The position numbers and the translations under genes are program-made. From Caldimonas caldifontis (GTDB taxonomy: Bacteria > Pseudomonadota > Gammaproteobacteria > Burkholderiales > Burkholderiaceae_C), in NCBI RefSeq assembly GCF_002930615.1, contig NZ_PSNX01000004.1:62001-126000 (forward strand): a stretch of DNA of 64,000 nucleotides, written 5' to 3'. Below, in pieces: positions 1 to 64,000 of this stretch. The notes beneath the pieces are model-generated. The model was not told the DNA's origin. It searched no databases and saw only the letters and a list, made by a program, of their open reading frames with translations. How positions within the stretch are numbered: the stretch's first letter is position 1; each line of letters starts with the position of its first letter.

Positions 1-1
1 C

Positions 2-97
2 GCCTTGGCGGCCCTCTTCACGGGCGAGGCCTGCCAGGCTGTCGATGTGCGGGTGCAGCAGATGCTCAAGCCCTGGCGAAACGGTGCCAGCTCCTGA
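2..97 (+). CDS. 3' end of an unidentified gene (partial)
   Basis: The first 31 codons of this frame are open from the window edge to a TGA at 95-97 and read as plausible protein ending in KPWRNGASS. The visible piece (sequence LFTGEACQAVDVRVQQML) is too short for a family call. It is transcribed towards ahpC, but about 170 bp containing a candidate operator separate the two, so it is probably a separate unit. I cannot say what it does. Confidence 0.4.
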   Translation, partial: ALAALFTGEACQAVDVRVQQMLKPWRNGASS

Positions 98-158
98 AAT
101 TCCTGAACCAATCAGTGCATGTTGGAATCAAATGGGAGCAAAAAAAGGTGCAAAGCCT

Positions 159-190
159 ATCAATAGGCGTAAACAATCAAGACTATTGAT
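159..190. promoter_or_regulatory. Inverted repeat upstream of ahpC (candidate peroxide-regulator site)
   Basis: ATCAATAG at 159-166 is repeated in inverted form as CTATTGAT at 183-190, with 16 bp between. The site lies in an AT-rich stretch about 80-110 bp before the ahpC start. The half-sites contain the ATAG/CTAT tetranucleotides typical of OxyR sites, but the spacing is not that of the classical four-part OxyR motif. The regulator is therefore inference. Confidence 0.4.
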
Positions 191-267
191 TGATTGCATG
201 CGCAAAATGCTGCAATGCACCTACCATACGGGTTATCCCTTCCCTTCATGACTCACAAGGAGCACAT

Positions 268-831
268 ATGTCCCTGATCAACACGCAAGTCCAGCCGTTC
301 AAGGCCCAGGCTTTCCACAACGGCAAGTTCATCGAGGTCACCGAGGCGTCGCTGAAGGGCAAGTGGTCCGTGCTGATCTTCATGCCGGCCGCGTTCACCT
401 TCAACTGCCCCACGGAAGTGGAAGACGCCGCCGATCACTACGACACCTTCAAGTCGCTGGGTGCCGAGGTCTACATCGTCACCACCGACACGCACTTCTC
501 GCACAAGGTGTGGCATGAAACCTCCCCCGCCGTGGGCAAGGCCAAGTTCCCGCTGGTGGGCGACCCCACCCACACCCTGACCAACGCCTTCGGCGTGCAC
601 ATCCCCGAGGAAGGCCTGGCCCTGCGCGGCACCTTCATCATCAACCCCGAGGGTGTGATCAAGACCGCCGAGATCCACGACAACGCCATCGCCCGCGATG
701 TGAAGGAAACCCTGCGCAAGCTGCAGGCCGCCCAGTACGTGGCCGCCAACCCCGGCCAGGTCTGCCCGGCCAAGTGGCAACAGGGCGCCAAGACCATCGC
801 CCCGTCGCTGGACCTGGTCGGCAAGATCTGA
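268..831 (+). CDS. ahpC: Alkyl hydroperoxide reductase subunit C (2-Cys peroxiredoxin)
   Basis: This 187-residue cytosolic peroxiredoxin reduces hydrogen peroxide and organic hydroperoxides to water or alcohols and is re-reduced by AhpF. The peroxidatic cysteine is Cys47 in FTFNCPTE. The resolving cysteine is near the C-terminus in GQVCPAKWQQGAKT, and the protein ends SLDLVGKI as in enterobacterial AhpC. Its length matches the family exactly. The start at ATG 268 is set by AAGGAG five bases upstream; in-frame codons further upstream have no ribosome site. The FMPAAFTFNCPTE active-site segment differs from the enterobacterial FYPADFTFVCPTE and is the form I recall from Xanthomonas and Burkholderiales. 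ahpF follows after 208 bp on the same strand. Confidence 0.97.
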   Translation: MSLINTQVQPFKAQAFHNGKFIEVTEASLKGKWSVLIFMPAAFTFNCPTEVEDAADHYDTFKSLGAEVYIVTTDTHFSHKVWHETSPAVGKAKFPLVGDPTHTLTNAFGVHIPEEGLALRGTFIINPEGVIKTAEIHDNAIARDVKETLRKLQAAQYVAANPGQVCPAKWQQGAKTIAPSLDLVGKI

Positions 832-855
832 TCGATCTTCCATGTTGAAGCTCAG

Positions 856-874
856 GGCCGGCGTGATGCCGGCC
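856..874 (+). terminator. GC hairpin between ahpC and ahpF
   Basis: GGCCGGC (856-862) pairs with GCCGGCC (868-874) across a 5-nt loop, 25 bp after the ahpC stop. There is no T-run, so it is not a full intrinsic terminator. It could protect the ahpC 3' end or attenuate read-through, giving more AhpC than AhpF; that role is inference. Confidence 0.4.
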
Positions 875-1039
875 TGTGAAGCTCCTCGGGTGGGCGCCTT
901 GCCCACCCAGGCCCGCCGAACACCGGAATTCGGGCCTCGCTGACAGCATCGCTGCCTTCTCGTGGCGCTCGGTGCTGTCAACGGGGTCGGAACGACCACG
1001 CCTGTAATGCACCGGATGGATACGAAGAAGGAAGCCACC

Positions 1040-2614
1040 ATGCTCGACGCCAACCTCCAAGCCCAGCTCAAGGCCTACCTGGAGCGCCTTCAGCACCCGA
1101 TCGAGCTGATCGCCTCGCTGGACGAGCGCCCCGAATCGGGCGAGATGCGCGAGCTGCTCGAGGAAATCACCGCCCTGTCGGACAAGATCAGCCTGCGCCT
1201 GGACGGACAGGACACGCGCCGACCCTCGTTTCAGATCACCCGTGCTGGTGAAGACATGGGCGTGCGTTTTGCCGCCATCCCCATGGGCCACGAGTTCACT
1301 TCGCTGGTGCTGGCGCTGCTGCAGGCGGGCGGCCATCCGCCCAAGATTGAGGCCGAGCTGATCGAACAGATCCGCGCGCTGAAGCCCGAGACCGAGCTCG
1401 TCTTCGAGACCTGGATGAGCCTGACCTGCCACAACTGCCCGGACGTGGTGCAGGCCCTGAACCTCATGGCCGTGCTCAACCCGCGCATCCGCCACGTGGC
1501 CATTGACGGGAGCCTGTTCCAGAAGGAGGTCGAGGAACGCCAGATCATGGCCGTGCCCCTGGTCTTCCTCAACGGCGAGAAGTTCGCCTCCGGCCGCATG
1601 GAGGTGGGCGAGATCCTGGCCAAGATCGACACCGGCGCGGCCGCGCGCGATGCGGCCAAGCTGTCCGAGAAGGCACCCTTCGACGTGCTGATCGTCGGGG
1701 GAGGGCCGGCCGGTGCCGCAGCGGCCATCTACGCCGCACGCAAGGGCATCCGCACGGGGCTTGTGGCAGAACGCTTCGGCGGCCAGACCCTGGACACGCT
1801 GGGCATCGAGAACTACATCTCGGTGCCGCACACCGAAGGCCCGAAGTTCGCGGCGGCGCTGGAACAGCACGTGCGTGAGTACGACGTGGACGTGATGAAC
1901 CTGCAGCGCGTCGAATCCGTGGAGCCCGCCCAGGAGAAGGGCGGTCTGGCCACCGTGCGCTTGTCCAACGGCGCCGAGCTGAAGAGCCGCACCGTGATCC
2001 TGGCCACCGGCGCGCGCTGGCGCAATGTGAACGTACCGGGCGAAGAGCAGTACAAGACCAAGGGTGTGGCCTACTGTCCGCACTGCGACGGCCCGCTGTT
2101 CAAAGGCAAGAAGGTGGCGGTGATCGGTGGCGGCAACTCCGGCGTCGAGGCGGCCATCGACCTGGCGGGCGTGGTCGAGCACGTCACGCTGATCGAGTTT
2201 GCCGACCAGCTCAAGGCCGATGCCGTGCTGGTGAACAAGCTCAAGAGCCTGCCCAACGTCGCCATCCACACCAATGCCCAGACCACCGAGATCACCGGCG
2301 ACGGCCAGAAGGTGAACGGCCTCACCTTCAAGGACCGCGTGAGCGGCGCCGAGCATCACCTCGAGCTGGCGGGTGTGTTCGTGCAGATCGGCCTGGTGCC
2401 CAACACCGAGTTCCTGAAGGGCTCGGCGGTGGAGCTGTCGCGCTACGGCGAGATCATCATCGACGCCAAGTGCCACACCAGCGCCGAAGGCATCTTCGCG
2501 GCCGGGGACGTGACGACCGTGCCTTACAAGCAGATCGTCATTGCGGCGGGCGAGGGCTCCAAGGCGGCGCTGAGCGCCTTCGACCACCTCATCCGCACGT
2601 CGGCGCCAGCCTGA
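1040..2614 (+). CDS. ahpF: Alkyl hydroperoxide reductase subunit F
   Basis: A 524-residue flavoprotein disulfide reductase that passes electrons from NADH through FAD and two dithiol centres to AhpC. The N-terminal tandem thioredoxin-like domain carries the CHNC redox centre in [12 protein letters not shown], near residue 130. The thioredoxin-reductase-like part follows: the FAD-binding [17 protein letters not shown], the redox centre [13 protein letters not shown], the NADH-binding [12 protein letters not shown], and the C-terminal FAD motif [10 protein letters not shown]. coli AhpF is 521 residues. ATG 1040 is chosen because GAAGGAAG precedes it and [17 protein letters not shown] aligns with the known N-terminus; the frame is open to 962 without a better start. 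It forms the peroxide-defence pair with ahpC. Confidence 0.97.
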
Positions 2615-2637
2615 GGGCGCCGAGACCGGCGTGCCGG

Positions 2638-3324
2638 TCAGCGCACGTTCATGACGCGCGTCCCCAGCAACTGAGCGCCGCTGCGGTCCGTGATGCGGAC
2701 CGTGGCCTGGCGGGCGGTGAAGCCCTCGGGCAGGGCCACGTGCCCGCGCAGGCTTTCCACCCGATTCAACGTCACCGGCACAGCCTCCAGGCTGCGCCGG
2801 CCTTCCAGGCCCTTGTCGTCCACCCCGGCCAGCACGAACTGGACCGCCGCGTTCATCGGCCGGGGGTTGCCGTCCCGGGTGAGCACCACGTCGTAGGTCA
2901 GTCGGCCTTGCGAGGCGGTGAACCGTGCGGCCCGCACGGCGACCATCCCTCCGCGCGGGTCGGGCGGCAGCGCATCGGCCAAGGCCAGCAAGTCTTCGCG
3001 CTGCCGTGCCACGGTGTCCTGCGCGGCCGACAAGTCCAGCGCCAGCTTCTGGCGCTCGGCCTCGGCCTTCTGCAGGCGCTGGGTGGTGTCGGCCAGCTCG
3101 GCGCTCAGCCGCTGGCGCTCGGCCTCGGCCGTCTCATAGTCGCTGCGCAGGGCCTGCGACTGGCTGGCCGTGAGGCGCGGTGGCAGGTGTTCAGACTGGA
3201 CATAAAGAACGCCGCCCACGCCCAGCGCGGCACCAGCGAGCAGCCAGGCCAGCCAGGGAGGGATGCGTCGCGAGCGGCGGCGGCCGTAAGGGTCGAAGAC
3301 AACGGGTTTGGGACGTCCCAGCAT
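2638..3324 (-). CDS. Single-pass membrane protein with coiled coil, unknown function
   Basis: A 228-residue protein with a short basic cytoplasmic N-terminus (YGRRRSRRIPP), one membrane helix (WLAWLLAGAALGVGGVLYV, about residues 24-42), a heptad-rich coiled coil (about 55-115, rich in AEAERQRLSAEL-type repeats) and a beta-rich C-terminal domain of about 100 residues ending LLGTRVMNVR. This is a bitopic inner-membrane protein with its C-terminal part probably periplasmic. It resembles an uncharacterised Burkholderiales family (possibly DUF6776, from memory). It is convergent with ahpF, 23 bp from that stop. I do not recognise a function; a cell-envelope structural role would be a guess. Confidence 0.75.
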   Translation of the reverse strand: MLGRPKPVVFDPYGRRRSRRIPPWLAWLLAGAALGVGGVLYVQSEHLPPRLTASQSQALRSDYETAEAERQRLSAELADTTQRLQKAEAERQKLALDLSAAQDTVARQREDLLALADALPPDPRGGMVAVRAARFTASQGRLTYDVVLTRDGNPRPMNAAVQFVLAGVDDKGLEGRRSLEAVPVTLNRVESLRGHVALPEGFTARQATVRITDRSGAQLLGTRVMNVR

Positions 3325-3442
3325 GGGCGGTGTCGAAGAGGTCGTGCGAGGGGAAGAGGATCAACCCCGCAGGTTAACCTCATCGGCAGACGTCATTGCA
3401 ACACGATGTGCCTGCGGCAAGCAGATGCGACATGGGCACCAC

Positions 3443-3473
3443 CCAAAGAAAAGGCCAACCGTGAGGTTGGCCT
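3443..3473 (-). terminator. Rho-independent terminator of tRNA-Ala
   Basis: On the minus strand AGGCCAACC and GGTTGGCCT (9 bp, positions 3473-3465 and 3460-3452) form a perfect stem with a 4-nt loop, followed by TTTTCTTT. It starts 8 nt after the tRNA CCA end, the classical layout for a single tRNA transcript. Confidence 0.85.
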
Positions 3474-3480
3474 GGCGTCT

Positions 3481-3556
3481 TGGTGGACCGAAGGAGGATC
3501 GAACTCCCGACCTCTGCATTGCGAACGCAGCGCTCTCCCAGCTGAGCTATCGGCCC
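3481..3556 (-). tRNA. tRNA-Ala, anticodon CGC
   Basis: The minus strand reads as a 76-nt tRNA with encoded CCA. The acceptor arms GGGCCGA and TCGGTCC pair, including the G3-U70 wobble that specifies alanine charging. The D-arm contains AGCTCAGCTGGGAGAGC, the T-loop GTTCGATCC, and the anticodon loop is TTCGCAA between CTGCG and TGCAG. The anticodon CGC reads GCG, a frequent alanine codon in this GC-rich genome. Confidence 0.95.
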
Positions 3557-3580
3557 GATGTAACCCGCAATTCTAGCAAA

Positions 3581-4450
3581 TCATTTCATGCCGTTGCGCC
3601 GGGCGAGCTCGACGAAAAGGGCGGAATGGTCGTACTCGGCGAGGCCGTGGTCGATGCCGTCGGCGTAGAGCTCGGCGAAGAGCCTGGTGATGGGGGCCTG
3701 GAAGTCGAGCGCATCAGCCGTGTCCAGGGCGTTGCGCAGGTCCTTGAGCTGCACGCTCATCGCGGCACGCTTGGCGAAGTCGCGGTCCACCATGCGCTGG
3801 CCGTGCACGTCCAGGATGCGGCTTTCTGCAAAGCCGCCCCGGATGGCGGCGCGCACCTGGGCCATGTCGGCTCCGCCCTTGGCGGCCAGCAGCAAGGCTT
3901 CGCTCACGGCGCCGATGGTGATGCCCACGATCATCTGGTTGGCCAGCTTGGCCAGTTGCCCGGCGCCGTGCGGGCCCACATGGGTGGCGCGGCCCAGCGG
4001 GGCGAACACGGGCTGGGCGCGCGCGAAATCGGCGGCGTCGCCGCCGGCCATGATGGCCAGCGTGCCAGCCTCGGCCCCCACGGTGCCGCCCGAGACGGGG
4101 GCGTCGAGGTGCGCGCAGCCCTGTTCGGCCAGGCGTCGGGCGTGGTCGCGGGCCTGGGCCGGCTTGATCGAGCTCATGTCGATCACGAGGGTGCCGGGCT
4201 TGAGCACCTGGGCCACGCCCTGACCGAAGAGCACGGCCTCGACAGCGTCGCCGTTCTCCAGCATGGTGATCACCACGTCGGCCTCGCGCACGGCCTGCGC
4301 CGCCGTGTGTGCGACACGCGCGCCGTGCGAGGCCAGGCGCATGGCTTTCTCGACCGTGCGGTTCCAGGCCGTGACGGCGAATCCGGCCTCGCGCAGGCGC
4401 TGGGCCATGGGCAGGCCCATCAGGCCGATGCCCAGCACGGTGATGTTCAT
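3581..4450 (-). CDS. NAD(P)-dependent beta-hydroxyacid dehydrogenase (3-hydroxyisobutyrate / tartronate-semialdehyde reductase family)
   Basis: A 289-residue cytosolic oxidoreductase. The N-terminal Rossmann motif is VLGIGLMGLPMAQRL (residues 4-18). The substrate-binding signature of the family is DAPVSGGTVGAEAGTL near residue 120, and the catalytic lysine lies in GAGQLAKLANQMIVG near residue 170. Domain order and length fit 3-hydroxyisobutyrate dehydrogenase, tartronate-semialdehyde reductase and glyoxylate/succinic semialdehyde reductases; the substrate cannot be decided from sequence alone. The start is ATG 4450, with GAGGAG about 8 bases upstream. The gene ends 24 bp before the tRNA gene on the same strand and is divergent from the hydrolase at 4535. 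Confidence 0.88.
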   Translation of the reverse strand: MNITVLGIGLMGLPMAQRLREAGFAVTAWNRTVEKAMRLASHGARVAHTAAQAVREADVVITMLENGDAVEAVLFGQGVAQVLKPGTLVIDMSSIKPAQARDHARRLAEQGCAHLDAPVSGGTVGAEAGTLAIMAGGDAADFARAQPVFAPLGRATHVGPHGAGQLAKLANQMIVGITIGAVSEALLLAAKGGADMAQVRAAIRGGFAESRILDVHGQRMVDRDFAKRAAMSVQLKDLRNALDTADALDFQAPITRLFAELYADGIDHGLAEYDHSALFVELARRNGMK

Positions 4451-4534
4451 GGCGGTGCTCCTCTGGTGCAAAGCAGCCGGTCAGTATAGAAAGCTGACCA
4501 CGACCCGACGCAAACCCTCGCAAGGAGCATGTGC

Positions 4535-5389
4535 ATGACCCCCGCCTACGACCCGCAGTGGCTCGATGTTCAGTACAACAACCGCGCCCGGATTCCAGAG
4601 CATGCGGAGATCTTCGCCCGCTGGGCGAGCGACTCGGCCCAGGCGCGCGCGCGTCTGTCGCCCGTGCTGGATTGTGCCTACGGCCCGGGGGCGGCGCAGA
4701 CGCTGGACGTCTTTCCGGCCCGCCAACCCGGTGCGCCGGTGCTGGTGTTCATCCATGGCGGCTGGTGGCGTTCGCTGGACAAGGCGGACCACTCCTTCAT
4801 CGCCCCGGCTTTCGTGGACGCAGGGGCCTGCGTGGTGGTCCCCAACTACGACCTGTGCCCTCGTGTGACGATCGAGATCATCGTGATGCAGATGGTGCGT
4901 GCCCTGGTGTGGACCTGGCAGCACGCGGCAGATCATGGGGGCGACCCGAACCGCATCATCGTGGCCGGGCATTCGGCGGGCGGGCATCTGGCGGCGATGA
5001 TGGTGTCGTGTCGCTGGCGCCAGGTGGAGGCAGGACTGCCGGCGGATCTGGTCAAGGGGGCGCTCGCGATCTCAGGGGTGTTCGACCTCGATCCCGTTCG
5101 TCACACCCCTTTCCTGAAATCGGACCTGCTGTTGACGCCGCAGTCCGTGGCCCGTCTGAGCCCGGCCTATTTCCCGGCGCCGTCGGTGCCCTTGCTGGCC
5201 ACCGTGGGCGCGCAGGAAAGCGAGGAGTTTCTGCGCCAGAACCAGCTCATCCGGGATCGCTGGGGCCCAAAGGCTGTGCCGGTGTGCGAGGCCATCCCGC
5301 ACACACACCACCTGAGCGTGGTGGAGACGCTCGCGCAGCCCGGCCAGCGCGTGCATCAGCTGGCGAGGGGCTTGCTGGGACTGGATTGA
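4535..5389 (+). CDS. Alpha/beta hydrolase (arylformamidase-like esterase family)
   Basis: A 284-residue serine hydrolase without a signal peptide. It shows the oxyanion-hole motif HGGWW (in VFIHGGWWRS, near residue 75), the nucleophile elbow GHSAGGHLAA near residue 150, and a late histidine in HTHHLSV as the likely catalytic base. HGGWW plus GHSAGG is typical of the kynurenine-formamidase / carboxylesterase branch of the alpha/beta fold, but no tryptophan-degradation genes lie nearby, so the substrate stays open. Two ATGs compete: the one at 4529 is only 1 nt from AGGAG, while ATG 4535 has proper spacing and is preferred. The 3' end is 7 bp from the convergent pseudouridine synthase. Confidence 0.83.
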   Translation: MTPAYDPQWLDVQYNNRARIPEHAEIFARWASDSAQARARLSPVLDCAYGPGAAQTLDVFPARQPGAPVLVFIHGGWWRSLDKADHSFIAPAFVDAGACVVVPNYDLCPRVTIEIIVMQMVRALVWTWQHAADHGGDPNRIIVAGHSAGGHLAAMMVSCRWRQVEAGLPADLVKGALAISGVFDLDPVRHTPFLKSDLLLTPQSVARLSPAYFPAPSVPLLATVGAQESEEFLRQNQLIRDRWGPKAVPVCEAIPHTHHLSVVETLAQPGQRVHQLARGLLGLD

Positions 5390-5396
5390 AGGGGTC

Positions 5397-6167
5397 TCAG
5401 CGGCCCAGCAGACTGTCCAGGGCCGTTTCATCGTCTTCCACCCAGCCCGGGTCGGCGCGCAGGGTGCGCCACTCGGGACCCGCTGGGGCCCGCAAGGTCA
5501 GGGGCTCGCCGGTCACCGGGTGTGTCAGGTGCAGGGCGGCGGCGTGCAGCCAGAGTCGGGCCACGCCCAGTCGAGCCGCCCACCACCGGTTGTGGTCGCC
5601 CTTGCCGTAGGTGGCGTCGCCGATGAGCGGGTGGCTCAGGTGCTTGAAATGGCGGCGGATCTGATGCTGCCGGCCACTGCGGGGTTCGGCGGCCACCAGG
5701 GCATAGCGGGCGGTGGGGTGGGGCGGCAGCGGACTGTCGCACTCCAGCCGGGCCAGCCGACGGAAGCAGGTCAGCGCCGGCTGGGCGTCGGTGGCACGGC
5801 CGCGGTCGTGGCGCGGGGCCCCCTCGTCGATGCGGCGCAGGGGATGGTCGATCTCGCCGTGCGCTGCAGGCCAGCCGCGCACCAGCGCGAGGTAGTGCTT
5901 GCGCACGGCATGGGCCTCGAACTGGCGCGACAGCGCCTGCGCCGTGTCGGGATCGAGGGCCATCAGCAGCACGCCCGAGGTGCCGCGGTCCAGACGGTGC
6001 ACGGGGTAGACGGTGCAGCCCAGGTGGTCGCGCAGCATCTGCACGGCAAAGCGGGTGTCTGCACGGGCAATGGGCGAGCGGTGCACGAGCAGTCCGGCCG
6101 GTTTGTCCATCGCCACCAGGTGATCGTCGAGGTGCAGGACCTTGCAGGCGTCGGAATCCAGGGGCAT
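5397..6167 (-). CDS. truC: RluA-family pseudouridine synthase, TruC-like (tRNA U65)
   Basis: A 256-residue enzyme that isomerises uridine to pseudouridine in RNA. The catalytic motif is HRLDRGTSGVLLM with the nucleophilic aspartate near residue 56. The RluA-type KPAGLLVHRS segment lies near residue 20, and the C-terminal signature is EPRSGRQHQIRRHFKHLSHPLIGDATYG. It lacks an S4 domain, and its small size fits TruC rather than RluC/RluD. ATG 6167 starts the conserved region LHLDDHLVAMDKPAG; the longer open frame to 6356 has no family similarity. The tRNA-65 target is assigned from the subfamily. It is divergent from the sensor kinase gene at 6339. Confidence 0.82.
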   Translation of the reverse strand: MPLDSDACKVLHLDDHLVAMDKPAGLLVHRSPIARADTRFAVQMLRDHLGCTVYPVHRLDRGTSGVLLMALDPDTAQALSRQFEAHAVRKHYLALVRGWPAAHGEIDHPLRRIDEGAPRHDRGRATDAQPALTCFRRLARLECDSPLPPHPTARYALVAAEPRSGRQHQIRRHFKHLSHPLIGDATYGKGDHNRWWAARLGVARLWLHAAALHLTHPVTGEPLTLRAPAGPEWRTLRADPGWVEDDETALDSLLGR

Positions 6168-6338
6168 GCGGCGAATTGTGCCAATTTGTGACAAAGTCCT
6201 CGCTGACCTTGCGCGTGATGCGCACGCCGCGGGTCGCAGACCATGGTGCAGCGAGGCGTCGGGCTGCACAATGGTTTCACGCAAGACCCGCTGCATGACA
6301 GGATGGCGGGCCCACCTTCGATCTGCAGGGGATGCCGC

Positions 6339-8900
6339 ATGGCCGGCCTGGCTCACTGGGCAGTTGGTGTTCAGGATGTGCTCGCGAGGGCTTTTGCGCC
6401 CCGCGGCTGGCTTTCCGGTCTGGGTCGTTACGTTCAGTGGATCAGCCTGGCTGCGCTGGCGGCCGTCTCACCTGCGCTTCATGCGCAGACCCAACCGCTG
6501 CCCGAGTTGCAGACGCTGCCGCGGGTGTCGCCCCCGCCTGAGTTCATCGCCTGGCGTGACGGTCGCAGCGCACTGCGCGTGGGGGTGGTGCAGGACTGGC
6601 AGCCCATCGACTGGGTGGACGGCGACGGACGCTACACCGGGCTGTCCGGCGAGCTGACCCAGGCGTTGGCGCGCATGCTGCAGATGTCGGTGCAGGTGCG
6701 GACCTTCCGCGATTTCCCCTCGGTGATGGCAGCGGCCCGCGCGGGCGAGGTCGACGTTCTGCCCTCGCTGGCCCGGTCCCCGCAGCGCGAAGCGGAACTG
6801 TTGTTCACCGACAGCTATGTGCAGCTGCCCATGGCCTATATCGGGCGGCGTGGCGTGACCGACTTTTCTGAAACCCATGACTTCGGCGGACGGCGTGTGG
6901 CGGTGGAGCGTGGCTATGCGGCGCACGAGTATCTGCTGACCCGCCACCCAGGTGTGGGGCTGGTGGAGGTGGATGACACGCGAGCGGCGATCCGGGCTGT
7001 GGCCGAGGGGCAGGCCGATGTCTACCTGGGTGCGCTGGCCCCCGCCCACCGGGTGATCGAGGTCGAGCGCATCGACAACCTGCAGGTTCTGCGCCGGGTG
7101 GTGCTCGGTCAGGGCCAGTTGCACTTCGGCGTGCCACGAACGGCGGCGCCGCTGCACGCAGCCCTGAATGAGGCGCTGCGTGCCATCGACCCGGGCTGGA
7201 TGGACCAGCTCGTCGCGGCCTGGCAGCCACGCTACCTGGCGCTGACGCCAGAGCGTGCGCCCGCCGTGGACGAGGCGCTGAGGCGCAAGCTGGCCGAACG
7301 CGGTGAGCTGCGTGTGGGCTTCGACCAGGGCTTTGGGCCCATCAATGCCCTGGGTGACGATGGTGAGCCCGCCGGTTTTGCGATCGAGCTCTTCCGGCGC
7401 GCGGCCGACAATGCCGGGCTGCGTTATCGCCTGGAAGCTCAGCGCACGTTCGAACAGGGCCTTTCGGGGGTGCGCGAACGCCGGATCGACGTGATGCTGT
7501 CCACCGTCCGCACCGGGCCGCGTTTGGAGTTCGCGAGCTTCGTGGGGCCGTATTACTCGGCACCTTCGGTGCTGGTGAGCCGGCTGGACGGGGGCTGGCC
7601 GAATGTGGCGTCGCTGTCGGGACGCACGCTGGCCATCGACCGTGCGCACTACCTGATCCCGGTGATCCAGCGCGAGGCGCCGGCCGTGCGCCTGGTCGAG
7701 GTGGACACGGTTGAGGCGGCCATGCTCGCCGTCGCGCGGGGCGAGGCCGACGCGATGATCACCAACCTCGAAGTGGCGGCCAGCCTGATCAAGCGCCGCT
7801 TCCTTGGGCAGTTGCAGGTGTCGGGCACCGTGGAGGGGCGTCCCAGTGAACTCTACTTCGCCGTGCGCAGCGACCGCCCCGAACTGGCCGAAGCCCTGCG
7901 TCGCGGGCTGGATGCCATCCCCGAGAACGAACGCGCTGCGCTGGCCAACACCTGGCTGCGCACCGAGTTCCACGCCGGGCTGAGCTGGTCGCAGGTGTTG
8001 GGGGTCGGGGTGCCGCTGCTGGTGGTGTTCGTCATTGGGCTGGGGGTCAGCCTGGTCTTCAATCGCCGCCTCCAGCAGCATGTGCAGGCGCGCCGCGTGG
8101 TGGAGCGCCAGCTGCAGGCCGAGCGCGATGCGGCCCGCGCTGCCACCGCGGCCAAGGCCGATTTTCTTGCCGAAATGGGGCACGAGGTGCGCACGCCGCT
8201 GGCCGGCATTTCCGGAGGCTTGTCGCTGCTGCGGCATGAGCCGCTCAGCCCGAAGGCCCAGCGCTTGGTCGAAGCCATGGGGCGGTCGGCCGATCGCCTG
8301 GTGGAGTTGCTCAACAACCTGCTGGACGCCGCCAAACTCGAAGCCCACAAGATCACACTGCACGAGTCGCCGGTGAGCGTGCAACGCCTGGTGCGTGAGT
8401 TGGCCGATGAGTTCCGACCGGCCGCTCAGACCAAGGGGCTGAGCTTGAACGTCGTGGGCGAGCAAGCCTGGGCTGACCCCGTGATGCTGGATCCGATGCG
8501 CACGAGGCAGGTGGTGGCGAACCTCCTGTCCAATGCCATCAAGTTCACGCGAGAAGGGTCGGTCTCCTTGGAGCTGGACGCCCCCGAGCCAGCCGGACCA
8601 GGTCGGTGCCGGCTGGTGCTGCGTGTCCGAGACACAGGGCCGGGCGTGGACCCCGCGGTGCGGGACCGCCTGTTCGAGCGATTCGCCCAGGCTCCGGGCT
8701 CGTCGCCCGGGGGGACAGGTCTGGGGCTGGCCATCGTGCGCGAGTTGGTCGCGTTGATGGGTGGCGAGGTGGCCGTGGACAGCGAACCCGGACGAGGGAC
8801 CGTGTTCACCGTGGTCTTGGAGCTGTCGTGCGCCGAGCGGGTCCACCCCACGCCGTCGCGCGATGAGCGATCGACTCAGGCGATATCACCGTCCACGTAA
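6339..8900 (+). CDS. BvgS-like sensor histidine kinase with two periplasmic solute-binding domains
   Basis: About 853 residues. A signal sequence ends near LHAQTQ. Two tandem bacterial solute-binding protein family 3 domains follow: about residues 75-295 (starts LRVGVVQDWQPIDW) and about 320-545 (starts LRVGFDQGFGPIN). One membrane helix (VPLLVVFVIGLGVSLVF, about 553-570) leads into the kinase: phosphoacceptor His in EMGHEVRTPL near 614, N-box NLLSNAIKF, G1 DTGPGVDP and G2 GTGLGLAIV. The layout is that of BvgS/EvgS Venus-flytrap kinases, but the protein stops after the ATPase domain, without receiver or Hpt domains and without an adjacent response regulator. ATG 6339 is chosen for CAGGGG seven bases upstream; ATGs at 6243 and 6303 are possible. 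The 3' end overlaps the convergent gene by 25 bp. Confidence 0.88.
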   Translation: MAGLAHWAVGVQDVLARAFAPRGWLSGLGRYVQWISLAALAAVSPALHAQTQPLPELQTLPRVSPPPEFIAWRDGRSALRVGVVQDWQPIDWVDGDGRYTGLSGELTQALARMLQMSVQVRTFRDFPSVMAAARAGEVDVLPSLARSPQREAELLFTDSYVQLPMAYIGRRGVTDFSETHDFGGRRVAVERGYAAHEYLLTRHPGVGLVEVDDTRAAIRAVAEGQADVYLGALAPAHRVIEVERIDNLQVLRRVVLGQGQLHFGVPRTAAPLHAALNEALRAIDPGWMDQLVAAWQPRYLALTPERAPAVDEALRRKLAERGELRVGFDQGFGPINALGDDGEPAGFAIELFRRAADNAGLRYRLEAQRTFEQGLSGVRERRIDVMLSTVRTGPRLEFASFVGPYYSAPSVLVSRLDGGWPNVASLSGRTLAIDRAHYLIPVIQREAPAVRLVEVDTVEAAMLAVARGEADAMITNLEVAASLIKRRFLGQLQVSGTVEGRPSELYFAVRSDRPELAEALRRGLDAIPENERAALANTWLRTEFHAGLSWSQVLGVGVPLLVVFVIGLGVSLVFNRRLQQHVQARRVVERQLQAERDAARAATAAKADFLAEMGHEVRTPLAGISGGLSLLRHEPLSPKAQRLVEAMGRSADRLVELLNNLLDAAKLEAHKITLHESPVSVQRLVRELADEFRPAAQTKGLSLNVVGEQAWADPVMLDPMRTRQVVANLLSNAIKFTREGSVSLELDAPEPAGPGRCRLVLRVRDTGPGVDPAVRDRLFERFAQAPGSSPGGTGLGLAIVRELVALMGGEVAVDSEPGRGTVFTVVLELSCAERVHPTPSRDERSTQAISPST

Positions 8901-9265
8901 TACCAGCGGCCCTCTTCGCGGACGAACCGGCTGTGCTCATGAAGACGGTGTGCGCGTCCACCCAGCTTGTGGCGGGCCACGAATTCCACGCGCTCGTGGG
9001 TGGCGTCATCGCGCCAATGCCCCCTCACGTCCAGGCCCAGCCACCGCAGGCCCGGCGGATCGGGTTCCAGCGCCGTCGGCCGGGTGCCTGGATGCCAGGT
9101 GGCGAGCAGATAGTCGTGCAAACCCATGACATAGGCGCTGTAGCGAGATCGCATCAGCGCCTGGGCATCGGGGGCTTGCAGATGCAGGGGGCCACCATGC
9201 CAGCGGCCGCAGCAGTGGGCGTAGGCGCGGCCGGTGCCGCAGGGACAAGTATTCGGGGCCGTCAT
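8876..9265 (-). CDS. UPF0225 (YchJ-like) protein with SEC-C zinc motif
   Basis: A 129-residue cytosolic protein. The N-terminus has the SEC-C metal-binding pattern CPCGTGRAYAHCC (residues 7-19), a zinc knuckle also found at the SecA C-terminus. The rest shows the YchJ signature: LMRSRYSAYVMGLHDYLLATWHP, then EFVARH and a terminal WYYVDGDI. The family function is unknown. ATG 9265 begins the conserved motif; a GTG at 9298 would add 11 residues. Its 3' end overlaps the end of the convergent kinase gene by 25 bp. yaaA starts 57 bp away on the other strand, so the two share a short divergent promoter region. Confidence 0.85.
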   Translation of the reverse strand: MTAPNTCPCGTGRAYAHCCGRWHGGPLHLQAPDAQALMRSRYSAYVMGLHDYLLATWHPGTRPTALEPDPPGLRWLGLDVRGHWRDDATHERVEFVARHKLGGRAHRLHEHSRFVREEGRWYYVDGDIA

Positions 9266-9321
9266 CTGGATCACGAGCAGGCTGGTAACCTTCTCCACTT
9301 TACGCCCTTGCCGTTTGCCCG

Positions 9322-10098
9322 ATGCTGTTCCTGCTGTCGCCTGCCAAGTCGCTCGACTACGACACCCCGGCCCATGTGGCCACCCACACCCGCCCTGTTT
9401 TCGTGGACGAGGCTGCCGAGCTCATCGACCACCTGCGCCAGAAGACGCCGGCAGAAATCGCCCAGCTGATGTCGATCAGCGACGCGCTGGCCACGCTGAA
9501 CGTCGGGCGCTACGCGGCCTGGTCGCCCCGCTTCACGGCGGCCAATTCCAAGCAGGCCGTGCTGGCCTTCAACGGCGATGTCTATGAGGGGCTGGAGGCT
9601 CGCACGCTCAAGCCCGAACAGCTCGACTGGGCGCAGGAGCATGTGGTGATCCTCAGTGGGCTGTATGGGGCGTTGCGACCGCTGGACCGTCTGCAACCCT
9701 ACCGGCTGGAGATGGGGACACGCCTGGCCACCCCGCGTGGCAAGGACTTGTACGCGTACTGGGGGTCGCGCATTGCCGACTACCTCAACAGACGCCTCCA
9801 GGCCGATGCGTCGCCTGTGGTGGTCAACCTCGCCTCCGAGGAGTATTTCAAGGCGGTGGATCTCAAGACGCTCAGAGCCCGCGTGGTGCATTGCGTCTTC
9901 GAGGACTGGAAGGGCGGTGCGTGGAAGATCATCAGTTTTCATGCAAAGCGTGCGCGCGGGCTCATGGTGCGTCATGCGATCGAAACGCAGGCACTCCTGC
10001 CCGAACAACTCCAGGGCTTCAACCGCGAGGGCTACGCCTTTGACCCGGGCGCGTCCGAGCGCGACCGGCTGGTCTTCCGTCGACGGGAGCAGCCGTAG
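9322..10098 (+). CDS. yaaA: Peroxide stress protein YaaA
   Basis: A 258-residue cytosolic protein of the YaaA/DUF328 family. In E. coli it lowers free intracellular iron during peroxide stress and so limits Fenton damage. Family marks visible here are the N-terminus [16 protein letters not shown], the central [22 protein letters not shown], and [11 protein letters not shown]. The length matches E. coli YaaA (258). It opens a plus-strand group with the dioxygenase at 10133, 34 bp downstream. With ahpCF in the same window this is a second peroxide-defence function, though at a separate locus. Confidence 0.95.
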
Positions 10099-10132
10099 CA
10101 CAATGAAGCGCATGAGGAACAAGGGGGCCGCC

Positions 10133-11005
10133 ATGAGCCAGACGATCACCCCGGAACTGCGACAGTGGATCACCGAGCAGGTGACAGCCGGGCACGGCCC
10201 GGAGGCCGTGCTGAAGTCCATGACGGCCAGTGGATGGCAGGAGGACGTGGCCCTGCAGGCGCTGGAGCAGACGCTCGAGAAGTTCCTGGCCGATCGGGGC
10301 ATCGACCCCGAGGCCATCTACGAACGCGGCACGGCGGCGCTCTATGACAAGCCCGTGCCTGCCCCCTTGCTGCATGGTGAGCCCAATGTCATCGACCTCG
10401 GCGACGCCCAGGTGCAGGTGGTCTTCAGCCTCGAGCAGCCCCGCGTGGTGGTGTTGGCCAACGTCCTCAGCCACCAGGAATGTGATGAGCTGATGGCCTT
10501 GGCGGCCACGCGGCTGGAGCGTTCGCTCACGGTGAAGACCGACACCGGCACCAGCGAAGTCAACGCCGCACGCACCAGCGACGGCATGTTCTTCCAGCGC
10601 GGCGAATTCCCCTTGTGCGATCGCATCGAGCGGCGCATCGCGCGGCTCCTGAACTGGCCGGTGGAGAACGGCGAAGGACTGCAGGTGCTGCGCTACCGTC
10701 CGGGGGCCGAATACAAGCCGCACTACGACTACTTCGACCCGGCCCAGCCGGGCACTCCCACGATCCTCAAGCGTGGCGGCCAGCGTGTGGGCACACTCGT
10801 GATGTACCTCAACACGCCCGAGGCCGGCGGCGCCACCACCTTCCCCGACGTGAAGCTCTCGGTGAACCCGGTCAAGGGCAGTGCGGTGTTCTTCAGCTAC
10901 GCGCTGCCGCACCCGTCCACCCAGACCCTGCACGGGGGCGCGCCTGTGCTGGCCGGTGAAAAATGGGTCGCCACCAAATGGCTGCGCGAGGGCCGTTTCG
11001 AGTGA
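10133..11005 (+). CDS. 2-oxoglutarate/Fe(II) oxygenase, prolyl 4-hydroxylase-like
   Basis: A 290-residue non-heme iron dioxygenase. The C-terminal double-stranded beta-helix domain shows the first iron pair HxD in YKPHYDYFDP (near residue 200), GGATTFP, and the distal His with the 2-oxoglutarate-binding Lys in LHGGAPVLAGEKWVATKWLRE. An N-terminal domain of about 90 residues with a ubiquitin-associated-like look (TPELRQWITEQV, then MTASGW) precedes it. Bacterial homologues hydroxylate prolyl residues, but the partner protein is unknown. ATG 10133 has AGGGGG just upstream; ATG 10103 and 10112 lie in frame without a better site. The last codons overlap the GTG start of the next gene as GTGA. Confidence 0.87.
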   Translation: MSQTITPELRQWITEQVTAGHGPEAVLKSMTASGWQEDVALQALEQTLEKFLADRGIDPEAIYERGTAALYDKPVPAPLLHGEPNVIDLGDAQVQVVFSLEQPRVVVLANVLSHQECDELMALAATRLERSLTVKTDTGTSEVNAARTSDGMFFQRGEFPLCDRIERRIARLLNWPVENGEGLQVLRYRPGAEYKPHYDYFDPAQPGTPTILKRGGQRVGTLVMYLNTPEAGGATTFPDVKLSVNPVKGSAVFFSYALPHPSTQTLHGGAPVLAGEKWVATKWLREGRFE

Positions 11006-12030
11006 GCGAGGCGGCCGACGATCTGCCCCTGGTGGGCGTGCGAGTGCTCGATCTCACCCGGCTGCTGCCCGGTCCCTTCGCCACGCTGCATCTGCGACGC
11101 CTGGGCGCCGATGTCCTGAAGATCGAAGCGCCCGGCTCAGGTGACGATGCCCGCGCGATGATGCGCTCGGCCGAAGATGTGGCCCTGGGGCGCCCCAGCC
11201 TCTTCTTCCGTCTGCTCAACGAGGGCAAGCGCTTGCATCGCATCGATCTGGCGCAGCCAGCCGGCCGCGAGGAACTGCTGGCCCTGGCGCGCGATGCGGA
11301 CGTGCTGGTGGAGGGCTTCCGCCCTGGGGTGATGGACAAGCTCGGCGTGGGCTGGCCGGTGCTCCAGGCGGCCAACCCACGGCTGGTGATGGCCTCCATC
11401 AGTGGCTATGGACAGACCGGGCCCTTTGCGCGCAAGGCGGGGCACGACCTCAACTACATCGGCTACGCCGGCGTGCTGGACCAGATCGCCACGCGCGAGG
11501 GTGAGCTGGCCATTCCCAATTTCCAGATCGGGGATCTATTTGGCGGTACCCAGGCAGCGGTGTCGGGCATCCTGGCGGCCCTGCTGTCGGCCCAGCGCAC
11601 GGGCCGCGGCCGGCATGTGGATGTGTCGATGACCCATGTGGTGCACGAGCACAACCTGCTGGCGCGGCTGGCCGTGGAAGCCTCGGGGCGTTCGCCGGCG
11701 CCTGGGCAGGACCTGCTCACCGGCGGTGTGCCCTGCTACAACGTCTATCGCACGGGCGATGGGCGCTGGATGGCGGTGGGGGCGCTGGAGCTGAAGTTCT
11801 GGCGCGCGGCCTGCGAGGTGCTGGGCCACCCGGAGTGGGGTGAGCGCCATTGGTCACTGGGCCAGGCTGTGGGTGGTGAGGACGCGATGGCCCTGCGCGA
11901 GGCCGTGGCTGCGGTGTTTGCCACACGCAGCCAGGCCGAGTGGACGGCCGCGTTCGAGGCGGCCGACTGTTGTGTGAGCCCGGTGTTGCGCATGGACGAA
12001 GCCATGCGCCACCCGCTATTCCATCAGTAA
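11002..12030 (+). CDS. CaiB/BaiF family CoA enzyme, alpha-methylacyl-CoA racemase-like
   Basis: A 342-residue family III CoA transferase/racemase. It has the family N-terminus GVRVLDLTRLLPGPFATLHL with LGADVLKIEAPGSGD, then ISGYGQTGPFARKAGHDLNYIGYAGVL, which holds the catalytic His/Asp positions of alpha-methylacyl-CoA racemase, and GGTQAAVSGILAALL. The GHDLNYIGYAGVL segment favours the racemase branch over CoA transferases. The start is GTG 11002, overlapping the upstream TGA as GTGA and indicating translational coupling to the dioxygenase. Its 3' end overlaps the convergent helicase by 7 bp. Likely role: branched-chain acyl-CoA epimerisation before beta-oxidation (inference). Confidence 0.83.
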   Translation: MSEAADDLPLVGVRVLDLTRLLPGPFATLHLRRLGADVLKIEAPGSGDDARAMMRSAEDVALGRPSLFFRLLNEGKRLHRIDLAQPAGREELLALARDADVLVEGFRPGVMDKLGVGWPVLQAANPRLVMASISGYGQTGPFARKAGHDLNYIGYAGVLDQIATREGELAIPNFQIGDLFGGTQAAVSGILAALLSAQRTGRGRHVDVSMTHVVHEHNLLARLAVEASGRSPAPGQDLLTGGVPCYNVYRTGDGRWMAVGALELKFWRAACEVLGHPEWGERHWSLGQAVGGEDAMALREAVAAVFATRSQAEWTAAFEAADCCVSPVLRMDEAMRHPLFHQ

Positions 12031-13595
12031 TCGCGGCGCTTGCCGAAGGGCTTGCCACCCTGGGGCTTGGCACCGAAGGGTTTGCCGCCAAAGGGTTTGC
12101 TGCCAACGGGCTTCGCACCTTGCGGCTTGGTGCCGAAGGGCTTGCCGCCGGCCGGCTTGTCGCCGAACGATTTCTTTTCGCCCCAGGCCTTCTTCTCGCC
12201 CCAGGGCTTCTTGTCAGCAAAGCTGCCACGGGCTTCATTGAACCCACGGCGCTCACCCGGGTGGCCCCGGCCGCCGTCGTCACGCCCATGGCGGCCCTCG
12301 AAGGGGGCACGCTCGCGCGGCGCAACGTCGCGCGGGGCGAACTCGCCACGGCGGTCACCGCGCGGCTTGAAGCCGGCCTTGCCCATGCCAGGCTTCCAGC
12401 CCTCGGGCTTCTTGCGCTCCACCGGCGGCGGCGCCTTGGGCTCCAGGCCGGCGATGGTGGCGGCCTCGATGCGCTGCGTGGTGAAGCGCTCGATGCGGCG
12501 GATCATGCCGGTGTCGCGGCGCTCGGCCAGGGTGATGGCCAGGCCGTCGCGACCGGCGCGGCCGGTGCGGCCGATGCGGTGCACGTAGTCCTCGGCCTTC
12601 ATCGGCAGCCCGTAGTTGATCACGTGGGTGATGGTGGGCACGTCGATGCCGCGCGCGGCCACGTCGGTGGCCACCAGCACGCGCAGCTGGCGCTGGCGCA
12701 GGCCCTGCAGCACGCGGTTGCGGCGGCCTTGCGGCATGCCCCCGTGCAGCGCGGCCACGGCGTGGCCCAGTTCGCCCAGGCGGTCGGCCAGGATGTCGGC
12801 GTCACGCTGGGTGCTCGTGAACACCACGGCCTGGTCCAGCTCGCGTGTGGTCAGGATGTGGTCGAGCAGGGCGTTCTTGTGGCTCAGGCTGTCGGCCCAG
12901 TGCAGGCGCTGCTCGATGTTGGCGTGCGTGTCGGTGTGCAACGCCACGTCGATGCGCCGCGGCTCGCGGGTGAGCTGCTGCGCCAGGCCGCCCACATGGC
13001 CGGCGAAGGTGGCGCTGAACATCAGCGTCTGGCGGTCGGACGAGATGGTCTCGGCGATGGCGCGGATGTCGTCGATGAAGCCCATGTCCAGCATGCGATC
13101 GGCTTCATCGAGCACCAGCATCTGCACGTTCTCGAGCACGGCCGCGCCGGTGCCCAGGTGGTCGAGCAGTCGGCCGGGGGTGGCGATCAGGATGTCCAGC
13201 GGGCCACGCAGGGCCTTGAGCTGTGCCGCGTAAGGCACGCCGCCCACGATGGTGGCCACACGCAGGCCCTGCACATGGCGGCCGTAGGTGACGCAGGCCT
13301 TGGAGACCTGCATGGCCAGCTCGCGGGTGGGCGTCAGCACGACCACGCGCGGGCCGTAGACCCTGCCTTTTTCGCGACGCTTGGTGTTGTCGCCACGTGC
13401 AGCCAGGATGCCTTCCAGGGCCGGCAGCACGAAGGCTGCCGTCTTGCCGCTGCCGGTGGACGAGGACACCATCAGGTCACGGCCTTCCAGCGCAGCGGGA
13501 ATGGCACGGGCTTGGACCTCGGTGGGCTCGGCGTAGCCGGCTTCGGTGATGGCTTTTTGGAGGGCAGCGTTCAGGCCCAGGGATTCGAAAGTCAT
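12024..13595 (-). CDS. DEAD-box RNA helicase with repetitive basic C-terminal tail
   Basis: A 523-residue ATP-dependent RNA helicase. Visible motifs: Q motif (TEVQARAIPAAL), I (SSTGSGKT), Ia (PTRELAMQ), Ib (TPGRLLDH), II ([13 protein letters not shown]), III (SAT), V (VATDVAARGIDVP) and VI ([10 protein letters not shown]). The core ends near residue 380. A low-complexity basic tail follows, ending in eight tandem pentapeptides of type xKPxG (see repeat entry) and KRRDY. It belongs to the RhlE/DbpA-like group that remodels RNA or ribosome precursors. ATG 13595 precedes MTFESLGLN, the usual helicase N-terminus. The 518-bp region upstream is unusually long and rich in hairpins. A second RhlE-like helicase lies at 17998. 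Confidence 0.93.
   Translation of the reverse strand: MTFESLGLNAALQKAITEAGYAEPTEVQARAIPAALEGRDLMVSSSTGSGKTAAFVLPALEGILAARGDNTKRREKGRVYGPRVVVLTPTRELAMQVSKACVTYGRHVQGLRVATIVGGVPYAAQLKALRGPLDILIATPGRLLDHLGTGAAVLENVQMLVLDEADRMLDMGFIDDIRAIAETISSDRQTLMFSATFAGHVGGLAQQLTREPRRIDVALHTDTHANIEQRLHWADSLSHKNALLDHILTTRELDQAVVFTSTQRDADILADRLGELGHAVAALHGGMPQGRRNRVLQGLRQRQLRVLVATDVAARGIDVPTITHVINYGLPMKAEDYVHRIGRTGRAGRDGLAITLAERRDTGMIRRIERFTTQRIEAATIAGLEPKAPPPVERKKPEGWKPGMGKAGFKPRGDRRGEFAPRDVAPRERAPFEGRHGRDDGGRGHPGERRGFNEARGSFADKKPWGEKKAWGEKKSFGDKPAGGKPFGTKPQGAKPVGSKPFGGKPFGAKPQGGKPFGKRRDY
12042..12161 (-). repeat. Tandem 15-bp coding repeat: eight xKPxG pentapeptides
   Basis: Immediately before the final KRRDY the helicase reads DKPAG, GKPFG, TKPQG, AKPVG, SKPFG, GKPFG, AKPQG, GKPFG: eight back-to-back pentapeptides, i.e. 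a 15-bp DNA period. Just before it, KKPWGE, KKAWGE and KKSFG continue a looser version. The tail is probably disordered and RNA-binding. DNA of this kind can change copy number by slippage. Confidence 0.9.
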
Positions 13596-14113
13596 GTCAG
13601 TTCTTTTCAAGGCAAGACCTGCCCCGGTGGCCCAAAGCCACGGCAAGACAGGCACAACGCTGGCACCGACGCCGGGCGTTCTTGGAAAAAGTCGCAGGTC
13701 AGGGGGCAGGGGCCTGCACGGGAGGTGCGGGCCTCAGGCCTCGAGTCGGTGGATTGCGACGGCATCGCCGCCAACCGGGACTCAAGACACCGGGCTTGCG
13801 GCCCGGGGGTGCCCGTTGGGCACCGCGCCTGAAAAGGTCAGAGGGGATGAACGAAGCGCCGCATTGCTGCGGCGCACAACCAGCATTATGCCTGAAAGCG
13901 CGGGCGCTCGCGCACAAGGAGTGAAACCGCCGCGCAAGGGGCCCTCGGTCGCAGGATCGGTCAGGCTCGAGACCGCTTGGGCCAGGGTACGGACCGAGCC
14001 AGTGAGCAGCGAGTCCATGGGGGTGAGGTCAACTGTGCCGTCCGGCGGCAGCCCCAGCCTTTGCTGCTGGGACTCCGCGACAATCCCACCCAACCCTTTG
14101 CAGGAGCCTTTGC
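13596..14113. other. 518-bp gene-free region with several hairpins
   Basis: No convincing gene lies here; open frames crossing it show no family character. It holds perfect hairpins at 13856-13875 (GCGCCGCA, loop TTGC, TGCGGCGC), 13809-13823 (GTGCCC, loop GTT, GGGCAC) and around 13792-13808 (CCGGGC / GCCCGG). On the minus strand CATAAT at 13890-13885 could be a -10 element, which would give the helicase a leader of about 280 nt beginning with the first hairpin. AGGAG near 14102 belongs to the gene at 14114. Promoter and leader are inference. Confidence 0.45.
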
Positions 14114-14362
14114 GTGAAGACCTATGACATCGAGATCCAGCGCCTGAAGTCGGTGAGGCACGACAAGGGGGTGATCGAACTGAAAACCGATCTGCTGGTG
14201 CAGCCTCGCGCGCGGCCGTCGAGCGACGATGGCGATGCCGTGCCCAGCAGTTGCCTGCAATTGCCGGCGGAGCATGCACGCACCCTGGTGCTGCTGCTCA
14301 AGCAGCAGCTGGCCGAGCTGGACAAGCTGCAGCCGCGCAGCCGGCGTTCCGGCCGGTGCTGA
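14114..14362 (+). CDS. Small protein of unknown function
   Basis: An 82-residue soluble, charged protein beginning MKTYDIEIQRLKSVRHDKG and ending in a basic LQPRSRRSGRC. The GTG start at 14114 has AGGAG seven bases upstream, a good ribosome site. The middle region (LPAEHARTLVLLLKQQLAELDKL) is helical and leucine-rich and may dimerise. No catalytic motif is visible. It is followed after 16 bp by another small gene and an SDR gene on the same strand, so it probably heads a short operon. I do not recognise the family. Confidence 0.6.
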   Translation: MKTYDIEIQRLKSVRHDKGVIELKTDLLVQPRARPSSDDGDAVPSSCLQLPAEHARTLVLLLKQQLAELDKLQPRSRRSGRC

Positions 14363-14378
14363 AGGCGCGGGAGGCATC

Positions 14379-14576
14379 GTGTTCAAGCTCCTCGGCGCCG
14401 TCCTGGCCGTCTATGTGTGCCACGCGCTTCCCGGATGCCGCGTGCTGGGGTGGCTCACTGCTGTGCCGCCCTTGTCATGGTTCGCAGAACTGGCCTACCG
14501 GCTCTTCCTCCCGCTGAGGCCCGCCTTGCAGCGTGGGGTGCAGCATCTGACACGCGAAGCCCAGGTCCGGGAGTGA
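14379..14576 (+). CDS. Small membrane-associated protein, possibly a truncated DUF393 (DCC family) remnant
   Basis: A 65-residue frame starting at GTG 14379 with GGGAGG just upstream. It has a hydrophobic start (LLGAVLAVYVCHALPGCRVLGWLTAV) and an amphipathic end. The pattern of Pro-Gly-Cys-Arg-Val-Leu, then FAELAYRLFLPLRPAL, resembles the C-terminal part of DCC-family thiol-disulfide proteins, which can sit beside SDR genes. The N-terminal catalytic CxxC part of that family is missing and does not occur upstream in any frame. Its TGA overlaps a GTG of the SDR frame. It may be a functional small protein or a remnant; the family link is weak. Confidence 0.45.
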   Translation: MFKLLGAVLAVYVCHALPGCRVLGWLTAVPPLSWFAELAYRLFLPLRPALQRGVQHLTREAQVRE

Positions 14577-14584
14577 AGGCGATC

Positions 14585-15274
14585 ATGCAGTCCCTGCCCG
14601 ATGGCTACCGTGCTCTGGTGATCGGCGCCTCCGGTGCGATTGGTGCGGCGTTCGTGCGTACTCTCCAGGAGGACCCGCGATGCGCGAGCGTGGTGCCCGT
14701 GACCCGGGCGTCGCCAGTGCCCTGGGACCTGCGCGACCCTGCCAGCATCGAAGCCCTCGCGTCGGCTCTGGCAGGCCCCTTCCATCTGGTGGTGGACGCC
14801 ACGGGGGCGCTCACGCTGGATGGGCGAGGTCCCGAGAAACGTCTCCAGGATGTGAACGCGCAGGCACTTGCAGCGAGCCTTGCGGTCAATGCCATCGGCC
14901 CGGCCTTGCTGCTGCGCCACCTCAGCCCCTTGCTGGCGCGCGCAGAGCGTTCGATGTGGGCCAAGCTCTCCGCCCGCGTGGGCAGCATCGAGGACAACCG
15001 CAAGGGGGGCTGGTACGGCTACCGTGCGGCCAAGGCCGCACTCAACCAGCTGCTGCAGACGGCGGCCATCGAGCTGGCGCGGCAGCGACCGCTGGCCGTG
15101 GTGGCAGCGCTGCAGCCGGGCACGGTGACCTCGCGCCTGAGCCAGCCCTTCGTGGTGGAAGGGGCGATGGAGCCGCACGAGGCCGTGTCGGGACTGTTGG
15201 CCGTGCTGGATACGCTCAGCCCGACCGGGCGCGCTCAGTTCGTTGACCACGCCGGGCGGCGCATCCCGTGGTGA
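14585..15274 (+). CDS. Short-chain dehydrogenase/reductase (C-factor-like SDR)
   Basis: A 229-residue single-domain Rossmann oxidoreductase. The cofactor motif is VIGASGAIGAAFV near the N-terminus (GxxGxxG type), and the active-site YxxxK is in WYGYRAAKAALNQ near residue 145, preceded by KLSARVGSIEDN, which supplies the serine. Compact SDRs of this type are annotated as C-factor/CsgA-like; the substrate is unknown. ATG 14585 is preceded by GAAGG; a GTG at 14573 that overlaps the previous stop is an alternative start. It ends 6 bp before the convergent DUF4010 gene. Confidence 0.82.
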   Translation: MQSLPDGYRALVIGASGAIGAAFVRTLQEDPRCASVVPVTRASPVPWDLRDPASIEALASALAGPFHLVVDATGALTLDGRGPEKRLQDVNAQALAASLAVNAIGPALLLRHLSPLLARAERSMWAKLSARVGSIEDNRKGGWYGYRAAKAALNQLLQTAAIELARQRPLAVVAALQPGTVTSRLSQPFVVEGAMEPHEAVSGLLAVLDTLSPTGRAQFVDHAGRRIPW

Positions 15275-15280
15275 GCGGAC

Positions 15281-16543
15281 TCAGACACCAGCCGCCAGCG
15301 TCATCCATCCCATGGCGCCCGCGGCCACAGCAGCGCTGCCCAGCCCGGCGGCTACACGCCAGGCGTAGGCGAAGCCCCCGCTGAGCCATGCCACGACGCA
15401 GCGGCTCGCGGTGTTCACGCCGATGGCCAGCAGCATGCAGGCCAGCAGCGTGCTCGCATCGACGCGACCCGCCTGGAAGAGGGCGGCACCCGACACCACC
15501 GGGGCATGGGCATCGGCCAGAGCTGCCAGCGCGACCCCCGCGAACAGACCGGTGGTTCCGAAATGCTGCTGCGCCTGAGCGACGACCCAGGCCACGCCGG
15601 CCAGCACGGCCGCGACGATGGCCGCCTCGCGCAGGCGAAGCGGGCGGACGTCATCGGAGGCATCGGCGGTTGCCGAGGTGTGGGACAGGCGCAGCAGCAC
15701 CCACCCTGCGCCCAGGGCGGTGCAGGCTCCGGCCAGCGCGCTGGGGGCGAGGGCGGCACCGGCCGCGGGGGCAAGTGCCACCGACATCAGCAGCGCCTGC
15801 AGCCAGGTCGCTGCACCCGACATCACCCCCGCCGAGGCATGCCAAGCAGGTTGGTCGGGCCTGGCGCGATGGCGCGCACCCATAGTGGCCACGGTGGCCG
15901 TGCTGGAGACGAAGCCCGAGAAGAAGCCCGAGGCGGCCAGGCCGAGACGTGGCCCCAGCCAGCGGGTGGCGACGTGGCCAATGGCCTGCAAGGCGAGGAT
16001 GAGCACGACCAGCAGACCCAGTGAGCGTGGCTGGATACCGCCCAGCCAGGGCAGGGGCCTCGCCGGCAGCAGCGGCACCACGACCAGCGCGAGCGCGGCC
16101 AGGAGCAACAGGTCCTGCACCTCCTGCTCGCTCAGCAACTGTGTGGACACGCGGTGCAGCCAGCCCCGTGCGGCCAGCAACGCGGCGACGCCGGCTCCGC
16201 AGGCGGCGCCCAGGGCCGGCGAGGCGACCGCCAGCACCCCGACGAGGTAGGTGGCGAAGAGAGCTAGCTCGGTGGTCAGCCCCGGGTCGTCGGAGCGGCT
16301 CTTGAGGTAGGCGACGGTTGCCAGCGCGATGATCATGAGTGCGCCGGCAAACACCAAAGCGGGTTGCTGCAAGGCCTGGGCCAGGGCGCCGGCCAGGGCA
16401 GCGAGCGAGAAGCTGCGGATGCCCGCAGGCTGGCGCGTGGGCCCCTGGCCCTTGCGGCGCTCGCGTTCCAGACCGATCAGCAGGCCGCAGCCCAGGGCCA
16501 CGGCCAGACCCAGCCATTGAGAGGGCAGTTCGGCGATGTCCAC
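15281..16543 (-). CDS. MgtC/SapB-DUF4010 multi-spanning membrane protein
   Basis: A protein of about 420 residues with roughly twelve hydrophobic segments. The N-terminal part has the MgtC-type signature GCGLLIGLERERRKG followed by AGIRSFSLAALAGAL. The long C-terminal part with SGFVSSTATVATMGARHR and the terminal GVNTASRCVVAWLSGG matches DUF4010. It sits in the inner membrane; family members are suspected ion or metal-related transporters, but no substrate is established. GTG 16543 lies 10 bp after the stop of the upstream RNase gene and gives VDIAELPSQWLGLAVAL; a GTG at 16591 would overlap that gene by 38 bp. It is probably cotranscribed with the RNase. Confidence 0.78.
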   Translation of the reverse strand: MDIAELPSQWLGLAVALGCGLLIGLERERRKGQGPTRQPAGIRSFSLAALAGALAQALQQPALVFAGALMIIALATVAYLKSRSDDPGLTTELALFATYLVGVLAVASPALGAACGAGVAALLAARGWLHRVSTQLLSEQEVQDLLLLAALALVVVPLLPARPLPWLGGIQPRSLGLLVVLILALQAIGHVATRWLGPRLGLAASGFFSGFVSSTATVATMGARHRARPDQPAWHASAGVMSGAATWLQALLMSVALAPAAGAALAPSALAGACTALGAGWVLLRLSHTSATADASDDVRPLRLREAAIVAAVLAGVAWVVAQAQQHFGTTGLFAGVALAALADAHAPVVSGAALFQAGRVDASTLLACMLLAIGVNTASRCVVAWLSGGFAYAWRVAAGLGSAAVAAGAMGWMTLAAGV

Positions 16544-16553
16544 AGCCTGCACG

Positions 16554-17915
16554 TCAGGCCAGATCCACCCGGGCCAGGTGGTCAGGCACACTCACGCGCC
16601 AGCCCAGTTCCTCCTTGATGCGGGTGCGCAGGGCATCGGCCGCCTCGGGTTCGCCGTGCACGACATAGGTGTGGCGTGGCGGCTTGTGGAAATGGCGCAG
16701 CCAGTCCATCAGCTCACCCGCGTCGGCATGGCCCGAGAAGCCCTCGAGGTGGCGCACCTCGGCCTTGATGGGCACGTATTCGCCATGGATCTTCACCTCG
16801 GTGGCGCCTGCGATCATCTTGGCCCCCCGGCTGCCGCCCACCTGGAAGCCGGGGAAGATGACCAGGTTGCGTGGGTTGGGTGCCATCACCTTGAGATGAT
16901 GCAGCACCCGACCGCCGGTGGCCATGCCGCTGGCCGACAGCACGATGCGCGGGTAGGTCGAGCGTGTGAGGGCCTCTGATTCCTGCGGACTCTCGACCAG
17001 CGTGACGCCGTCGCACATGTGCGCCACCTCCTCGGGCGAGACGCGCAGCAGGTCTTTGTGGCGTTCGTAGAGCTGGGTGGCCGCGGCGGCCATGGGGCTG
17101 TCGAGGAAGATGGGCACTTTCGCGGGGATCTTGCCGGCCTGCTTGAGCCGGTGCAGTGCGAGCATCAGGGCCTGCGCGCGGCCGACGGCAAAGGTGGGCA
17201 TCAGCACCGAGCCGCCGCGCTGAAGGGCACTGCGAACCAGTTCACCCAGGGCTTCCAGCACGTCGTCGGTGGGGTGCAGGCGGTTGCCGTAGGTGGACTC
17301 GACCAGCAGCACGTCGGCCTCGCGCACCGGCTCGGGCGGTGGCATCAGCAGGTCATGCTGGCGGCCCAGGTCGCCGGAGAAGACGATGGTCTGGCCCTTG
17401 CAGCGCAGGGTCACCGACGCCGCTCCCAGCAGATGGCCGGCGGAGGTGTACTCCACGGTCACTTCCGGGTGGAGTTCGATCTCCTCACCAAACGGCAAGG
17501 GGCGCAGCCGGTTCAGGGCGCGGCGTGCATCCTCGGCGGTGTAAAGGGGCTCAGCCGGACTGTGCCTCGAGTAGCCGTGCAGGTTGGCCCTGCGCGCATC
17601 TTCTTCCTGAAGATGGGCACTGTCGAGCAGCAGCACCTCGGCCAGGTCGCAGGTGGCGGGGGTGGCGAACACGCGGCCGTGAAAGCCCTGCTTCACCAGT
17701 GCCGGCAGGTAGCCGCTGTGATCGAGGTGGGCGTGGCTCAGCACCACGGTGTCGACGTGTCGGGCCGAGACGGGCAGCCGGGCCCAGTTGCGCTCACGCA
17801 GGTTCTTGTAGCCCTGGAACAGCCCGCAGTCGAGCAGGATCCGGTGCGAGCCGGTGTCGATGAGGTGCTTGGATCCGGTGACCGCGTCGGCAGCGCCGAG
17901 AAACTGGATGTGCAT
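16554..17915 (-). CDS. Beta-CASP metallo-beta-lactamase ribonuclease (CPSF/RNase J-like)
   Basis: A 453-residue hydrolase of the MBL-fold beta-CASP type. The zinc motif is LSHAHLDHSGYLPAL (HxHxDH, near residue 60), with further ligands in SAGHLLGAAS and FSGDLGR. The beta-CASP insert contains VESTYGNRLH and SGMATGGRVLHHL. The C-terminal RMMBL part has GFSGHADAGELMDWL and VVHGEPEAADALR. Such proteins cleave RNA and resemble eukaryotic CPSF73/Ysh1. ATG 17915 has AAGGAG upstream and begins MHIQFLGAADAVTGSKHL, the family start. It probably forms an operon with the DUF4010 gene behind it. Confidence 0.9.
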   Translation of the reverse strand: MHIQFLGAADAVTGSKHLIDTGSHRILLDCGLFQGYKNLRERNWARLPVSARHVDTVVLSHAHLDHSGYLPALVKQGFHGRVFATPATCDLAEVLLLDSAHLQEEDARRANLHGYSRHSPAEPLYTAEDARRALNRLRPLPFGEEIELHPEVTVEYTSAGHLLGAASVTLRCKGQTIVFSGDLGRQHDLLMPPPEPVREADVLLVESTYGNRLHPTDDVLEALGELVRSALQRGGSVLMPTFAVGRAQALMLALHRLKQAGKIPAKVPIFLDSPMAAAATQLYERHKDLLRVSPEEVAHMCDGVTLVESPQESEALTRSTYPRIVLSASGMATGGRVLHHLKVMAPNPRNLVIFPGFQVGGSRGAKMIAGATEVKIHGEYVPIKAEVRHLEGFSGHADAGELMDWLRHFHKPPRHTYVVHGEPEAADALRTRIKEELGWRVSVPDHLARVDLA

Positions 17916-17997
17916 GGAGTCTCCTTGGAGGAGCCATGCTAGCGGGATCGTGCCCTGAGCGCCCTTGATGTCCGTCAAGCGCGCTCGGGCTGTGGGC

Positions 17998-19428
17998 TCA
18001 GCGCCGCGGCGGCTTGCCACCCAGCAGGGCGGCGCCCTGGGACGGGCGGCGGGCCTGGCCCTGAGGTGCAGCGGGCGCCGTGCGCGCCGGCTGGGTGTGT
18101 GCCTGTTTCACGGCGGCGGGTGCATGGTGGCTGGGACGGGCCGGTGCCTGAGCGCGTGAAGCCCCACCGTCCCGACGTGCGTTGCCCCCCTGTCCACGGC
18201 CACCACCGCTGCGGCCGCGCCCGCCACCCAGACCTCCATGCAGGGTCATGCGACCCAACTGGATGGGTTCGGCCTTGGCGTTCGGGTCGGGCTCGAAGCC
18301 GGGCACCACCTCACGCGGGATCTGACGCTTGATGAGTTTCTCGATGTCGCGCAGGAAGCCTTCCTCATCGACGCACACCAGTGAAATGGCCTCGCCCTGG
18401 GCGCCGGCGCGGCCGGTGCGGCCGATGCGGTGCACGTAATCTTCGGGGACATTGGGCAGCTCGTAGTTCACCACGTGCGGCAGCTGGTCGATGTCGATGC
18501 CGCGGGCTGCGATGTCCGTGGCCACCAGCACCTGGAGTTCGCCGCTCTTGAACTCGGCCAGGGCCTTGGTGCGGGCACCCTGGCTCTTGTTGCCGTGGAT
18601 GGCCATGGCAGTGATATCTTCCTTCACGAGGAATTCCACCAGCCGGTTGGCGCCATGCTTCATGCGCGTGAACACCAGCACCTGGTGCCAGTCGTTGCGC
18701 TTGATCAGGTGGGCCAGCAGTTCCTTCTTCTTGTCGCGGTCCACCGGGTGGATCTTCTGTGCGATGGTCTCGGCCGTGGTGTTGCGCCGCGCCACTTCGA
18801 TCACCTGGGGCTGGTTGAGCAGCCGCTCGGCCAGCGCCTTGATCTCGTCGGAGAAGGTGGCCGAGAACAGCAGGCTCTGCTTGTGCTTCGGCACGATGGC
18901 GAGCACCTTCTTGATGTCGTGGATGAAGCCCATGTCGAGCATGCGGTCAGCCTCGTCCAGCACGAAGTACTCGATCTTGCTCAGGTCGAGCGTGCCTTGC
19001 TGGTGATGATCGAGCAGGCGGCCGGGCGTGGCCACGAGGATGTCCACGCCACGGCGCAGCGCATCGATCTGGGGGCCCATGCCCACGCCGCCGAACATCA
19101 CCATGCTCTTGAGCGGCAGGTACTTGCCGTAGGTGCGCACGCTTTCCTCCACCTGGGCCGCCAGTTCGCGGGTGGGTGTGAGGATGAGTGCACGGATGGC
19201 CACGCGGCCCTTGCTGTCGCGTGGCGCGGCACCTTGCGAGAGCTTGTGCAGCAGCGGCAGCGTGAAGCCGGCGGTCTTGCCGGTCCCCGTCTGGGCGCCG
19301 GCCAGCAGGTCGCCGCCGCTGATCACGGCGGGGATGGCCTGCTGCTGGATGGGGGTGGGGGTGTCATAGCCCTGCTCGCGCACGGCGCGCAGGAGGGGCT
19401 CGGCCAGGCCGAGGTCGTCAAATCGCAT
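17998..19428 (-). CDS. rhlE: DEAD-box RNA helicase RhlE
   Basis: A 476-residue ATP-dependent RNA helicase. The N-terminus [16 protein letters not shown] with [16 protein letters not shown] (Q motif) is RhlE-like. Further motifs: [64 protein letters not shown] and [10 protein letters not shown]. After the core the tail has [15 protein letters not shown] and a Gly/Arg-rich then Ala/Pro/Gln-rich low-complexity stretch ending KPPRR. RhlE acts in ribosome assembly and RNA turnover. It is the second DEAD-box gene within 6 kb; the two proteins differ enough to be separate paralogues. No strong ribosome site is seen at ATG 19428. Confidence 0.92.
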
Positions 19429-19583
19429 GTGGAGGTGTGCCCCGCAAGGGAGCCGGGATCGGCCTGTTACCGCTCACGTGGAGGGCACCAGTCGGGAAGG
19501 CAGACGGATGGGAAAGGTCGGAAGCGACTGCAACGCCTGGACTGGTATCGACGTTGCAGTGCAGCATTGTACCCGCAACCGTG

Positions 19584-20759
19584 TCACGGCTTCGTGACAG
19601 CGCCCGTCGGGGCCGGGGAGGGGCGTCCGAACGCCAGCGTCAGCAGGCCTGCCAAGGCCAGGGGCACCCCGATCCAGGAGAGCTTGTCAAAGCCCAGCGA
19701 GGTGCTGGCGGCCCCGCCGATGGCCGCGCCCAGGGCGGTGCCGAGGTAGAGCATGGAGGTGTTGAGCGACAGCAGGATGGGGGCCTGCGCGGGGGCCGCC
19801 TCGGCCAGGCGCGACTGCTGCGGGGTCATCATCCCGAAGCCCGCCACGCCCCAGACGACGAAGACGGCGAGCAGCGCCACGTAGTGACCCTGTGTGAAGG
19901 GCACGAGCAGCATCATCGAGCCCAGGATGCTGAGCTGAACCACCAGGGTGCGGCGGGGGCTGAAGCGGTCGTTGGCCCAGCCGCCGATCAGGGTGCCGGC
20001 CACCCCGGCAAGGCCGAAGATCATCAGCGTGATCGACAGCCGCTCGCCCGACATCGGGACCAGCGCCTGCAGGACCGGGCCGATGTAGGAGAACACGCAG
20101 AAGATCGCAATGAAGTAGAGCAGGGTGAGCAGCAGCGGCCACAGCACGCGGCCCTGGCGCAGCAGTTCGGGCAGGCCGCGGAAGCTGGCGCCCGGGGCGT
20201 CGATGTCGCGGGGCACCCAGCGCGTGACGAGCAGCAGCATCAGGGCAGAGAGCGCCGCCACGGCGGCCACGGGCACTTGCCAGCCCCATTGCAGGCCCAG
20301 CCAGGCCCCCAGCGGGATGCCCACCACATAGCTCATGCTGATGCCGAGGAAGACGACCGACAAGGCGCGCCCGCGGCGAGCCGGCTCCACGCTGGCCACG
20401 GCGATGCCTGCGGCAATCGGCGTGAAGACGGCCCCCAGACCCATCAGGACCCGCCCGAGCAGCAGGACCGTGAGGTCTGGCGCCACCGCGCACAGGAGAT
20501 TGCCCAGCGTGAAGAGCGTGAGGGCGAGCTGCATGGCCCGCTTGCGGCGCCAGTGTCCCGTGGCCACCAGCACCAGCGGGGCCAGCACGGCGGTGGCGAT
20601 GGCATAGGCCGTGACGGCCTGGCCGGCTGCGGGCACGCTCACCGAAAGCGAGGCCGCCACCGATTCCAGGATGCCGGCAATCACGAAGGCCCCGGTGCCG
20701 ATGATGAGGTTGATGAAGGAGAACAGCAGGAGCAGGCGGGGCATGAGCGGGCGACGCAT
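19584..20759 (-). CDS. MFS transporter (AraJ/drug-efflux type)
   Basis: A 391-residue inner-membrane protein with about twelve helices. It shows MFS signatures: GRVLMGLGAVFTPIAAGIAVASVEPARRGRALS after helix 4, GIPLGAWLGLQWGW, and a second-half loop with GGWANDRFSPRRTLV. It belongs to the AraJ/arabinose-efflux-like group (DHA1-type proton-driven exporters); the substrate is unknown. ATG 20759 is the conserved start; ATG 20744 is possible. It is divergent from ettA with 158 bp between. Near its stop, TGTCACG and CGTGACA form a 7-bp hairpin. Confidence 0.85.
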   Translation of the reverse strand: MRRPLMPRLLLLFSFINLIIGTGAFVIAGILESVAASLSVSVPAAGQAVTAYAIATAVLAPLVLVATGHWRRKRAMQLALTLFTLGNLLCAVAPDLTVLLLGRVLMGLGAVFTPIAAGIAVASVEPARRGRALSVVFLGISMSYVVGIPLGAWLGLQWGWQVPVAAVAALSALMLLLVTRWVPRDIDAPGASFRGLPELLRQGRVLWPLLLTLLYFIAIFCVFSYIGPVLQALVPMSGERLSITLMIFGLAGVAGTLIGGWANDRFSPRRTLVVQLSILGSMMLLVPFTQGHYVALLAVFVVWGVAGFGMMTPQQSRLAEAAPAQAPILLSLNTSMLYLGTALGAAIGGAASTSLGFDKLSWIGVPLALAGLLTLAFGRPSPAPTGAVTKP

Positions 20760-20917
20760 CGGCAAAACCCGCACCCTATCAGCAAGTGGCATCTTCCGCT
20801 GGCAGGGCGGGCTCTTGCACATGGTGGAAACGGGCGCGGCAGGTTGCGGCGACAATAGCGCTTGTCGCGCGGCTGATCCGCGCTTTGCTTTTTGCTGCAC
20901 ACGCCACAGGATTCACC

Positions 20918-22585
20918 ATGGCCCAATACGTCTTCACGATGAACCGCGTCGGGAAAATCGTCCCCCCGAAGCGGCAGATCCTCAAGGACATCTCGCTGTC
21001 CTTCTTCCCCGGCGCCAAGATCGGCGTGCTGGGTCTGAACGGCTCAGGCAAGTCCACGCTGCTCAAGATCATGGCCGGCATCGACAAGGACATCGAGGGC
21101 GAAGCCGTGCCCATGCCGGGCATCAAGATCGGCTACCTTCCCCAGGAGCCTCAGCTCGACCCCGAGAAGACGGTGCGCCAGGCGGTGGAAGAGGGCATCG
21201 GTGGCGTGCTGGCGGCCAAGAAGCGCCTGGATGAGGTCTATGCCGAGTACGCCGAACCGGATGCCGATTTCGACAAGCTGGCTGCCGAGCAGGCCGAGCT
21301 GGAGGCCATCATCGCGGCAGCCGGCTCCGAAAACACCGACCTGCAGCTCGAACTGGCCGCCGATGCACTGCGCCTGCCGCCATGGGACGCGGTGATCGGC
21401 AATCTCTCGGGCGGTGAGAAGCGCCGTGTGGCGCTGTGCCGCTTGTTGCTGAGCCAGCCCGACATGCTCTTGCTGGATGAGCCCACCAACCACCTGGATG
21501 CCGAATCGGTGGAGTGGCTGGAGCAGTTCCTGCAGCGCTTCCCCGGCACCGTGGTGGCCATCACCCACGATCGCTATTTCCTGGACAACGCGGCCGAGTG
21601 GATCCTCGAACTCGACCGCGGCATGGGCATTCCCTACAAGGGCAACTATTCCGAGTGGCTGGACCAGAAGGAGCGCCGCCTGGAGGTCGAGCAGAAGCAG
21701 GAAGACGCCCGCATCAAGGCCATGAAGGAGGAGCTCAAGTGGGTGCGCTCGAACGCCAAGGGTCGGCAGGCCAAGAGCAAGGCTCGCCTGGCTCGCTTCG
21801 AGGAGTTGAGCGACGTCGAATACCAGAAGCGCAACGAGACGAACGAGATCTTCATTCCCGTGGCCGAGCGCCTGGGCAATGAGGTGATCGAGTTCAAGAA
21901 CGTCACCAAGAGCTTTGGTGATCGATTGCTCATCGACAACCTGAGTTTCAAGGTGCCGGCGGGCGCGATCGTGGGCATCATCGGCCCCAACGGTGCGGGC
22001 AAGTCCACGTTGTTCCGGATGATCCAGGGGGTGGAGACGCCGGATGCGGGTGAAGTGCTCATCGGCAAGACGGCCAAGCTGGCGTTTGTCGATCAGAGCC
22101 GCGAAAGCCTCGAAGGCGACAAGACTGTGTGGGAGGATGTGTCGGGCGGCCTGGACAACATCGTGGTGGGCAAGTTCGTGATGCCTTCGCGTGCCTATCT
22201 CGGCCGCTTCAACTTCAAGGGCAACGACCAGCAAAAGCTGGTGAAGAACCTCTCCGGCGGTGAGCGTGGCCGTCTGCACCTGGCCAAGACCTTGGCCAAA
22301 GGCGGCAACGTGCTGCTGCTGGACGAGCCTTCGAACGATCTCGACGTGGAAACCCTGCGCGCGCTGGAAGAGGCCTTGCTGGAGTTCGCCGGCTCGGCCC
22401 TGGTGATCAGTCACGACCGCTGGTTCCTGGATCGCATCTGCACCCACATCCTGGCCGCCGAAGGCGATTCCCAGTGGTACTTCTTCACCGGCAACTACCA
22501 GGAATACGAAGAAGACAAGAAGAGACGCCTGGGCGAAGAGGGCGCCCGCCCGCACCGCCTGCGCTACAAACCGATCACGCGTTGA
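20918..22585 (+). CDS. ettA: Energy-dependent translational throttle protein EttA (ABC-F)
   Basis: A 555-residue soluble ABC-F ATPase, the same length as E. coli EttA. Two nucleotide-binding domains: Walker A GLNGSGKST and GPNGAGKST, signatures LSGGEKRRV and LSGGERGRL, Walker B LLLDEPTNHLDAES and LLLDEPSNDLDVET. The linker is charged (VEQKQEDARIKAMKEEL). The N-terminus MAQYVFTMNRVGKIVPPKRQILKDIS is diagnostic. EttA binds the ribosomal E site and gates the first elongation steps according to the ADP/ATP ratio. ATG 20918 is fixed by homology. A hairpin at 22609 probably ends the transcript. Confidence 0.96.
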   Translation: MAQYVFTMNRVGKIVPPKRQILKDISLSFFPGAKIGVLGLNGSGKSTLLKIMAGIDKDIEGEAVPMPGIKIGYLPQEPQLDPEKTVRQAVEEGIGGVLAAKKRLDEVYAEYAEPDADFDKLAAEQAELEAIIAAAGSENTDLQLELAADALRLPPWDAVIGNLSGGEKRRVALCRLLLSQPDMLLLDEPTNHLDAESVEWLEQFLQRFPGTVVAITHDRYFLDNAAEWILELDRGMGIPYKGNYSEWLDQKERRLEVEQKQEDARIKAMKEELKWVRSNAKGRQAKSKARLARFEELSDVEYQKRNETNEIFIPVAERLGNEVIEFKNVTKSFGDRLLIDNLSFKVPAGAIVGIIGPNGAGKSTLFRMIQGVETPDAGEVLIGKTAKLAFVDQSRESLEGDKTVWEDVSGGLDNIVVGKFVMPSRAYLGRFNFKGNDQQKLVKNLSGGERGRLHLAKTLAKGGNVLLLDEPSNDLDVETLRALEEALLEFAGSALVISHDRWFLDRICTHILAAEGDSQWYFFTGNYQEYEEDKKRRLGEEGARPHRLRYKPITR

Positions 22586-22606
22586 GGCCCGTCGGCCGAG
22601 CCAGTG

Positions 22607-22879
22607 TCAGCCCGCCGCCAGGCGGGCTGTTGCTTTGTCCAGCCAGACCTGCAGGTTGTCGAAAAGGTCGTGCTGGCTGAAGGAGCAGCTTTCCTCGGTG
22701 AAGAGGCTGCCTGACTCCAGCGGCAGCAGCAACTGGTCGAGGGCCTGCGCAAACACCGGCGGCAGGGCGGACAGGCGGGGCGCATGCTGGCGCCACCGTG
22801 CGACAAGGTCGGTGGGGGTGCAGCGTCCCGCCCGAGCGTCATCCAGGGCTTGCTGCAGCGTGTGCAAGGTGACGTTCAT
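22607..22879 (-). CDS. Small protein of unknown function, coupled to ndh
   Basis: A 90-residue soluble protein (MNVTLHTLQQALDDARAGRC at the start, KATARLAAG at the end), mostly predicted helical, without signal peptide or known motif. Its ATG overlaps the TGA of the upstream NADH dehydrogenase as ATGA, so translation is probably coupled. Its last codons form the ettA terminator stem. I do not recognise the family; the context only suggests co-expression with respiratory NADH oxidation. Confidence 0.65.
   Translation of the reverse strand: MNVTLHTLQQALDDARAGRCTPTDLVARWRQHAPRLSALPPVFAQALDQLLLPLESGSLFTEESCSFSQHDLFDNLQVWLDKATARLAAG
22609..22628 (+). terminator. Terminator of ettA, overlapping the end of the opposite gene
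   Basis: AGCCCGCC (22609-22616) pairs perfectly with GGCGGGCT (22621-22628) across GCCA, followed on the plus strand by GTTGCTTTG. It lies 24 bp after the ettA stop and inside the last codons of the minus-strand gene 22607-22879. Confidence 0.65.
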
Positions 22880-24246
22880 GAGGCCCTCGCAGGAGTGGCC
22901 GGCGGGGTGGGTGGGGTGGGGCGTTCCACCAGCACCCGGGCATGGCGCTGGAAGGTCCAGTAGGCCCAGGCCCAGTCGGTGAGCACCATCAGCCGGTTGC
23001 GAAAGCCGATCAGGAAGTAGATGTGCACGAAGAGCCAGAAGACCCAGGCCGCCCAGCCTGAAAAGCGCAGGCTGCCCAGCATCGGGACGGCCACGTCGGC
23101 CACCGCCGCCTTGCGGCCGATGGTGGCCAGGGCGCCGTAGTCGATGTAGCGGAAGGACCGGGTCGCCTCGCTCCGCAGGCGGCGCAGCACGTTGGCGGCG
23201 GCCAGGCGCCCCATCTGCTTGGCCGCAGGGCTCACGCCCGGCACTGGGGTGGGGGGGCCTTTTGCCGGGTGGCTCATCGCCGCGGCGAGGTCGCCGATCA
23301 CCTGGATCTCGGGGTAGCCGGCCAGGCTCAGGTCGGGCTGCACGATGACGCGACCCGCCCGATCGAGCTCGGCGCCCGCAGCCTCGCGCAGGCATCGTCC
23401 CAAGGGGGACGCCGCCACCCCGGCGGCCCACACCACCGTGCGCGTGTCCAGACGATGTCGCACAACCTCATCACCCTGCCGGGTCTCGTAGGAGAGGCCC
23501 TCGGCGTCGATGTCGGTCACGCGGCAGCCGGTGCGCACCTCCACACCCAGGCGGACGAGCTGTTCGGACGCTTTTTGCGACAGGACCGCAGGCATCGCCG
23601 TGAGCACCCGATCGGCCCCCTCCAGCAGCACCACGCGGGCCTGGCGCGAATCGATGCGGCGAAACTCGCCGGGCAGGGTGTGGCGCGCGATCTCGGCAAT
23701 GGTGCCGGCCATCTCCACACCCGTGGGGCCGCCCCCGATCACCGCAAACGTGAGCGCCTGCTCGCGCAGTTCGGGGTGGCGTTCGGCCTGTTCGAAGGCC
23801 CTGAGCACGCGGTTGCGCAGCTCGAAGGCATCGGCCAGGGTCTTCAGGCCGGGCGCATGGGTGGCCCAGTCGTCGCGGCCAAAGTAGCTGTGCGTCGCCC
23901 CCGCGGCGACGATGAGGTGGTCATACGGCAAGCGCGCACCATCGTCCAGGACCACGGCCTGCGCTGTCGCGTCGATGTCCACGACCTCCCCCAGCAGCAC
24001 GGTGACCCGTCCGCGCCGGATTTCGCGGCGCAAGATGTGGCGGATCGGCGCCGAGATCGCTGGAGCGGACAGCCCGGCCGTGGCCACCTGGTAGAGCAGC
24101 GGTTGGAACAGGTGGTGGTTGGTGCGATCCACCAGCGTGACCTCGACGTCTGCGCGAGCCAGGGCCCGGGTCGCTTCGAGGCCGCCGAAGCCGCAGCCGA
24201 TGACCACCACACGGGGGCGGCGGGAAGGGGAGTCGGTCCGTGTCAT
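22876..24246 (-). CDS. ndh: Type II NADH dehydrogenase (NDH-2 family)
   Basis: A 456-residue FAD-dependent NADH:quinone oxidoreductase that oxidises NADH without pumping protons. FAD-binding motif VVVIGCGFGGLEATRALARADVEVTLVD near the N-terminus is followed by NHHLFQPLLYQVATAGLS. The second nucleotide fold AVIGGGPTGVEMAGTIAE binds NADH, and VIGDLAAAMS near residue 300 is the C-terminal FAD motif. A hydrophobic C-terminal stretch (GWAAWVFWLFVHIYFLIGFRN) anchors it to the membrane face. ATG 24246 starts with MTRTDSPSRRPR. It is divergent from the hybrid kinase with 152 bp between. All key motifs are present. Confidence 0.92.
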   Translation of the reverse strand: MTRTDSPSRRPRVVVIGCGFGGLEATRALARADVEVTLVDRTNHHLFQPLLYQVATAGLSAPAISAPIRHILRREIRRGRVTVLLGEVVDIDATAQAVVLDDGARLPYDHLIVAAGATHSYFGRDDWATHAPGLKTLADAFELRNRVLRAFEQAERHPELREQALTFAVIGGGPTGVEMAGTIAEIARHTLPGEFRRIDSRQARVVLLEGADRVLTAMPAVLSQKASEQLVRLGVEVRTGCRVTDIDAEGLSYETRQGDEVVRHRLDTRTVVWAAGVAASPLGRCLREAAGAELDRAGRVIVQPDLSLAGYPEIQVIGDLAAAMSHPAKGPPTPVPGVSPAAKQMGRLAAANVLRRLRSEATRSFRYIDYGALATIGRKAAVADVAVPMLGSLRFSGWAAWVFWLFVHIYFLIGFRNRLMVLTDWAWAYWTFQRHARVLVERPTPPTPPATPARAS

Positions 24247-24398
24247 GAAAACAGAGCAGAGTCTGACGGTCAGTCTAGGGCCTTTTGCCGTGCGCTGTTC
24301 GCGCGCCCTGCATCTTCGCCCCCTCCAAAGGGGTGTCGCGCCACGGCCACTGGGCCTGACAAGCCGCCCCGGACGGTGCTACAAGGATTGCTTGACGT

Positions 24399-26906
24399 TT
24401 GACATGTCCCGCGGGTGTCACCCGCCTGTCCGTTGTGACCGACCTTCCCGAGCCGTCCCCCGATTCTCAGGCCGCCCTTCCCGGCGGGGCCTGCCAGTCG
24501 GTGACGCCTGCCTTGCTTGCTGCCGCGCTGCAGCGCAGCGCCGCCTATGCGCTGGTGTCCGATGCAGCCGGGCAGGTGATCTGGTTCAACGACAGCTGGG
24601 CTCGGTCTCCTGCAATCGGTCTGTTGCGTGGCCACCCCTGGTGGCTGTGGCTCACCTCCTTCGGCCACGCCGCGCCCCAGCCGCATGTGCAGGCAGCGCT
24701 CGCGGCACGGGAGCCGTTCACCGCCGAACTCGAGCTGCGCCTGGCGGACGGGCGCCCATGGTGGCGTCGGGTGGACGCGACTCCGCTGATCGAGGAGGGC
24801 CGCTTCGCAGGCTACCTTGCCATTGCGTCCGACATCACGGCGCTCAAGCAGGCCGAGGACGCCCAGCGCGCCACCGCAGCGCGCTACCGGCGCGTCATGG
24901 AGAGCACCCAGGACGGCATCTGGGAGCGCAACCTGCGCACCAACCAGAGCTGGTATTCCCCTCGCTACAAGGAGATCATGGGCTTTGCCGACCACGAGCT
25001 GCCCAATGATCGCAACGTGATGAATGCCCGCATCCATCCGGATGACATGGAGACTTTCACCGTGCCCTACGAGCGTGCGTTGCGCGAGGGCGGACAGTGG
25101 CAGTACCGGGTGAGGGTGCTGCACCGCGATGGCAGCTGGCGGTGGCTGCGGTGTCGGGCGCGCGCCTGGCCCGATGAGACGGGCAAGCCGGCCATCCTGG
25201 CGGGGGCCGTGACCGACGTGACCGACGAGGTGGAGGCGACGGAGGCGCTGCGCACCCATCGCAGCCAGCTCGAGGCGCTGGTGCAGGAGCGCACCGCGCG
25301 GCTCGAGGCCGCGCGCGCGGAGGCTGAGCGGGCCAACCGGGCGAAGTCGCTGTTCCTTGCGAACATGAGCCACGAGATCCGCACCCCCCTCAATGGGATC
25401 ATGGGCATGACCGACCTCGCGTGGCGTGCGGCCACGACGGCCACCCAGCGGCGCTACCTCGAACTGGCGAAGTCTTCCGGAGCGACCCTGCTGGCCATCA
25501 TCGACGACATCCTGGACTTCGCCAAGGCAGAAGCCGGCAAGCTCAGCCTGAACGACGTGGAGTTCGACATCGGCGAACTGATGGCCGTGACGGTGCGCTC
25601 GCTCTGGCCTGTGGCACACGAGCGGGGGTTGGCCCTGTTCTTCGATTGCTCGGGCGGCGACCTGCGGGTCGTCGGCGACCCCGTGCGGGTGCGACAGATC
25701 GTCACCAATCTGCTGTCCAATGCCCTCAAGTTCACCGTGGCGGGCGAGGTCCGCCTTCACGTGGACGTGACCCGGTCGGCGACGGCCGGCGGTGGTGTGC
25801 GCATCGAGGTGACCGACACCGGCATGGGCATGGACGAGCACACCCTGGAGCGGGTGTTCCACCCCTTCGAGCAGGGCGATTCGTCCGTGTCGCGCACGGT
25901 GGGAGGCACAGGCCTGGGCTTGTCCATCGTGCGCAGCCTGTGTGAACTGATGGGGGGAACGGTGCAGGCCCGCAGCACGCCGGGTCAGGGCTCCACGTTC
26001 GAGGTCGTGCTGCCTCTGCGGGCGGCGCCGGCAGAAGGGTCTGAAGCTCCGAGCGAGCCACAGGCCGGTGGAGCCTGGGCCTGGGTTGTGGGTGGGGCCC
26101 GTGGCGACCCGCTGCCGGCGCGCCTTTCCCGCCTGGGCTGGCAGGTTAGGCGCTTCGCAACGCTGGACGAAGCCCTGTTGCACACCGACGGCATGACCCT
26201 GCCGCGCCTGGTGGTGTTCAGCGAACATGACTGCCCGCCGCCATCACGACTGCAGGCCTTGCGCGACCAACTGCCGCCTTCATGCGACATCGTCGTGCAG
26301 GTGCCCCCGCACGGCGGTGAAGACCATGGCGCAATCAGCCCCGAACAAGGCCAGGCGCTGGGGCTCAAGGTGTACATCGCCCCGCTGAGCCCTGGCGATC
26401 TGTACCAGCTCACCCTCAGCCACCGCTCCACGGCGGCGCCGCCGGTGGAGCGGCCTGCCAACGCGATGGCCCTCCCGCTGATGCAGTGGCAGGGGGCGCG
26501 CTTCCTGGTGGTGGAAGACAACATCGTGAACCAGCTGCTGGCCGAAGAGATGCTGCGCCTGCTCGGCTTCGAGGTGGATGTGGTGCCCGGGGGGCAGGAG
26601 GCCCTGGACTTCTGTGCCCGCCAGCCGCCGGATGCCGTGCTGATGGACGTGCAGATGCCCGGGCTCGATGGGCTGGAGACCACGCGCCGGCTGCGGCGCG
26701 CGCAGGTGGCCGGGGAGTTGCCGGTGTTTCCCATCATTGCTGCCACGGCCCATGCAAGCGAGGCCGATCGCCGTGCCTGCCTGCTCGCCGGCATGGACGG
26801 GTATATTGCCAAGCCGCTCGACCTGCGGGCCATGCGCTCGGAAATCCGCCGGGTGCTCCGGCATGCGTCGGGCGACGACAGTGACAGCCCCGAGACCCGC
26901 TACTGA
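24399..26906 (+). CDS. PAS-containing hybrid histidine kinase
   Basis: An 835-residue soluble hybrid kinase with no membrane segment or signal peptide. Order: PAS (about 40-155), PAS type 3 (about 165-285, with HPDDME), coiled coil, HisKA with phosphoacceptor His in NMSHEIRTPLNGIMGM (about 325), ATPase with NLLSNALKF, DTGMGMDE and GGTGLGLSIV, then a degenerate receiver-like segment (about 555-690), and a true receiver (about 700-825) with VVEDNIVNQ, acceptor Asp in LMDVQMPGLDG and KPLD. No DNA-binding output or neighbouring regulator is seen. Start: TTG 24399 has AAGGA about 11 bases upstream; GTG 24435 is an alternative. Its stop overlaps the next ATG as TGATG. Confidence 0.87.
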   Translation: MTCPAGVTRLSVVTDLPEPSPDSQAALPGGACQSVTPALLAAALQRSAAYALVSDAAGQVIWFNDSWARSPAIGLLRGHPWWLWLTSFGHAAPQPHVQAALAAREPFTAELELRLADGRPWWRRVDATPLIEEGRFAGYLAIASDITALKQAEDAQRATAARYRRVMESTQDGIWERNLRTNQSWYSPRYKEIMGFADHELPNDRNVMNARIHPDDMETFTVPYERALREGGQWQYRVRVLHRDGSWRWLRCRARAWPDETGKPAILAGAVTDVTDEVEATEALRTHRSQLEALVQERTARLEAARAEAERANRAKSLFLANMSHEIRTPLNGIMGMTDLAWRAATTATQRRYLELAKSSGATLLAIIDDILDFAKAEAGKLSLNDVEFDIGELMAVTVRSLWPVAHERGLALFFDCSGGDLRVVGDPVRVRQIVTNLLSNALKFTVAGEVRLHVDVTRSATAGGGVRIEVTDTGMGMDEHTLERVFHPFEQGDSSVSRTVGGTGLGLSIVRSLCELMGGTVQARSTPGQGSTFEVVLPLRAAPAEGSEAPSEPQAGGAWAWVVGGARGDPLPARLSRLGWQVRRFATLDEALLHTDGMTLPRLVVFSEHDCPPPSRLQALRDQLPPSCDIVVQVPPHGGEDHGAISPEQGQALGLKVYIAPLSPGDLYQLTLSHRSTAAPPVERPANAMALPLMQWQGARFLVVEDNIVNQLLAEEMLRLLGFEVDVVPGGQEALDFCARQPPDAVLMDVQMPGLDGLETTRRLRRAQVAGELPVFPIIAATAHASEADRRACLLAGMDGYIAKPLDLRAMRSEIRRVLRHASGDDSDSPETRY

Positions 26907-27475
26907 TGCCCTCCCATCCGCCGACCGCCGACACCGTGATCGCGCACACCCGCCGCTGGCTGGAGCGCGCCGTGATCGGGCTGAACCTGTGCCCCTTCGC
27001 CAAGGCGGTGCACGCCAAGGGCCAGATCCGCTGGGTGGTCAGCACGGCCACGACACCCGCGCAGCTGCTGGAGGAACTGCGCGCGGAACTGCTGCATCTT
27101 GCGCACGCCGATCCGGCGGCGGTGGACACCACGCTGCTGATCCACCCGCAGGTGCTCGGCGACTTCCTCGACTTCAACGACTTCCTTGGTGACGCGCAGG
27201 CCTTGGTGGAAGACCTCGATCTCGAAGGCGTGCTGCAGGTGGCCAGCTTCCACCCCGACTTCCAGTTCGGCGACGCCGAGGCCGACGACATCACCAATGC
27301 CACCAACCGCTCGCCCTACCCGACGCTGCACCTGCTGCGCGAGGACAGCATCGAGCGTGCGGTGGCCGCCTTCCCTGACCCGGCCTTCATCTACGAGGCC
27401 AACATGGCCACGCTGCGTCGCCTGGGCCCCGAGGGATGGGCGCGGCTGATGGACGACGAAGACACCGCATCATGA
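26906..27475 (+). CDS. DUF1415 family protein
   Basis: A 189-residue soluble protein matching DUF1415: TRRWLERAVIGLNLCPFAKA with a conserved cysteine, TTLLIHPQVLGDFLDFNDFL, EGVLQVASFHPDFQF and TNRSPYPTLHLLRE. The function is unknown; conserved Cys, Asn and His suggest an enzyme or ligand-binding role. It starts at ATG 26906 inside the stop of the hybrid kinase and ends overlapping the next gene as ATGA, so three genes are translationally linked here. Confidence 0.85.
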   Translation: MPSHPPTADTVIAHTRRWLERAVIGLNLCPFAKAVHAKGQIRWVVSTATTPAQLLEELRAELLHLAHADPAAVDTTLLIHPQVLGDFLDFNDFLGDAQALVEDLDLEGVLQVASFHPDFQFGDAEADDITNATNRSPYPTLHLLREDSIERAVAAFPDPAFIYEANMATLRRLGPEGWARLMDDEDTAS

Positions 27476-28371
27476 CCCTGCTGCTCGATGCCTTCTGGCG
27501 TGCCCTGGCCTACTGCCTGCATCCGCGGGTGATCCTGCTGTCCCTGGCGCCGCTGGTGCTCACGGCCGGTCTGTGCTTCGTGCTGGGCTGGTTCTACTGG
27601 GAGACAGCGGTGGACGCGGTCGATGCCTGGCTGCGCAACTGGGCCCTGATCAACTCCTTCACGCTGTGGCTGGAATCGATGGGCGCCACGGGGCTGAGGG
27701 CGGTGATGGCGCCGCTCGTCGTGGTGGCCCTGGCCGTGCCGGTGATCGTGGTGGTGTCGCTCATGGCCGTCTCGGCCTTGATGACGCCGGCGCTCGTGCG
27801 CTTGGTGAGCGCGCGCCGTTTTCCCCGGCTGGCCCGCCGTGAGGGGGAGTCCTTCTGGCGCTCGATGCTGTGGATGCTGGGGCACACGGCCGTGGCCCTG
27901 GTGGCGCTGGTCATCAGCCTGCCGCTGTGGCTCATTCCGCCGTTGGCGCTGGTCCTGCCCCCGCTCATCTGGGGCTGGCTCACCTACCGCGTGATGGCCT
28001 TCGACGCCCTGGCCGATCATGCCGAGCGGGCAGAGCGCCGGGCGCTGCTGCGTCAGCACCGCTGGCCGCTGCTGGGCATGGGCTTGCTGTGTGGTTACCT
28101 CGGAGCCGCACCGGCGCTGCTGTGGGCGTTGGGAGCGGTGGCTTTCATCCTGGCACCACTGCTGATGGTGGTGTCGGTGTGGCTCTACACCCTCGTGTTC
28201 GCGTTCTCGTCGCTATGGTTCACCCACTATGCCCTGGCAGCGCTGGAGCGATGGCGCAGCCAGCAGGAAGGTCAGATCCTGCCGCCGGACGAGCCTGCGG
28301 CGCCACCCGAACAGGCGCTGCGAGCGACCGAAATGCTCGAAGCTCCCCCCACCCCGGGCTCACCGTCGTGA
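27472..28371 (+). CDS. EI24-domain (CysZ-like) inner-membrane protein
   Basis: A 299-residue protein with about six hydrophobic segments: VILLSLAPLVLTAGLCFVLG, VMAPLVVVALAVPVIVVVSL, AVALVALVISLPLWLIPPLA, two adjacent helices around 205-250, and a proline-rich cytoplasmic tail (PPDEPAAPPEQ). The overall pattern fits the EI24/CysZ family, whose best-known member imports sulfate; the role here is not known. ATG 27472 overlaps the DUF1415 stop. It is followed after 26 bp by a CinA-like gene. Confidence 0.78.
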   Translation: MTLLLDAFWRALAYCLHPRVILLSLAPLVLTAGLCFVLGWFYWETAVDAVDAWLRNWALINSFTLWLESMGATGLRAVMAPLVVVALAVPVIVVVSLMAVSALMTPALVRLVSARRFPRLARREGESFWRSMLWMLGHTAVALVALVISLPLWLIPPLALVLPPLIWGWLTYRVMAFDALADHAERAERRALLRQHRWPLLGMGLLCGYLGAAPALLWALGAVAFILAPLLMVVSVWLYTLVFAFSSLWFTHYALAALERWRSQQEGQILPPDEPAAPPEQALRATEMLEAPPTPGSPS

Positions 28372-28397
28372 GCGGTGGCCCAGCGACCTGATCGACC

Positions 28398-29213
28398 ATG
28401 GACTTCGGACTCATCATCGTCGGCGACGAAATCCTCTCCGGCAAACGCCAGGACAAGCACCTGCCCAAGCTGGTGGAGTTGCTGTCGGAGCGGGGCCTGG
28501 CACTGCGCTGGGCGCGCTATGTGGGTGACGACCCGCAACGCCTGGAGGCTGCCTTGAAGGAAGCCTTCGCCAGCGGCGACGTGGTGTTCTCGTGCGGGGG
28601 CATCGGCGCCACCCCCGACGACCACACCCGTCAATGCGCGGCGCGCGCCCTGGGGGTTCCGCTGGCCCTGCACCCGCAGGCCAAGGCGCTGATCGAGGAG
28701 CGCATGCGCGACGTCGCGCGCGAACAGGGGCAGCCCTATGAGCCGGACCGGCCCGACAACGTGCACCGCCTGAACATGGGCGTCTTCCCGGAAGGGGCCT
28801 CCATCATTCCCAACCCCTACAACAAGATCCCCGGGTTCTCGGTGGGGCATGTCCACTTCGTGCCCGGCTTTCCGGTGATGGCCTGGCCGATGATGGAATG
28901 GGTGCTCGACGAGCGCTACCGCACGCTCTTCCATGCCCGGCCGCACGAGGAGCGCTCGGTCATCGTCTTTGGCGCGATGGAGGCCCGACTCACGCCGCTG
29001 ATGGAAACCCTGGAAGCGCGCTTTCCGGACGTGAAGGTCTTCAGCCTGCCCAGCGTCGATCACCCCCAGTATGGTCGCCACATCGAACTGGGGGTGAAGG
29101 GCCCCCCCGCCGTCGTCACCGCTGCCTACGCCGAGTTGCTGGCAGGGTTGCGTGCAGAGGGGCAGAGTCTGGGCCCCGAGATGGTGCGAGGGTCCGCTGC
29201 CGGTCGCCCTTGA
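28398..29213 (+). CDS. CinA N-terminal domain / MoaB-like molybdopterin-binding protein
   Basis: A 271-residue protein of the COG1058 type. MoaB/MogA-like motifs: LIIVGDEILSGKRQDKHLP at the N-terminus, SCGGIGATPDDHTRQCAARALG, and NPYNKIPGFSVGHVHFVPGFPVMAWPM. It lacks the C-terminal amidase domain of full CinA, so it is the stand-alone form. Possible roles are ADP-ribose pyrophosphatase or cofactor repair activity, as known for CinA relatives; this is not decided by sequence. It ends about 225 bp before glnA, whose control elements begin directly after it. Confidence 0.83.
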   Translation: MDFGLIIVGDEILSGKRQDKHLPKLVELLSERGLALRWARYVGDDPQRLEAALKEAFASGDVVFSCGGIGATPDDHTRQCAARALGVPLALHPQAKALIEERMRDVAREQGQPYEPDRPDNVHRLNMGVFPEGASIIPNPYNKIPGFSVGHVHFVPGFPVMAWPMMEWVLDERYRTLFHARPHEERSVIVFGAMEARLTPLMETLEARFPDVKVFSLPSVDHPQYGRHIELGVKGPPAVVTAAYAELLAGLRAEGQSLGPEMVRGSAAGRP

Positions 29214-29227
29214 ATGGTGCGGTTGAA

Positions 29228-29244
29228 CGCACTACAGTGGTGCA
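29228..29244. promoter_or_regulatory. NtrC binding site upstream of glnA
   Basis: CGCACT, five bases, GGTGCA: one mismatch from the NtrC consensus TGCACY-N5-GGTGCA. It lies about 115 bp upstream of the sigma54 element, a normal enhancer distance, and ntrC is in the same locus. Confidence 0.7.
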
Positions 29245-29351
29245 AATACCCGTCGGGCACCCATCGAGCCCCCACCGAGCCGGGTGAGACGGCGCCTCGG
29301 CGTCATCTCGGCGCACGTCAGGCTTGCGCGTGCACCGGAATGTGTCAGAGC

Positions 29352-29367
29352 TGGCACGCTTTCTGCT
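29352..29367 (+). promoter_or_regulatory. Sigma54 promoter of glnA
   Basis: TGGCACG, four bases, CTGCT: the -24 GG (29353-29354) and -12 GC (29365-29366) are separated by exactly ten bases, as RpoN requires. Only one base of the -12 block differs from TTGCT. Predicted transcription start is near 29378, about 60 bases before the glnA ATG. Confidence 0.8.
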
Positions 29368-29439
29368 AAATTGCCCTCGCCCGGTTGGCATCAGCCAGCC
29401 ATCCATTCCCCTGACAAACCATCCCCCTAGGAGCTCTTG

Positions 29440-30858
29440 ATGGCCAACAAGACCGTCGCCGACGTGATGAAGATGGTGAAGGAGAACGAAGTCAAGTTCG
29501 TCGACTTCCGTTTCACCGACACCCGCGGCAAGGAACAGCACGTCAGCGTGCCCATTTCCGCCTTCGATGAGGACAAGTTCACGTCGGGTCACGCCTTCGA
29601 CGGTTCTTCGATTGCCGGCTGGAAGGGTATCGAAGCGTCGGACATGCTGCTGATGCCCGACCCCAACACGGCCAACATCGATCCGTTCTTCGAAGAGCCC
29701 ACCCTCTTCATGAGCTGCGACGTGATCGAGCCGGGCGACGGCAAGCCCTACGAGCGCGATCCCCGCTCCTTGGCCAAGCGTGCCGAGGCCTACCTGAAGT
29801 CCTCGGGCATCGGTGACGCGGCCTACTTCGGCCCGGAGCCCGAATTCTTCATCTTCGACAGCATCCGCTGGAACGTCGACATGTCCGGCTGCTTCGTGAA
29901 GATCGAATCGGAAGAAGCCGCCTGGAACACCGGCAAGGAATACGAGCACGGCAACACCGGCTACCGTCCTACCGTCAAGGGCGGCTACTTCCCCGTCCCC
30001 CCGGTCGATTCGGGCCAGGATCTGCGCTCCGAGATGTGCCTGCTGCTCGAGCAGATGGGCATCCCGGTGGAAGTGCATCACCACGAGGTGGCCAACGCCG
30101 GCCAGATGGAGATCGGCACGAAGTTCAGCACGCTGGTCCAGCGCGCTGACTGGCTGCAACTGCAGAAGTACATCATCCAGAACGTGGCCCACGCCTACGG
30201 CAAGACGGCCACCTTCATGCCCAAGCCCATCGTGGGCGACAACGGGTCGGGCATGCACGTGCACCAGTCCGTGTGGAAGGATGGCAAGAACCTGTTCGCC
30301 GGCGACGGCTACGGTGGCCTGTCCGAGTTTGCGCTGTACTACATCGGCGGCATCATCAAGCACGCCCGTGCCTTGAACGCCATCACGAACCCCACCACCA
30401 ACAGCTACAAGCGCCTGGTGCCGGGCTTCGAGGCGCCGGTGAAGCTGGCCTATTCCAGCCGCAACCGCTCGGCCTCCATCCGCATCCCCTACGTGGCCAA
30501 CCCGAAGGGCCGCCGCATCGAGGCGCGTTTCCCCGATCCCATGGCCAACCCCTACCTGGCGTTTTCGGCCTTGCTGATGGCCGGCCTGGATGGCGTGGAA
30601 AACAAGATCCATCCGGGTGAGGCCGCCACGAAGGATCTCTACCACCTGCCGCCCGAGGAAGACGCGAAGATCCCGACCGTCTGCCACAGCCTCGACCAGG
30701 CGCTGGAGTACCTCGACCAGGATCGTGCCTTCCTGACCAAGGGGGGCGTGTTCACCGACGCCTACATCGATGCCTATATCGAACTGAAGATGGCCGAGGT
30801 GACCCGCTTCCGCATGACCACCCACCCGGTGGAATTCGACATGTACTACAGCCTGTAA
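29440..30858 (+). CDS. glnA: Glutamine synthetase type I (GSI-beta)
   Basis: A 472-residue ATP-dependent enzyme that makes glutamine from glutamate and ammonia; active as a cytosolic dodecamer. Visible: the N-terminal [17 protein letters not shown] and the Asp-50 loop [17 protein letters not shown], metal ligands in [14 protein letters not shown] site [25 protein letters not shown], and the adenylylation tyrosine in DLYHLPPEE near residue 400, which marks the GlnE-regulated GSI-beta type. Start ATG 29440 has AGGAG seven bases upstream. A sigma54 promoter and NtrC site lie before it; ntrB and ntrC follow, the standard nitrogen-control arrangement. Hairpins behind it allow independent expression. 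Confidence 0.97.
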
Positions 30859-30867
30859 GGCTTTTGA

Positions 30868-30921
30868 TGGCGCCGCGAGGGCGCCACACAGGAGGCAAAG
30901 GGTGGCAAATGCCACCCTTTG
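30868..30921 (+). terminator. Double hairpin terminator after glnA
   Basis: TGGCGCC (30868-30874) pairs with GGCGCCA (30880-30886). A stronger stem follows: CAAAGGGTGGC (30896-30906) with GCCACCCTTTG (30911-30921), an 11-bp perfect stem with loop AAAT, followed by TTGCTTT. It probably stops most glnA transcripts before the downstream genes. Confidence 0.8.
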
Positions 30922-31056
30922 TTGCTTTCCGGCCTGTGGCGGCTGGACCATCGTGGCGCATATGGCCGATACTGGCGGCATGACGGCCTTGGCTCGTCAG
31001 TGAACCCTTGCGCACTGCGGGGGTCTACGAAGATTGGTGTGTACTTCTTGCCTTCC

Positions 31057-31572
31057 ATGTCCCGAGCCCCCACCCTGAGTTCCCTGGCGATGCTCGCCTG
31101 CCTGCTGGCCAGCGGATCCACCTGGGCCCAGACCGTCTATCGTTGCCCGGGCAATCACTTCACGAACTCACTCACACCCAAGGAGGCGGAAGCCAAGGGG
31201 TGCCGGGTCGTCGAAGGCGGGAATGTCACCATCGTCGAGACGCGCCGGCCCACGCCTGCGGCCCGGCCCGCCGGGACGCAGGCAGCGCCCGCTTCGGCCC
31301 CCGCTGGGAGCCGGGTGGACCCGAACGAGCAACGCGCGCGCGACAGCGATGCGCGCCGCATTCTCGAAGCGGAACTGCGTCGCGAGGAAGAGGCTCTGGC
31401 GGCGCTGCGCAAGGAATACAACAACGGCGAACCCGAGCGTCGGGGTGACGAGCGCAATTACCAGAAATACCTCGACCGCGTGGCCAACCTGCAGGCCGAG
31501 ATCGCCCGCAAGGAAGCCGACATCACCTCCATCCGCCGCGAGCTGGCGCGCCTGCCGGCCGCAGCGCCCTGA
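31057..31572 (+). CDS. Secreted small protein, DUF4124-like N-terminus with coiled coil
   Basis: A 171-residue protein with a signal peptide (cleavage near STWA|QTVYRC). The mature start TVYRCPGNHFTNSLTPKEAEAKGCRVV resembles the DUF4124 pattern with two cysteines about 22 residues apart. An Ala/Pro linker and a charged coiled coil (about 105-165, EAELRREEEALAALRKEY) follow. It is expected in the periplasm; the function is unknown. It lies between the glnA terminator and ntrB (18-bp gap) and is probably cotranscribed with ntrBC. Confidence 0.72.
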   Translation: MSRAPTLSSLAMLACLLASGSTWAQTVYRCPGNHFTNSLTPKEAEAKGCRVVEGGNVTIVETRRPTPAARPAGTQAAPASAPAGSRVDPNEQRARDSDARRILEAELRREEEALAALRKEYNNGEPERRGDERNYQKYLDRVANLQAEIARKEADITSIRRELARLPAAAP

Positions 31573-31589
31573 GCCTCGGCGCAGGGCGG

Positions 31590-32711
31590 GTGGTGGTCCC
31601 CCCGACTTCTTCCGGGCCTGCCGAGGGCGCCGACGACGCGCCGGCCACGCCTTCGGGCTTCGCGGCCTTCGATCACCTGGCCACGATGGTGGCCCTGGTG
31701 CGCACCGACGGCAGCTGCCGCTTCGTGAACGCCGCCTTCGAGACCGTGCTCGGCCTGTCCCGGCGCAGCATGCTGCGCGGCTCGCTGTTCGACTGGTTCA
31801 CCGAACCCGACATCGTGGCCGACACGGTCGTGGCTGTGGCCCGCAACGAGTTTTCCATCAGCCGCTTCGAGGCCCAGCTGCGCCGCCCGCCGGGCGCCAC
31901 CGGCACCGACCTGCTGCCGGTGCACGTCATCGTGACCCAGACGGACGAGCCCGAGCAGGTGCTGGTGGAACTGGTGGAGATCGAGCAGCAGACGCGGCAG
32001 GACCGTGAGGAGCGGGCGCTCGACCAGGCCCAGGCCACCAAGGAGCTGATCCGCAACCTGGCCCATGAGATCAAGAACCCGCTGGGCGGTATCCGCGGGG
32101 CGGCGCAGCTGTTGCAGATGGAGGTCGAGTCCCGAGAGCTGACCGAGTACACCCAGGTCATCATCCACGAGGCCGACCGACTGCAGGCCCTGGTCGATCG
32201 GCTGCTGGCCCCCCATCGCAAACCGCATGTGGTGGGCGACGTGAACGTGCACGAGGTCTGCGAGCGGGTGCGTTCGCTCATCCTGGCCGAGTTCCCTCGC
32301 GGCCTGAAGATCCAGCGCGACTACGACATCTCCATTCCCGAGTTCCGCGGCGACCGCGAGCAACTCATCCAGGCCGTGCTCAACATCGCCCACAACGCGG
32401 CCCAGGCCCTCACGCCACGCATCGCAGCGGGCGATGCCTGCATCGTGCTGCGCACCCGCATCGCCCGACAGGTGACACTCGGTAAACAGCGGTATCGTCT
32501 GGCATTGGAATTGCATATCCAGGACAACGGCCCGGGCGTGCCCGAGTCGATCCGCGATCGCATCTTCTTCCCGCTGGTGTCGGGGCGCGATGGCGGGTCG
32601 GGCTTGGGGCTCACGCTGGCGCAGACCTTCGTGCAGCAGCACCATGGCACGATCGAATGCGAAAGCGAGCCCGGAAACACGGATTTCAAGATCCTGATCC
32701 CCCTGCCCTGA
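31590..32711 (+). CDS. glnL: Nitrogen regulation sensor kinase NtrB (GlnL)
   Basis: A 373-residue soluble histidine kinase that, with PII, controls phosphorylation of NtrC according to nitrogen status. An N-terminal PAS domain (about 25-140, FDHLATMVALVRTDGSCRFVN) is followed by HisKA with the phosphoacceptor in NLAHEIKNPLGGIRGAAQLL (about 155), then the ATPase: LNIAHNAAQAL, DNGPGVPES and GGSGLGLTLAQTFV. It has no membrane segment. The start GTG 31590 is 18 bp after the previous stop; other in-frame starts are possible because the first 20 residues are not conserved. ntrC follows after 61 bp. Confidence 0.94.
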   Translation: MVVPPTSSGPAEGADDAPATPSGFAAFDHLATMVALVRTDGSCRFVNAAFETVLGLSRRSMLRGSLFDWFTEPDIVADTVVAVARNEFSISRFEAQLRRPPGATGTDLLPVHVIVTQTDEPEQVLVELVEIEQQTRQDREERALDQAQATKELIRNLAHEIKNPLGGIRGAAQLLQMEVESRELTEYTQVIIHEADRLQALVDRLLAPHRKPHVVGDVNVHEVCERVRSLILAEFPRGLKIQRDYDISIPEFRGDREQLIQAVLNIAHNAAQALTPRIAAGDACIVLRTRIARQVTLGKQRYRLALELHIQDNGPGVPESIRDRIFFPLVSGRDGGSGLGLTLAQTFVQQHHGTIECESEPGNTDFKILIPLP

Positions 32712-32772
32712 GCGATCCTCCGGGTGGGGCTCAGGCCGAAAGTCCACAGGCGAGGACGACAGGCAGCAGCCC

Positions 32773-34281
32773 ATGAAACCCATCTGGATCGTTGACGACG
32801 ACCAATCCATCCGCTTCGTGCTGGAAAAGGCCCTGGCCCGCGAGGACCTTCCGGTGCGCAGCTTCACCAATCCGCGCGACGTGCTCGCGGCGCTCGACGA
32901 CGACGAGCCGCAGGTGCTGGTGTCCGACATCCGCATGCCCGGGGGCTCGGGCATCGACCTGCTGGCCCAGGTCAAGGAGCGTCATCCGGGGCTGCCGGTC
33001 ATCATCATGACGGCCTTCTCCGACCTGGACAGCGCCGTCTCGGCCTTCCAGGGCGGGGCCTTCGAGTACCTGCCCAAGCCTTTCGACCTGCCCAAGGCGG
33101 TGGAGCTGATTCGCCGTGCAGTGGACGAAAGCCTGCGCGAGGAGGTGCGCGACGAGCGCCTGGCGCAGATGCCCGAGATGCTGGGCCAGGCGCCGGCCAT
33201 GCAGGATGTCTTCCGCGCCATCGGCCGGCTGAGCCAGAGCAACGTGACGGTGCTCATCACCGGCGAGAGCGGGTCGGGCAAGGAACTGGTCGCCCGCGCC
33301 CTGCACAAGCACAGCCCGCGCGCCAGCGGCCCCTTCGTGGCCATCAACACCGCGGCCATCCCGAAGGACCTGCTGGAGAGCGAACTCTTCGGCCATGAGC
33401 GTGGCGCCTTCACCGGCGCACAGACCACACGTCGCGGCCGCTTCGAGCAGGCCGACGGTGGCACCCTCTTTCTCGACGAGATCGGCGACATGCCCTTCGA
33501 CCTGCAGACGCGCCTGCTGCGCGTGCTCAGCGACGGGCAGTTCTACCGCGTGGGCGGCCACAACCCCATGCGTGCCAACGTGCGGGTCATCGCCGCCACC
33601 CACCAGAACCTGGAAGACCGGGTGAAGCAGGGGGTGTTCCGCGAAGACCTCTTCCATCGCCTCAACGTGATCCGCCTGCGCCTGCCGCCACTGCGCGAGC
33701 GGCGCGAGGACATTGCCTCGCTGGCGCGCTTCTTCCTGCAAAAGAGCGCGAAGGAACTGGGGGTGGAGGCCAAGCGCATCTCCGATTCGGCGCTCGCACG
33801 GCTGGTGTCCTTTGACTATCCCGGCAACGTGCGCCAGCTCGAGAACGTGTGCCACTGGCTGACCGTGATGGCCCCGGCCCAGGTCATCGAGGACAAGGAT
33901 CTGCCGCCTGAGCTGCTGGGCGAGGCCACGCTGTCGCCCAAGCCGCCGGTGTCGGTGACCCCACCACAGATGCCGGCGCCCGATGTTCCGGGAACCACGC
34001 CCGGGGTGGACCCGACGGCGGCCGTGCATCCCGTGTTGGACGCGACTGCGCGGCCGGCGGCCACGGGCGACTGGCTCAAGGATCTCGAGCGGGAGGCGCG
34101 CCAGCTGCTCGACGCGGGTCAGCCCGACGTGTGGGACACCCTGACCCGGCGCTTCGAGGCCCAGCTCATCCACACGGCCCTGGAGCTCACAAGGGGGCGC
34201 CGCATCGAGGCCGCGCAGAAGCTGGGCATCGGGCGCAACACCATCACCCGCAAGATCCAGGAGCTTGGCCTCGACGACTGA
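32773..34281 (+). CDS. glnG: Nitrogen regulator NtrC (GlnG), sigma54 activator
   Basis: A 502-residue response regulator. Receiver domain 1-120 with acceptor Asp52 in VLVSDIRMPG; AAA+ domain about 140-380 with Walker A GESGSGKE, the sigma54-contact loop GAFTGA, Walker B GGTLFLDEIGD and the arginine region LFHRLNVIRLRLPPLRER; a long Pro-rich linker (about 395-430); and a C-terminal Fis-type helix-turn-helix (RIEAAQKLGIGRNTITRKIQELGL). It binds enhancers such as the one at 29228 and opens sigma54 promoters. The linker is longer than in E. coli NtrC, accounting for 502 instead of 469 residues. Confidence 0.96.
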   Translation: MKPIWIVDDDQSIRFVLEKALAREDLPVRSFTNPRDVLAALDDDEPQVLVSDIRMPGGSGIDLLAQVKERHPGLPVIIMTAFSDLDSAVSAFQGGAFEYLPKPFDLPKAVELIRRAVDESLREEVRDERLAQMPEMLGQAPAMQDVFRAIGRLSQSNVTVLITGESGSGKELVARALHKHSPRASGPFVAINTAAIPKDLLESELFGHERGAFTGAQTTRRGRFEQADGGTLFLDEIGDMPFDLQTRLLRVLSDGQFYRVGGHNPMRANVRVIAATHQNLEDRVKQGVFREDLFHRLNVIRLRLPPLRERREDIASLARFFLQKSAKELGVEAKRISDSALARLVSFDYPGNVRQLENVCHWLTVMAPAQVIEDKDLPPELLGEATLSPKPPVSVTPPQMPAPDVPGTTPGVDPTAAVHPVLDATARPAATGDWLKDLEREARQLLDAGQPDVWDTLTRRFEAQLIHTALELTRGRRIEAAQKLGIGRNTITRKIQELGLDD

Positions 34282-34302
34282 GGCCCATGCGCGACCCGGC
34301 CG

Positions 34303-35067
34303 TCAGGAGATCACGGCGACCACCGGCGCGTGGTCGCTGGGGCGCTCGTTCTTGCGAGGGGCCTTGTCGATGGTGCATGAAGTGACCGATGCCTTCAGCG
34401 CCTCGCTGACCAGGATGTGGTCGATGCGCAGGCCCTGGTTCTTGCGGAAGGCGAGGTTGCGGTAGTCCCACCACGTCCAGCTTTTCTCAGGCTGCTCGAA
34501 GAGCCGGAAGGCATCGTGCAGCCCCAGCGCCAGCAGCAGGCGAAACTGCTCGCGCTCCTCGGGCGTGCAGTGGATCTGGCCGGCCCAGGCGATGGGGTCG
34601 TACACGTCGCGGTCCTCGGGGGCGACGTTGTAGTCGCCCATCAGCACCAGCTTCGGGTGGCGGGCCAGTTCGTCACGCACCCAGTCGCGCAGTGAACGCA
34701 TCCACTGCATCTTGTACTCGAACTTGTCGGTGCCCGGGGCCTGGCCGTTGGGAAAGTAGGCGCCAATCACGCGCAGCTCGCCCACCGTGCCGGCGATCAC
34801 ACGCGCCTGCTCGTCGGCAAACCCCGGGATGTTGCGCACCACATCCACGGCGGGCGCCTTGCTCAGCAGGGCCACGCCGTTGTACGTCTTCTGGCCGAAC
34901 CACTGCGCCGCATAGCCCGCCTGTGCAAAGTCGGCGTGCGGGAACTTGTCGTCGGTGAGCTTGGTTTCCTGCAGCACCACCACCTCCGGCTGGTGCTGGC
35001 TCAGCCAGTCCAGCACCTGGGGCAGGCGCACGGCCAGGGAGTTGACGTTCCAGGTGGCGACTTGCAT
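34303..35067 (-). CDS. xth: Exodeoxyribonuclease III
   Basis: A 254-residue base-excision repair nuclease of the ExoIII/EEP family with AP-endonuclease and 3'-5' exonuclease activity. Motifs in order: ATWNVNSLAVRLPQVLDWL, LQETKLTDDKFP with the metal-binding Glu, GAYFPNG, MGDYNVAPEDRDVYDP with the catalytic Asp/Asn, SWTWWDYRN, GLRIDHILVS, and the terminal SDHAPVV His. Its length fits the family. ATG 35067 starts MQVATWNVNS, the usual N-terminus. It is convergent with ntrC (21 bp) and 32 bp downstream of the Mpo1-like gene on the same strand. Confidence 0.94.
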   Translation of the reverse strand: MQVATWNVNSLAVRLPQVLDWLSQHQPEVVVLQETKLTDDKFPHADFAQAGYAAQWFGQKTYNGVALLSKAPAVDVVRNIPGFADEQARVIAGTVGELRVIGAYFPNGQAPGTDKFEYKMQWMRSLRDWVRDELARHPKLVLMGDYNVAPEDRDVYDPIAWAGQIHCTPEEREQFRLLLALGLHDAFRLFEQPEKSWTWWDYRNLAFRKNQGLRIDHILVSEALKASVTSCTIDKAPRKNERPSDHAPVVAVIS

Positions 35068-35099
35068 CTTGAACCAGGGGAGGACACGGGACGCCGAGT

Positions 35100-35606
35100 T
35101 TAGACGCTGCGCACCGGGCCGCAGCGGGCCTCGATGGCCGCTTGGACCTCCGGGCGCAGGCCCAGGGTGAAGCCGGCTTCGGCCACCACGAAAAGCGGGC
35201 CGATGATCAAGCCCATCAGGTCGTCCACGAAGGCAGGCTTGCGGCCTTCGAAGTAGTGGCCGATGAACTGCAGGATCCAGCCCACCACGAAGAGGCCGAC
35301 GCCGGTGGCCAGCCAGGTCGCGGTGGCACCCGCCGCGGCGCCGTGCGCGAAGGCCACCGACAGCGCGAGAAGCACGCCCATGACCACGCCGTAGCGCAGG
35401 TCCAGCCGCAGGTAATACAGCGTGGTGAGGGCCGCCACGAGCGGGGCCGGGGAGACCGCAAGACCGCCCAGCGTCACGGTGGGACGGGCCAGAAGCACGG
35501 TCACCGCCACCACGATCATCGGGATCCCGACGAAGTGGGTGAGGATGTTGCGCCGGTCGCGGTGGTAGGCGCCGTACTGGGCCAGCTGGTCGACAAGGGT
35601 CTTCAT
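35100..35606 (-). CDS. Mpo1-like / DUF962 membrane protein
   Basis: A 168-residue protein with about four membrane helices. It carries the Mpo1 signatures YGAYHRDRRNILTHFVGIP near the N-terminus and QFIGHYFEGRKPAFVDDL in the second half, whose histidines bind iron in the yeast enzyme. Yeast Mpo1 is an Fe(II)-dependent dioxygenase for 2-hydroxy fatty acids; the bacterial role is not established. It is divergent from the Crp/Fnr gene with 125 bp between. Confidence 0.85.
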   Translation of the reverse strand: MKTLVDQLAQYGAYHRDRRNILTHFVGIPMIVVAVTVLLARPTVTLGGLAVSPAPLVAALTTLYYLRLDLRYGVVMGVLLALSVAFAHGAAAGATATWLATGVGLFVVGWILQFIGHYFEGRKPAFVDDLMGLIIGPLFVVAEAGFTLGLRPEVQAAIEARCGPVRSV

Positions 35607-35731
35607 CGGGGTCTCCTGGGGTGATGTGGATCAAGGCCCCGCATCTTCGGCCGACGCAGCCGCCGGGACTGTCGGCCAGCCGACGTTTGGCTGTCGTGGC
35701 GGCCGGGCTCTGGAATACTCGGGGCCTGACC

Positions 35732-36460
35732 ATGGCCGAGGATCCGCGCCCCGATACCTACCGCGCCCTGCTGGAGCGCGGGCGCTGGTTCGCGTCGCTG
35801 CCGGCCGCGCACCGGGACGCGTTGCTGGCCCACGCCGTGCTGCGCCGCCTGCCGGCCGGGGCGATGCTGTTCCGCCGCGGCGACGACAACGCCGGCCTGT
35901 ATTGCGTGCTCGAGGGCGCGGTGCGCATTGGTGCGGCGGCGGTCGGCGACCGGGAGGCCATGCTCAGTGTGCTGGAGTCGCCACAGTGGTTCGGCGAGAT
36001 CGCCTGCCTGGATGGCGGGCCGCGCACCCACGATGCGCAGGCGCTGTCATCGGCCGCCGTGCTGCTGGTGCCCCGACCGGCGCTCGAACGCCTCGCCGCC
36101 CAGGACCCCTTGTGGTGGCGCTTCCTCGGCCAGTTGCTGGCCGAGAAGGTGAGGGCGCTTTTCGCCGGCCTGGAGGACCTGACCCAGCTCGGTGCCGCGG
36201 CGCGCATCGCGCGGCGGCTGCTGGGGCTGTCGCAGGGCCACGGCATGCTGGCCGAGGGCCTCGCGCACCGCACGGTGCCGGTGAACCAGGAGCAGCTGGG
36301 GGCCATGCTGTCGCTGTCGCGCCAGACCGTGAGCGAGGTGCTGCGCGACTTCGAGGCGCGTGGCTGGGTCCGGCGCCACTACCGTGCGGTGGAGCTGCTG
36401 GATTGGCAGGCCCTGGCGCAGGCTGTCACAAACGGCCGGGCTGGCCCGTCTGAGGGTTGA
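35732..36460 (+). CDS. Crp/Fnr-family transcription regulator
   Basis: A 242-residue regulator. An N-terminal cyclic-nucleotide-like beta-barrel (about 25-140: GAMLFRRGDDNAGLYCVLEGAVRIG, then WFGEIACLDGGPRTHDAQA) and a dimer helix lead to a winged helix-turn-helix (about 185-225: VNQEQLGAMLSLSRQTVSEVLRDFEARGWV). There is no N-terminal cysteine cluster, so it is not an FNR-type iron-sulfur sensor. The effector is unknown. ATG 35732 gives MAEDPRPDTY; the frame is open to 35621 but not conserved there. The divergent Mpo1-like gene is a possible target. Confidence 0.87.
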   Translation: MAEDPRPDTYRALLERGRWFASLPAAHRDALLAHAVLRRLPAGAMLFRRGDDNAGLYCVLEGAVRIGAAAVGDREAMLSVLESPQWFGEIACLDGGPRTHDAQALSSAAVLLVPRPALERLAAQDPLWWRFLGQLLAEKVRALFAGLEDLTQLGAAARIARRLLGLSQGHGMLAEGLAHRTVPVNQEQLGAMLSLSRQTVSEVLRDFEARGWVRRHYRAVELLDWQALAQAVTNGRAGPSEG

Positions 36461-36752
36461 ACCCCCCCCGCGTGGAGCCCCATGGATCAGCCGACGGAGC
36501 TGCTGATCGTGGAGTCAAAAAAATGCCTGGCTACCAGGTGGGCCGAACCCACCTTTGGCTGGCCAAAACGATCAAGGGCCGCAGCCCCGGATCGCCCCAC
36601 GATGACCGGCGTCTGGGCCCTGCAAGCGGCAGGGCGATGACTTGACCGCAGTATAAACACAAATGAGAATCGTTTGCAAATAATCCATGATCCCATGATG
36701 ACGCAGGGCCGCCCCGGCGCTTCGGGGCCTGATGGACAGAGGAGTGTCAGCC
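36461..36752. promoter_or_regulatory. Intergenic region with Fur-like box over a promoter
   Basis: A weak terminator-like stem AGGTGGG/CCCACCT (36536-36542 with 36548-36554) follows the Crp/Fnr gene. TTGACC (36642-36647) and GAGAAT (36665-36670), 17 bp apart, make a plausible sigma70 promoter. The stretch ACAAATGAGAATCGTTTGC (36659-36677) overlaps the -10 and matches a 19-bp Fur box at 12 positions, including the core AATGA-AATC-TT. Fur with iron would block this promoter. The assignment is by eye. Confidence 0.6.
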
Positions 36753-37094
36753 ATGGTCGAGGTGGGAACACTGGCGCAGGAGCACCGCGCTCTTGTGGCG
36801 TTATACGGGCAGGTGCAAACACGCTGCAGCGTGCAACTGCGGCAACAGGCCGCGCAGATCAAGAGTCTGCAGGCAGAGGTCGTGCGCCTGCGCGCAGCAT
36901 TGATCGTTCGGCAGACCGCGTTGGCATGGGCGCGCGAAGACCAGCGCATGCTGGATGCTGCGCTGTCGGGCCTGCGCAGGCGCATGGAGTTGAGCCGCCG
37001 CCTGGAAGTGCTGGTCGAGCGTGTGCAGGGCTGCGTGTCGGAACGTGTGCGCGGCTTCTGGACCCCTGCGGATCGGCCCAGCTCAAGCTGCTAG
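36753..37094 (+). CDS. Short coiled-coil protein resembling the N-terminal half of DUF2325 proteins
   Basis: A 113-residue cytosolic, helical protein: a coiled coil about 10-60 (LRQQAAQIKSLQAEVVRLRAAL) followed by VRQTALAWAREDQRMLDAAL and RRLEVLVERVQ. From memory, LRA-hydrophobic-VR-TALAWARED is the N-terminal signature of proteins that continue into a DUF2325 domain, found beside CobN-like genes. Here the protein stops before that domain and a riboswitch begins within 10 bp. ATG 36753 has AGAGGAG eight bases upstream. It is the first gene behind the Fur-like promoter. The function is unknown; scaffolding or regulation of the cassette is a guess. Confidence 0.65.
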   Translation: MVEVGTLAQEHRALVALYGQVQTRCSVQLRQQAAQIKSLQAEVVRLRAALIVRQTALAWAREDQRMLDAALSGLRRRMELSRRLEVLVERVQGCVSERVRGFWTPADRPSSSC

Positions 37095-37099
37095 GATGT

Positions 37100-37327
37100 A
37101 GGAGTTGGTGCTCGCGGCGCGGCTCACGTGTCGCAGTTCAACGGGAAGCTGGGGGATGAGGGCCTGCAGGCCCAGTCTAACCAGCGCTGCCCCCGCAACG
37201 GTAAGTGGACGAAGGACGCGCATCTCACCGCGCTCTTCCGCTTTCATCCTGCAAGCCACTGGTGATGTGTCGTCTGCATCACTGGGAAGGCGATGAAGGT
37301 TGCTTCCACCAGCCCGGATACCGGCCA
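37100..37327 (+). ncRNA. Cobalamin riboswitch
   Basis: Conserved blocks of the B12 aptamer appear in order: a GGTGC start at 37106-37110, AACGGGAAGCTGG, the B12 box GCTGCCCCCGCAACGGTAA, GCCACTG, CTGGGAAGGC, and the closing AGCCCGGATACCGGCC. Spacing fits an adenosylcobalamin-type element. Downstream, CGGTGA (37384-37389) can pair with TCACCG (37399-37404) next to the weak ribosome site of the DUF2796 gene, so control is probably at translation initiation. It should reduce expression of the downstream cassette when B12 is plentiful. Confidence 0.93.
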
Positions 37328-37413
37328 ACAAGGTGGCTCGGCGGTGACGCCGGGTCGTGAGGCTCATGCACCGTCGGGGAAGGCGGTGAGAGCGGTCTTC
37401 ACCGTGGATTGCC

Positions 37414-37956
37414 ATGTCTGAATTTCTCTCGCGCACGAGCGTCGCGCCGCGCCTGCGTGCCTGTGTTGCGCTGGTCGGTGCCAGCCTCATCTTCGTATCG
37501 GCCGCGCAGGCCCATGGTTCCCACAGCCATGGACATGGCGCCGTGCGGCTGATGATGGAAGGCGCCATCCTCTCAGCCACCTTCGACGTCCCGCTGGAGT
37601 CCTTCCTCGGCTACGACTACCCGCCGCAGGGGGCGGCCCAGGAGGAGGTATGGAGAGCTTTCACGAGAAGGCTCCAGAACCCGTCGAGCTGGCTGCAGCC
37701 GACGGCTGAAGCCAGCTGCCAGGCTGTGCGACACGAGGTTCATCCCGATCCGGCGACGTTGGATGCTAAGGCCGACATCCCCAACATCGTCTACCGCGCT
37801 GAGTTTCGCTGCGACCGACCCGAGGCCCTGAACGCGGTGTCCTTCACGGCATTTTTCGACCATCCGGGGTTGAAGCAACTGCGCGTGCAACTGGTGTCAC
37901 CCAAGGGGCGCAAGACCGTGACCGTACGCCCTCGCTTTCCGGCGCTGACATTCTGA
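37414..37956 (+). CDS. Secreted DUF2796 (ZrgA-like) metal-binding protein
   Basis: A 180-residue periplasmic protein. The signal peptide is cleaved after AQA (residues 31-33), leaving a mature N-terminus that starts with His34 in HGSHSHGHGAVRL, four histidines in eight residues. The DUF2796 core follows: MEGAILSATFDVPLESFLGYDYPP, CQAVRHEVHPD, YRAEFRCDRPEAL, VSFTAFFDHPGLKQLRVQLVSPKGRKTVTV. DUF2796 proteins are known as ZrgA, linked to zinc uptake in Vibrio. Here the B12 riboswitch upstream suggests cobalt or a tetrapyrrole-related metal instead; the metal is open. It is the first gene after the riboswitch, 11 bp before the ExbB-like gene. Confidence 0.82.
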   Translation: MSEFLSRTSVAPRLRACVALVGASLIFVSAAQAHGSHSHGHGAVRLMMEGAILSATFDVPLESFLGYDYPPQGAAQEEVWRAFTRRLQNPSSWLQPTAEASCQAVRHEVHPDPATLDAKADIPNIVYRAEFRCDRPEALNAVSFTAFFDHPGLKQLRVQLVSPKGRKTVTVRPRFPALTF

Positions 37957-37967
37957 AGGGGGGGACC

Positions 37968-38432
37968 ATGCTGGAGCTGGGTTTTCTGCACATCGTGCAG
38001 TGGTTGCTCACGCCGGTGCTGCTGCTGCTGGCGCTGGCCTTTGCCTATGCGCTGTGGATGTCGGGCGTGGTGATGATCGAGGCTTGGCAGCGCCGGCGCG
38101 TGCCGGGCTTCTCCCTGCTGCACGGGGTGGAATCGCTCACGCTGGAGGAGCTGGAACTGCAGGCCCTGGGGCGGATGGAGCCGCTGCGCCTGCTCAGCCG
38201 GGTCACCCCTATGCTAGGGCTGATTGCCACAATGATCCCGCTGGGGCCGGCCCTTCAGGAGGTGGCCAATGGACAGGGACAAGCCGCACTGTCGGTGTTC
38301 AGCGGTGCCTTCGCCGGTGTGGTGCTGGCGCTCACGGCGGCTTCGTTGGGCTTGGTGCTCTACTCGGCTCGTCGCCGCTGGCTGCTGGCCGAGTTGCTGG
38401 CGGTCCAGCGGGCGCGTGGGGGGAGGGCATGA
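37968..38432 (+). CDS. MotA/TolQ/ExbB-family proton-channel protein
   Basis: A 154-residue inner-membrane protein with three helices: about 7-40 (IVQWLLTPVLLLLALAFAYALWMSGVVMI), about 78-95, and about 110-140 (VFSGAFAGVVLALTAASLGLVLYSARRRW). The loop RVTPMLGLIATMIPLGPALQEVANG is the family signature. ExbB/TolQ/MotA proteins use the proton gradient to drive a partner. This short version pairs with the DUF2149 protein encoded next, whose start overlaps this stop as ATGA. GAAGGGGGGACC precedes the ATG. Confidence 0.85.
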   Translation: MLELGFLHIVQWLLTPVLLLLALAFAYALWMSGVVMIEAWQRRRVPGFSLLHGVESLTLEELELQALGRMEPLRLLSRVTPMLGLIATMIPLGPALQEVANGQGQAALSVFSGAFAGVVLALTAASLGLVLYSARRRWLLAELLAVQRARGGRA

Positions 38433-38755
38433 CCCTGAGACATCTCAAGGGGGTCGACGAGGAAGACGATGATCCGATGCTCTCGGCCATCAACCTCGTC
38501 GATGTGTTTCTGGTGTTGGTGGTAGCTCTCATGATCGCGGTCAGCGCGGTGCACCCGGGGGCGCCACTGGCTGACATCCAAGGGGTGGGGGAGATCGTGG
38601 TGCGCGAGGGCGAGCGTGAGGTGCGCCTGAAAGGCACGGGCACCCCAGGGGAAGGCGAGGGGGTGCGGGCGGGGGTGGCGTATCGCTTGCGCGACGGCAG
38701 CATCGTCTATGTGCCCGAGCAGGCTTCGGCTGCTTCAGGGGAGCCGGCTCGGTGA
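38429..38755 (+). CDS. DUF2149 (ExbD/TolR-like) membrane protein
   Basis: A 108-residue protein with an acidic cytoplasmic N-terminus (GVDEEDDDPMLSAINLVDVF), a single membrane helix (VFLVLVVALMIAVSAV, about 25-41) and a periplasmic domain. The DDDPM-x-NLVDVFLV start is the DUF2149 signature. The topology matches ExbD/TolR, which form the moving element of proton-driven complexes with ExbB/TolQ. It overlaps the previous gene (ATGA) and the CobN-like gene (GTGA), so four products are made as a coupled set. Confidence 0.83.
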   Translation: MTLRHLKGVDEEDDDPMLSAINLVDVFLVLVVALMIAVSAVHPGAPLADIQGVGEIVVREGEREVRLKGTGTPGEGEGVRAGVAYRLRDGSIVYVPEQASAASGEPAR

Positions 38756-41700
38756 AAGCCCTGCGTGCCTGTCGTTGGGCCGTGATGCTGGTGGCCGGAC
38801 TGATGTGGAGCTTGGTGCAGGCGCGCACGCTGCTGTGGGTTACGCTGGATGTCACGCCGGCCTCGCGCACAGCGCTGGTGGAGCGCATCGCCATGGAGCA
38901 AGGCTGGCAGGTGCACTGGCTCGACCATCCGTTGCAGGAGGAGCCGGCTTTGGTGACTGCCCGTCGTGAGGCCATGACTGCGGCTTTGTCCCGCGCGGAC
39001 ATGGTGTGGATCGATGCGCCGCATGTGACGGTGCACGCGAGGATTCAGCGGCAGTTCGGCGATTTGTTCGAGGCATACGATCGAAAGAAGCCTAACCGCG
39101 TGGTGTGGATTCTTCCGCCTGGTGTAGCGCTTGCCGACTCAGGCGGCGATGGGCTCGCACGCATGGTCACCTACCTGCGCGCCGGTGGCGCGGCCAACCT
39201 GCGCCACGCGATGCGTCTTGCCGAGGCCTGGGTAGCCTCCGGGCATTCGCAGGAGGCATTGGCCGCACTGGATCTGCCGCCGCCACAGGCCTGGCCCTCG
39301 AGCGGGATCTACCATCCTCGCGCCAGCGGCATCGTGCAGGATATCGCCGCCTTGCAACGAGTGATGCCTGAGATGCAGGGGCGTTCGTCCGTGGCGCTGT
39401 TGGTGCATCGGCATCACTTCATCGATGGGCAGACCGACTGGCTGGACCAGTGGCTGCAACTCTTCGAGGCCCAGGGCCTGTTCGCTTACGCCGTCTTCGG
39501 CCAGCAGCTTGATGCGCAGGGCTTGCGCGACTTGCTCCAAGCGGCACCACCGCGCGTGCTGGTGCTGCATCAGATCAGCTCTCATTCGGCAGCGTTGCAA
39601 TCGTTGTTTCAGGAATGGTCTGCACCGGTGTTGGCTACTCAACCCTATCGGCATGGCGACACGGCTGCCTGGGAAGCCGACCCCACTGGCTTGAAGCTCG
39701 CCGATGCGCCCTTCTATCTGGTGCAGCCCGAAGCCGCCGGGGCCATTGACCCCGTGGTGGTGACCGCACACGCCGACCGCGGCCGTCGCGTCGAGTTGAT
39801 CGAGCGCCAGGCCCGCTCGGTGGTGGGCAAGGCCCGACGACTCATCGCACTGAACGACACGCCCGCTGCCCACAAGCAACTTGTGGCTATGGTCTACAAC
39901 TACCCGCCAGGTGGCAGCAACTTCGGAGCTTCTTTCCTGAACGTGCCGCGCAGCCTGGAGATGGTGAGCGGCCGTCTGGCCGAGGCGGGCTACGACGTGC
40001 CCATCACACGGGAAGCCGAATGGATCGCGGGCCTGCGCCCGCTGATGCGCGCCTACTACCCCGGAGCGGACCTGACGGCGATGTTGCGCAACGATCAGGC
40101 GGCTGCATTGCCGGTGAAGGACTATCTGGGCTGGTGGCGCACGCTGCCCGAGGCAGTGCGTGAGCGCATCGCCGCACGCTGGGGTGAGCCGTCTGAGAGT
40201 CGTTACGTGGTGGACTGGCAGGGAGAGCCGGTGTTCGTGATCCCGCGCTTGCAGCGTGGCCGACTGGCGGTGTTGCCGCAGCCTCCCCGCGAAGAGACGC
40301 TGCGCCATGGCCAGAATCCTTTCATGCACCGCAGCCGCGAGCCGGTATCGCATCACTACCTGGCGGTGTACCTGTGGGCCCAGCGTGCCCATGCGCTGAT
40401 CCATTTTGGCACCCATGGCACCCAGGAGTGGGCGCCGGGCAAGTCGCGCGGGCTGGACGTGCTCGACGATGCGATGCTTCCGCTGGGCGATGTGCCCGTG
40501 GTCTATCCCTATATCGTCGACAACCTGGGGGAGGCCCTTACCGCCAAACGCCGCGGCCGCGCACTGCTGGTGAGCCACCGCACGCCGGTGCTTGCCACCA
40601 CGGGTTTGTCGCCAACGATGGCGTTGCTGCACGAACTGATGCACGACTGGGCCATGGCCGACCAAGGTCCGACGAAGCGGCAGATCGGCGAGCAACTGGT
40701 GGCCTTGATCGTCGAAGCCCGTCTGCACCATGACCTGAAGTGGACGGTCGAACAAGTGCGGGACCGGCTGGAGGAATTCCTGGAAGTGCTGCACCCCTGG
40801 CTGGACCAGATCGCTCACAGTAGCCAGCCGCGCGGGCTGGCCGTGTTTGGGCAAGCGCCCGATGAAGCTGCGCGGCGCCTGATGGTTTTACAGGCATTGC
40901 GCACACCGTTGCTCGACGCCCTGGGTGAGGACGTGGATGAGACCTTCCTCATCGATCACCGCCAGGTGGAAGCTTCGCGCCCGATGCGCTGGCTGGAGGT
41001 AGCCCTGAGCGATGTGCAGGCGGCCAGTGCACTGGATCTGCGCCCGACCCAGGCCGAGACGGCCGTGCCCAATCGCGCAGCCGTGCATGCCATCGATCGC
41101 GAGGCCTTGCGGCGGCTGGCTGAGCAAGCACAGGCTCTAGACCGCATCTATGCCGCCGAGAACGAGATCAATGGACTGCTGGCGGCCTTGGAAGGGCGCT
41201 TCGTGCCTGCTGCCTATGGGGGCGATCCGCTGCGCAACCCCGACAGCCTGCCCACTGGGCGCAACCTTACGGGTCTGGACCCGAGCCGCCTGCCCACACG
41301 CCAGGCCTACACCATGGCGCAACTGTTGTTCGATCAGTGGCTTGCGCAATGGCGCAAGTCGCACCCCGGCCGACCACCTCAGCGACTGGCCTTGTCACTG
41401 TGGGCCGGCGAAACACTGCGCCACCATGGCATCATGGAAGCGCAAGCGCTGGTCGCTTTGGGCGTGCGCCCGGTGTGGGATACCGCCGGGCGGCCCACGC
41501 GTGTGGAGCTTGTGCCGGCCGCAGAACTGGGGCGCCCGCGTGTGGATGTGCTGCTCAGCGTCACCGGTTCCTACCGCGACCAGTTCCCGGCGCTGATGGC
41601 GCTCGTCGATGAGGCGGTGGCCCTGGTGAGCCGAGCCGAACCGCAAGGTGTGGTGGCCCGCCACAGCCGCGAGGTGGCCGCGGAACTCGTCCGCCAGGGC

Positions 41701-42786
41701 GTGGCCCAGGAACAGGCGCAGCGGCTGGGACGTGCCCGTGTCTTCGGCAATGCCGTGGGCGACTATGGCACCGGCCTCAGCGAGGCCGTGCAGGACGACC
41801 GCCTGCGCCCGCACGACGAACGTCTGGGCGATCTGTTCTTGCACCGTATGGGCCACCCCTACCTTGAGGGGCTGCCGCTGGAGGATGTCGATGAAGCCGT
41901 GGGTGCCCTCGCGCTGGGCGCCCAGTTGCGCCGCACCGACGCGGCGATGCTGTCGCGTAGCTCGCACCTCTACGGCATGGTGAGCTCGGATGACCCTTTC
42001 CAGTACCTGGGTGGCCTGGCCGCTGCGGCCCGCCGGGTCGGGCGCGCTGACGCGCTGCTGCTCTTTGTCAGCCAGTTGCACAACGCCGATGAACCCTATG
42101 CGCAGACCGCGACAGAGAGCGTGGCGCAGGAGATGCAGTCTCGCTACTTGCATCCCGGTTGGGTGGCGGCACAGAAGGACGAGGGGTATGCCGGCACATT
42201 GCAAGTGCTCAAGGCGGTGCAGTTCACCTGGGGCTGGCAAAGTGTGGTGGACGACGTGGTGCGTGCCGACCATTGGCAGAGCCTGCATGAGGTGTATGTG
42301 AAGGACCGCCTGGGCCTGGGTGTGGGCGAGTGGCTGCGCAGCCATCCGCAAGCCTATGCGCAAGTGGTGGAACGCCTGATCCAGGCCCAGCGCCACGGCC
42401 ACTGGGCGCCGGATGCCGCCACGCAGCGCGAACTGGCCAGGCTCTACCGCGACCTGACGCAGGAGGCTCCGCTCGCGCAGGAACTGGCGAGCGTGCGCAT
42501 GTGGGTAGACCATACCTTGGCTTCGGCGGCTGCCGAGGCGTCGAGGGGCCAGCCCCTCGCGCAGGACACCGTTCAGATACCGCCCGTCCTTGAATCAGGC
42601 GCTGAGCCCAGCCCTGCGCCCCCACCGGCCGCCCCCAACCCCTGGGTGCCGGTGCGGGGCGAACGCCTGCAACCGGCACCTGCGCAGCAGGCCGACGCCC
42701 TGCTGGCCGCTATGGCGCTGATGCTGGTGCTGGCCCTGGTCCTGGGAGGAGCGGTGGACCAATGGCGGCGCGGCGCCAGACCGTGA
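38752..42786 (+). CDS. Membrane-anchored, exported CobN-like chelatase
   Basis: A 1344-residue homologue of the large subunit of cobaltochelatase/magnesium chelatase. Family motifs: MVYNYPPGGSNFGASFLNVP (about 380), HFGTHGTQEWAPGKSRGLD (about 550), LSLWAGETLRHHGI (about 880), VTGSYRDQFPALM, RVFGNAVGDYGTGLSEAV (about 1000), SQLHNADEPYA and LQVLKAVQFTWGW. Unlike cytosolic CobN it has a signal peptide (ends near VQA at 22-24) and a C-terminal anchor (ALLAAMALMLVLALVLGGAVDQW, about 1314-1336), so the catalytic body should be periplasmic. No CobS/CobT or ChlI/ChlD ATPase is near. The ExbB/DUF2149 pair could supply energy. Metal insertion or removal on corrinoids or hemes is inferred; the direction is unknown. 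GTG 38752 overlaps the previous TGA. Confidence 0.87.
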   Translation: MKALRACRWAVMLVAGLMWSLVQARTLLWVTLDVTPASRTALVERIAMEQGWQVHWLDHPLQEEPALVTARREAMTAALSRADMVWIDAPHVTVHARIQRQFGDLFEAYDRKKPNRVVWILPPGVALADSGGDGLARMVTYLRAGGAANLRHAMRLAEAWVASGHSQEALAALDLPPPQAWPSSGIYHPRASGIVQDIAALQRVMPEMQGRSSVALLVHRHHFIDGQTDWLDQWLQLFEAQGLFAYAVFGQQLDAQGLRDLLQAAPPRVLVLHQISSHSAALQSLFQEWSAPVLATQPYRHGDTAAWEADPTGLKLADAPFYLVQPEAAGAIDPVVVTAHADRGRRVELIERQARSVVGKARRLIALNDTPAAHKQLVAMVYNYPPGGSNFGASFLNVPRSLEMVSGRLAEAGYDVPITREAEWIAGLRPLMRAYYPGADLTAMLRNDQAAALPVKDYLGWWRTLPEAVRERIAARWGEPSESRYVVDWQGEPVFVIPRLQRGRLAVLPQPPREETLRHGQNPFMHRSREPVSHHYLAVYLWAQRAHALIHFGTHGTQEWAPGKSRGLDVLDDAMLPLGDVPVVYPYIVDNLGEALTAKRRGRALLVSHRTPVLATTGLSPTMALLHELMHDWAMADQGPTKRQIGEQLVALIVEARLHHDLKWTVEQVRDRLEEFLEVLHPWLDQIAHSSQPRGLAVFGQAPDEAARRLMVLQALRTPLLDALGEDVDETFLIDHRQVEASRPMRWLEVALSDVQAASALDLRPTQAETAVPNRAAVHAIDREALRRLAEQAQALDRIYAAENEINGLLAALEGRFVPAAYGGDPLRNPDSLPTGRNLTGLDPSRLPTRQAYTMAQLLFDQWLAQWRKSHPGRPPQRLALSLWAGETLRHHGIMEAQALVALGVRPVWDTAGRPTRVELVPAAELGRPRVDVLLSVTGSYRDQFPALMALVDEAVALVSRAEPQGVVARHSREVAAELVRQGVAQEQAQRLGRARVFGNAVGDYGTGLSEAVQDDRLRPHDERLGDLFLHRMGHPYLEGLPLEDVDEAVGALALGAQLRRTDAAMLSRSSHLYGMVSSDDPFQYLGGLAAAARRVGRADALLLFVSQLHNADEPYAQTATESVAQEMQSRYLHPGWVAAQKDEGYAGTLQVLKAVQFTWGWQSVVDDVVRADHWQSLHEVYVKDRLGLGVGEWLRSHPQAYAQVVERLIQAQRHGHWAPDAATQRELARLYRDLTQEAPLAQELASVRMWVDHTLASAAAEASRGQPLAQDTVQIPPVLESGAEPSPAPPPAAPNPWVPVRGERLQPAPAQQADALLAAMALMLVLALVLGGAVDQWRRGARP

Positions 42787-43317
42787 TCAGGGTTCGTCCG
42801 GCACCGGCGGCGCTCGCCGCTGGTAGGTCACGAAGTGGTAGTCCCAGCCTTCGGGCGAGGTGTGCGTTTCGCGTGACACCACGGCGAAGGCTGAGCGGTC
42901 CCACGGTGGGAAGTAGGTGTCGCCCTCGAAGTCGTGGTCGATCTCGGTGAGCACCAGCTCGTCGGCCCAGGGCAGGGCTTCGGCATAGACCTGGGCGCCG
43001 CCGATCACATAGACCTTGGTGGCGTGCTTGAGCAGCTCCAGCGCAGCCTCGAAGGACGGTGCTTCCTCGATGCCCGGTGCTTCCCAGTGGATGTTGCGGG
43101 TGATGACCACATTGCGCCGCCCTGGCAGGGGCTTGCCGATGGAGTCGTAGGTCTTGCGGCCCATCAGCACCGGGCAGCCCATGGTCGTGCGCTTGAAATG
43201 CTGCAGGTCTTCGGGCAGATGCCACACGAGCTGGTTGTTGCGGCCGATCACACCATTGCGCGCCACGGCGGCGATGAGGGCGATCTGCGGGCGGTCCGGC
43301 GGAAGGGCTTGGCTCAT
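42787..43317 (-). CDS. folA: Dihydrofolate reductase
   Basis: A 176-residue cytosolic enzyme reducing dihydrofolate to tetrahydrofolate with NADPH. Motifs: IALIAAVARNGVIGRNNQLVWHLPEDLQHFKRTTMG with the Trp and catalytic Asp/Glu positions, VLMGRKTYDSIGKPLPGRRNVVITR, VIGGAQVYAEALPWADELVLTEI, and the terminal SPEGWDYHFVTY. Start ATG 43317. It is convergent with the CobN-like gene with no spacer (stops adjacent) and 31 bp downstream of the EamA transporter gene. thyA, which consumes methylene-tetrahydrofolate, lies upstream in the same minus-strand run, a sensible folate pairing. Confidence 0.95.
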   Translation of the reverse strand: MSQALPPDRPQIALIAAVARNGVIGRNNQLVWHLPEDLQHFKRTTMGCPVLMGRKTYDSIGKPLPGRRNVVITRNIHWEAPGIEEAPSFEAALELLKHATKVYVIGGAQVYAEALPWADELVLTEIDHDFEGDTYFPPWDRSAFAVVSRETHTSPEGWDYHFVTYQRRAPPVPDEP

Positions 43318-43348
43318 GCCTGCATTGTGGCGCGAGCCGGGCCGGTCG

Positions 43349-44230
43349 TCATCGCACGGGCACGCGACGTGGTAACAAGGCGCTGGCGATGGCCACCACG
43401 ATCAGCACCGCCGCGGCCAGGTCCTGCCAGTGCGGCACCTCGCCCACGATGAAGGTGGCCGAGCCGGTGCCGATCAGCGGCACGGCCATGATGGAAAACG
43501 CGCTGGCCGCGGGCGGCAGGTTGCGCGCCATGCCGAACCAGATGATCTGCGCAAAGCCGTAGTTGATGGTGGCGCCCCACACCAGCGACCACCACATCGG
43601 CGCGCTGAACTGCCACGTGGGGGCCGGCTCCATCAGCGGGGCGATGACCCAGAAGAGGACGGAGCCCATCAGCATCATCCACACGGTGAGCGCTTCGGTC
43701 GGCACGGTGCTCTTGGTGCGGCGCATCAGCACGGTGCCCAGGGCCCAGCTGAAGGCGGCGATCTGCATCCACACAATGCCCACGGGCCGGCCGGCCAGGG
43801 CGGTGAACTCCTGCGCCACGAGCAGGCCCACGGCAGCGGCACCGCATACCACGCTGAGAAAGACCCGTGGGCTGAGGCGCTCGCCGAACAGCAGGGCGGC
43901 AATCAGCACCGTCCAGATCGGCATCGTGAAACCCAGGATGGCCGCGCGGCCCGAGGCCAGCTCCTGCACGCCCAGGATCGAGAAGAGGTGCCAGCCGAGG
44001 ATGTTGGGCAGCGCGAGCCAGGCGATGCGCGCGAATTCGCCCGGGGGCAGCGCAAAGCGCACGCCACGCCAGCGGTAGAAGGCCAGCAGCAGCAAGGCGC
44101 CACCGGTCATCGTGACCGCACGGAAGTACAGCGGGGACAGTTCGCGCAGCGAGAACTTCATCATCGGCCAGTTCAGCCCCCACATCAGCGTGAGCAGCAC
44201 CAGCGCGCCGAGCTGGCGGCGGGTCAGCAT
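43349..44230 (-). CDS. EamA-family (DMT) transporter
   Basis: A 293-residue inner-membrane protein with ten predicted helices in two EamA repeats. N-terminus MLTRRQLGALVLLTLMWGLNWPMMKFSLRELSPLYFRAVTM is typical. The second repeat has GIVWMQIAAFSWALGTVLMRR and a final helix ending before a basic LLPRRVPVR tail. DMT/EamA transporters usually export metabolites such as amino acids; the substrate is unknown. It sits between thyA (10 bp upstream) and folA (31 bp downstream), so it is probably part of their transcript. Confidence 0.86.
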   Translation of the reverse strand: MLTRRQLGALVLLTLMWGLNWPMMKFSLRELSPLYFRAVTMTGGALLLLAFYRWRGVRFALPPGEFARIAWLALPNILGWHLFSILGVQELASGRAAILGFTMPIWTVLIAALLFGERLSPRVFLSVVCGAAAVGLLVAQEFTALAGRPVGIVWMQIAAFSWALGTVLMRRTKSTVPTEALTVWMMLMGSVLFWVIAPLMEPAPTWQFSAPMWWSLVWGATINYGFAQIIWFGMARNLPPAASAFSIMAVPLIGTGSATFIVGEVPHWQDLAAAVLIVVAIASALLPRRVPVR

Positions 44231-44240
44231 GGTGGCAGGC

Positions 44241-45056
44241 TCAGACGGCGACAGGGGCCTTGATGGCGGGGTGGTGCTGGTAGTCGAGCACCTCGAAATC
44301 CTCGTACTCGTAGCCGAAGATGGAGTCGGGCCGGCGCTTGATGTTCAGCACAGGGTAGGGATGCGGCGTGCGTGAGAGCTGCAGCTCGACCTGCTCGAAG
44401 TGGTTGTTGTAGATGTGGCAGTCGCCGCCCGTCCAGATGAAGTCGCCCACGCCCAGATCACACTGCTGGGCCAGCATGTGGGTGAGCAGGGCGTAGCTGG
44501 CGATGTTGAAGGGCACGCCCAGGAAGATGTCGGCGCTGCGCTGGTAGAGCTGGCAGCTGAGTTTGCCTTCGGCCACGTAGAACTGGAAGAAGGCGTGGCA
44601 GGGCATCAGGGCCATCTTCGACAGCTCGGCCACGTTCCAGGCGCTCACGATGATGCGGCGCGAGTCGGGGTTGGTCTTGAGCTGCTGCACCACCTCGGCG
44701 ATCTGGTCGATGTGGCCACCGTCGGGCGTAGGCCACGAGCGCCACTGCACACCGTACACCGGCCCGAGATCGCCATCCTCGCGCGCCCATTCGTCCCAGA
44801 TGGTGACGCCGCGCTCCTGCAGCCAGCGCACGTTGCTGTCGCCGCGCAGGAACCACAGCAGTTCCAGGATGATGCTCTTCAAGTGCACCTTCTTGGTGGT
44901 GACCAGCGGGAAGCCTTCGTTCAGGTCGAAGCGCATCTGGTGACCGAACACGCTGCGCGTGCCGGTGCCGGTGCGGTCGGTCTTGGCCACGCCGTGCGTG
45001 TAGACGTGGCGCATGAAGTCTTCGTACTGCGAGCGGATCGGGCGGGGGAAGGTCAC
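44241..45056 (-). CDS. thyA: Thymidylate synthase
   Basis: A 271-residue homodimeric enzyme making dTMP from dUMP with methylene-tetrahydrofolate. Motifs: [64 protein letters not shown], the catalytic Cys in [13 protein letters not shown] (near 153), [25 protein letters not shown], and [12 protein letters not shown] 45056 is chosen because the [23 protein letters not shown] region aligns with the E. coli N-terminus; the later ATG at 45014 would cut conserved residues. This GTG sits one base after the ccdB stop (TGA-C-GTG), so translation is probably coupled to the toxin gene. Confidence 0.95.
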
Positions 45057-45057
45057 G

Positions 45058-45372
45058 TCAATAGGCTCCGAACAGCGCATCGAGCGCATTCTGGATCGCC
45101 AGGCGGTGTTCGCCCAGGTTGGCCAGGGGTTTCTTGAGTTCCGTGCAGGCAATGGCGCCGAGCGCCGCGGTGTCGAGCACGATGCGCTCGCCGGAGACGT
45201 CCAGCACCGGGTTGAGGTCGCGCGCCGGCGGGCCGAAAGCGGACTCTCGCCTCAGCGGGATCACCACCCGGGTGGCCAGGGCGCTGATGAAGTCGTTCTG
45301 CACGTCCAGCAGGTAAGGCGTGTGTTTGCGCTCGCCCGGCTCAGGGTTGGCGTAGACATCGAAGCGGGCCAC
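45058..45372 (-). CDS. ccdB: CcdB-family toxin
   Basis: A 104-residue toxin of the CcdB type, which poisons DNA gyrase. It shows the family pattern [74 protein letters not shown]. In F-plasmid CcdB the last residues WGI contact gyrase; this protein ends FGAY, so the contact residues differ. The start is GTG 45372, three bases after the antitoxin stop. The order antitoxin-toxin on one transcript is typical. It is directly followed by thyA. Confidence 0.9.
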
Positions 45373-45375
45373 GAC

Positions 45376-45627
45376 TCAACGGCCCTTGGCGAAACTGCGG
45401 TAGCGCGCCAGCGGCAGCCCTTCGCGGGCGATGCGGTCGTTGTAGGCGTCGATGGCAGCGCGGTTCTCTTCGTTCCATCGCTCCCAGTAGCGGCGGCGCA
45501 CTTCTGCCGCCAGCAACTCATCGACCGTCTGCGACAGGTTCAGCCCCAGGTCGCGGGCGGCATCCAGCACCTTGGCGTTCAGGCTGAGGTTGGTGGGCCG
45601 CTTGGGGGCATCATCGAAACGAAGCAT
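45376..45627 (-). CDS. ccdA: CcdA-family antitoxin
   Basis: A small protein (83 residues from ATG 45627) with an N-terminal ribbon-helix-helix DNA-binding segment (RPTNLSLNAKVLDAARDLGLNLSQTVDELL) and a flexible C-terminus that neutralises CcdB (YWERWNEENRAAIDAYNDRIAREGLPL, then YRSF). This C-terminal pattern is the chromosomal CcdA signature. ATG 45627 has GGGGA six bases upstream; ATGs at 45633 and 45639 are in frame but poorly placed. A 22-bp palindrome just upstream is the likely autoregulatory operator. Confidence 0.9.
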   Translation of the reverse strand: MLRFDDAPKRPTNLSLNAKVLDAARDLGLNLSQTVDELLAAEVRRRYWERWNEENRAAIDAYNDRIAREGLPLARYRSFAKGR

Positions 45628-45637
45628 CGTCATCCCC

Positions 45638-45655
45638 ATGAATCATGCGCATGAT

Positions 45656-45659
<4 letters not shown>
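45638..45659. promoter_or_regulatory. 22-bp perfect palindrome, putative CcdA operator
   Basis: The left arm ATGAATCATGC is followed directly by its exact reverse complement, with no spacer. It ends 11 bp before the preferred ccdA start and covers the stop codon of the upstream ABC exporter gene (stop at 45656-45658). Ribbon-helix-helix antitoxins bind such palindromes to repress their own operon. Confidence 0.75.
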
Positions 45660-47473
<1,814 letters not shown>

Positions 47474-47496
47474 GGGGCGAGTGTAGGCGCGCGGGG

Positions 47497-48579
47497 TCAC
47501 AGCCGCAGGGCCGAGGCGTAGCCGGTCATCTCGAGGTAGCCGCGCCCCAGCCGCCGCCCCCGGGCGTCGCGCAGCTCGCTCAGGCCTTCCCAGTAGATGG
47601 CGCCGGTGGAACCGCGGCTGTCGAGCTCCTGGGCGTCGAGCAGGGTGTGCACACGGAAGCGGCCGACGGGGGTCTCGACGTCCCATTCGACCGGGTAGCG
47701 GGCCGCCGTGGCGGGGCTGGTCCAGTGTCGCCGGGGATGGAAGACCACCTCGTCGGCGCCGAAGCTGCGCGTGGGCTGACCCGGCGGGCGCCAGCTGCCG
47801 CCGGCCCACAGCGCGCTGCCGTCGCGCCGGCGCAGCCGGAAGGCGGTGAGCGCCGTGCCGTCATCGAGGTTCATGCCGATCCAGTCCCAGCCCACCGCTT
47901 CGGGGTGCATCAGGGCCTCGCTCCACTCATGGTCGAGCCAGGCGCGGCCGGTGACGCTGAGATCCTGGCCGTGCAGGCGCAGCCGGCCGGTGGTGGCCAG
48001 TTGCGGCTGGGTGTAGTAGTGGCTGGCCTGGGCGGGTTCGGGGCCCTTGCGCGAGTAGCCGTCCTCGCCTTGCAGCAGCACGGGCTGGGTCTGGGCGAAG
48101 CTCAGCTCCAGCGTGAATTCGCGGGACGGCAGCCGGGCGGTGTAGCGGCTGCGGCCGGGCGAGCCCTGGCGGGCCAGCGTCCAGTCGCGCAGACGCAGGT
48201 CCGTGTCGGCCTCGGAGGCCTCCGCCAGGCCGAAGCCCTGGCGGGCGATGCGCTGGTCGTGCAGCAGGCGGCGACCGGTGAGGTCGGTCACGGCGGCATG
48301 CGCGAACAGCAGCTGGCGCGGTGTGAAGGCGCTGGGGTTGTCGCCGGCGCGGTCGTTGCGCGAGCGGAAGAAGGTGATCTGGAAGCCATAGGGCAGGGGC
48401 CGGTCCGGTGCATGGACTTCGCCGGTGATGTACCACCATTCGGTGCGATGGTCCGGGTGGGCGCCGTGGTCGCGCGGAAAGTGCAGGGCAGTGCCAGGCA
48501 GTACCTGGCCCTGTGCCAGCGCAACCGGGGCGCGCAGCGTCGAGGCTGCCAGGGCCATCAGCACCGCTCGCCTGTGCAT
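47497..48579 (-). CDS. AttH/CrtC-like lipocalin-type secreted protein
   Basis: A 360-residue protein with a signal peptide (MHRRAVLMALAASTLRAPVALAQ). Motifs of the AttH/CrtC (carotenoid 1,2-hydratase-like) family: HFPRDHGAHPDHRTEWWYITGEVH, YGFQITFFRSR, DWTL, SHYYTQPQLATTGRL, TGRAWLDHEWSEALMHPEAVGWDWIGMNLDDGTALTAFRLR, and FHPRRHWTSPATAARYPVEW. The fold is a double lipocalin. In att-type clusters it is encoded with FtsX-like permeases and an ATPase and is thought to help export or shuttle a lipophilic compound. Its ATG overlaps the stop of the FtsX gene (ATGA), so it is coupled to that permease. Confidence 0.86.
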   Translation of the reverse strand: MHRRAVLMALAASTLRAPVALAQGQVLPGTALHFPRDHGAHPDHRTEWWYITGEVHAPDRPLPYGFQITFFRSRNDRAGDNPSAFTPRQLLFAHAAVTDLTGRRLLHDQRIARQGFGLAEASEADTDLRLRDWTLARQGSPGRSRYTARLPSREFTLELSFAQTQPVLLQGEDGYSRKGPEPAQASHYYTQPQLATTGRLRLHGQDLSVTGRAWLDHEWSEALMHPEAVGWDWIGMNLDDGTALTAFRLRRRDGSALWAGGSWRPPGQPTRSFGADEVVFHPRRHWTSPATAARYPVEWDVETPVGRFRVHTLLDAQELDSRGSTGAIYWEGLSELRDARGRRLGRGYLEMTGYASALRL

Positions 48580-51152
48580 CACCAGTCCTCCTTCACGGCC
48601 AGCACTGCCTCGCGCGAGGCGGCGGCGCGGCCGGCCATCATCGCGGTCAGCAGGCCGGCCGCCACCATCGCAGCCGCCAGCAGAGTCAGCCGGCTCCAGG
48701 GCAGCAACAGGTCCATGGTCCAGTGAAAGCTCTGCGGGTTGACCACGTGCACGAGGATCACGCTCACGCCGATCCCCAGGGCCAGGCCCAGCAGCGCGCC
48801 GGCACCGCTCCACACGAGCCCCTCGCCGGCGACGATGCCCAGCACCTGGCGGCGCGTGAAGCCCAGATGCTGCAGCAACCCGAACTCCTTGCGCCGTGCC
48901 AGCACCTGGGCGGAAAAGCTGGCCGCCACGCCGAAGAGCCCGATGGCGATGGCCACGGCCTGCAGCCAGTAGGTCACGGCAAAGCTGCGGTCGAAGATGC
49001 GCAGCGACAGGGCGCGGATCTCGCGCGGCTCGGCGAACTCCAGCCCGTCCGGATCCGGCGCCAGCGCACGGATGGCGGCCTGGACCTCGCCGGTGCGCGC
49101 GCCCTCGTCCAGCCACAGGGCCAGGTCGTTCACGCGCACGTCGCCGCTCAGTCGCTGGAAGTCGCGGCTGTCGATCACCACGCTGCCGTGCTGGCGGGCG
49201 TAATCCCGCCACAGGCCGCGCACCCAGGTGCGCACGGCGGGTTGCTGGGGCGCCAGCGGCAACTCGAGCCAGGTGCCCGGGCGGGCCCCGTAGAGGTCGG
49301 CCATGGCCTCGCTGACATAGCTGGACACGGCGCCGGCCCGCGCAGGCCGCAGCTCGCCGGTGAGCGGCAGGGCCTGCTCGGGGCGGTCCAGCGGTCGGGC
49401 GATCAGTGTCACGCTCGGACGCCGGGGATCGAGTTGCAGGCTCTGCAGGCGCAGGGTGTCCAGGCGAGCGACGCCCGGCACGCCACGCACCGCGTCGACG
49501 AAGGCAGGGTCGAGAAAGGCCGATTCGGCCGCTGCCGCACTGCCGGCCGTGCGCGCATAGAGGTCGGCCGGCAGCACGGCATCGAGCCATACGGACACCG
49601 ACGAGCGGAAGCTGGCCACCATGGTCGTGAGCGCCACGGCCAGGCTCAGGCTGGCGACGACACCCGCCACGGCCACGGTGGCCGTGTGGCTCTGATGGCG
49701 CGCCCGCTGCAGTGCCAGCAGGCCGCCAGCATGGCGGCGCACCAGGGGCAGGCCCAGGCGCGTCAGGCCGCGCACCACCGGAGCGACGCAGGCCATGCCG
49801 CCCAGCAGCACCGCCGCCACGGCGAGGTAGGCGAAAAGCGGCAGCCCGGCCACAGGGGGCAGCAGGGCGGCGAGCGCGCCGACCAGGATCAGCGCCAGGC
49901 CAAGGTGCGGCCGTGGCGCCCCGGAGGTGGCGAGCCCCAAGCCCTTGAGCCCCTCGGCCGGGGCCAGGCGCTGCGCCATGCGGGCCGGCAGCCAGCTGCC
50001 GGCCAGCGCGGCCGCCACCCCCAACGCACCATAGGCCAGTGCGGCGCCAGGCGACCACTGCAGGCGAGGCGCAACGCCAGGGAAGTAGCCGCCGCCCAGG
50101 TCGCCGGACAGCAGGGCCAGCGCCGAGGCCGCCAGTCCGGTGCCCAGCGCCAGTCCCAGCGCGCTGCCCAGGCCGCCCAGCACGGCTGCCTCGGCCAGCA
50201 CGAGGCGCAGGCGCTGCCGTGCGTCCAGGCCCAGCACTCCCAGCAAGGCCAGTTGGGGCACGCGCTTGGCCACCGACAGCGACATCACCGAGAACACCAG
50301 AAAGGCCCCGGTGAAGAGCGCCACCAGGGCCAGCACCGTGAGGTTGACGCGGTAGGCGCGTGAGATGTTCGACACGCGCTGCGCCGCCTGATCCGGGGTG
50401 TGAACCTGCAGCGGGGCGGGCAGGGCCAGCTCGCGCACCACGGTCGCCAGCGCCACGCCGGGTTCCAGGCGCAGATCGATGCGGCTGAGGCCGCCCAGAC
50501 GGTCGAACTGCCATTGCGCGCCGGCGATGTCCATCACGGCCACGGGGGGGCCGGCGGCAGCGACGTCACCCACCACGAGCAGGCGGCGCCAGGCCAGGCC
50601 ATGCTGCACCTCCACCGTCTCGCCGGGCCGCACACCCAGGGCCTGCCGGGCGCTGCCATTGAGCGACACCGTGTCCGGCGCGAGCAGGGCCAGGCGGTCC
50701 TGGCCCTCGGCGAGCCGGGGGACGAGGTCGGGCGACAGGGCGGGCGCAAGGAGCGGGTCGAGGCCGATCAGGCGCAGGGCCACCCGTGGGCCCTCGGGGC
50801 GGCGGGCGTAGGTGGACAGCTCGATCACCGGACTGGCGGCTGCCACGCCGGGCTGGCGGGCCACCCGGCCCAGCCAGGCCTCATCGAGAGGCCCCTGCAG
50901 GGCCCGCAGCTGGGCGTCAGGCTCGCCGTTGAGCGAGCGCACGGCGGCGCTGAACTCTCCCAGCGCCGACTGGTTGATGAGGTGCACCGCAAAGGCGAGT
51001 GCCACGCCCAGCATCACCGCCACGCATGCCATGCCATGGCGCCAGGGGTGATGGCGCCATTCCGGCCAGGACAGGCGGCGCAGCAGGGTGGGGAGGGGGC
51101 TGCCCGCCGTTTCACCATTGGCCGAGGACGGCGATGGGGCAGCGGTTGTCAC
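48579..51152 (-). CDS. FtsX-like ABC permease (AttFG-type, two permease halves fused)
   Basis: An 857-residue inner-membrane protein with about ten helices and two large periplasmic domains. Helix 1 is HGMACVAVMLGVALAFAVHLI (about 40-60); FtsX blocks follow at about 265-400 (LTVLALVALFTGAFLVFSVMSLSVAKRVPQLALLGVLGLDARQRL) and at the C-terminus (AVAIAIGLFGVAASFSAQVLARRKEFGLLQHLGFTRRQVLGIVAGEGL). It needs an ATPase of the LolD/MacB type; a fitting one is encoded at 53039-53701, two genes away. Start GTG 51152 has no clear ribosome site, so the exact start is uncertain. The AttH-like gene follows with a 4-bp overlap. Confidence 0.87.
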   Translation of the reverse strand: MTTAAPSPSSANGETAGSPLPTLLRRLSWPEWRHHPWRHGMACVAVMLGVALAFAVHLINQSALGEFSAAVRSLNGEPDAQLRALQGPLDEAWLGRVARQPGVAAASPVIELSTYARRPEGPRVALRLIGLDPLLAPALSPDLVPRLAEGQDRLALLAPDTVSLNGSARQALGVRPGETVEVQHGLAWRRLLVVGDVAAAGPPVAVMDIAGAQWQFDRLGGLSRIDLRLEPGVALATVVRELALPAPLQVHTPDQAAQRVSNISRAYRVNLTVLALVALFTGAFLVFSVMSLSVAKRVPQLALLGVLGLDARQRLRLVLAEAAVLGGLGSALGLALGTGLAASALALLSGDLGGGYFPGVAPRLQWSPGAALAYGALGVAAALAGSWLPARMAQRLAPAEGLKGLGLATSGAPRPHLGLALILVGALAALLPPVAGLPLFAYLAVAAVLLGGMACVAPVVRGLTRLGLPLVRRHAGGLLALQRARHQSHTATVAVAGVVASLSLAVALTTMVASFRSSVSVWLDAVLPADLYARTAGSAAAAESAFLDPAFVDAVRGVPGVARLDTLRLQSLQLDPRRPSVTLIARPLDRPEQALPLTGELRPARAGAVSSYVSEAMADLYGARPGTWLELPLAPQQPAVRTWVRGLWRDYARQHGSVVIDSRDFQRLSGDVRVNDLALWLDEGARTGEVQAAIRALAPDPDGLEFAEPREIRALSLRIFDRSFAVTYWLQAVAIAIGLFGVAASFSAQVLARRKEFGLLQHLGFTRRQVLGIVAGEGLVWSGAGALLGLALGIGVSVILVHVVNPQSFHWTMDLLLPWSRLTLLAAAMVAAGLLTAMMAGRAAASREAVLAVKEDW

Positions 51153-51280
51153 TCAGACATTGTCGGCCGGGGCCGGAAAGCCTTGCCAGGAAGGGGCCTC
51201 GCGCCGGTCCAGCGACCCCCTCATTCAGGGGGGGGTAACGGCGGGCCGGCGGCAGATTTTGGGATCAGTTGCGTGCGATT

Positions 51281-52153
51281 ATGCAAAGTTGCGCGCAACT
51301 CGCATCGCCCGTGCCTTTACCAACTCCGCCACGTGTCACGCTGCCGGAAACCTCCCCGAGGTCCGATCGGCTGCGCCGCGTCGTGCTTGCCCTGGGCCTG
51401 CCCAGGGCGACGGTGGTCCTGGTGATGTTGGTCTGGGTCGTGTCCCTGGCCATCACCTACGTGATGATCCGTCTGGCCGGTCAAGGGTCGCTCGGGCTGG
51501 GCATGGTGATCGCCTCGGCGTGTGTCCTGCTGCTGGGGCCGGTGGTGGGCTACGGTGTGCTGCGCCTCATCTTCCAGCTCGAGGCTTCGCGCCAGCGCAT
51601 TGCCGAACTGGCGGTCACCGACGAGCTGACGGGCTGCTACAACCGTCGCCACTTCATGGAACGGGCCGAACTCGAATGGCTGCGCTCACGTCGCCATCAC
51701 ATGCCCCTGGCCCTGATCCTGCTCGATGCAGACGACTTCAAGCAGGTGAACGACACCCACGGACACCAGTGCGGAGACCATCTGCTGCGCGAGATGGCGC
51801 TGCAATGTCGCGCCTCGCTGCGTGGCACGGACGTGCTGGCCCGCTTCGGCGGCGAGGAGCTGATCGTGCTGCTGCCCCAGACCGACCTGGCCGGTGCGCT
51901 GGCGATCGCCGAGCGCATCCGCCATCAGGTGCAGGACCTGGTGGTGCAGTGGCAAGGGCAGGCCGTCACGGCCACCGTGAGCCTGGGCGTGGCGGCCTTG
52001 CACGCCAGTCATGCCAGTGTGGACGCGCTGATCCGCGACGCCGACCAGGCACTCTATGAAGCCAAGCGGGCTGGCCGCAACCGCGTCCGCGGTGCCCCGG
52101 TGCAGGAGCTGCTCCCGGAGCTTGCGATCGTCGAATCGACGGGTCAGGCGTAG
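51281..52153 (+). CDS. Membrane-bound diguanylate cyclase (GGDEF)
   Basis: A 290-residue protein. Two membrane helices (TVVLVMLVWVVSLAITYVMI, MVIASACVLLLGPVVGYGVL) are followed by a GGDEF domain from about residue 110: TDELTGCYNRRHFMERAE, LDADDFKQVNDTHGHQCGD, and active site RFGGEEL. The inhibitory I-site RxxD is present as RGTD five residues before GGEEL, so the cyclase should be feedback-regulated by c-di-GMP. There is no sensory domain besides the membrane part. ATG 51281 is preferred to an upstream TTG. The 3' end overlaps the convergent MBL gene by 10 bp. It lies between the two parts of the att-like transporter. Confidence 0.9.
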   Translation: MQSCAQLASPVPLPTPPRVTLPETSPRSDRLRRVVLALGLPRATVVLVMLVWVVSLAITYVMIRLAGQGSLGLGMVIASACVLLLGPVVGYGVLRLIFQLEASRQRIAELAVTDELTGCYNRRHFMERAELEWLRSRRHHMPLALILLDADDFKQVNDTHGHQCGDHLLREMALQCRASLRGTDVLARFGGEELIVLLPQTDLAGALAIAERIRHQVQDLVVQWQGQAVTATVSLGVAALHASHASVDALIRDADQALYEAKRAGRNRVRGAPVQELLPELAIVESTGQA

Positions 52154-52920
52154 GTGGTGGGCACCGTGTAGTGGGCATCGCCCAGCAGGTCGACGCCACA
52201 CGACAGGTCCTGCACCCATTCGATGAACTCCCGCACCGCTGCGCCGGCCATCGGGGCGCCGTGCTGGGGCACGATCATCTCGATGTCCAGCGTGCGCACC
52301 ATGCGGGCCCACAGGCGCAGCACCTTGTTCGACACCATGTAGCGGCGGTGGAAGCCTTCCATGGCCGGGATGTGTGCGGCCAGCGAGGTGATGGGCCGGC
52401 GGGGATCGACCTGTTTGCCGATCGAGGCTCCCAGGTCGCCCGAGAACAGGATGCGGCTGGTGGGATCGTAGAACTGGAAGTTCCCCTCGGCGTGCAGGAA
52501 GTGCGCCGGCAGCGCCCAGAGTTCGCCGCGACCCACCCGGATGCGCAGACCCGGGTCGGGAATGCCGATCACCCGGCCGGCCGTCTTGCCCGGCTTGCAG
52601 AAGTGCGGCACGAAGCGCTCCCACACGCGGGAGATGTAGACCGGTGCGGTGGTGGCCGTCATCCAGCGATCGAGGGAAGCGATGATGTCGGGGTCGGCAT
52701 GTGAGGCCAGGATGGCCGAGAGCTGATGCGGCGGGAAGTGCCGCGTCATGCCCAGGTAGAGCTCGCTGTAGGCCAGGTTGCCGCCCGGATCGATGATGGC
52801 ACCGGTGTCGTTGTCCACGATCAAGAACTGGTTGGCCTGCACGGCCTCGTTGTCTTCGACCGTGGTGTCGCTGAACATCAGGCACTGGTGGCCCTTCTGG
52901 TGGTAGAGCTCGATGGGCAT
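52144..52920 (-). CDS. MBL-fold protein of the flavodiiron/ODP type, without flavodoxin domain
   Basis: A 258-residue metallo-beta-lactamase-fold protein. [30 protein letters not shown], the metal motif [47 protein letters not shown], and late His in [10 protein letters not shown] resemble the di-iron core of flavodiiron proteins and the oxygen-binding ODP family. The usual final His of HxExDH is replaced (HADPDI). It could sense or reduce oxygen or NO, possibly linked to the neighbouring cyclase; this is inference. ATG 52920. An inverted repeat lies about 75-95 bp upstream. Confidence 0.8.
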
Positions 52921-52993
52921 GGCAAGGGCCGCGCGTGGCGGTCAGTTCGGAACGATCGCGAACTCTAGGGAGCAACCCGCAAACCCGGCTTGA

Positions 52994-53015
52994 TGCTCGT
53001 CAACGTCGACGAGCA
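52994..53015. repeat. Inverted repeat between the MBL and ABC ATPase genes
   Basis: TGCTCGTC (52994-53001) and GACGAGCA (53008-53015) form a perfect 8-bp inverted repeat around AACGTC. No T-run is present on either side, so it looks more like an operator for the MBL gene (start at 52920, minus) than a terminator of the ATPase operon. Confidence 0.45.
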
Positions 53016-53038
53016 AAACCCACATGCATGGTAGGGAT

Positions 53039-53701
53039 TCAGGTCAGGCTGCGCAGCCCGTGCGGCGTGAGCTTGAACACGCGATCGGCGTGGGCCGCTG
53101 CCGCCTGCGAGTGGGTCACGAGTACACAGGCGGCCTGGTGTTCGCGCACCTGCGAGGCCAGGGCCTGCATCACCCGGGCGGCGGTGTCCGGGTCAAGGTT
53201 GCCTGACGGTTCGTCGGCCAGCAGCAGGGCGGGCCGGTGCACCAGGGCGCGGGCGATGGCCACGCGTTGCAGTTGCCCGCCGGACAGCTGCGCGGGCAGG
53301 CGCTCGGCCAGGCCCTCCAGGCCCACATCGGCCAGGGCCTGACGCACCCGCTGCGGGTCGTTCCGCCCAAGCAGCAGCAGCGGCAGGGCCACGTTGTCGG
53401 CCACGCTCAGGTGGGGCAGCACATGGAAGGCCTGGAAGACGAAGCCGAGGTGCGTGCGCCGCAGCCGTGCACGCCCGGCCTCGTCCAGCGCGGCAAGGTC
53501 CTGCCCCATCAGCTCGACACGGCCTGCCGTGGGCGTGTCGAGCCCGGCCATGCAATTGAGCAGCGTGGATTTGCCCACGCCGGACTCGCCCAGCAGGGCG
53601 ATGAAGCGGCCGGGTCGCAGCTCGAGGTCCACGCCCTCGAAGACGGGTGTATCGCCATAGCGCTTGGCCAGGCCCACCAGGCGCAGGATCGGCTCGCTCA
53701 T
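53039..53701 (-). CDS. ABC transporter ATPase, LolD/MacB type (AttE-like)
   Basis: A 220-residue ATPase: Walker [20 protein letters not shown]-loop [17 protein letters not shown], signature [16 protein letters not shown], Walker [16 protein letters not shown] and H-loop [14 protein letters not shown] is typical of ATPases that serve FtsX/MacB-type permeases. No permease is adjacent; the FtsX-like gene at 48579-51152 is the evident partner. ATG 53701 overlaps the miaA stop (ATGA), so it is cotranslated with miaA rather than with its permease. Confidence 0.9.
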
Positions 53702-54636
53702 GGCAGGTTCTCCTGCGCCCACGCCTGGGCCAGGGCCACCACTTGCGCGACGGCATCGGGCTGGTCGCAGGCCACGCGCTGGCGCCAGGGCATGCTGCGC
53801 AGCCAGGTCAGCTGGCGCTTGGCGAGCTGGCGTGTCGCGGCGATCCCGCGTTCGGCCAGCGTCTGCGGCGGGAAGTGGCCGTCGAGCATCTCCCACACCT
53901 GCCGGTAGCCCACGCAGCGCATCGAGGGACGCTCCAGGCTGAGGTCGCCGCGTGCCCGCAGGGCGCGCACCTCGTCCACCAGCCCCGCCGCCAGCATGGC
54001 CTCGAAGCGTTCTGCAATGCGGTGGTGCAGCCAGGTCCGATCCTCGGGTTCGAGGGCGATCAGCGTGGGGCGGTCCTGCGGCGCGCGCGAAGCGCCGGTG
54101 TGCCATTGCGAGAGGGGCCGGCCGCTCAGCATCCACACCTCCAGCGCACGCTGCAGGCGCTGGCTGTCATTGGGGGACAGGCGGGCCGCAGTGACCGGGT
54201 CGATCTGGGCCAGCTCGGCATGCAGAGCCGGCCAGCCGAGTTCGGCCGCGCGGGCGTCGATCTGCGAGCGGATGGCGGCGTTGGCTGCCGGCAGGGTGTC
54301 CAGGCCATCGAACAGGGCCTTGAAGTAGAGCAGGGTGCCGCCCACCAGCACCGGCAGCCGCCCGCGCGCGCGGATGTCGCCCACCAGCCGGGTGGCGTCG
54401 GCGACGAACTGTGCGGCGGAATAGGCCTCGGTCGGGTCGATCAGGTCGATGAGATGGTGGGGCACAGCAGCGCGTTCGGCAGCGCTGGGCTTGGCGGTGC
54501 CGATGTCCATGCCGCGGTAGACCAGCGCCGAATCCACGCTCACGATCTCGATGGGCAGGGCCCGGGCGAGGGCCAGGGCGGCGGCGGTCTTGCCCGAGGC
54601 GGTGGGCCCGGCGAGGCACAGGTAGGCAGCACTCAT
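53698..54636 (-). CDS. miaA: tRNA dimethylallyltransferase MiaA
   Basis: A 312-residue enzyme that adds a dimethylallyl group to A37 of tRNAs reading UNN codons. P-loop GPTASGKT at residues 10-17, then [19 protein letters not shown] with the catalytic Asp/Arg, [35 protein letters not shown], and [12 protein letters not shown] near the C-terminus. The length is usual. The 4-bp overlaps with the MFS gene before it and the ABC ATPase behind it form a coupled three-gene unit. It is 7 kb from mutL; the common miaA-hfq neighbourhood is not seen here. Confidence 0.95.
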
Positions 54637-55895
54637 CGCACTGTATTGTCCCGGGCTTCGAGCGCCGTGGCCGGTGTGGGGTGACCATGCCGCCCCACCC
54701 CCACGAGCGCTGCGAAGGCCAGCGCGAAGCACCAGAAGGCGATGGTCAAGGTGAGGGGATACACGGTGCCGTCGTAGCTCCAGCCCATCCAGTAGCCCAT
54801 GCCGAAGGCCAGCGCCATGCTCAGGAATCCGGACAAGGCCGTGGCGGCGCCGGCGCGCGTGGGGAAGGGCCCCACGGCGCCCACCTGCGCACAGGGTTGG
54901 TGGATCCCATGGGCCAGGGTGTAGACGAAGGCCGGGACCATCAGCGCCAGCGGGTGATGCACGCCCGCCAGGGCGAGGCCGGCCATCGCCACGCCGGCGC
55001 CCAGCGAAACGAAGGCAGCCACGCGGATGGAACGCACCATCCCCAGGCGCGGCACCAGACGGCGGCACAGGGCCGAGCCGATCAGGAAGCCCGAGGTGAC
55101 GAAGGCGAAGGCAAACCCGTACTCGCGCCGCGACAGCCCCAGCACGTCGATCATCACGAAGGATGAGCCGGCGATGAAGCAGAACAGCCCGGCATAGGTG
55201 AAGCTGGAGACCGCCGTGTAGGCCCAGAAGCCCCGGTGCGTGAGCACCACGCGCCAGTTGTGCAGCAGGGGGCGCAGCTGCAGAGCGGCCGGATTCGGCT
55301 GGCGCAAGGTTTCGGGCAGGCGCAGGGCGATCACGGCCAGGCCCGTTGCGCCGAAGAGGGTGAGCACCCCGAAGGCGCCTCGCCAGCCCAGCGTGGTTTC
55401 CAGGTAGCCGCCCAGGATGGGGCCGGCCACAGGGAGGATCCCCATCCAGGTGGCCGCGCGCGCCATCACGTGAGCCCCCTGGGCCGGGTCGTAGAGGTCG
55501 CGCAGCATCGCGCGGGCGCAGACCACGCAGGCCGCCATCCCGAGCCCTTGCCCCGCCCGGCAGGCGATCAGCCAGGCGATGTGGGGCGACCCCAGCGCTA
55601 CAGCACTGGCCAGGGTGTACAGCGCCAGGCCGCCCAGCAGCACGGGGCGGCGCCCGAAGCGGTCGGCCACGGGCCCGAGCACGAGCTGGCCGGCCCCGAA
55701 GCTGATCACCAGCACGCTCAGCGTGAGCTGCACCGTGGTGAGCGGCACACCGAACAGGCCGGGCAGCGAGGGCAGCGAGGGCAGGTAGAGGTCGGTCGAT
55801 ACCGGCTGGGTGCCCAGCAGGAGCATCAAGGCCAGCACCACCACGCCGGTGGGGGGCGGGGCAGGGGCATGCGCAGGCGAAGGGGTCGAGGACAA
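54633..55895 (-). CDS. MFS drug exporter, Bcr/CflA family
   Basis: A protein of about 420 residues with twelve helices. Bcr/CflA marks: [23 protein letters not shown] with the conserved Asp in the first helix, [14 protein letters not shown] after helix 2, [43 protein letters not shown]. It exports drugs such as bicyclomycin or sulfonamides in relatives. The frame has only rare starts here: TTG 55895 (used) or GTGs near 55844; no ribosome site helps. The N-terminus is Pro/Ala-rich and not conserved. It overlaps miaA by 4 bp. Confidence 0.85.
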
Positions 55896-56088
55896 GACAG
55901 CAGATCAGTCAGGGAAGCCGGCGGAGGGTAGCAGACCCGGGACTTACCCGAGGTGTGATCACATTTGTAAACAGTCTGCTGGGGCTCCAGGGTGAGAATG
56001 GGAAAATTTCATCGCAGAATGGCGACGTCCGACCGTTTCCACGCCGGCTTGGAAGCGGCATGATGGTCAAAAATCAAAGGAGTCACTC

Positions 56089-56499
56089 ATGTCCCTGTTC
56101 AAACGAGTCGTTGCGTTCACTGTCTCTCTGGCTTTGTGCACCGTGACCCTGGCTCAGCCGGGTCAGCTCACGCTCATCACCACCGAGCAGGTGGCCCAGG
56201 AGCAGGCTGTGGCGGCGCGCAGCGCTGAGGGTGATGCGTCCCGTGAGCGCCTGGCGGCGGCACTGGACCGCCCCGAACTGGTGGCCAAGCTCGAGCAGTG
56301 GGGTGTCACGCCCGAGCAGGCTCGTGCCCGTGTGAATGCCCTCAGCGACGAGGAAGCTCAGCGACTGGTGGCCCAGATCGACGAAGCGCCCGCGGGGGCC
56401 GGCGTGCTGGGTGCCCTGGTGTTCATCTTCGTGTTGCTGCTGGTGACCGACATCCTGGGGCTGACCAAGGTCTTCCCCTTCACCCGATCGGTTCGTTGA
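56089..56499 (+). CDS. PA2779-family membrane protein
   Basis: A 136-residue protein. A signal-like N-terminus (MSLFKRVVAFTVSLALCTVTLAQ) is followed by a helical periplasmic part (about 30-105, TEQVAQEQAV, LSDEEAQRLVAQIDEAPAG) and a C-terminal helix (GVLGALVFIFVLLLVTDILGL) with a short basic end. This matches the PA2779 family of unknown function, regularly encoded before a PA2778-type cysteine peptidase, as here. AAAGGAG precedes ATG 56089. Its TGA overlaps the TTG start of the next gene. Confidence 0.85.
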   Translation: MSLFKRVVAFTVSLALCTVTLAQPGQLTLITTEQVAQEQAVAARSAEGDASRERLAAALDRPELVAKLEQWGVTPEQARARVNALSDEEAQRLVAQIDEAPAGAGVLGALVFIFVLLLVTDILGLTKVFPFTRSVR

Positions 56500-57446
56500 C
56501 ACATTCCCTGTCGCGCCGCACCTGGCTCGCCGGTGCGGCCGTGATGGCCGTCGGCCTGACTGGCTGCGCGAGCCAGACGGCAGCCCTGCGACATGGGGCC
56601 GCCGGCGCTGACCTGCCACGCCGCATCGAACTGGCCGAGACGCCGTTCTTCCCGCGCACCGGGCCCGACCTGTGCGGTCCGGAAAGCCTCGCGACGGTGC
56701 TGCAGGCCCAGGGCTTTGCTGTCACGCCGGCCGACCTGGTGCCCAAGGTCTATCTGCCAGGGCGCCACGGTTCGCTGCAGATCGAGATGCTGGCGGCAGC
56801 CCGGGGGGCCGGGGCCGTGGCCGTCCCGCTGCCTCCCACCCTGGCAGCCTTGTGCACCGAACTGGCGGCTGGGCATCCCGTGCTGGTGCTGCAGAACCTG
56901 GGCCTGGCCATGGCCCCTGCCTGGCACTACGCCGTGGCGGTGGGTTACGACCTGGACCTGTCGGAGATGCTGCTGCGCTCCGGTGACGATGCGCGGCACC
57001 GCCTGTCGATGCGGACCTTCGAGCACACCTGGGCGAGGTCCGGTCACTGGTCGTTCGTGACGCTGGCGCCCGGGCGCCTGCCGCGCACGGCCACGGAAGC
57101 CGACATGGCGCAGGCCCTGGTGGCCTTCGAGCGGCAAGCCGAGCCGGCCGCGGCATTGCGTGCCTACGAGGCCGCGCGCACGCGCTGGCCGGACAACCTC
57201 ACGCTCATGGTGGGGCAGGGCAACAGCCTGTACCGCGTGGGACGCCGGGCCGAGGCCGCGGATGCCTTCGAGGCCGCGGCACGGCGCCACGCGAGTGCGG
57301 CGGCCTGGATCAACCTGGGCATGGTGGCGCTGGAGCTGGGTCAGCGAGAGCGCGCCCGCTCCGCTGCGCAGGAGGCACTTGCCCTGGGCGGACCCTGGAC
57401 CGACCAGGCCCGGGCCCTGGCCGAGCGTGTAGAGTCGCGACCCTGA
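56496..57446 (+). CDS. PA2778-family C39-like cysteine peptidase, lipoprotein with TPR
   Basis: A 316-residue lipoprotein: n-region THSLSRRTW, hydrophobic LAGAAVMAVG and lipobox LTGC (about residues 21-24). The peptidase part has catalytic Cys in GPDLCGPESLATVL and His in APAWHYAVAVGYDLD, a C39/papain-like arrangement. The C-terminal 120 residues form tetratricopeptide-type helices (AQALVAFERQAEPAAALRAYEAARTRWPDN, AADAFEAAARRHASAAAWINLGMVALELG). The start is TTG 56496 inside the upstream stop (TTGA); this gives an ideal lipoprotein signal, while longer frames do not. The substrate is unknown; it acts in the periplasm, probably with the PA2779 partner. Confidence 0.86.
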   Translation: MTHSLSRRTWLAGAAVMAVGLTGCASQTAALRHGAAGADLPRRIELAETPFFPRTGPDLCGPESLATVLQAQGFAVTPADLVPKVYLPGRHGSLQIEMLAAARGAGAVAVPLPPTLAALCTELAAGHPVLVLQNLGLAMAPAWHYAVAVGYDLDLSEMLLRSGDDARHRLSMRTFEHTWARSGHWSFVTLAPGRLPRTATEADMAQALVAFERQAEPAAALRAYEAARTRWPDNLTLMVGQGNSLYRVGRRAEAADAFEAAARRHASAAAWINLGMVALELGQRERARSAAQEALALGGPWTDQARALAERVESRP

Positions 57447-57482
57447 GAGGCCGTGTGGCCTCGTCGTCCGGAGACAGACAAC

Positions 57483-57695
57483 ATGAAAACCGTCTACGCC
57501 ATCGTTGGCGCCGCCCTGATCGTGCTGGGTGGGGTCGTGCTCTTCCAGGGACTCTCGTTCACGCAGAACGAAACCGTCTTCCAGGTGGGCAGTCTCAAGG
57601 CCGAGGTGCGCAAGGAGGAGCGCGTCCCGTCATGGGCCGGCGGTGTGGCGATCGCCGCCGGCCTGGTGCTGGTGGTGATGGGCCTGCGCAAGTAG
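57483..57695 (+). CDS. DUF3185 small membrane protein
   Basis: A 70-residue protein with two membrane helices (TVYAIVGAALIVLGGVVLFQGL and WAGGVAIAAGLVLVVMGL) joined by a polar loop (QNETVFQVGSLKAEVRKEERVPS). The pattern fits the DUF3185 family, of unknown function. ATG 57483 starts MKTVYAIVG; it lies 36 bp behind the peptidase gene and may be cotranscribed. It ends 12 bp before the convergent pseudouridine synthase. Confidence 0.8.
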   Translation: MKTVYAIVGAALIVLGGVVLFQGLSFTQNETVFQVGSLKAEVRKEERVPSWAGGVAIAAGLVLVVMGLRK

Positions 57696-57707
57696 CTTTG
57701 CGGGCCT

Positions 57708-58703
57708 TCAGAACCGCTCGTGCGGCCCCAGGTAGCGCCACTGTCCGGCCGGCAGGGCACCCAGCACCACGCGGCCGATGCGGATGCGCTTGAGGCCCAC
57801 CACCTTCAGCCCCACCAGCTCGCACATGCGCCGGATCTGGCGCTTGCGGCCTTCCCTCAGCACGAAGCGCAGCTGATGTTCGTTCTGCCAGCTCACCTGG
57901 GCCGGCCTGAGCGCATGGCCATCGAGGCTGAGGCCATGGCGGAGCAAGGCGAGTTGTTCGGGCGGCAAGGTCTGCGACGGCGGGCCGGCGTGCGCTGCCT
58001 GCGCGTGCTCCACGCGCACCAGATACTCTTTCTCCACGGCTGAGTCTTCACCGATCAGGTGACGCGCGATGCGGCCGTCCTGCGTGAGCACGAGCAGTCC
58101 CGTCGAGTCGATGTCGAGCCGGCCCGCGGGTGCCAGCTTGCGCAGGTGATGGCGGCCGAAGCGCAGCGGGCTCGGATCCTGGTTCCAGTGGTTCTCGGCC
58201 GTGATGAGCACCACGGCAGGTTCATGCCCGTCTTCGGCCTGGCCACTCACATAGCCGATGGGCTTGTTCAGCAGGATGGTGACGCGCTGTTCCTGCTCGT
58301 GCCGGGCGGCTGGGTCCACCTCGATGCGCTGGTGCGGCAGCACCCGCGCGCCCAGGGTATCCACCACCTGTCCGTCCACGCGCACCCAGCCTCGCTCGAT
58401 CCACAGGTCGGCCTCGCGCCGTGAGGCCAGGCCCAGTTCGCTCATGCGTTTGGACAGGCGTTCGCCCGGCTGAGTCGCGGGCGCTGGGGCGGAGGCGGAT
58501 GCTGTCGGTCTGGGTCGGTGCTTGGGGTCGAGCCTGGGCTCGTCCGGCAGCGGGGCGGCGGGGGCCGCTGCCGGGGCGGGGCGGGCACGCGAGCGCGGGG
58601 CCGAGCCCGTGCCGCGCACGGGGGGGCGGTTGCGCCGGCGCGGCGACTCAGCGGGTGAGGACGACGGGCTGCGGGGCAGCGAGAGCTTGGGGCGGGACGT
58701 CAT
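57708..58703 (-). CDS. RsuA-family pseudouridine synthase, RluF-like
   Basis: A 331-residue rRNA pseudouridine synthase. After a Pro/Ala/Arg-rich N-terminal extension (about 1-80) comes an S4 RNA-binding domain ([34 protein letters not shown]), then the catalytic domain with [11 protein letters not shown], active-site Asp in [22 protein letters not shown], and [29 protein letters not shown]4 plus RQIRRMCE and the size favour RluF (23S rRNA U2604), but RluB/RluE are not excluded. ATG 58703 overlaps the upstream hydrolase gene by 56 bp; the true start may be later because the extension is not conserved. Confidence 0.8.
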
Positions 58704-59595
58704 GGCGGGAGGGCAGTTCCAGACGCGATTGGACCACGTCCTGCTCCGACCCCAACCCGAAGAGCTCGCGCAGCGCGACGCGATAGGCGTCTTGGCCAAC
58801 GGCGCTGGTGTTGTGGTGGCTGCCGCCATCCACCAGCAGCCAGCGCTTGGGTTCGGGCGCGCGCTCGTAAAGCTGGCGACCCAGCTCCGGACGGATGAAG
58901 CGGTCGGCACTGCCATGGGCCACCAGCACGGGGGCTGTCACGCGGGCGATGTGCTCGGCCGCTTCGAAGCGCTGGGTGATCAGTGGCCCCACCGGCAGCC
59001 AACCCCAGCGGAAGGTGCTCACCACGTCTCGGATCGAGGGGAAACTGGCCTCGACCAGCAGCCCGGCGGCATCGTCCACCTCCGAGGCCAGGTGGGTGGC
59101 GATGGCGCCGCCCAGCGAATGGCCGTAGATGAAGCGCCGGGCCTGCGGGTGCTCACGGGCCATCCAGTCCCAGGCGGCGCGGGCATCCTCGTAGGCCAGA
59201 CGTTCGGAGGGCAGGTCGCCGGAGCTCTGCCCAAAGCCGCGGTAGTCGATGCCCAGCACCGCAAAGCCCAGGTCGTGCATGCGGCGCATGCGCGGCGCGC
59301 TGCTGCGCACATCCCAGCGGGCGCCGTGCAGGTAGAGCAGCACCGGCGCATCGGGTCGGTCCTGAGGGAGCCACAAGGCATGCAGCCGGGCCCGGTCGCC
59401 CTCCAGGCGCGAATCGAACTCGATCCACAGTTCGTCCATGCCCTCGGCCGCGTAGGACGCGCCGCGCCAGGTGTCGCTGCTGGGCTGGAAGATCCAGCGC
59501 CGCTGCTGCGTGTCGAGCGCCGCACAGCCGGCGAGCAGGGCGAAACACACCAGGGCGGCAGACGAGAGTTGGATCCAGCGGCGCAGACTCATCAT
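58648..59595 (-). CDS. Lipoprotein alpha/beta hydrolase
   Basis: A 315-residue hydrolase with a lipoprotein signal peptide ([15 protein letters not shown], lipobox LAGC). Fold marks: [14 protein letters not shown] (oxyanion region), [13 protein letters not shown], nucleophile [14 protein letters not shown] (about 160), Asp in [12 protein letters not shown] and His in DGGSHHNTS. It resembles the FrsA/BEM46-like serine hydrolases; the substrate is unknown. ATG 59595 is one of two adjacent ATGs. Its 3' end overlaps the next gene on the same strand by 56 bp, and mutL ends 33 bp upstream. Confidence 0.84.
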
Positions 59596-59628
59596 GAGCA
59601 CCACCGACCCCGGATGCCCCGGAAAAGT

Positions 59629-61431
59629 TCAGCGCCCGCGCAGGAAGAGCGCGTCGAGCTCGCGCACCGTGAGCTGGCGCCAGGTGGGCCGGCCGTGGTT
59701 GCACTGGTCGGCCCGCTCGGTGCGTTCCATGTCGCGCAGCAGGGCGTTCATCTCGTCCAGCGTCAGGCGGCGGTTGGCGCGCACGGCCCCATGGCAGGCC
59801 ATGGTGGCCAGCAGCTCGTGCTGGGCGCGCTGGATCACATTGCTGGCGTCGTACTGGGCCAGCTCCGCCAGCACGCTGCGTGCCAGCTCCACCACGTTGG
59901 CATCGGCCAGGGCCGTCGGTCGCGAGCGCACGGCCAGCGTGGTGGGTGACAGCGGGGTGACTTCCAGCCCCAGCGTGAGCAAGGCCTCGTGGCAGCTCTC
60001 GGCCGTGGCCACCTCCTGCGGTGTGGCTGCGAAGGTGGCCGGGATCAGCAGGGGTTGCGACTCGATGCGCTGGCCCTGCAGGTGCTGCTTGAGGCGCTCG
60101 TAGACGATGCGCTCGTGCGCCGCATGCATGTCCACGATCACCAGGCCCTGGGCGTTTTCGGCCAGCACGTAGATGCCAGCCACCTGTGCGATGGCTCGGC
60201 CCAACGGCCAGGCCTCGGGGTCCCAGTCCTCGGTCGCCGGGGCGGAGGAAGGGGGCGCGTCCTTCGTGGGCCAGGCCGGCGGTGCTTCCTGAGCGAACAA
60301 GGCGGCGGCCTGCTGCAGTGCCAGGCTGGACTGCACCTGAGGGGGGGGCGTCCAGCGCGGCGCGAGGGAAGGAGCCGCTGTGGGTGAGGCCGGAGGGAAC
60401 GCCGGGGTGGCTTCAGGGGGCGCACCGGCCCGCGACAAGGCAAGCGCGTCCTCGACCGCATGTCGCAGGGCCTGATGCACTTCGCGGGAATCGCGGAAGC
60501 GCACCTCGATCTTGGTCGGATGGACGTTCACATCAACCCGATCAGGGGCGATCTCGAGGAAGAGCACGTAGCTGGGCTGGCGCGCTCCGTGCAGCACATC
60601 TTCATAGGCCGAACGCACGCCGTGGGCGAGCAGCTTGTCGCGCACGTAGCGGCCGTTGACGTAGCAGTACTGCAGGTCGGCCCGCGCCCGCGCTGCATCG
60701 GGCAGGCCGGCTCGGCCAAAGATGCGCAGCGGGCCGACGCGGGCGTCCACCGGCCGGCTCTGGGCGATGAAGTCGTCGCCCAGCACATCCCGCAGGCGCT
60801 GCTCACCGCTGGCGCGGCGCCACTGGGCGATCAGCTTGCCCTCGTGCCAGACCGCAAAGCCCACGTCCGGGCGGGCCAGGGCGTGACGGCGCACCGCTTC
60901 CAGGCAATGGGCCAGCTCGGTGGCGTCGGTCTTGAGGAACTTGCGGCGTGCGGGCGTGCTGAAGAAGAGCTCGCGCACCTCCACACTGGTGCCCACCCCG
61001 CGGGCTGCCGGGCTGAGTTCCCCCGAACGGGCGTCCAGCCGATGGGCATGTGCCGCCTCGGGCGGCCGGCTGCACAGGGCCACGTCGGCCACCGAGGCAA
61101 TCGCCGCCAGGGCTTCCCCGCGAAAGCCCATGGTTTCCACCTGCTCCAGTTCGGCCAGCGAGGCGATCTTGCTGGTGGCATGGCGGCGCAGCGCCAGGGG
61201 CATCTCCTCGGCCGGCATGCCCGCGCCGTTGTCCTCGACCACGATGGCGCGCACGCCGCCGGCCAGCAGCTTCACGGCGATCTCGGTGGCCCCGGCGTCC
61301 AGCGCGTTGTCCACCAGTTCGCGCACGACCGAGGCCGGGCGCTCGACCACCTCGCCCGCGGCGATCTGGCTGATCAGTTCGTCAGGCAGTTCACGGATGG
61401 GGCGGCGTGGGGGGGCTGAAGGGGCATTCAT
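59629..61431 (-). CDS. mutL: DNA mismatch repair protein MutL (endonuclease-type)
   Basis: A 600-residue GHKL ATPase coordinating mismatch repair. N-terminal domain: LPDELISQIAAGEVVERPASVVRELVDNALDAGATEI, VVEDNGAGM, MGFRGEALAAI, then VDVNVHPTKIEVRFRD. A Pro/Ala linker (about 340-410) leads to a C-terminal domain with DMHAAHERIVYE, which fits the endonuclease motif DQHA(X)2E(X)4E with one change, ACHGAVRA, CNHGRPT and the final FLRGR. E. coli MutL lacks these; they mark nicking MutL proteins of bacteria without MutH. ATG 61431 is the only good start. It is divergent from the DedA gene. Confidence 0.96.
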   Translation of the reverse strand: MNAPSAPPRRPIRELPDELISQIAAGEVVERPASVVRELVDNALDAGATEIAVKLLAGGVRAIVVEDNGAGMPAEEMPLALRRHATSKIASLAELEQVETMGFRGEALAAIASVADVALCSRPPEAAHAHRLDARSGELSPAARGVGTSVEVRELFFSTPARRKFLKTDATELAHCLEAVRRHALARPDVGFAVWHEGKLIAQWRRASGEQRLRDVLGDDFIAQSRPVDARVGPLRIFGRAGLPDAARARADLQYCYVNGRYVRDKLLAHGVRSAYEDVLHGARQPSYVLFLEIAPDRVDVNVHPTKIEVRFRDSREVHQALRHAVEDALALSRAGAPPEATPAFPPASPTAAPSLAPRWTPPPQVQSSLALQQAAALFAQEAPPAWPTKDAPPSSAPATEDWDPEAWPLGRAIAQVAGIYVLAENAQGLVIVDMHAAHERIVYERLKQHLQGQRIESQPLLIPATFAATPQEVATAESCHEALLTLGLEVTPLSPTTLAVRSRPTALADANVVELARSVLAELAQYDASNVIQRAQHELLATMACHGAVRANRRLTLDEMNALLRDMERTERADQCNHGRPTWRQLTVRELDALFLRGR

Positions 61432-61492
61432 TCACGGGGATTGTAGGAGGGCAAGGCGGGCGGGGCAGTCCCGGCAGGGATAATCCCGGCGC

Positions 61493-62134
61493 ATGGAACT
61501 GATCACCTTCCTCATCGATTTCATCCTCAACATCGACGAGCACCTGGCGAGCTTCGTGGCCGCCTACGGAACCTGGGTGTACGCGCTCATCTTCCTGATC
61601 GTGTTCGTGGAAACCGGTCTGGTGGTCATGCCCTTCCTGCCCGGCGATTCCTTGCTTTTCGTGGTGGGAACGATGTGCGGGGCCGGGCTGATGGACCTGC
61701 ATCTGACGATCATCCTGCTGCTGATCGCGGCCATCGCCGGCGATCAGGTCAACTACACCATCGGCCGCTATTTCGGGCCCAAGGTCTTTCAGTGGGAGCA
61801 ATCGCGCTTCTTCAACAAGCGCGCCTTCAACCAGGCCCATGAGTTCTATGAACGCTATGGGGGCATCACCATCATCCTGGCGCGCTTCCTGCCCTTCGTG
61901 CGCACCTTCGCGCCGTTTGTGGCGGGTGTGGCCGAGATGAACCGCGCCAAGTTCACGCTCTACAACATCATCGGCGCCTTCATCTGGGTGGTGGGCATCA
62001 CGCTGGCCGGCTATTTCTTCGGCAACCTGAGCTTTGTCCAGAACAACCTGGAGAAGATCATCTGGGCGCTGATCATCGTGCCGGGGCTGATCGCGATGTA
62101 CGGGGCGTGGAAGACGCGGCGGGCGGCTGGATGA
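61493..62134 (+). CDS. DedA-family membrane protein
   Basis: A 213-residue inner-membrane protein with about five to six helices. Signatures: FVETGLVVMPFLPGDSLLFVVGTM, AGDQVNYTIGRYFG, EFYERYGGITIILARFLPFVRTFAPFVAGVAEM with the conserved arginines, and IGAFIWVVGITLAGYFFGN. DedA proteins act in envelope integrity and, in several members, undecaprenyl-phosphate or phospholipid flipping driven by the proton gradient. This one resembles YqjA/YghB in its first-half motif; the exact lipid substrate is open. ATG 61493. Confidence 0.92.
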   Translation: MELITFLIDFILNIDEHLASFVAAYGTWVYALIFLIVFVETGLVVMPFLPGDSLLFVVGTMCGAGLMDLHLTIILLLIAAIAGDQVNYTIGRYFGPKVFQWEQSRFFNKRAFNQAHEFYERYGGITIILARFLPFVRTFAPFVAGVAEMNRAKFTLYNIIGAFIWVVGITLAGYFFGNLSFVQNNLEKIIWALIIVPGLIAMYGAWKTRRAAG

Positions 62135-62250
62135 GGTCCTGCTGGCCGAAGCCGTTGCTCAATAGAGCCAACTCCTCCACAGAGTCTGGGGAAATGCGGG
62201 ATGCGCCCAAACCGCGAGCCGCTGACAATGGCTGTTTGACTGCCTCCCTG

Positions 62251-64000
62251 GTGACGCTCTTGTCGACGCGCCTGAACTTTCGCGCCCTGTTCTGGGCCGC
62301 TTGCGGCCTTGCAGCGCCATTTGCCTGGGGGCAGCCTGCCGAACCGACAGTGGGTTCCACTACACGGATCATTGTCAAGTTCAAGGAGCCCCGGGCTGAC
62401 GTCCGGGCCCAGGGGCTGTCGGCCTCTCCGGACGTGAGGCGTATGCGCGATGAGATTGCATCTCGCGCAGCACGTACGACTTTACGAATGTCGCATCGGC
62501 TTCGTGATGGCGCCGAGGTGTATTCGCTCGGCGAGGCCGTAGGAATCGAGCGGGCCCGAGAGATTGCTGCGCGCATGACCGCCGAGGATGGTGTCGAGTA
62601 CGCGGCGCCGGACGTCTGGGTGCAGCGACAGTCGGTCAGCATGAACGACACCTACTTCTCGCAGCAATGGGCGCTCTCCGCGCGCCTGCTGGGGTCTCAG
62701 GGTACAGCAGCGTTCTCTGATGCGTGGAGATTCGCGCAAGGCAGTGGAGCGGTTGTGGCCGTTATCGATACGGGAATCCTGCAACACGACGACCTCTCGA
62801 CGAAAGTCATCAACGGATACGACTTTGTCAGCGACTTTTCCATTGCGGGTGACGGCAATGGACGGGATGCGGACCCTTCGGACCCTGGCGACTACTGCAC
62901 GTCCAGGAATGAGGATTCGTCGTGGCATGGGCTGATGATGTCCAGCATCGCGGCAGCAGTCTCCAACAACGGCAGGGGCATTTCGGGAGCACTCCCAGCG
63001 GGGCGTGTCCTGGCCGTGCGGGCTCTAGGGCGCTGTGGAGGATGGCTCTCGGACGTGGCCGATGCGATCGCGTGGTCTGCGGGTGAGGCTGTCGCAGGAG
63101 TTCCTGGCAATTCCACGCCCGCATCGGTGATCAGCCTGAGCTTGGGTTCAGCCCCGGGATTGCGCTGCGCCGACCATGGATACTTGCAGGCTGCGGTGAA
63201 TGCTGCGATCTCCAGAGGTGTGGTGGTTGTTGCAGCCGCTGGAAACGAAGGCGTGGAGGCGGTCGGTCTGCCGGCAGGATGCAATGGGGTGATTGCCGTC
63301 GGTGCCCATACGGCCTCTGGTGATCTTGCCGAGTACTCAAACCGAAGCGCGCGCGTGACGTTGACGGCACCCGGGGGCGGCCCCTGCATAAGGCAAACGA
63401 CCTCCTGCAATACTTTTCCCATCGCTGTTCTGGGCGACGCAGGGCTACGCGGCCCCACCATTAGGCGCGACCTGGATTGGACTGGTGGAACATCAGCCGC
63501 GACCCCGTATGTCGCTGCCGCAGCTGCGTTGCTGAAATCGCTGAACGCCGCGCTCACGCCAGGGGAAATCACGGGCTTGCTCACGGGCACAGCACGCACG
63601 CACCCGGCCGACAGCTACTGCGCTGCGATGTCTGGGCGCTGCGGTGCCGGCATGGTCGATGCAGATGCTGCCGTGAACGCGGTAATTTCTGGTGCCCCCG
63701 TGGTGACCATATCGGGACCCCAGACGGCGGTGCCGGGAAATACGGATGTGCAGCTTTCAGCCGAGGTTGCGTTCGGAACGGCTCCGTACACCTATACCTG
63801 GAGACAGGTGGAGGGGCCTGCCGTGACATTGACGGGCCGCGACGCCCGGACTCTGAGTTTTTCCACACCCGCGGCGAAATCGCAGTTGCTGTTCGAAGTC
63901 AATGTGACCGACATGAACTTGCGCATGACCACCTCTCAACGCTGGTTGGTCGTCAGCAATCCGCCTCGCATCTTGGGGCCCTCTGAACTTGAGGCGACGA
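62251..64000 (+). CDS. Secreted subtilisin-like (S8) serine protease, 3' part cut by window end
   Basis: The frame is open to the window edge (583 codons seen). A signal peptide (LNFRALFWAACGLAAPFAWG) and an inhibitor-like propeptide (RIIVKFKEPRADVRA to EYAAPDVWVQRQ) precede the protease. Catalytic triad: Asp in VVAVIDTGILQHDD, His in SSWHGLMMSSIAAAV (a variant of the usual HGTHVAG), oxyanion Asn in VVVAAAGNEG, Ser in GGTSAATPYVAAAAALL. A PKD/Ig-like domain follows (PVVTISGPQTAVPGNTDVQLSAEV to YTWRQVEGPAVTL), and possibly another begins at the edge. GTG 62251 is used; ATG 62194 would lengthen the n-region. Codons such as ATA and AGA appear more often than in neighbouring genes. Confidence 0.88.
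   Translation, partial: MTLLSTRLNFRALFWAACGLAAPFAWGQPAEPTVGSTTRIIVKFKEPRADVRAQGLSASPDVRRMRDEIASRAARTTLRMSHRLRDGAEVYSLGEAVGIERAREIAARMTAEDGVEYAAPDVWVQRQSVSMNDTYFSQQWALSARLLGSQGTAAFSDAWRFAQGSGAVVAVIDTGILQHDDLSTKVINGYDFVSDFSIAGDGNGRDADPSDPGDYCTSRNEDSSWHGLMMSSIAAAVSNNGRGISGALPAGRVLAVRALGRCGGWLSDVADAIAWSAGEAVAGVPGNSTPASVISLSLGSAPGLRCADHGYLQAAVNAAISRGVVVVAAAGNEGVEAVGLPAGCNGVIAVGAHTASGDLAEYSNRSARVTLTAPGGGPCIRQTTSCNTFPIAVLGDAGLRGPTIRRDLDWTGGTSAATPYVAAAAALLKSLNAALTPGEITGLLTGTARTHPADSYCAAMSGRCGAGMVDADAAVNAVISGAPVVTISGPQTAVPGNTDVQLSAEVAFGTAPYTYTWRQVEGPAVTLTGRDARTLSFSTPAAKSQLLFEVNVTDMNLRMTTSQRWLVVSNPPRILGPSELEAT

Follow-up and report, generated by a model that had tools for sequence, protein, structure and literature searches.

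A predicted small RNA gene with its own Fur-like box beside a cobalamin-riboswitch operon in Caldimonas caldifontis

In the genome of Caldimonas caldifontis (3.64 Mb, 33 contigs), a Fur-like box, a small gene, a cobalamin riboswitch and an operon of tetrapyrrole-chelatase type follow one another closely, which raises the question of whether iron and B12 act on one and the same transcript. The original prediction was that they do, with iron setting transcription from a rightward promoter and B12 setting translation of the chelatase genes. We analysed the locus within a stretch of 64,000 nucleotides (the window, to which all coordinates refer), and every element named in that prediction was located there: a promoter-like TTGACC-17-GAGAAT on the plus strand (36642–36670, 9 of 12 consensus matches), the Fur-like box, which a weight matrix places at 36662–36680, 3 bp from its first assignment, the small gene (36753–37094, plus strand), and a cobalamin riboswitch of full model length (37089–37343, plus strand) that overlaps the stop of the small gene. 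The order of small ORF, riboswitch, zrgA, exbB, DUF2149 and btuS is the same in Caldimonas manganoxidans. The adjacency of operator, riboswitch and operon is therefore sound, but the single transcript is not upheld; judged from sequence comparison, the mechanism needs rewriting, with the box as the putative operator of a divergent small RNA and the riboswitch as the head of its own predicted unit.

The operon lies entirely on the plus strand and begins with a ZrgA-family gene (37414–37956; PF10986, E 4.8e-29), followed by a MotA/TolQ/ExbB-like gene (37968–38432; a weak Pfam match below cut-off, 14.4 of 22.9 bits), a DUF2149 gene (38426–38755; PF09919, E 1.7e-12) and a gene for a CobN-like chelatase of 1344 aa (38752–42786; PF02514, E 3.3e-256). 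We assigned the chelatase to the BtuS/HmuS type because of its neighbours, the window combining a CobN-type domain with ExbB-like and DUF2149 genes, and because inspection by eye suggested an export signal and, at the C terminus, a membrane anchor. The excerpts consulted of papers on this kind of chelatase, BtuS (PMC6460266) and the HmuS de-chelatase (PMC12583661), agree with the window in that the CobN-like protein is encoded with MotA/TolQ/ExbB-like and DUF2149 genes. The window protein differs in that NCBIfam names it cobaltochelatase subunit CobN (NF004644, above cut-off) and in that its best solved relative is CobN (7c6o, E 8.1e-95), followed by HmuS (9d26, E 2.2e-91). The phmmer match to 9d26 starts at chain residue 283 and leaves the head domain, with the HmuS-specific Met-79, His-254 and Met-rich insertion, unaligned.

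The Fur-like box was scored with a 19-bp matrix trained on 28 promoters of other genomes, all predicted rather than proven Fur sites and none from Caldimonas; one further copy of the small RNA (L115) and the two Caldimonas copies were left out. It ranked first over both strands of the window, with 21.1 bits on the minus and 16.4 bits on the plus strand against 8.3 bits for the next non-overlapping site. The C. manganoxidans box, also outside the training set, reached 21.7 bits, and a site 5' of the hemP gene of C. caldifontis itself 29.8 bits. The matrix rates its own training sites high by construction, and several training promoters come from one genus and are not independent. Against the E. 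coli Fur consensus the window box matches at 11 of 19 positions, an unremarkable number that many shuffles attain. Judged as a motif, the predicted box stands above the background, and it is a putative Fur-binding site.

On the minus strand a promoter-like sequence, TTGCAA-18-TATACT (36679–36650, 9 of 12 matches), overlaps the box: its -35 (TTGCAA, 36674–36679) and most of its spacer lie inside, and its -10 (TATACT, 36650–36655) stands 6 nt away. A promoter scan of 36000–38000 found this site and the rightward one and no others, and shuffles gave 0.2 on average. Here we predict a Fur-controlled small RNA gene of about 127 nt (36517–36643, minus strand), on the basis of BLASTN and covariance-model matches, a fold z-score of -2.49 and covariation; the predicted 5' end lies at about 36643 and the 3' end in a U-run (36523–36517). 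The RNA would consist of a 5' hairpin, GCCCUGC...GCAGGGC (36617–36635), folded in both Caldimonas species; the stretch UCAUCGUGGGGCGA (36592–36605), whose last bases double as the first strand of helix 1; and a terminator hairpin, GGCCAGCC...GGUAGCCAGGC (36525–36564), which folds, forms helices 2 and 3 of the covariation model and is followed by the U-run. A plain terminator scan was weak alone (3 found vs 1.1 expected), and the scan, the folds in two species and the covariation together indicate a structured RNA with an intrinsic terminator. Comparison with C. manganoxidans revealed that the non-coding stretch holding small RNA and promoter (36516–36685) is the best conserved one 5' of the riboswitch (152/170 identical), with 39/67 in the leader of the small gene and 237/339 nt in the small ORF.

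BLASTN with the conserved stretch against 399 genomes of the family gave matches in many genera, bounded at query positions 86–173; those outside the genus had 70–76% identity, with a best E of 8.2e-10. In an alignment of 25 sequences, TCATCGTGGGGCGA and the UCAUCGUGGGGCGA stretch were invariant, and GCCAGCCA...AGCCAGGC and a T-run were near-invariant. The covariance model built from them, R1, has 93 positions and matched the window at 36518–36609 on the minus strand with 77.2 bits, the window sequence being among the 25; the BLASTN matches predate the model. At a threshold of E 0.01, R1 had matches in 106 of 399 genomes of the family, two of which matched only at E 0.002–0.004. In an alignment of 66 matches, which was fitted to R1 and so favours its structure, 93.4% of the cells pair, 13 of 16 pairs have changed on both sides and the covariation score was 0.310 against 0.136 in shuffles; none of 500 shuffles attained any of these values. 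Searched against Rfam, the small RNA had no match above any cut-off. P33, the only bacterial small-RNA family that appeared at a lax threshold, was rejected (12.8 bits, E 9.9, cut-off 45).

Iron-sparing RNAs of the RyhB, PrrF and BrrF kind pair with mRNAs, and RyhB and PrrF have an intrinsic terminator. At the sequence level, the window RNA resembles RyhB and PrrF in its predicted own promoter overlapped by a Fur-like box and in its terminator, but no Rfam family reached or neared its cut-off. The UCAUCGUGGGGCGA stretch is the presumed target-pairing region. A target search with CCCCACGATG gave 27 occurrences in the genome. One of them is the RNA gene, and among the remaining 26 a single one extends over the start of an Fe-S-like ORF. 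At this site (L326), CCCCACG stands directly 5' of the ATG of an ORF starting MKTLICNCNRTMPLD, Fe-S-protein-like by eye, and complements the invariant stretch. It was the one place that resembled, by eye, the true start of an iron-related gene, and we regard this candidate target as a lead only.

The settings of the module across the family fell into two classes. We placed 120 of the 138 R1 matches, namely those with DNA listed, the other 18 being left out; 89 of them lie at the 3' end of hemP and 31 elsewhere, with the hemP class assigned by matching a pattern to the translation of the upstream end; a narrower first version of the pattern had given 52. The hemP-linked copies follow a hemP-type ORF (..GKLILTK) and often overlap its stop codon. 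Among the other 31, which include the window copy, 30 have a Fur-like box 4–6 nt before a -10 of the form TAnnnT, the two Caldimonas copies among them, and the gap is 6 nt in 18 of the 30, as in the window. The remaining copy, L115, starts right after an ORF ending LTK, has no box and is probably a decayed hemP-linked case. A site agreeing with the E. coli Fur consensus at 12 or more of 19 positions was present in 20 of the 31 non-hemP copies, compared with none of the 89 hemP-linked upstream regions and 20 of 620 shuffles. Two of the 31 (L186 and L187; 35–38 bits) immediately precede a DUF2325-like ORF of the same orientation. Tandem copies, 118–164 nt apart from start to start, were seen in five genomes (G118, G412, G293, G219 and G355) and recall the arrangement of prrF1 and prrF2.

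C. caldifontis and C. manganoxidans have one R1 match each, and BLASTN found the stand-alone RNA in these two of the nine genomes of the genus. The window copy and hemP are on separate contigs (C28 and C12), and the hemP gene of C. caldifontis has no module at its 3' end. Three other genomes of the genus (G001, G003 and G008) contain weak hemP-linked R1 matches (34.8–38.1 bits), and BLASTN gave no module match in the remaining four (G002, G004, G006 and G007). An order-level R1 search was positive in 10 of 399 genomes, eight in the family of the window and two weak (E 0.004–0.005), and an unfiltered search of 29 hemP loci outside the family returned nine weak matches, the best at 24.3 bits. 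At 21 of these 29 loci (among L223–L252), two GCCAGCC at least 12 nt apart occur within 150 nt of the hemP stop. This pair resembles the terminator half of the module, part of which may reflect a wider feature of hemP 3' ends. When plasmids were searched for hemP and for the module, a single record, Variovorax paradoxus CP063167.1, contained both, with the module directly after hemP.

The riboswitch matches RF00174 with 64.3 bits (cut-off 31.5; E 1.4e-13) over model positions 1–189, which is the full aptamer, and its GTTGGT start lies at 37104. In family riboswitches, a TAnnnT ends 5–8 nt before GTTGGT in 46 of 48 cases, from 49 read with one dropped for want of an anchor; the two failures are L313, whose anchor is doubtful, and L297, with a gap of 9. 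Other 4-nt bins hold 0–3 such hexamers, except for 14 at gap 30–33, which we read as a TTGTAGGGT-type -35 element. In the window the hexamer TAGGAT (37092–37097) stands 6 nt before the start, as it does in C. manganoxidans, where the start reads GTCGGT, and of the 12 bases before the start its six are those conserved between the two species. The TAG of TAGGAT is the stop of the small gene in the window, whereas in C. manganoxidans the stop is a TGA and TAGGAT comes after it; the conservation is therefore not for coding. TAGGAT agrees with the consensus at 4 of 6 positions, no riboswitch among the 48 has this very hexamer (by eye), and the proposed promoter has no recognisable -35. Because a -10-like hexamer stands at the place that is standard for this type of riboswitch, the riboswitch probably starts its own transcript near 37104. 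This is close to the interval in which the original prediction, which had put the riboswitch on the upstream transcript, held that an independent start would speak against it.

Downstream of the aptamer lies a presumed P13 hairpin (37369–37388, plus strand), CACCGUC-GGGGAA-GGCGGUG, whose loop would be the kissing-loop partner and is likely the ribosome-binding sequence. The GGGGAA loop would pair with CCCCC of the aptamer, in the manner of the kissing loops of cobalamin riboswitches. The hairpin is identical in the two Caldimonas species (P13 region 36/36; riboswitch 191/240), compared with 7 matches in the 18 nt before the ATG, and GGGGAA was present at a like place in seven of eight riboswitches read, the other (L037) having GGGGAT. 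P13 folded in an 87-nt fragment of the window and was absent from the best fold of the C. manganoxidans fragment and of the whole riboswitch, with a program that models no kissing loops. No plus-strand terminator-like site was found in 36000–38000, in keeping with the claim that no terminator separates the small gene from the riboswitch, and control would therefore be translational, by masking of GGGGAAGG. The window riboswitch is like RF00174 in its full-length match, the GGGGAA after the aptamer and the distance of the -10-like hexamer, and differs in its place directly behind a DUF2325-like gene and beside a Fur-like operator. GGGGAAGG stands just before a GTG at 37386 (within 37376–37421) that opens a short ORF, the stop of which overlaps the zrgA start at 37414; by eye, the corresponding GTG of C. 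manganoxidans shares the zrgA reading frame. A true start or translational coupling at this GTG is possible.

The small gene encodes the N-terminal region of a DUF2325-type protein but not the DUF2325 domain itself. Its product is 65% identical to that of C. manganoxidans, and differences at codon positions 1, 2 and 3 number 31, 21 and 49 over 112 codons. The N-terminal region is shared with longer proteins in 95 of 250 family genomes (best E outside the genus 1.4e-33). Of 17 relatives read, most of about 230–290 aa, 14 have a C-terminal QTGC-type motif and 3 lack it, and PF10087 (DUF2325) was found in all three relatives tried. The small protein itself had no PF10087 match in Pfam, and its best hit in Pfam and NCBIfam was below cut-off (E 0.0061). 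The window protein ends before the domain, and so, judging by its end, does that of C. manganoxidans. A scan around the 120 placed module matches, many with only 600 bases of flank, found 11 DUF2325-like ORFs, two on the same strand as the small RNA and nine divergent from it with the box between; the nine are in genera g113 (G120, G221, G295, G357 and G414) and g21 (G179 and G330) and in the two Caldimonas (G000 and G005). Because this divergent arrangement recurs in nine genomes of three genera, the small RNA and the DUF2325-like gene probably share a single Fur site, and rightward Fur control of the latter is plausible.

The rightward promoter may be real and may read through toward the riboswitch. 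An arrangement in which the riboswitch has its own promoter and also receives read-through from the Fur-controlled rightward promoter under iron starvation, so that both signals matter for the btuS operon, is one that we take seriously while thinking it somewhat improbable. The box shared with divergent DUF2325-like ORFs in nine genomes, the lack of a rightward terminator-like site between small gene and riboswitch in the interval scanned, and a small gene that lacks its C-terminal domain and stops at the point where the riboswitch unit starts would all fit it; the promoter proposed at 37092–37097 is part of it.

We give little credence to the version originally proposed, with one rightward transcript running from the Fur-controlled promoter through small gene and riboswitch. 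The single rightward sigma-70-like site in 36000–38000, the absence there of rightward terminator-like sites and the order kept in C. manganoxidans agree with it, as does a TTGACG-17-GAGAAT read by eye on the rightward strand in all five genomes of g113 where a DUF2325 gene is divergent to the RNA; this sequence overlaps the RNA 5' end and the box and is not independent evidence. However, TAGGAT stands at the standard riboswitch place, the leader of the small gene is poorly conserved, and the spacer of the rightward promoter is 18 nt in C. manganoxidans. The box, taken at first as the control of the chelatase transcript, overlaps the minus-strand promoter of a small RNA that recurs, box and all, in other genera.

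Other btuS loci also speak against it. We fetched 11 of them (L033–L043), with more distant CobN matches (L015–L022 and others) outside the set, and box and riboswitch were both kept in C. manganoxidans (L033) only, so that a dual layout as the rule for btuS operons was rejected. In five loci (L035–L039) the riboswitch is present and no candidate box exceeds 10.4 bits, and L034 has neither the riboswitch nor a box above that score. The other four (L040–L043) have no riboswitch and a putative box of 20.8–28.9 bits, related to btuS by its position 2.6–5.7 kb upstream. Their chelatases are 41–43% identical to that of the window, and those of L034–L039, five of six with a riboswitch, 59–64% (L034, 60%). 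Among the btuS loci compared, the window is thus an exception, and the small RNA accounts for its box. Apart from the two Caldimonas, btuS-type loci of the family appear to be of two kinds, with a riboswitch and no Fur-like box or with a Fur-like box kilobases upstream and no riboswitch, and in some of L040–L043 a TonB-receptor-like ORF lies, by eye, between box and btuS.

That there is no small RNA at all, the conserved stretch being a DNA element or bidirectional terminator and the minus-strand promoter an artefact of a palindromic Fur box, which can give promoter-like hexamers on both strands, is very improbable given the base-pair covariation, the terminator with its U-run, the constant distance from box to -10 and the recurrence of the module in a second setting, at hemP.

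The explanation that we favour with good confidence is that the box serves as operator of the leftward small-RNA promoter and that the riboswitch heads a mostly separate unit. With iron present, Fur would cover 36662–36680 and silence the small RNA promoter; without iron, the RNA of about 127 nt would be made and pair through its UCAUCGUGGGG stretch with mRNAs, and the box probably also represses a promoter from which the divergent DUF2325-like gene is read rightward. Transcription of the riboswitch would most likely start near 37104 from the -10 at 37092–37097, and with cobalamin bound the GGGGAA loop would pair with CCCCC of the aptamer and shut off translation of zrgA-exbB-DUF2149-btuS. Iron and B12 would act on neighbouring, mostly separate transcription units: most likely iron controls the small RNA, together with the DUF2325-like gene, and B12 the chelatase operon, with coupling by read-through into the riboswitch possible.

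The predicted small RNA resembles in habit, compared by description rather than by sequence, BrrF (formerly ncS63) of Burkholderia cenocepacia, which excerpts of its report describe as a 126-nt iron-starvation RNA released from the hemP mRNA by cleavage (PMC7377471). BrrF is said there to lie downstream of hemP in every case, to have no Fur box immediately before it and to have been found only in Burkholderiales. The same excerpts list acnA, fumA, sdhA, sdhC, sodB and katB as subject to BrrF-dependent down-regulation in iron depletion (PMC7377471). The hemP-linked majority of the present module, 89 of 120 copies, shares that habit, whereas the window copy lies away from hemP with its own Fur-like box and promoter. 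Titles and abstract openings in the literature yielded BrrF papers and none on a stand-alone form. Relative to what those sources contain, an RNA family in which some members are hemP-linked and others stand free behind a Fur box of their own would be new.

We lean toward regarding the module as an undescribed iron-starvation small-RNA family with two interchangeable settings, the 3' end of hemP mRNA and a free Fur-boxed gene that is sometimes divergent to DUF2325. In the two Caldimonas, where the free copy alone was found, the DUF2325 partner would have been shortened and joined to a B12-riboswitch (de)chelatase operon, with one Fur site between. If true, the family would illustrate how the tail of an mRNA can become an independent gene for an iron-sparing RNA, and a single Fur site would lie between such an RNA and a tetrapyrrole-metal operon. 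The corrected reading also indicates that a riboswitch operon is not necessarily controlled by a good Fur box 5' of it, and offers for testing an RNA that had no Rfam match above cut-off and is predicted in 106 of 399 genomes of the family.

C. caldifontis has a second cobalamin riboswitch, 5' of genes that we read as a BtuB-like receptor and transport and cob genes. A fluoride riboswitch (RF01734, 51.9 bits; L044:16647–16715) lies about 5 kb from it in the same genome.
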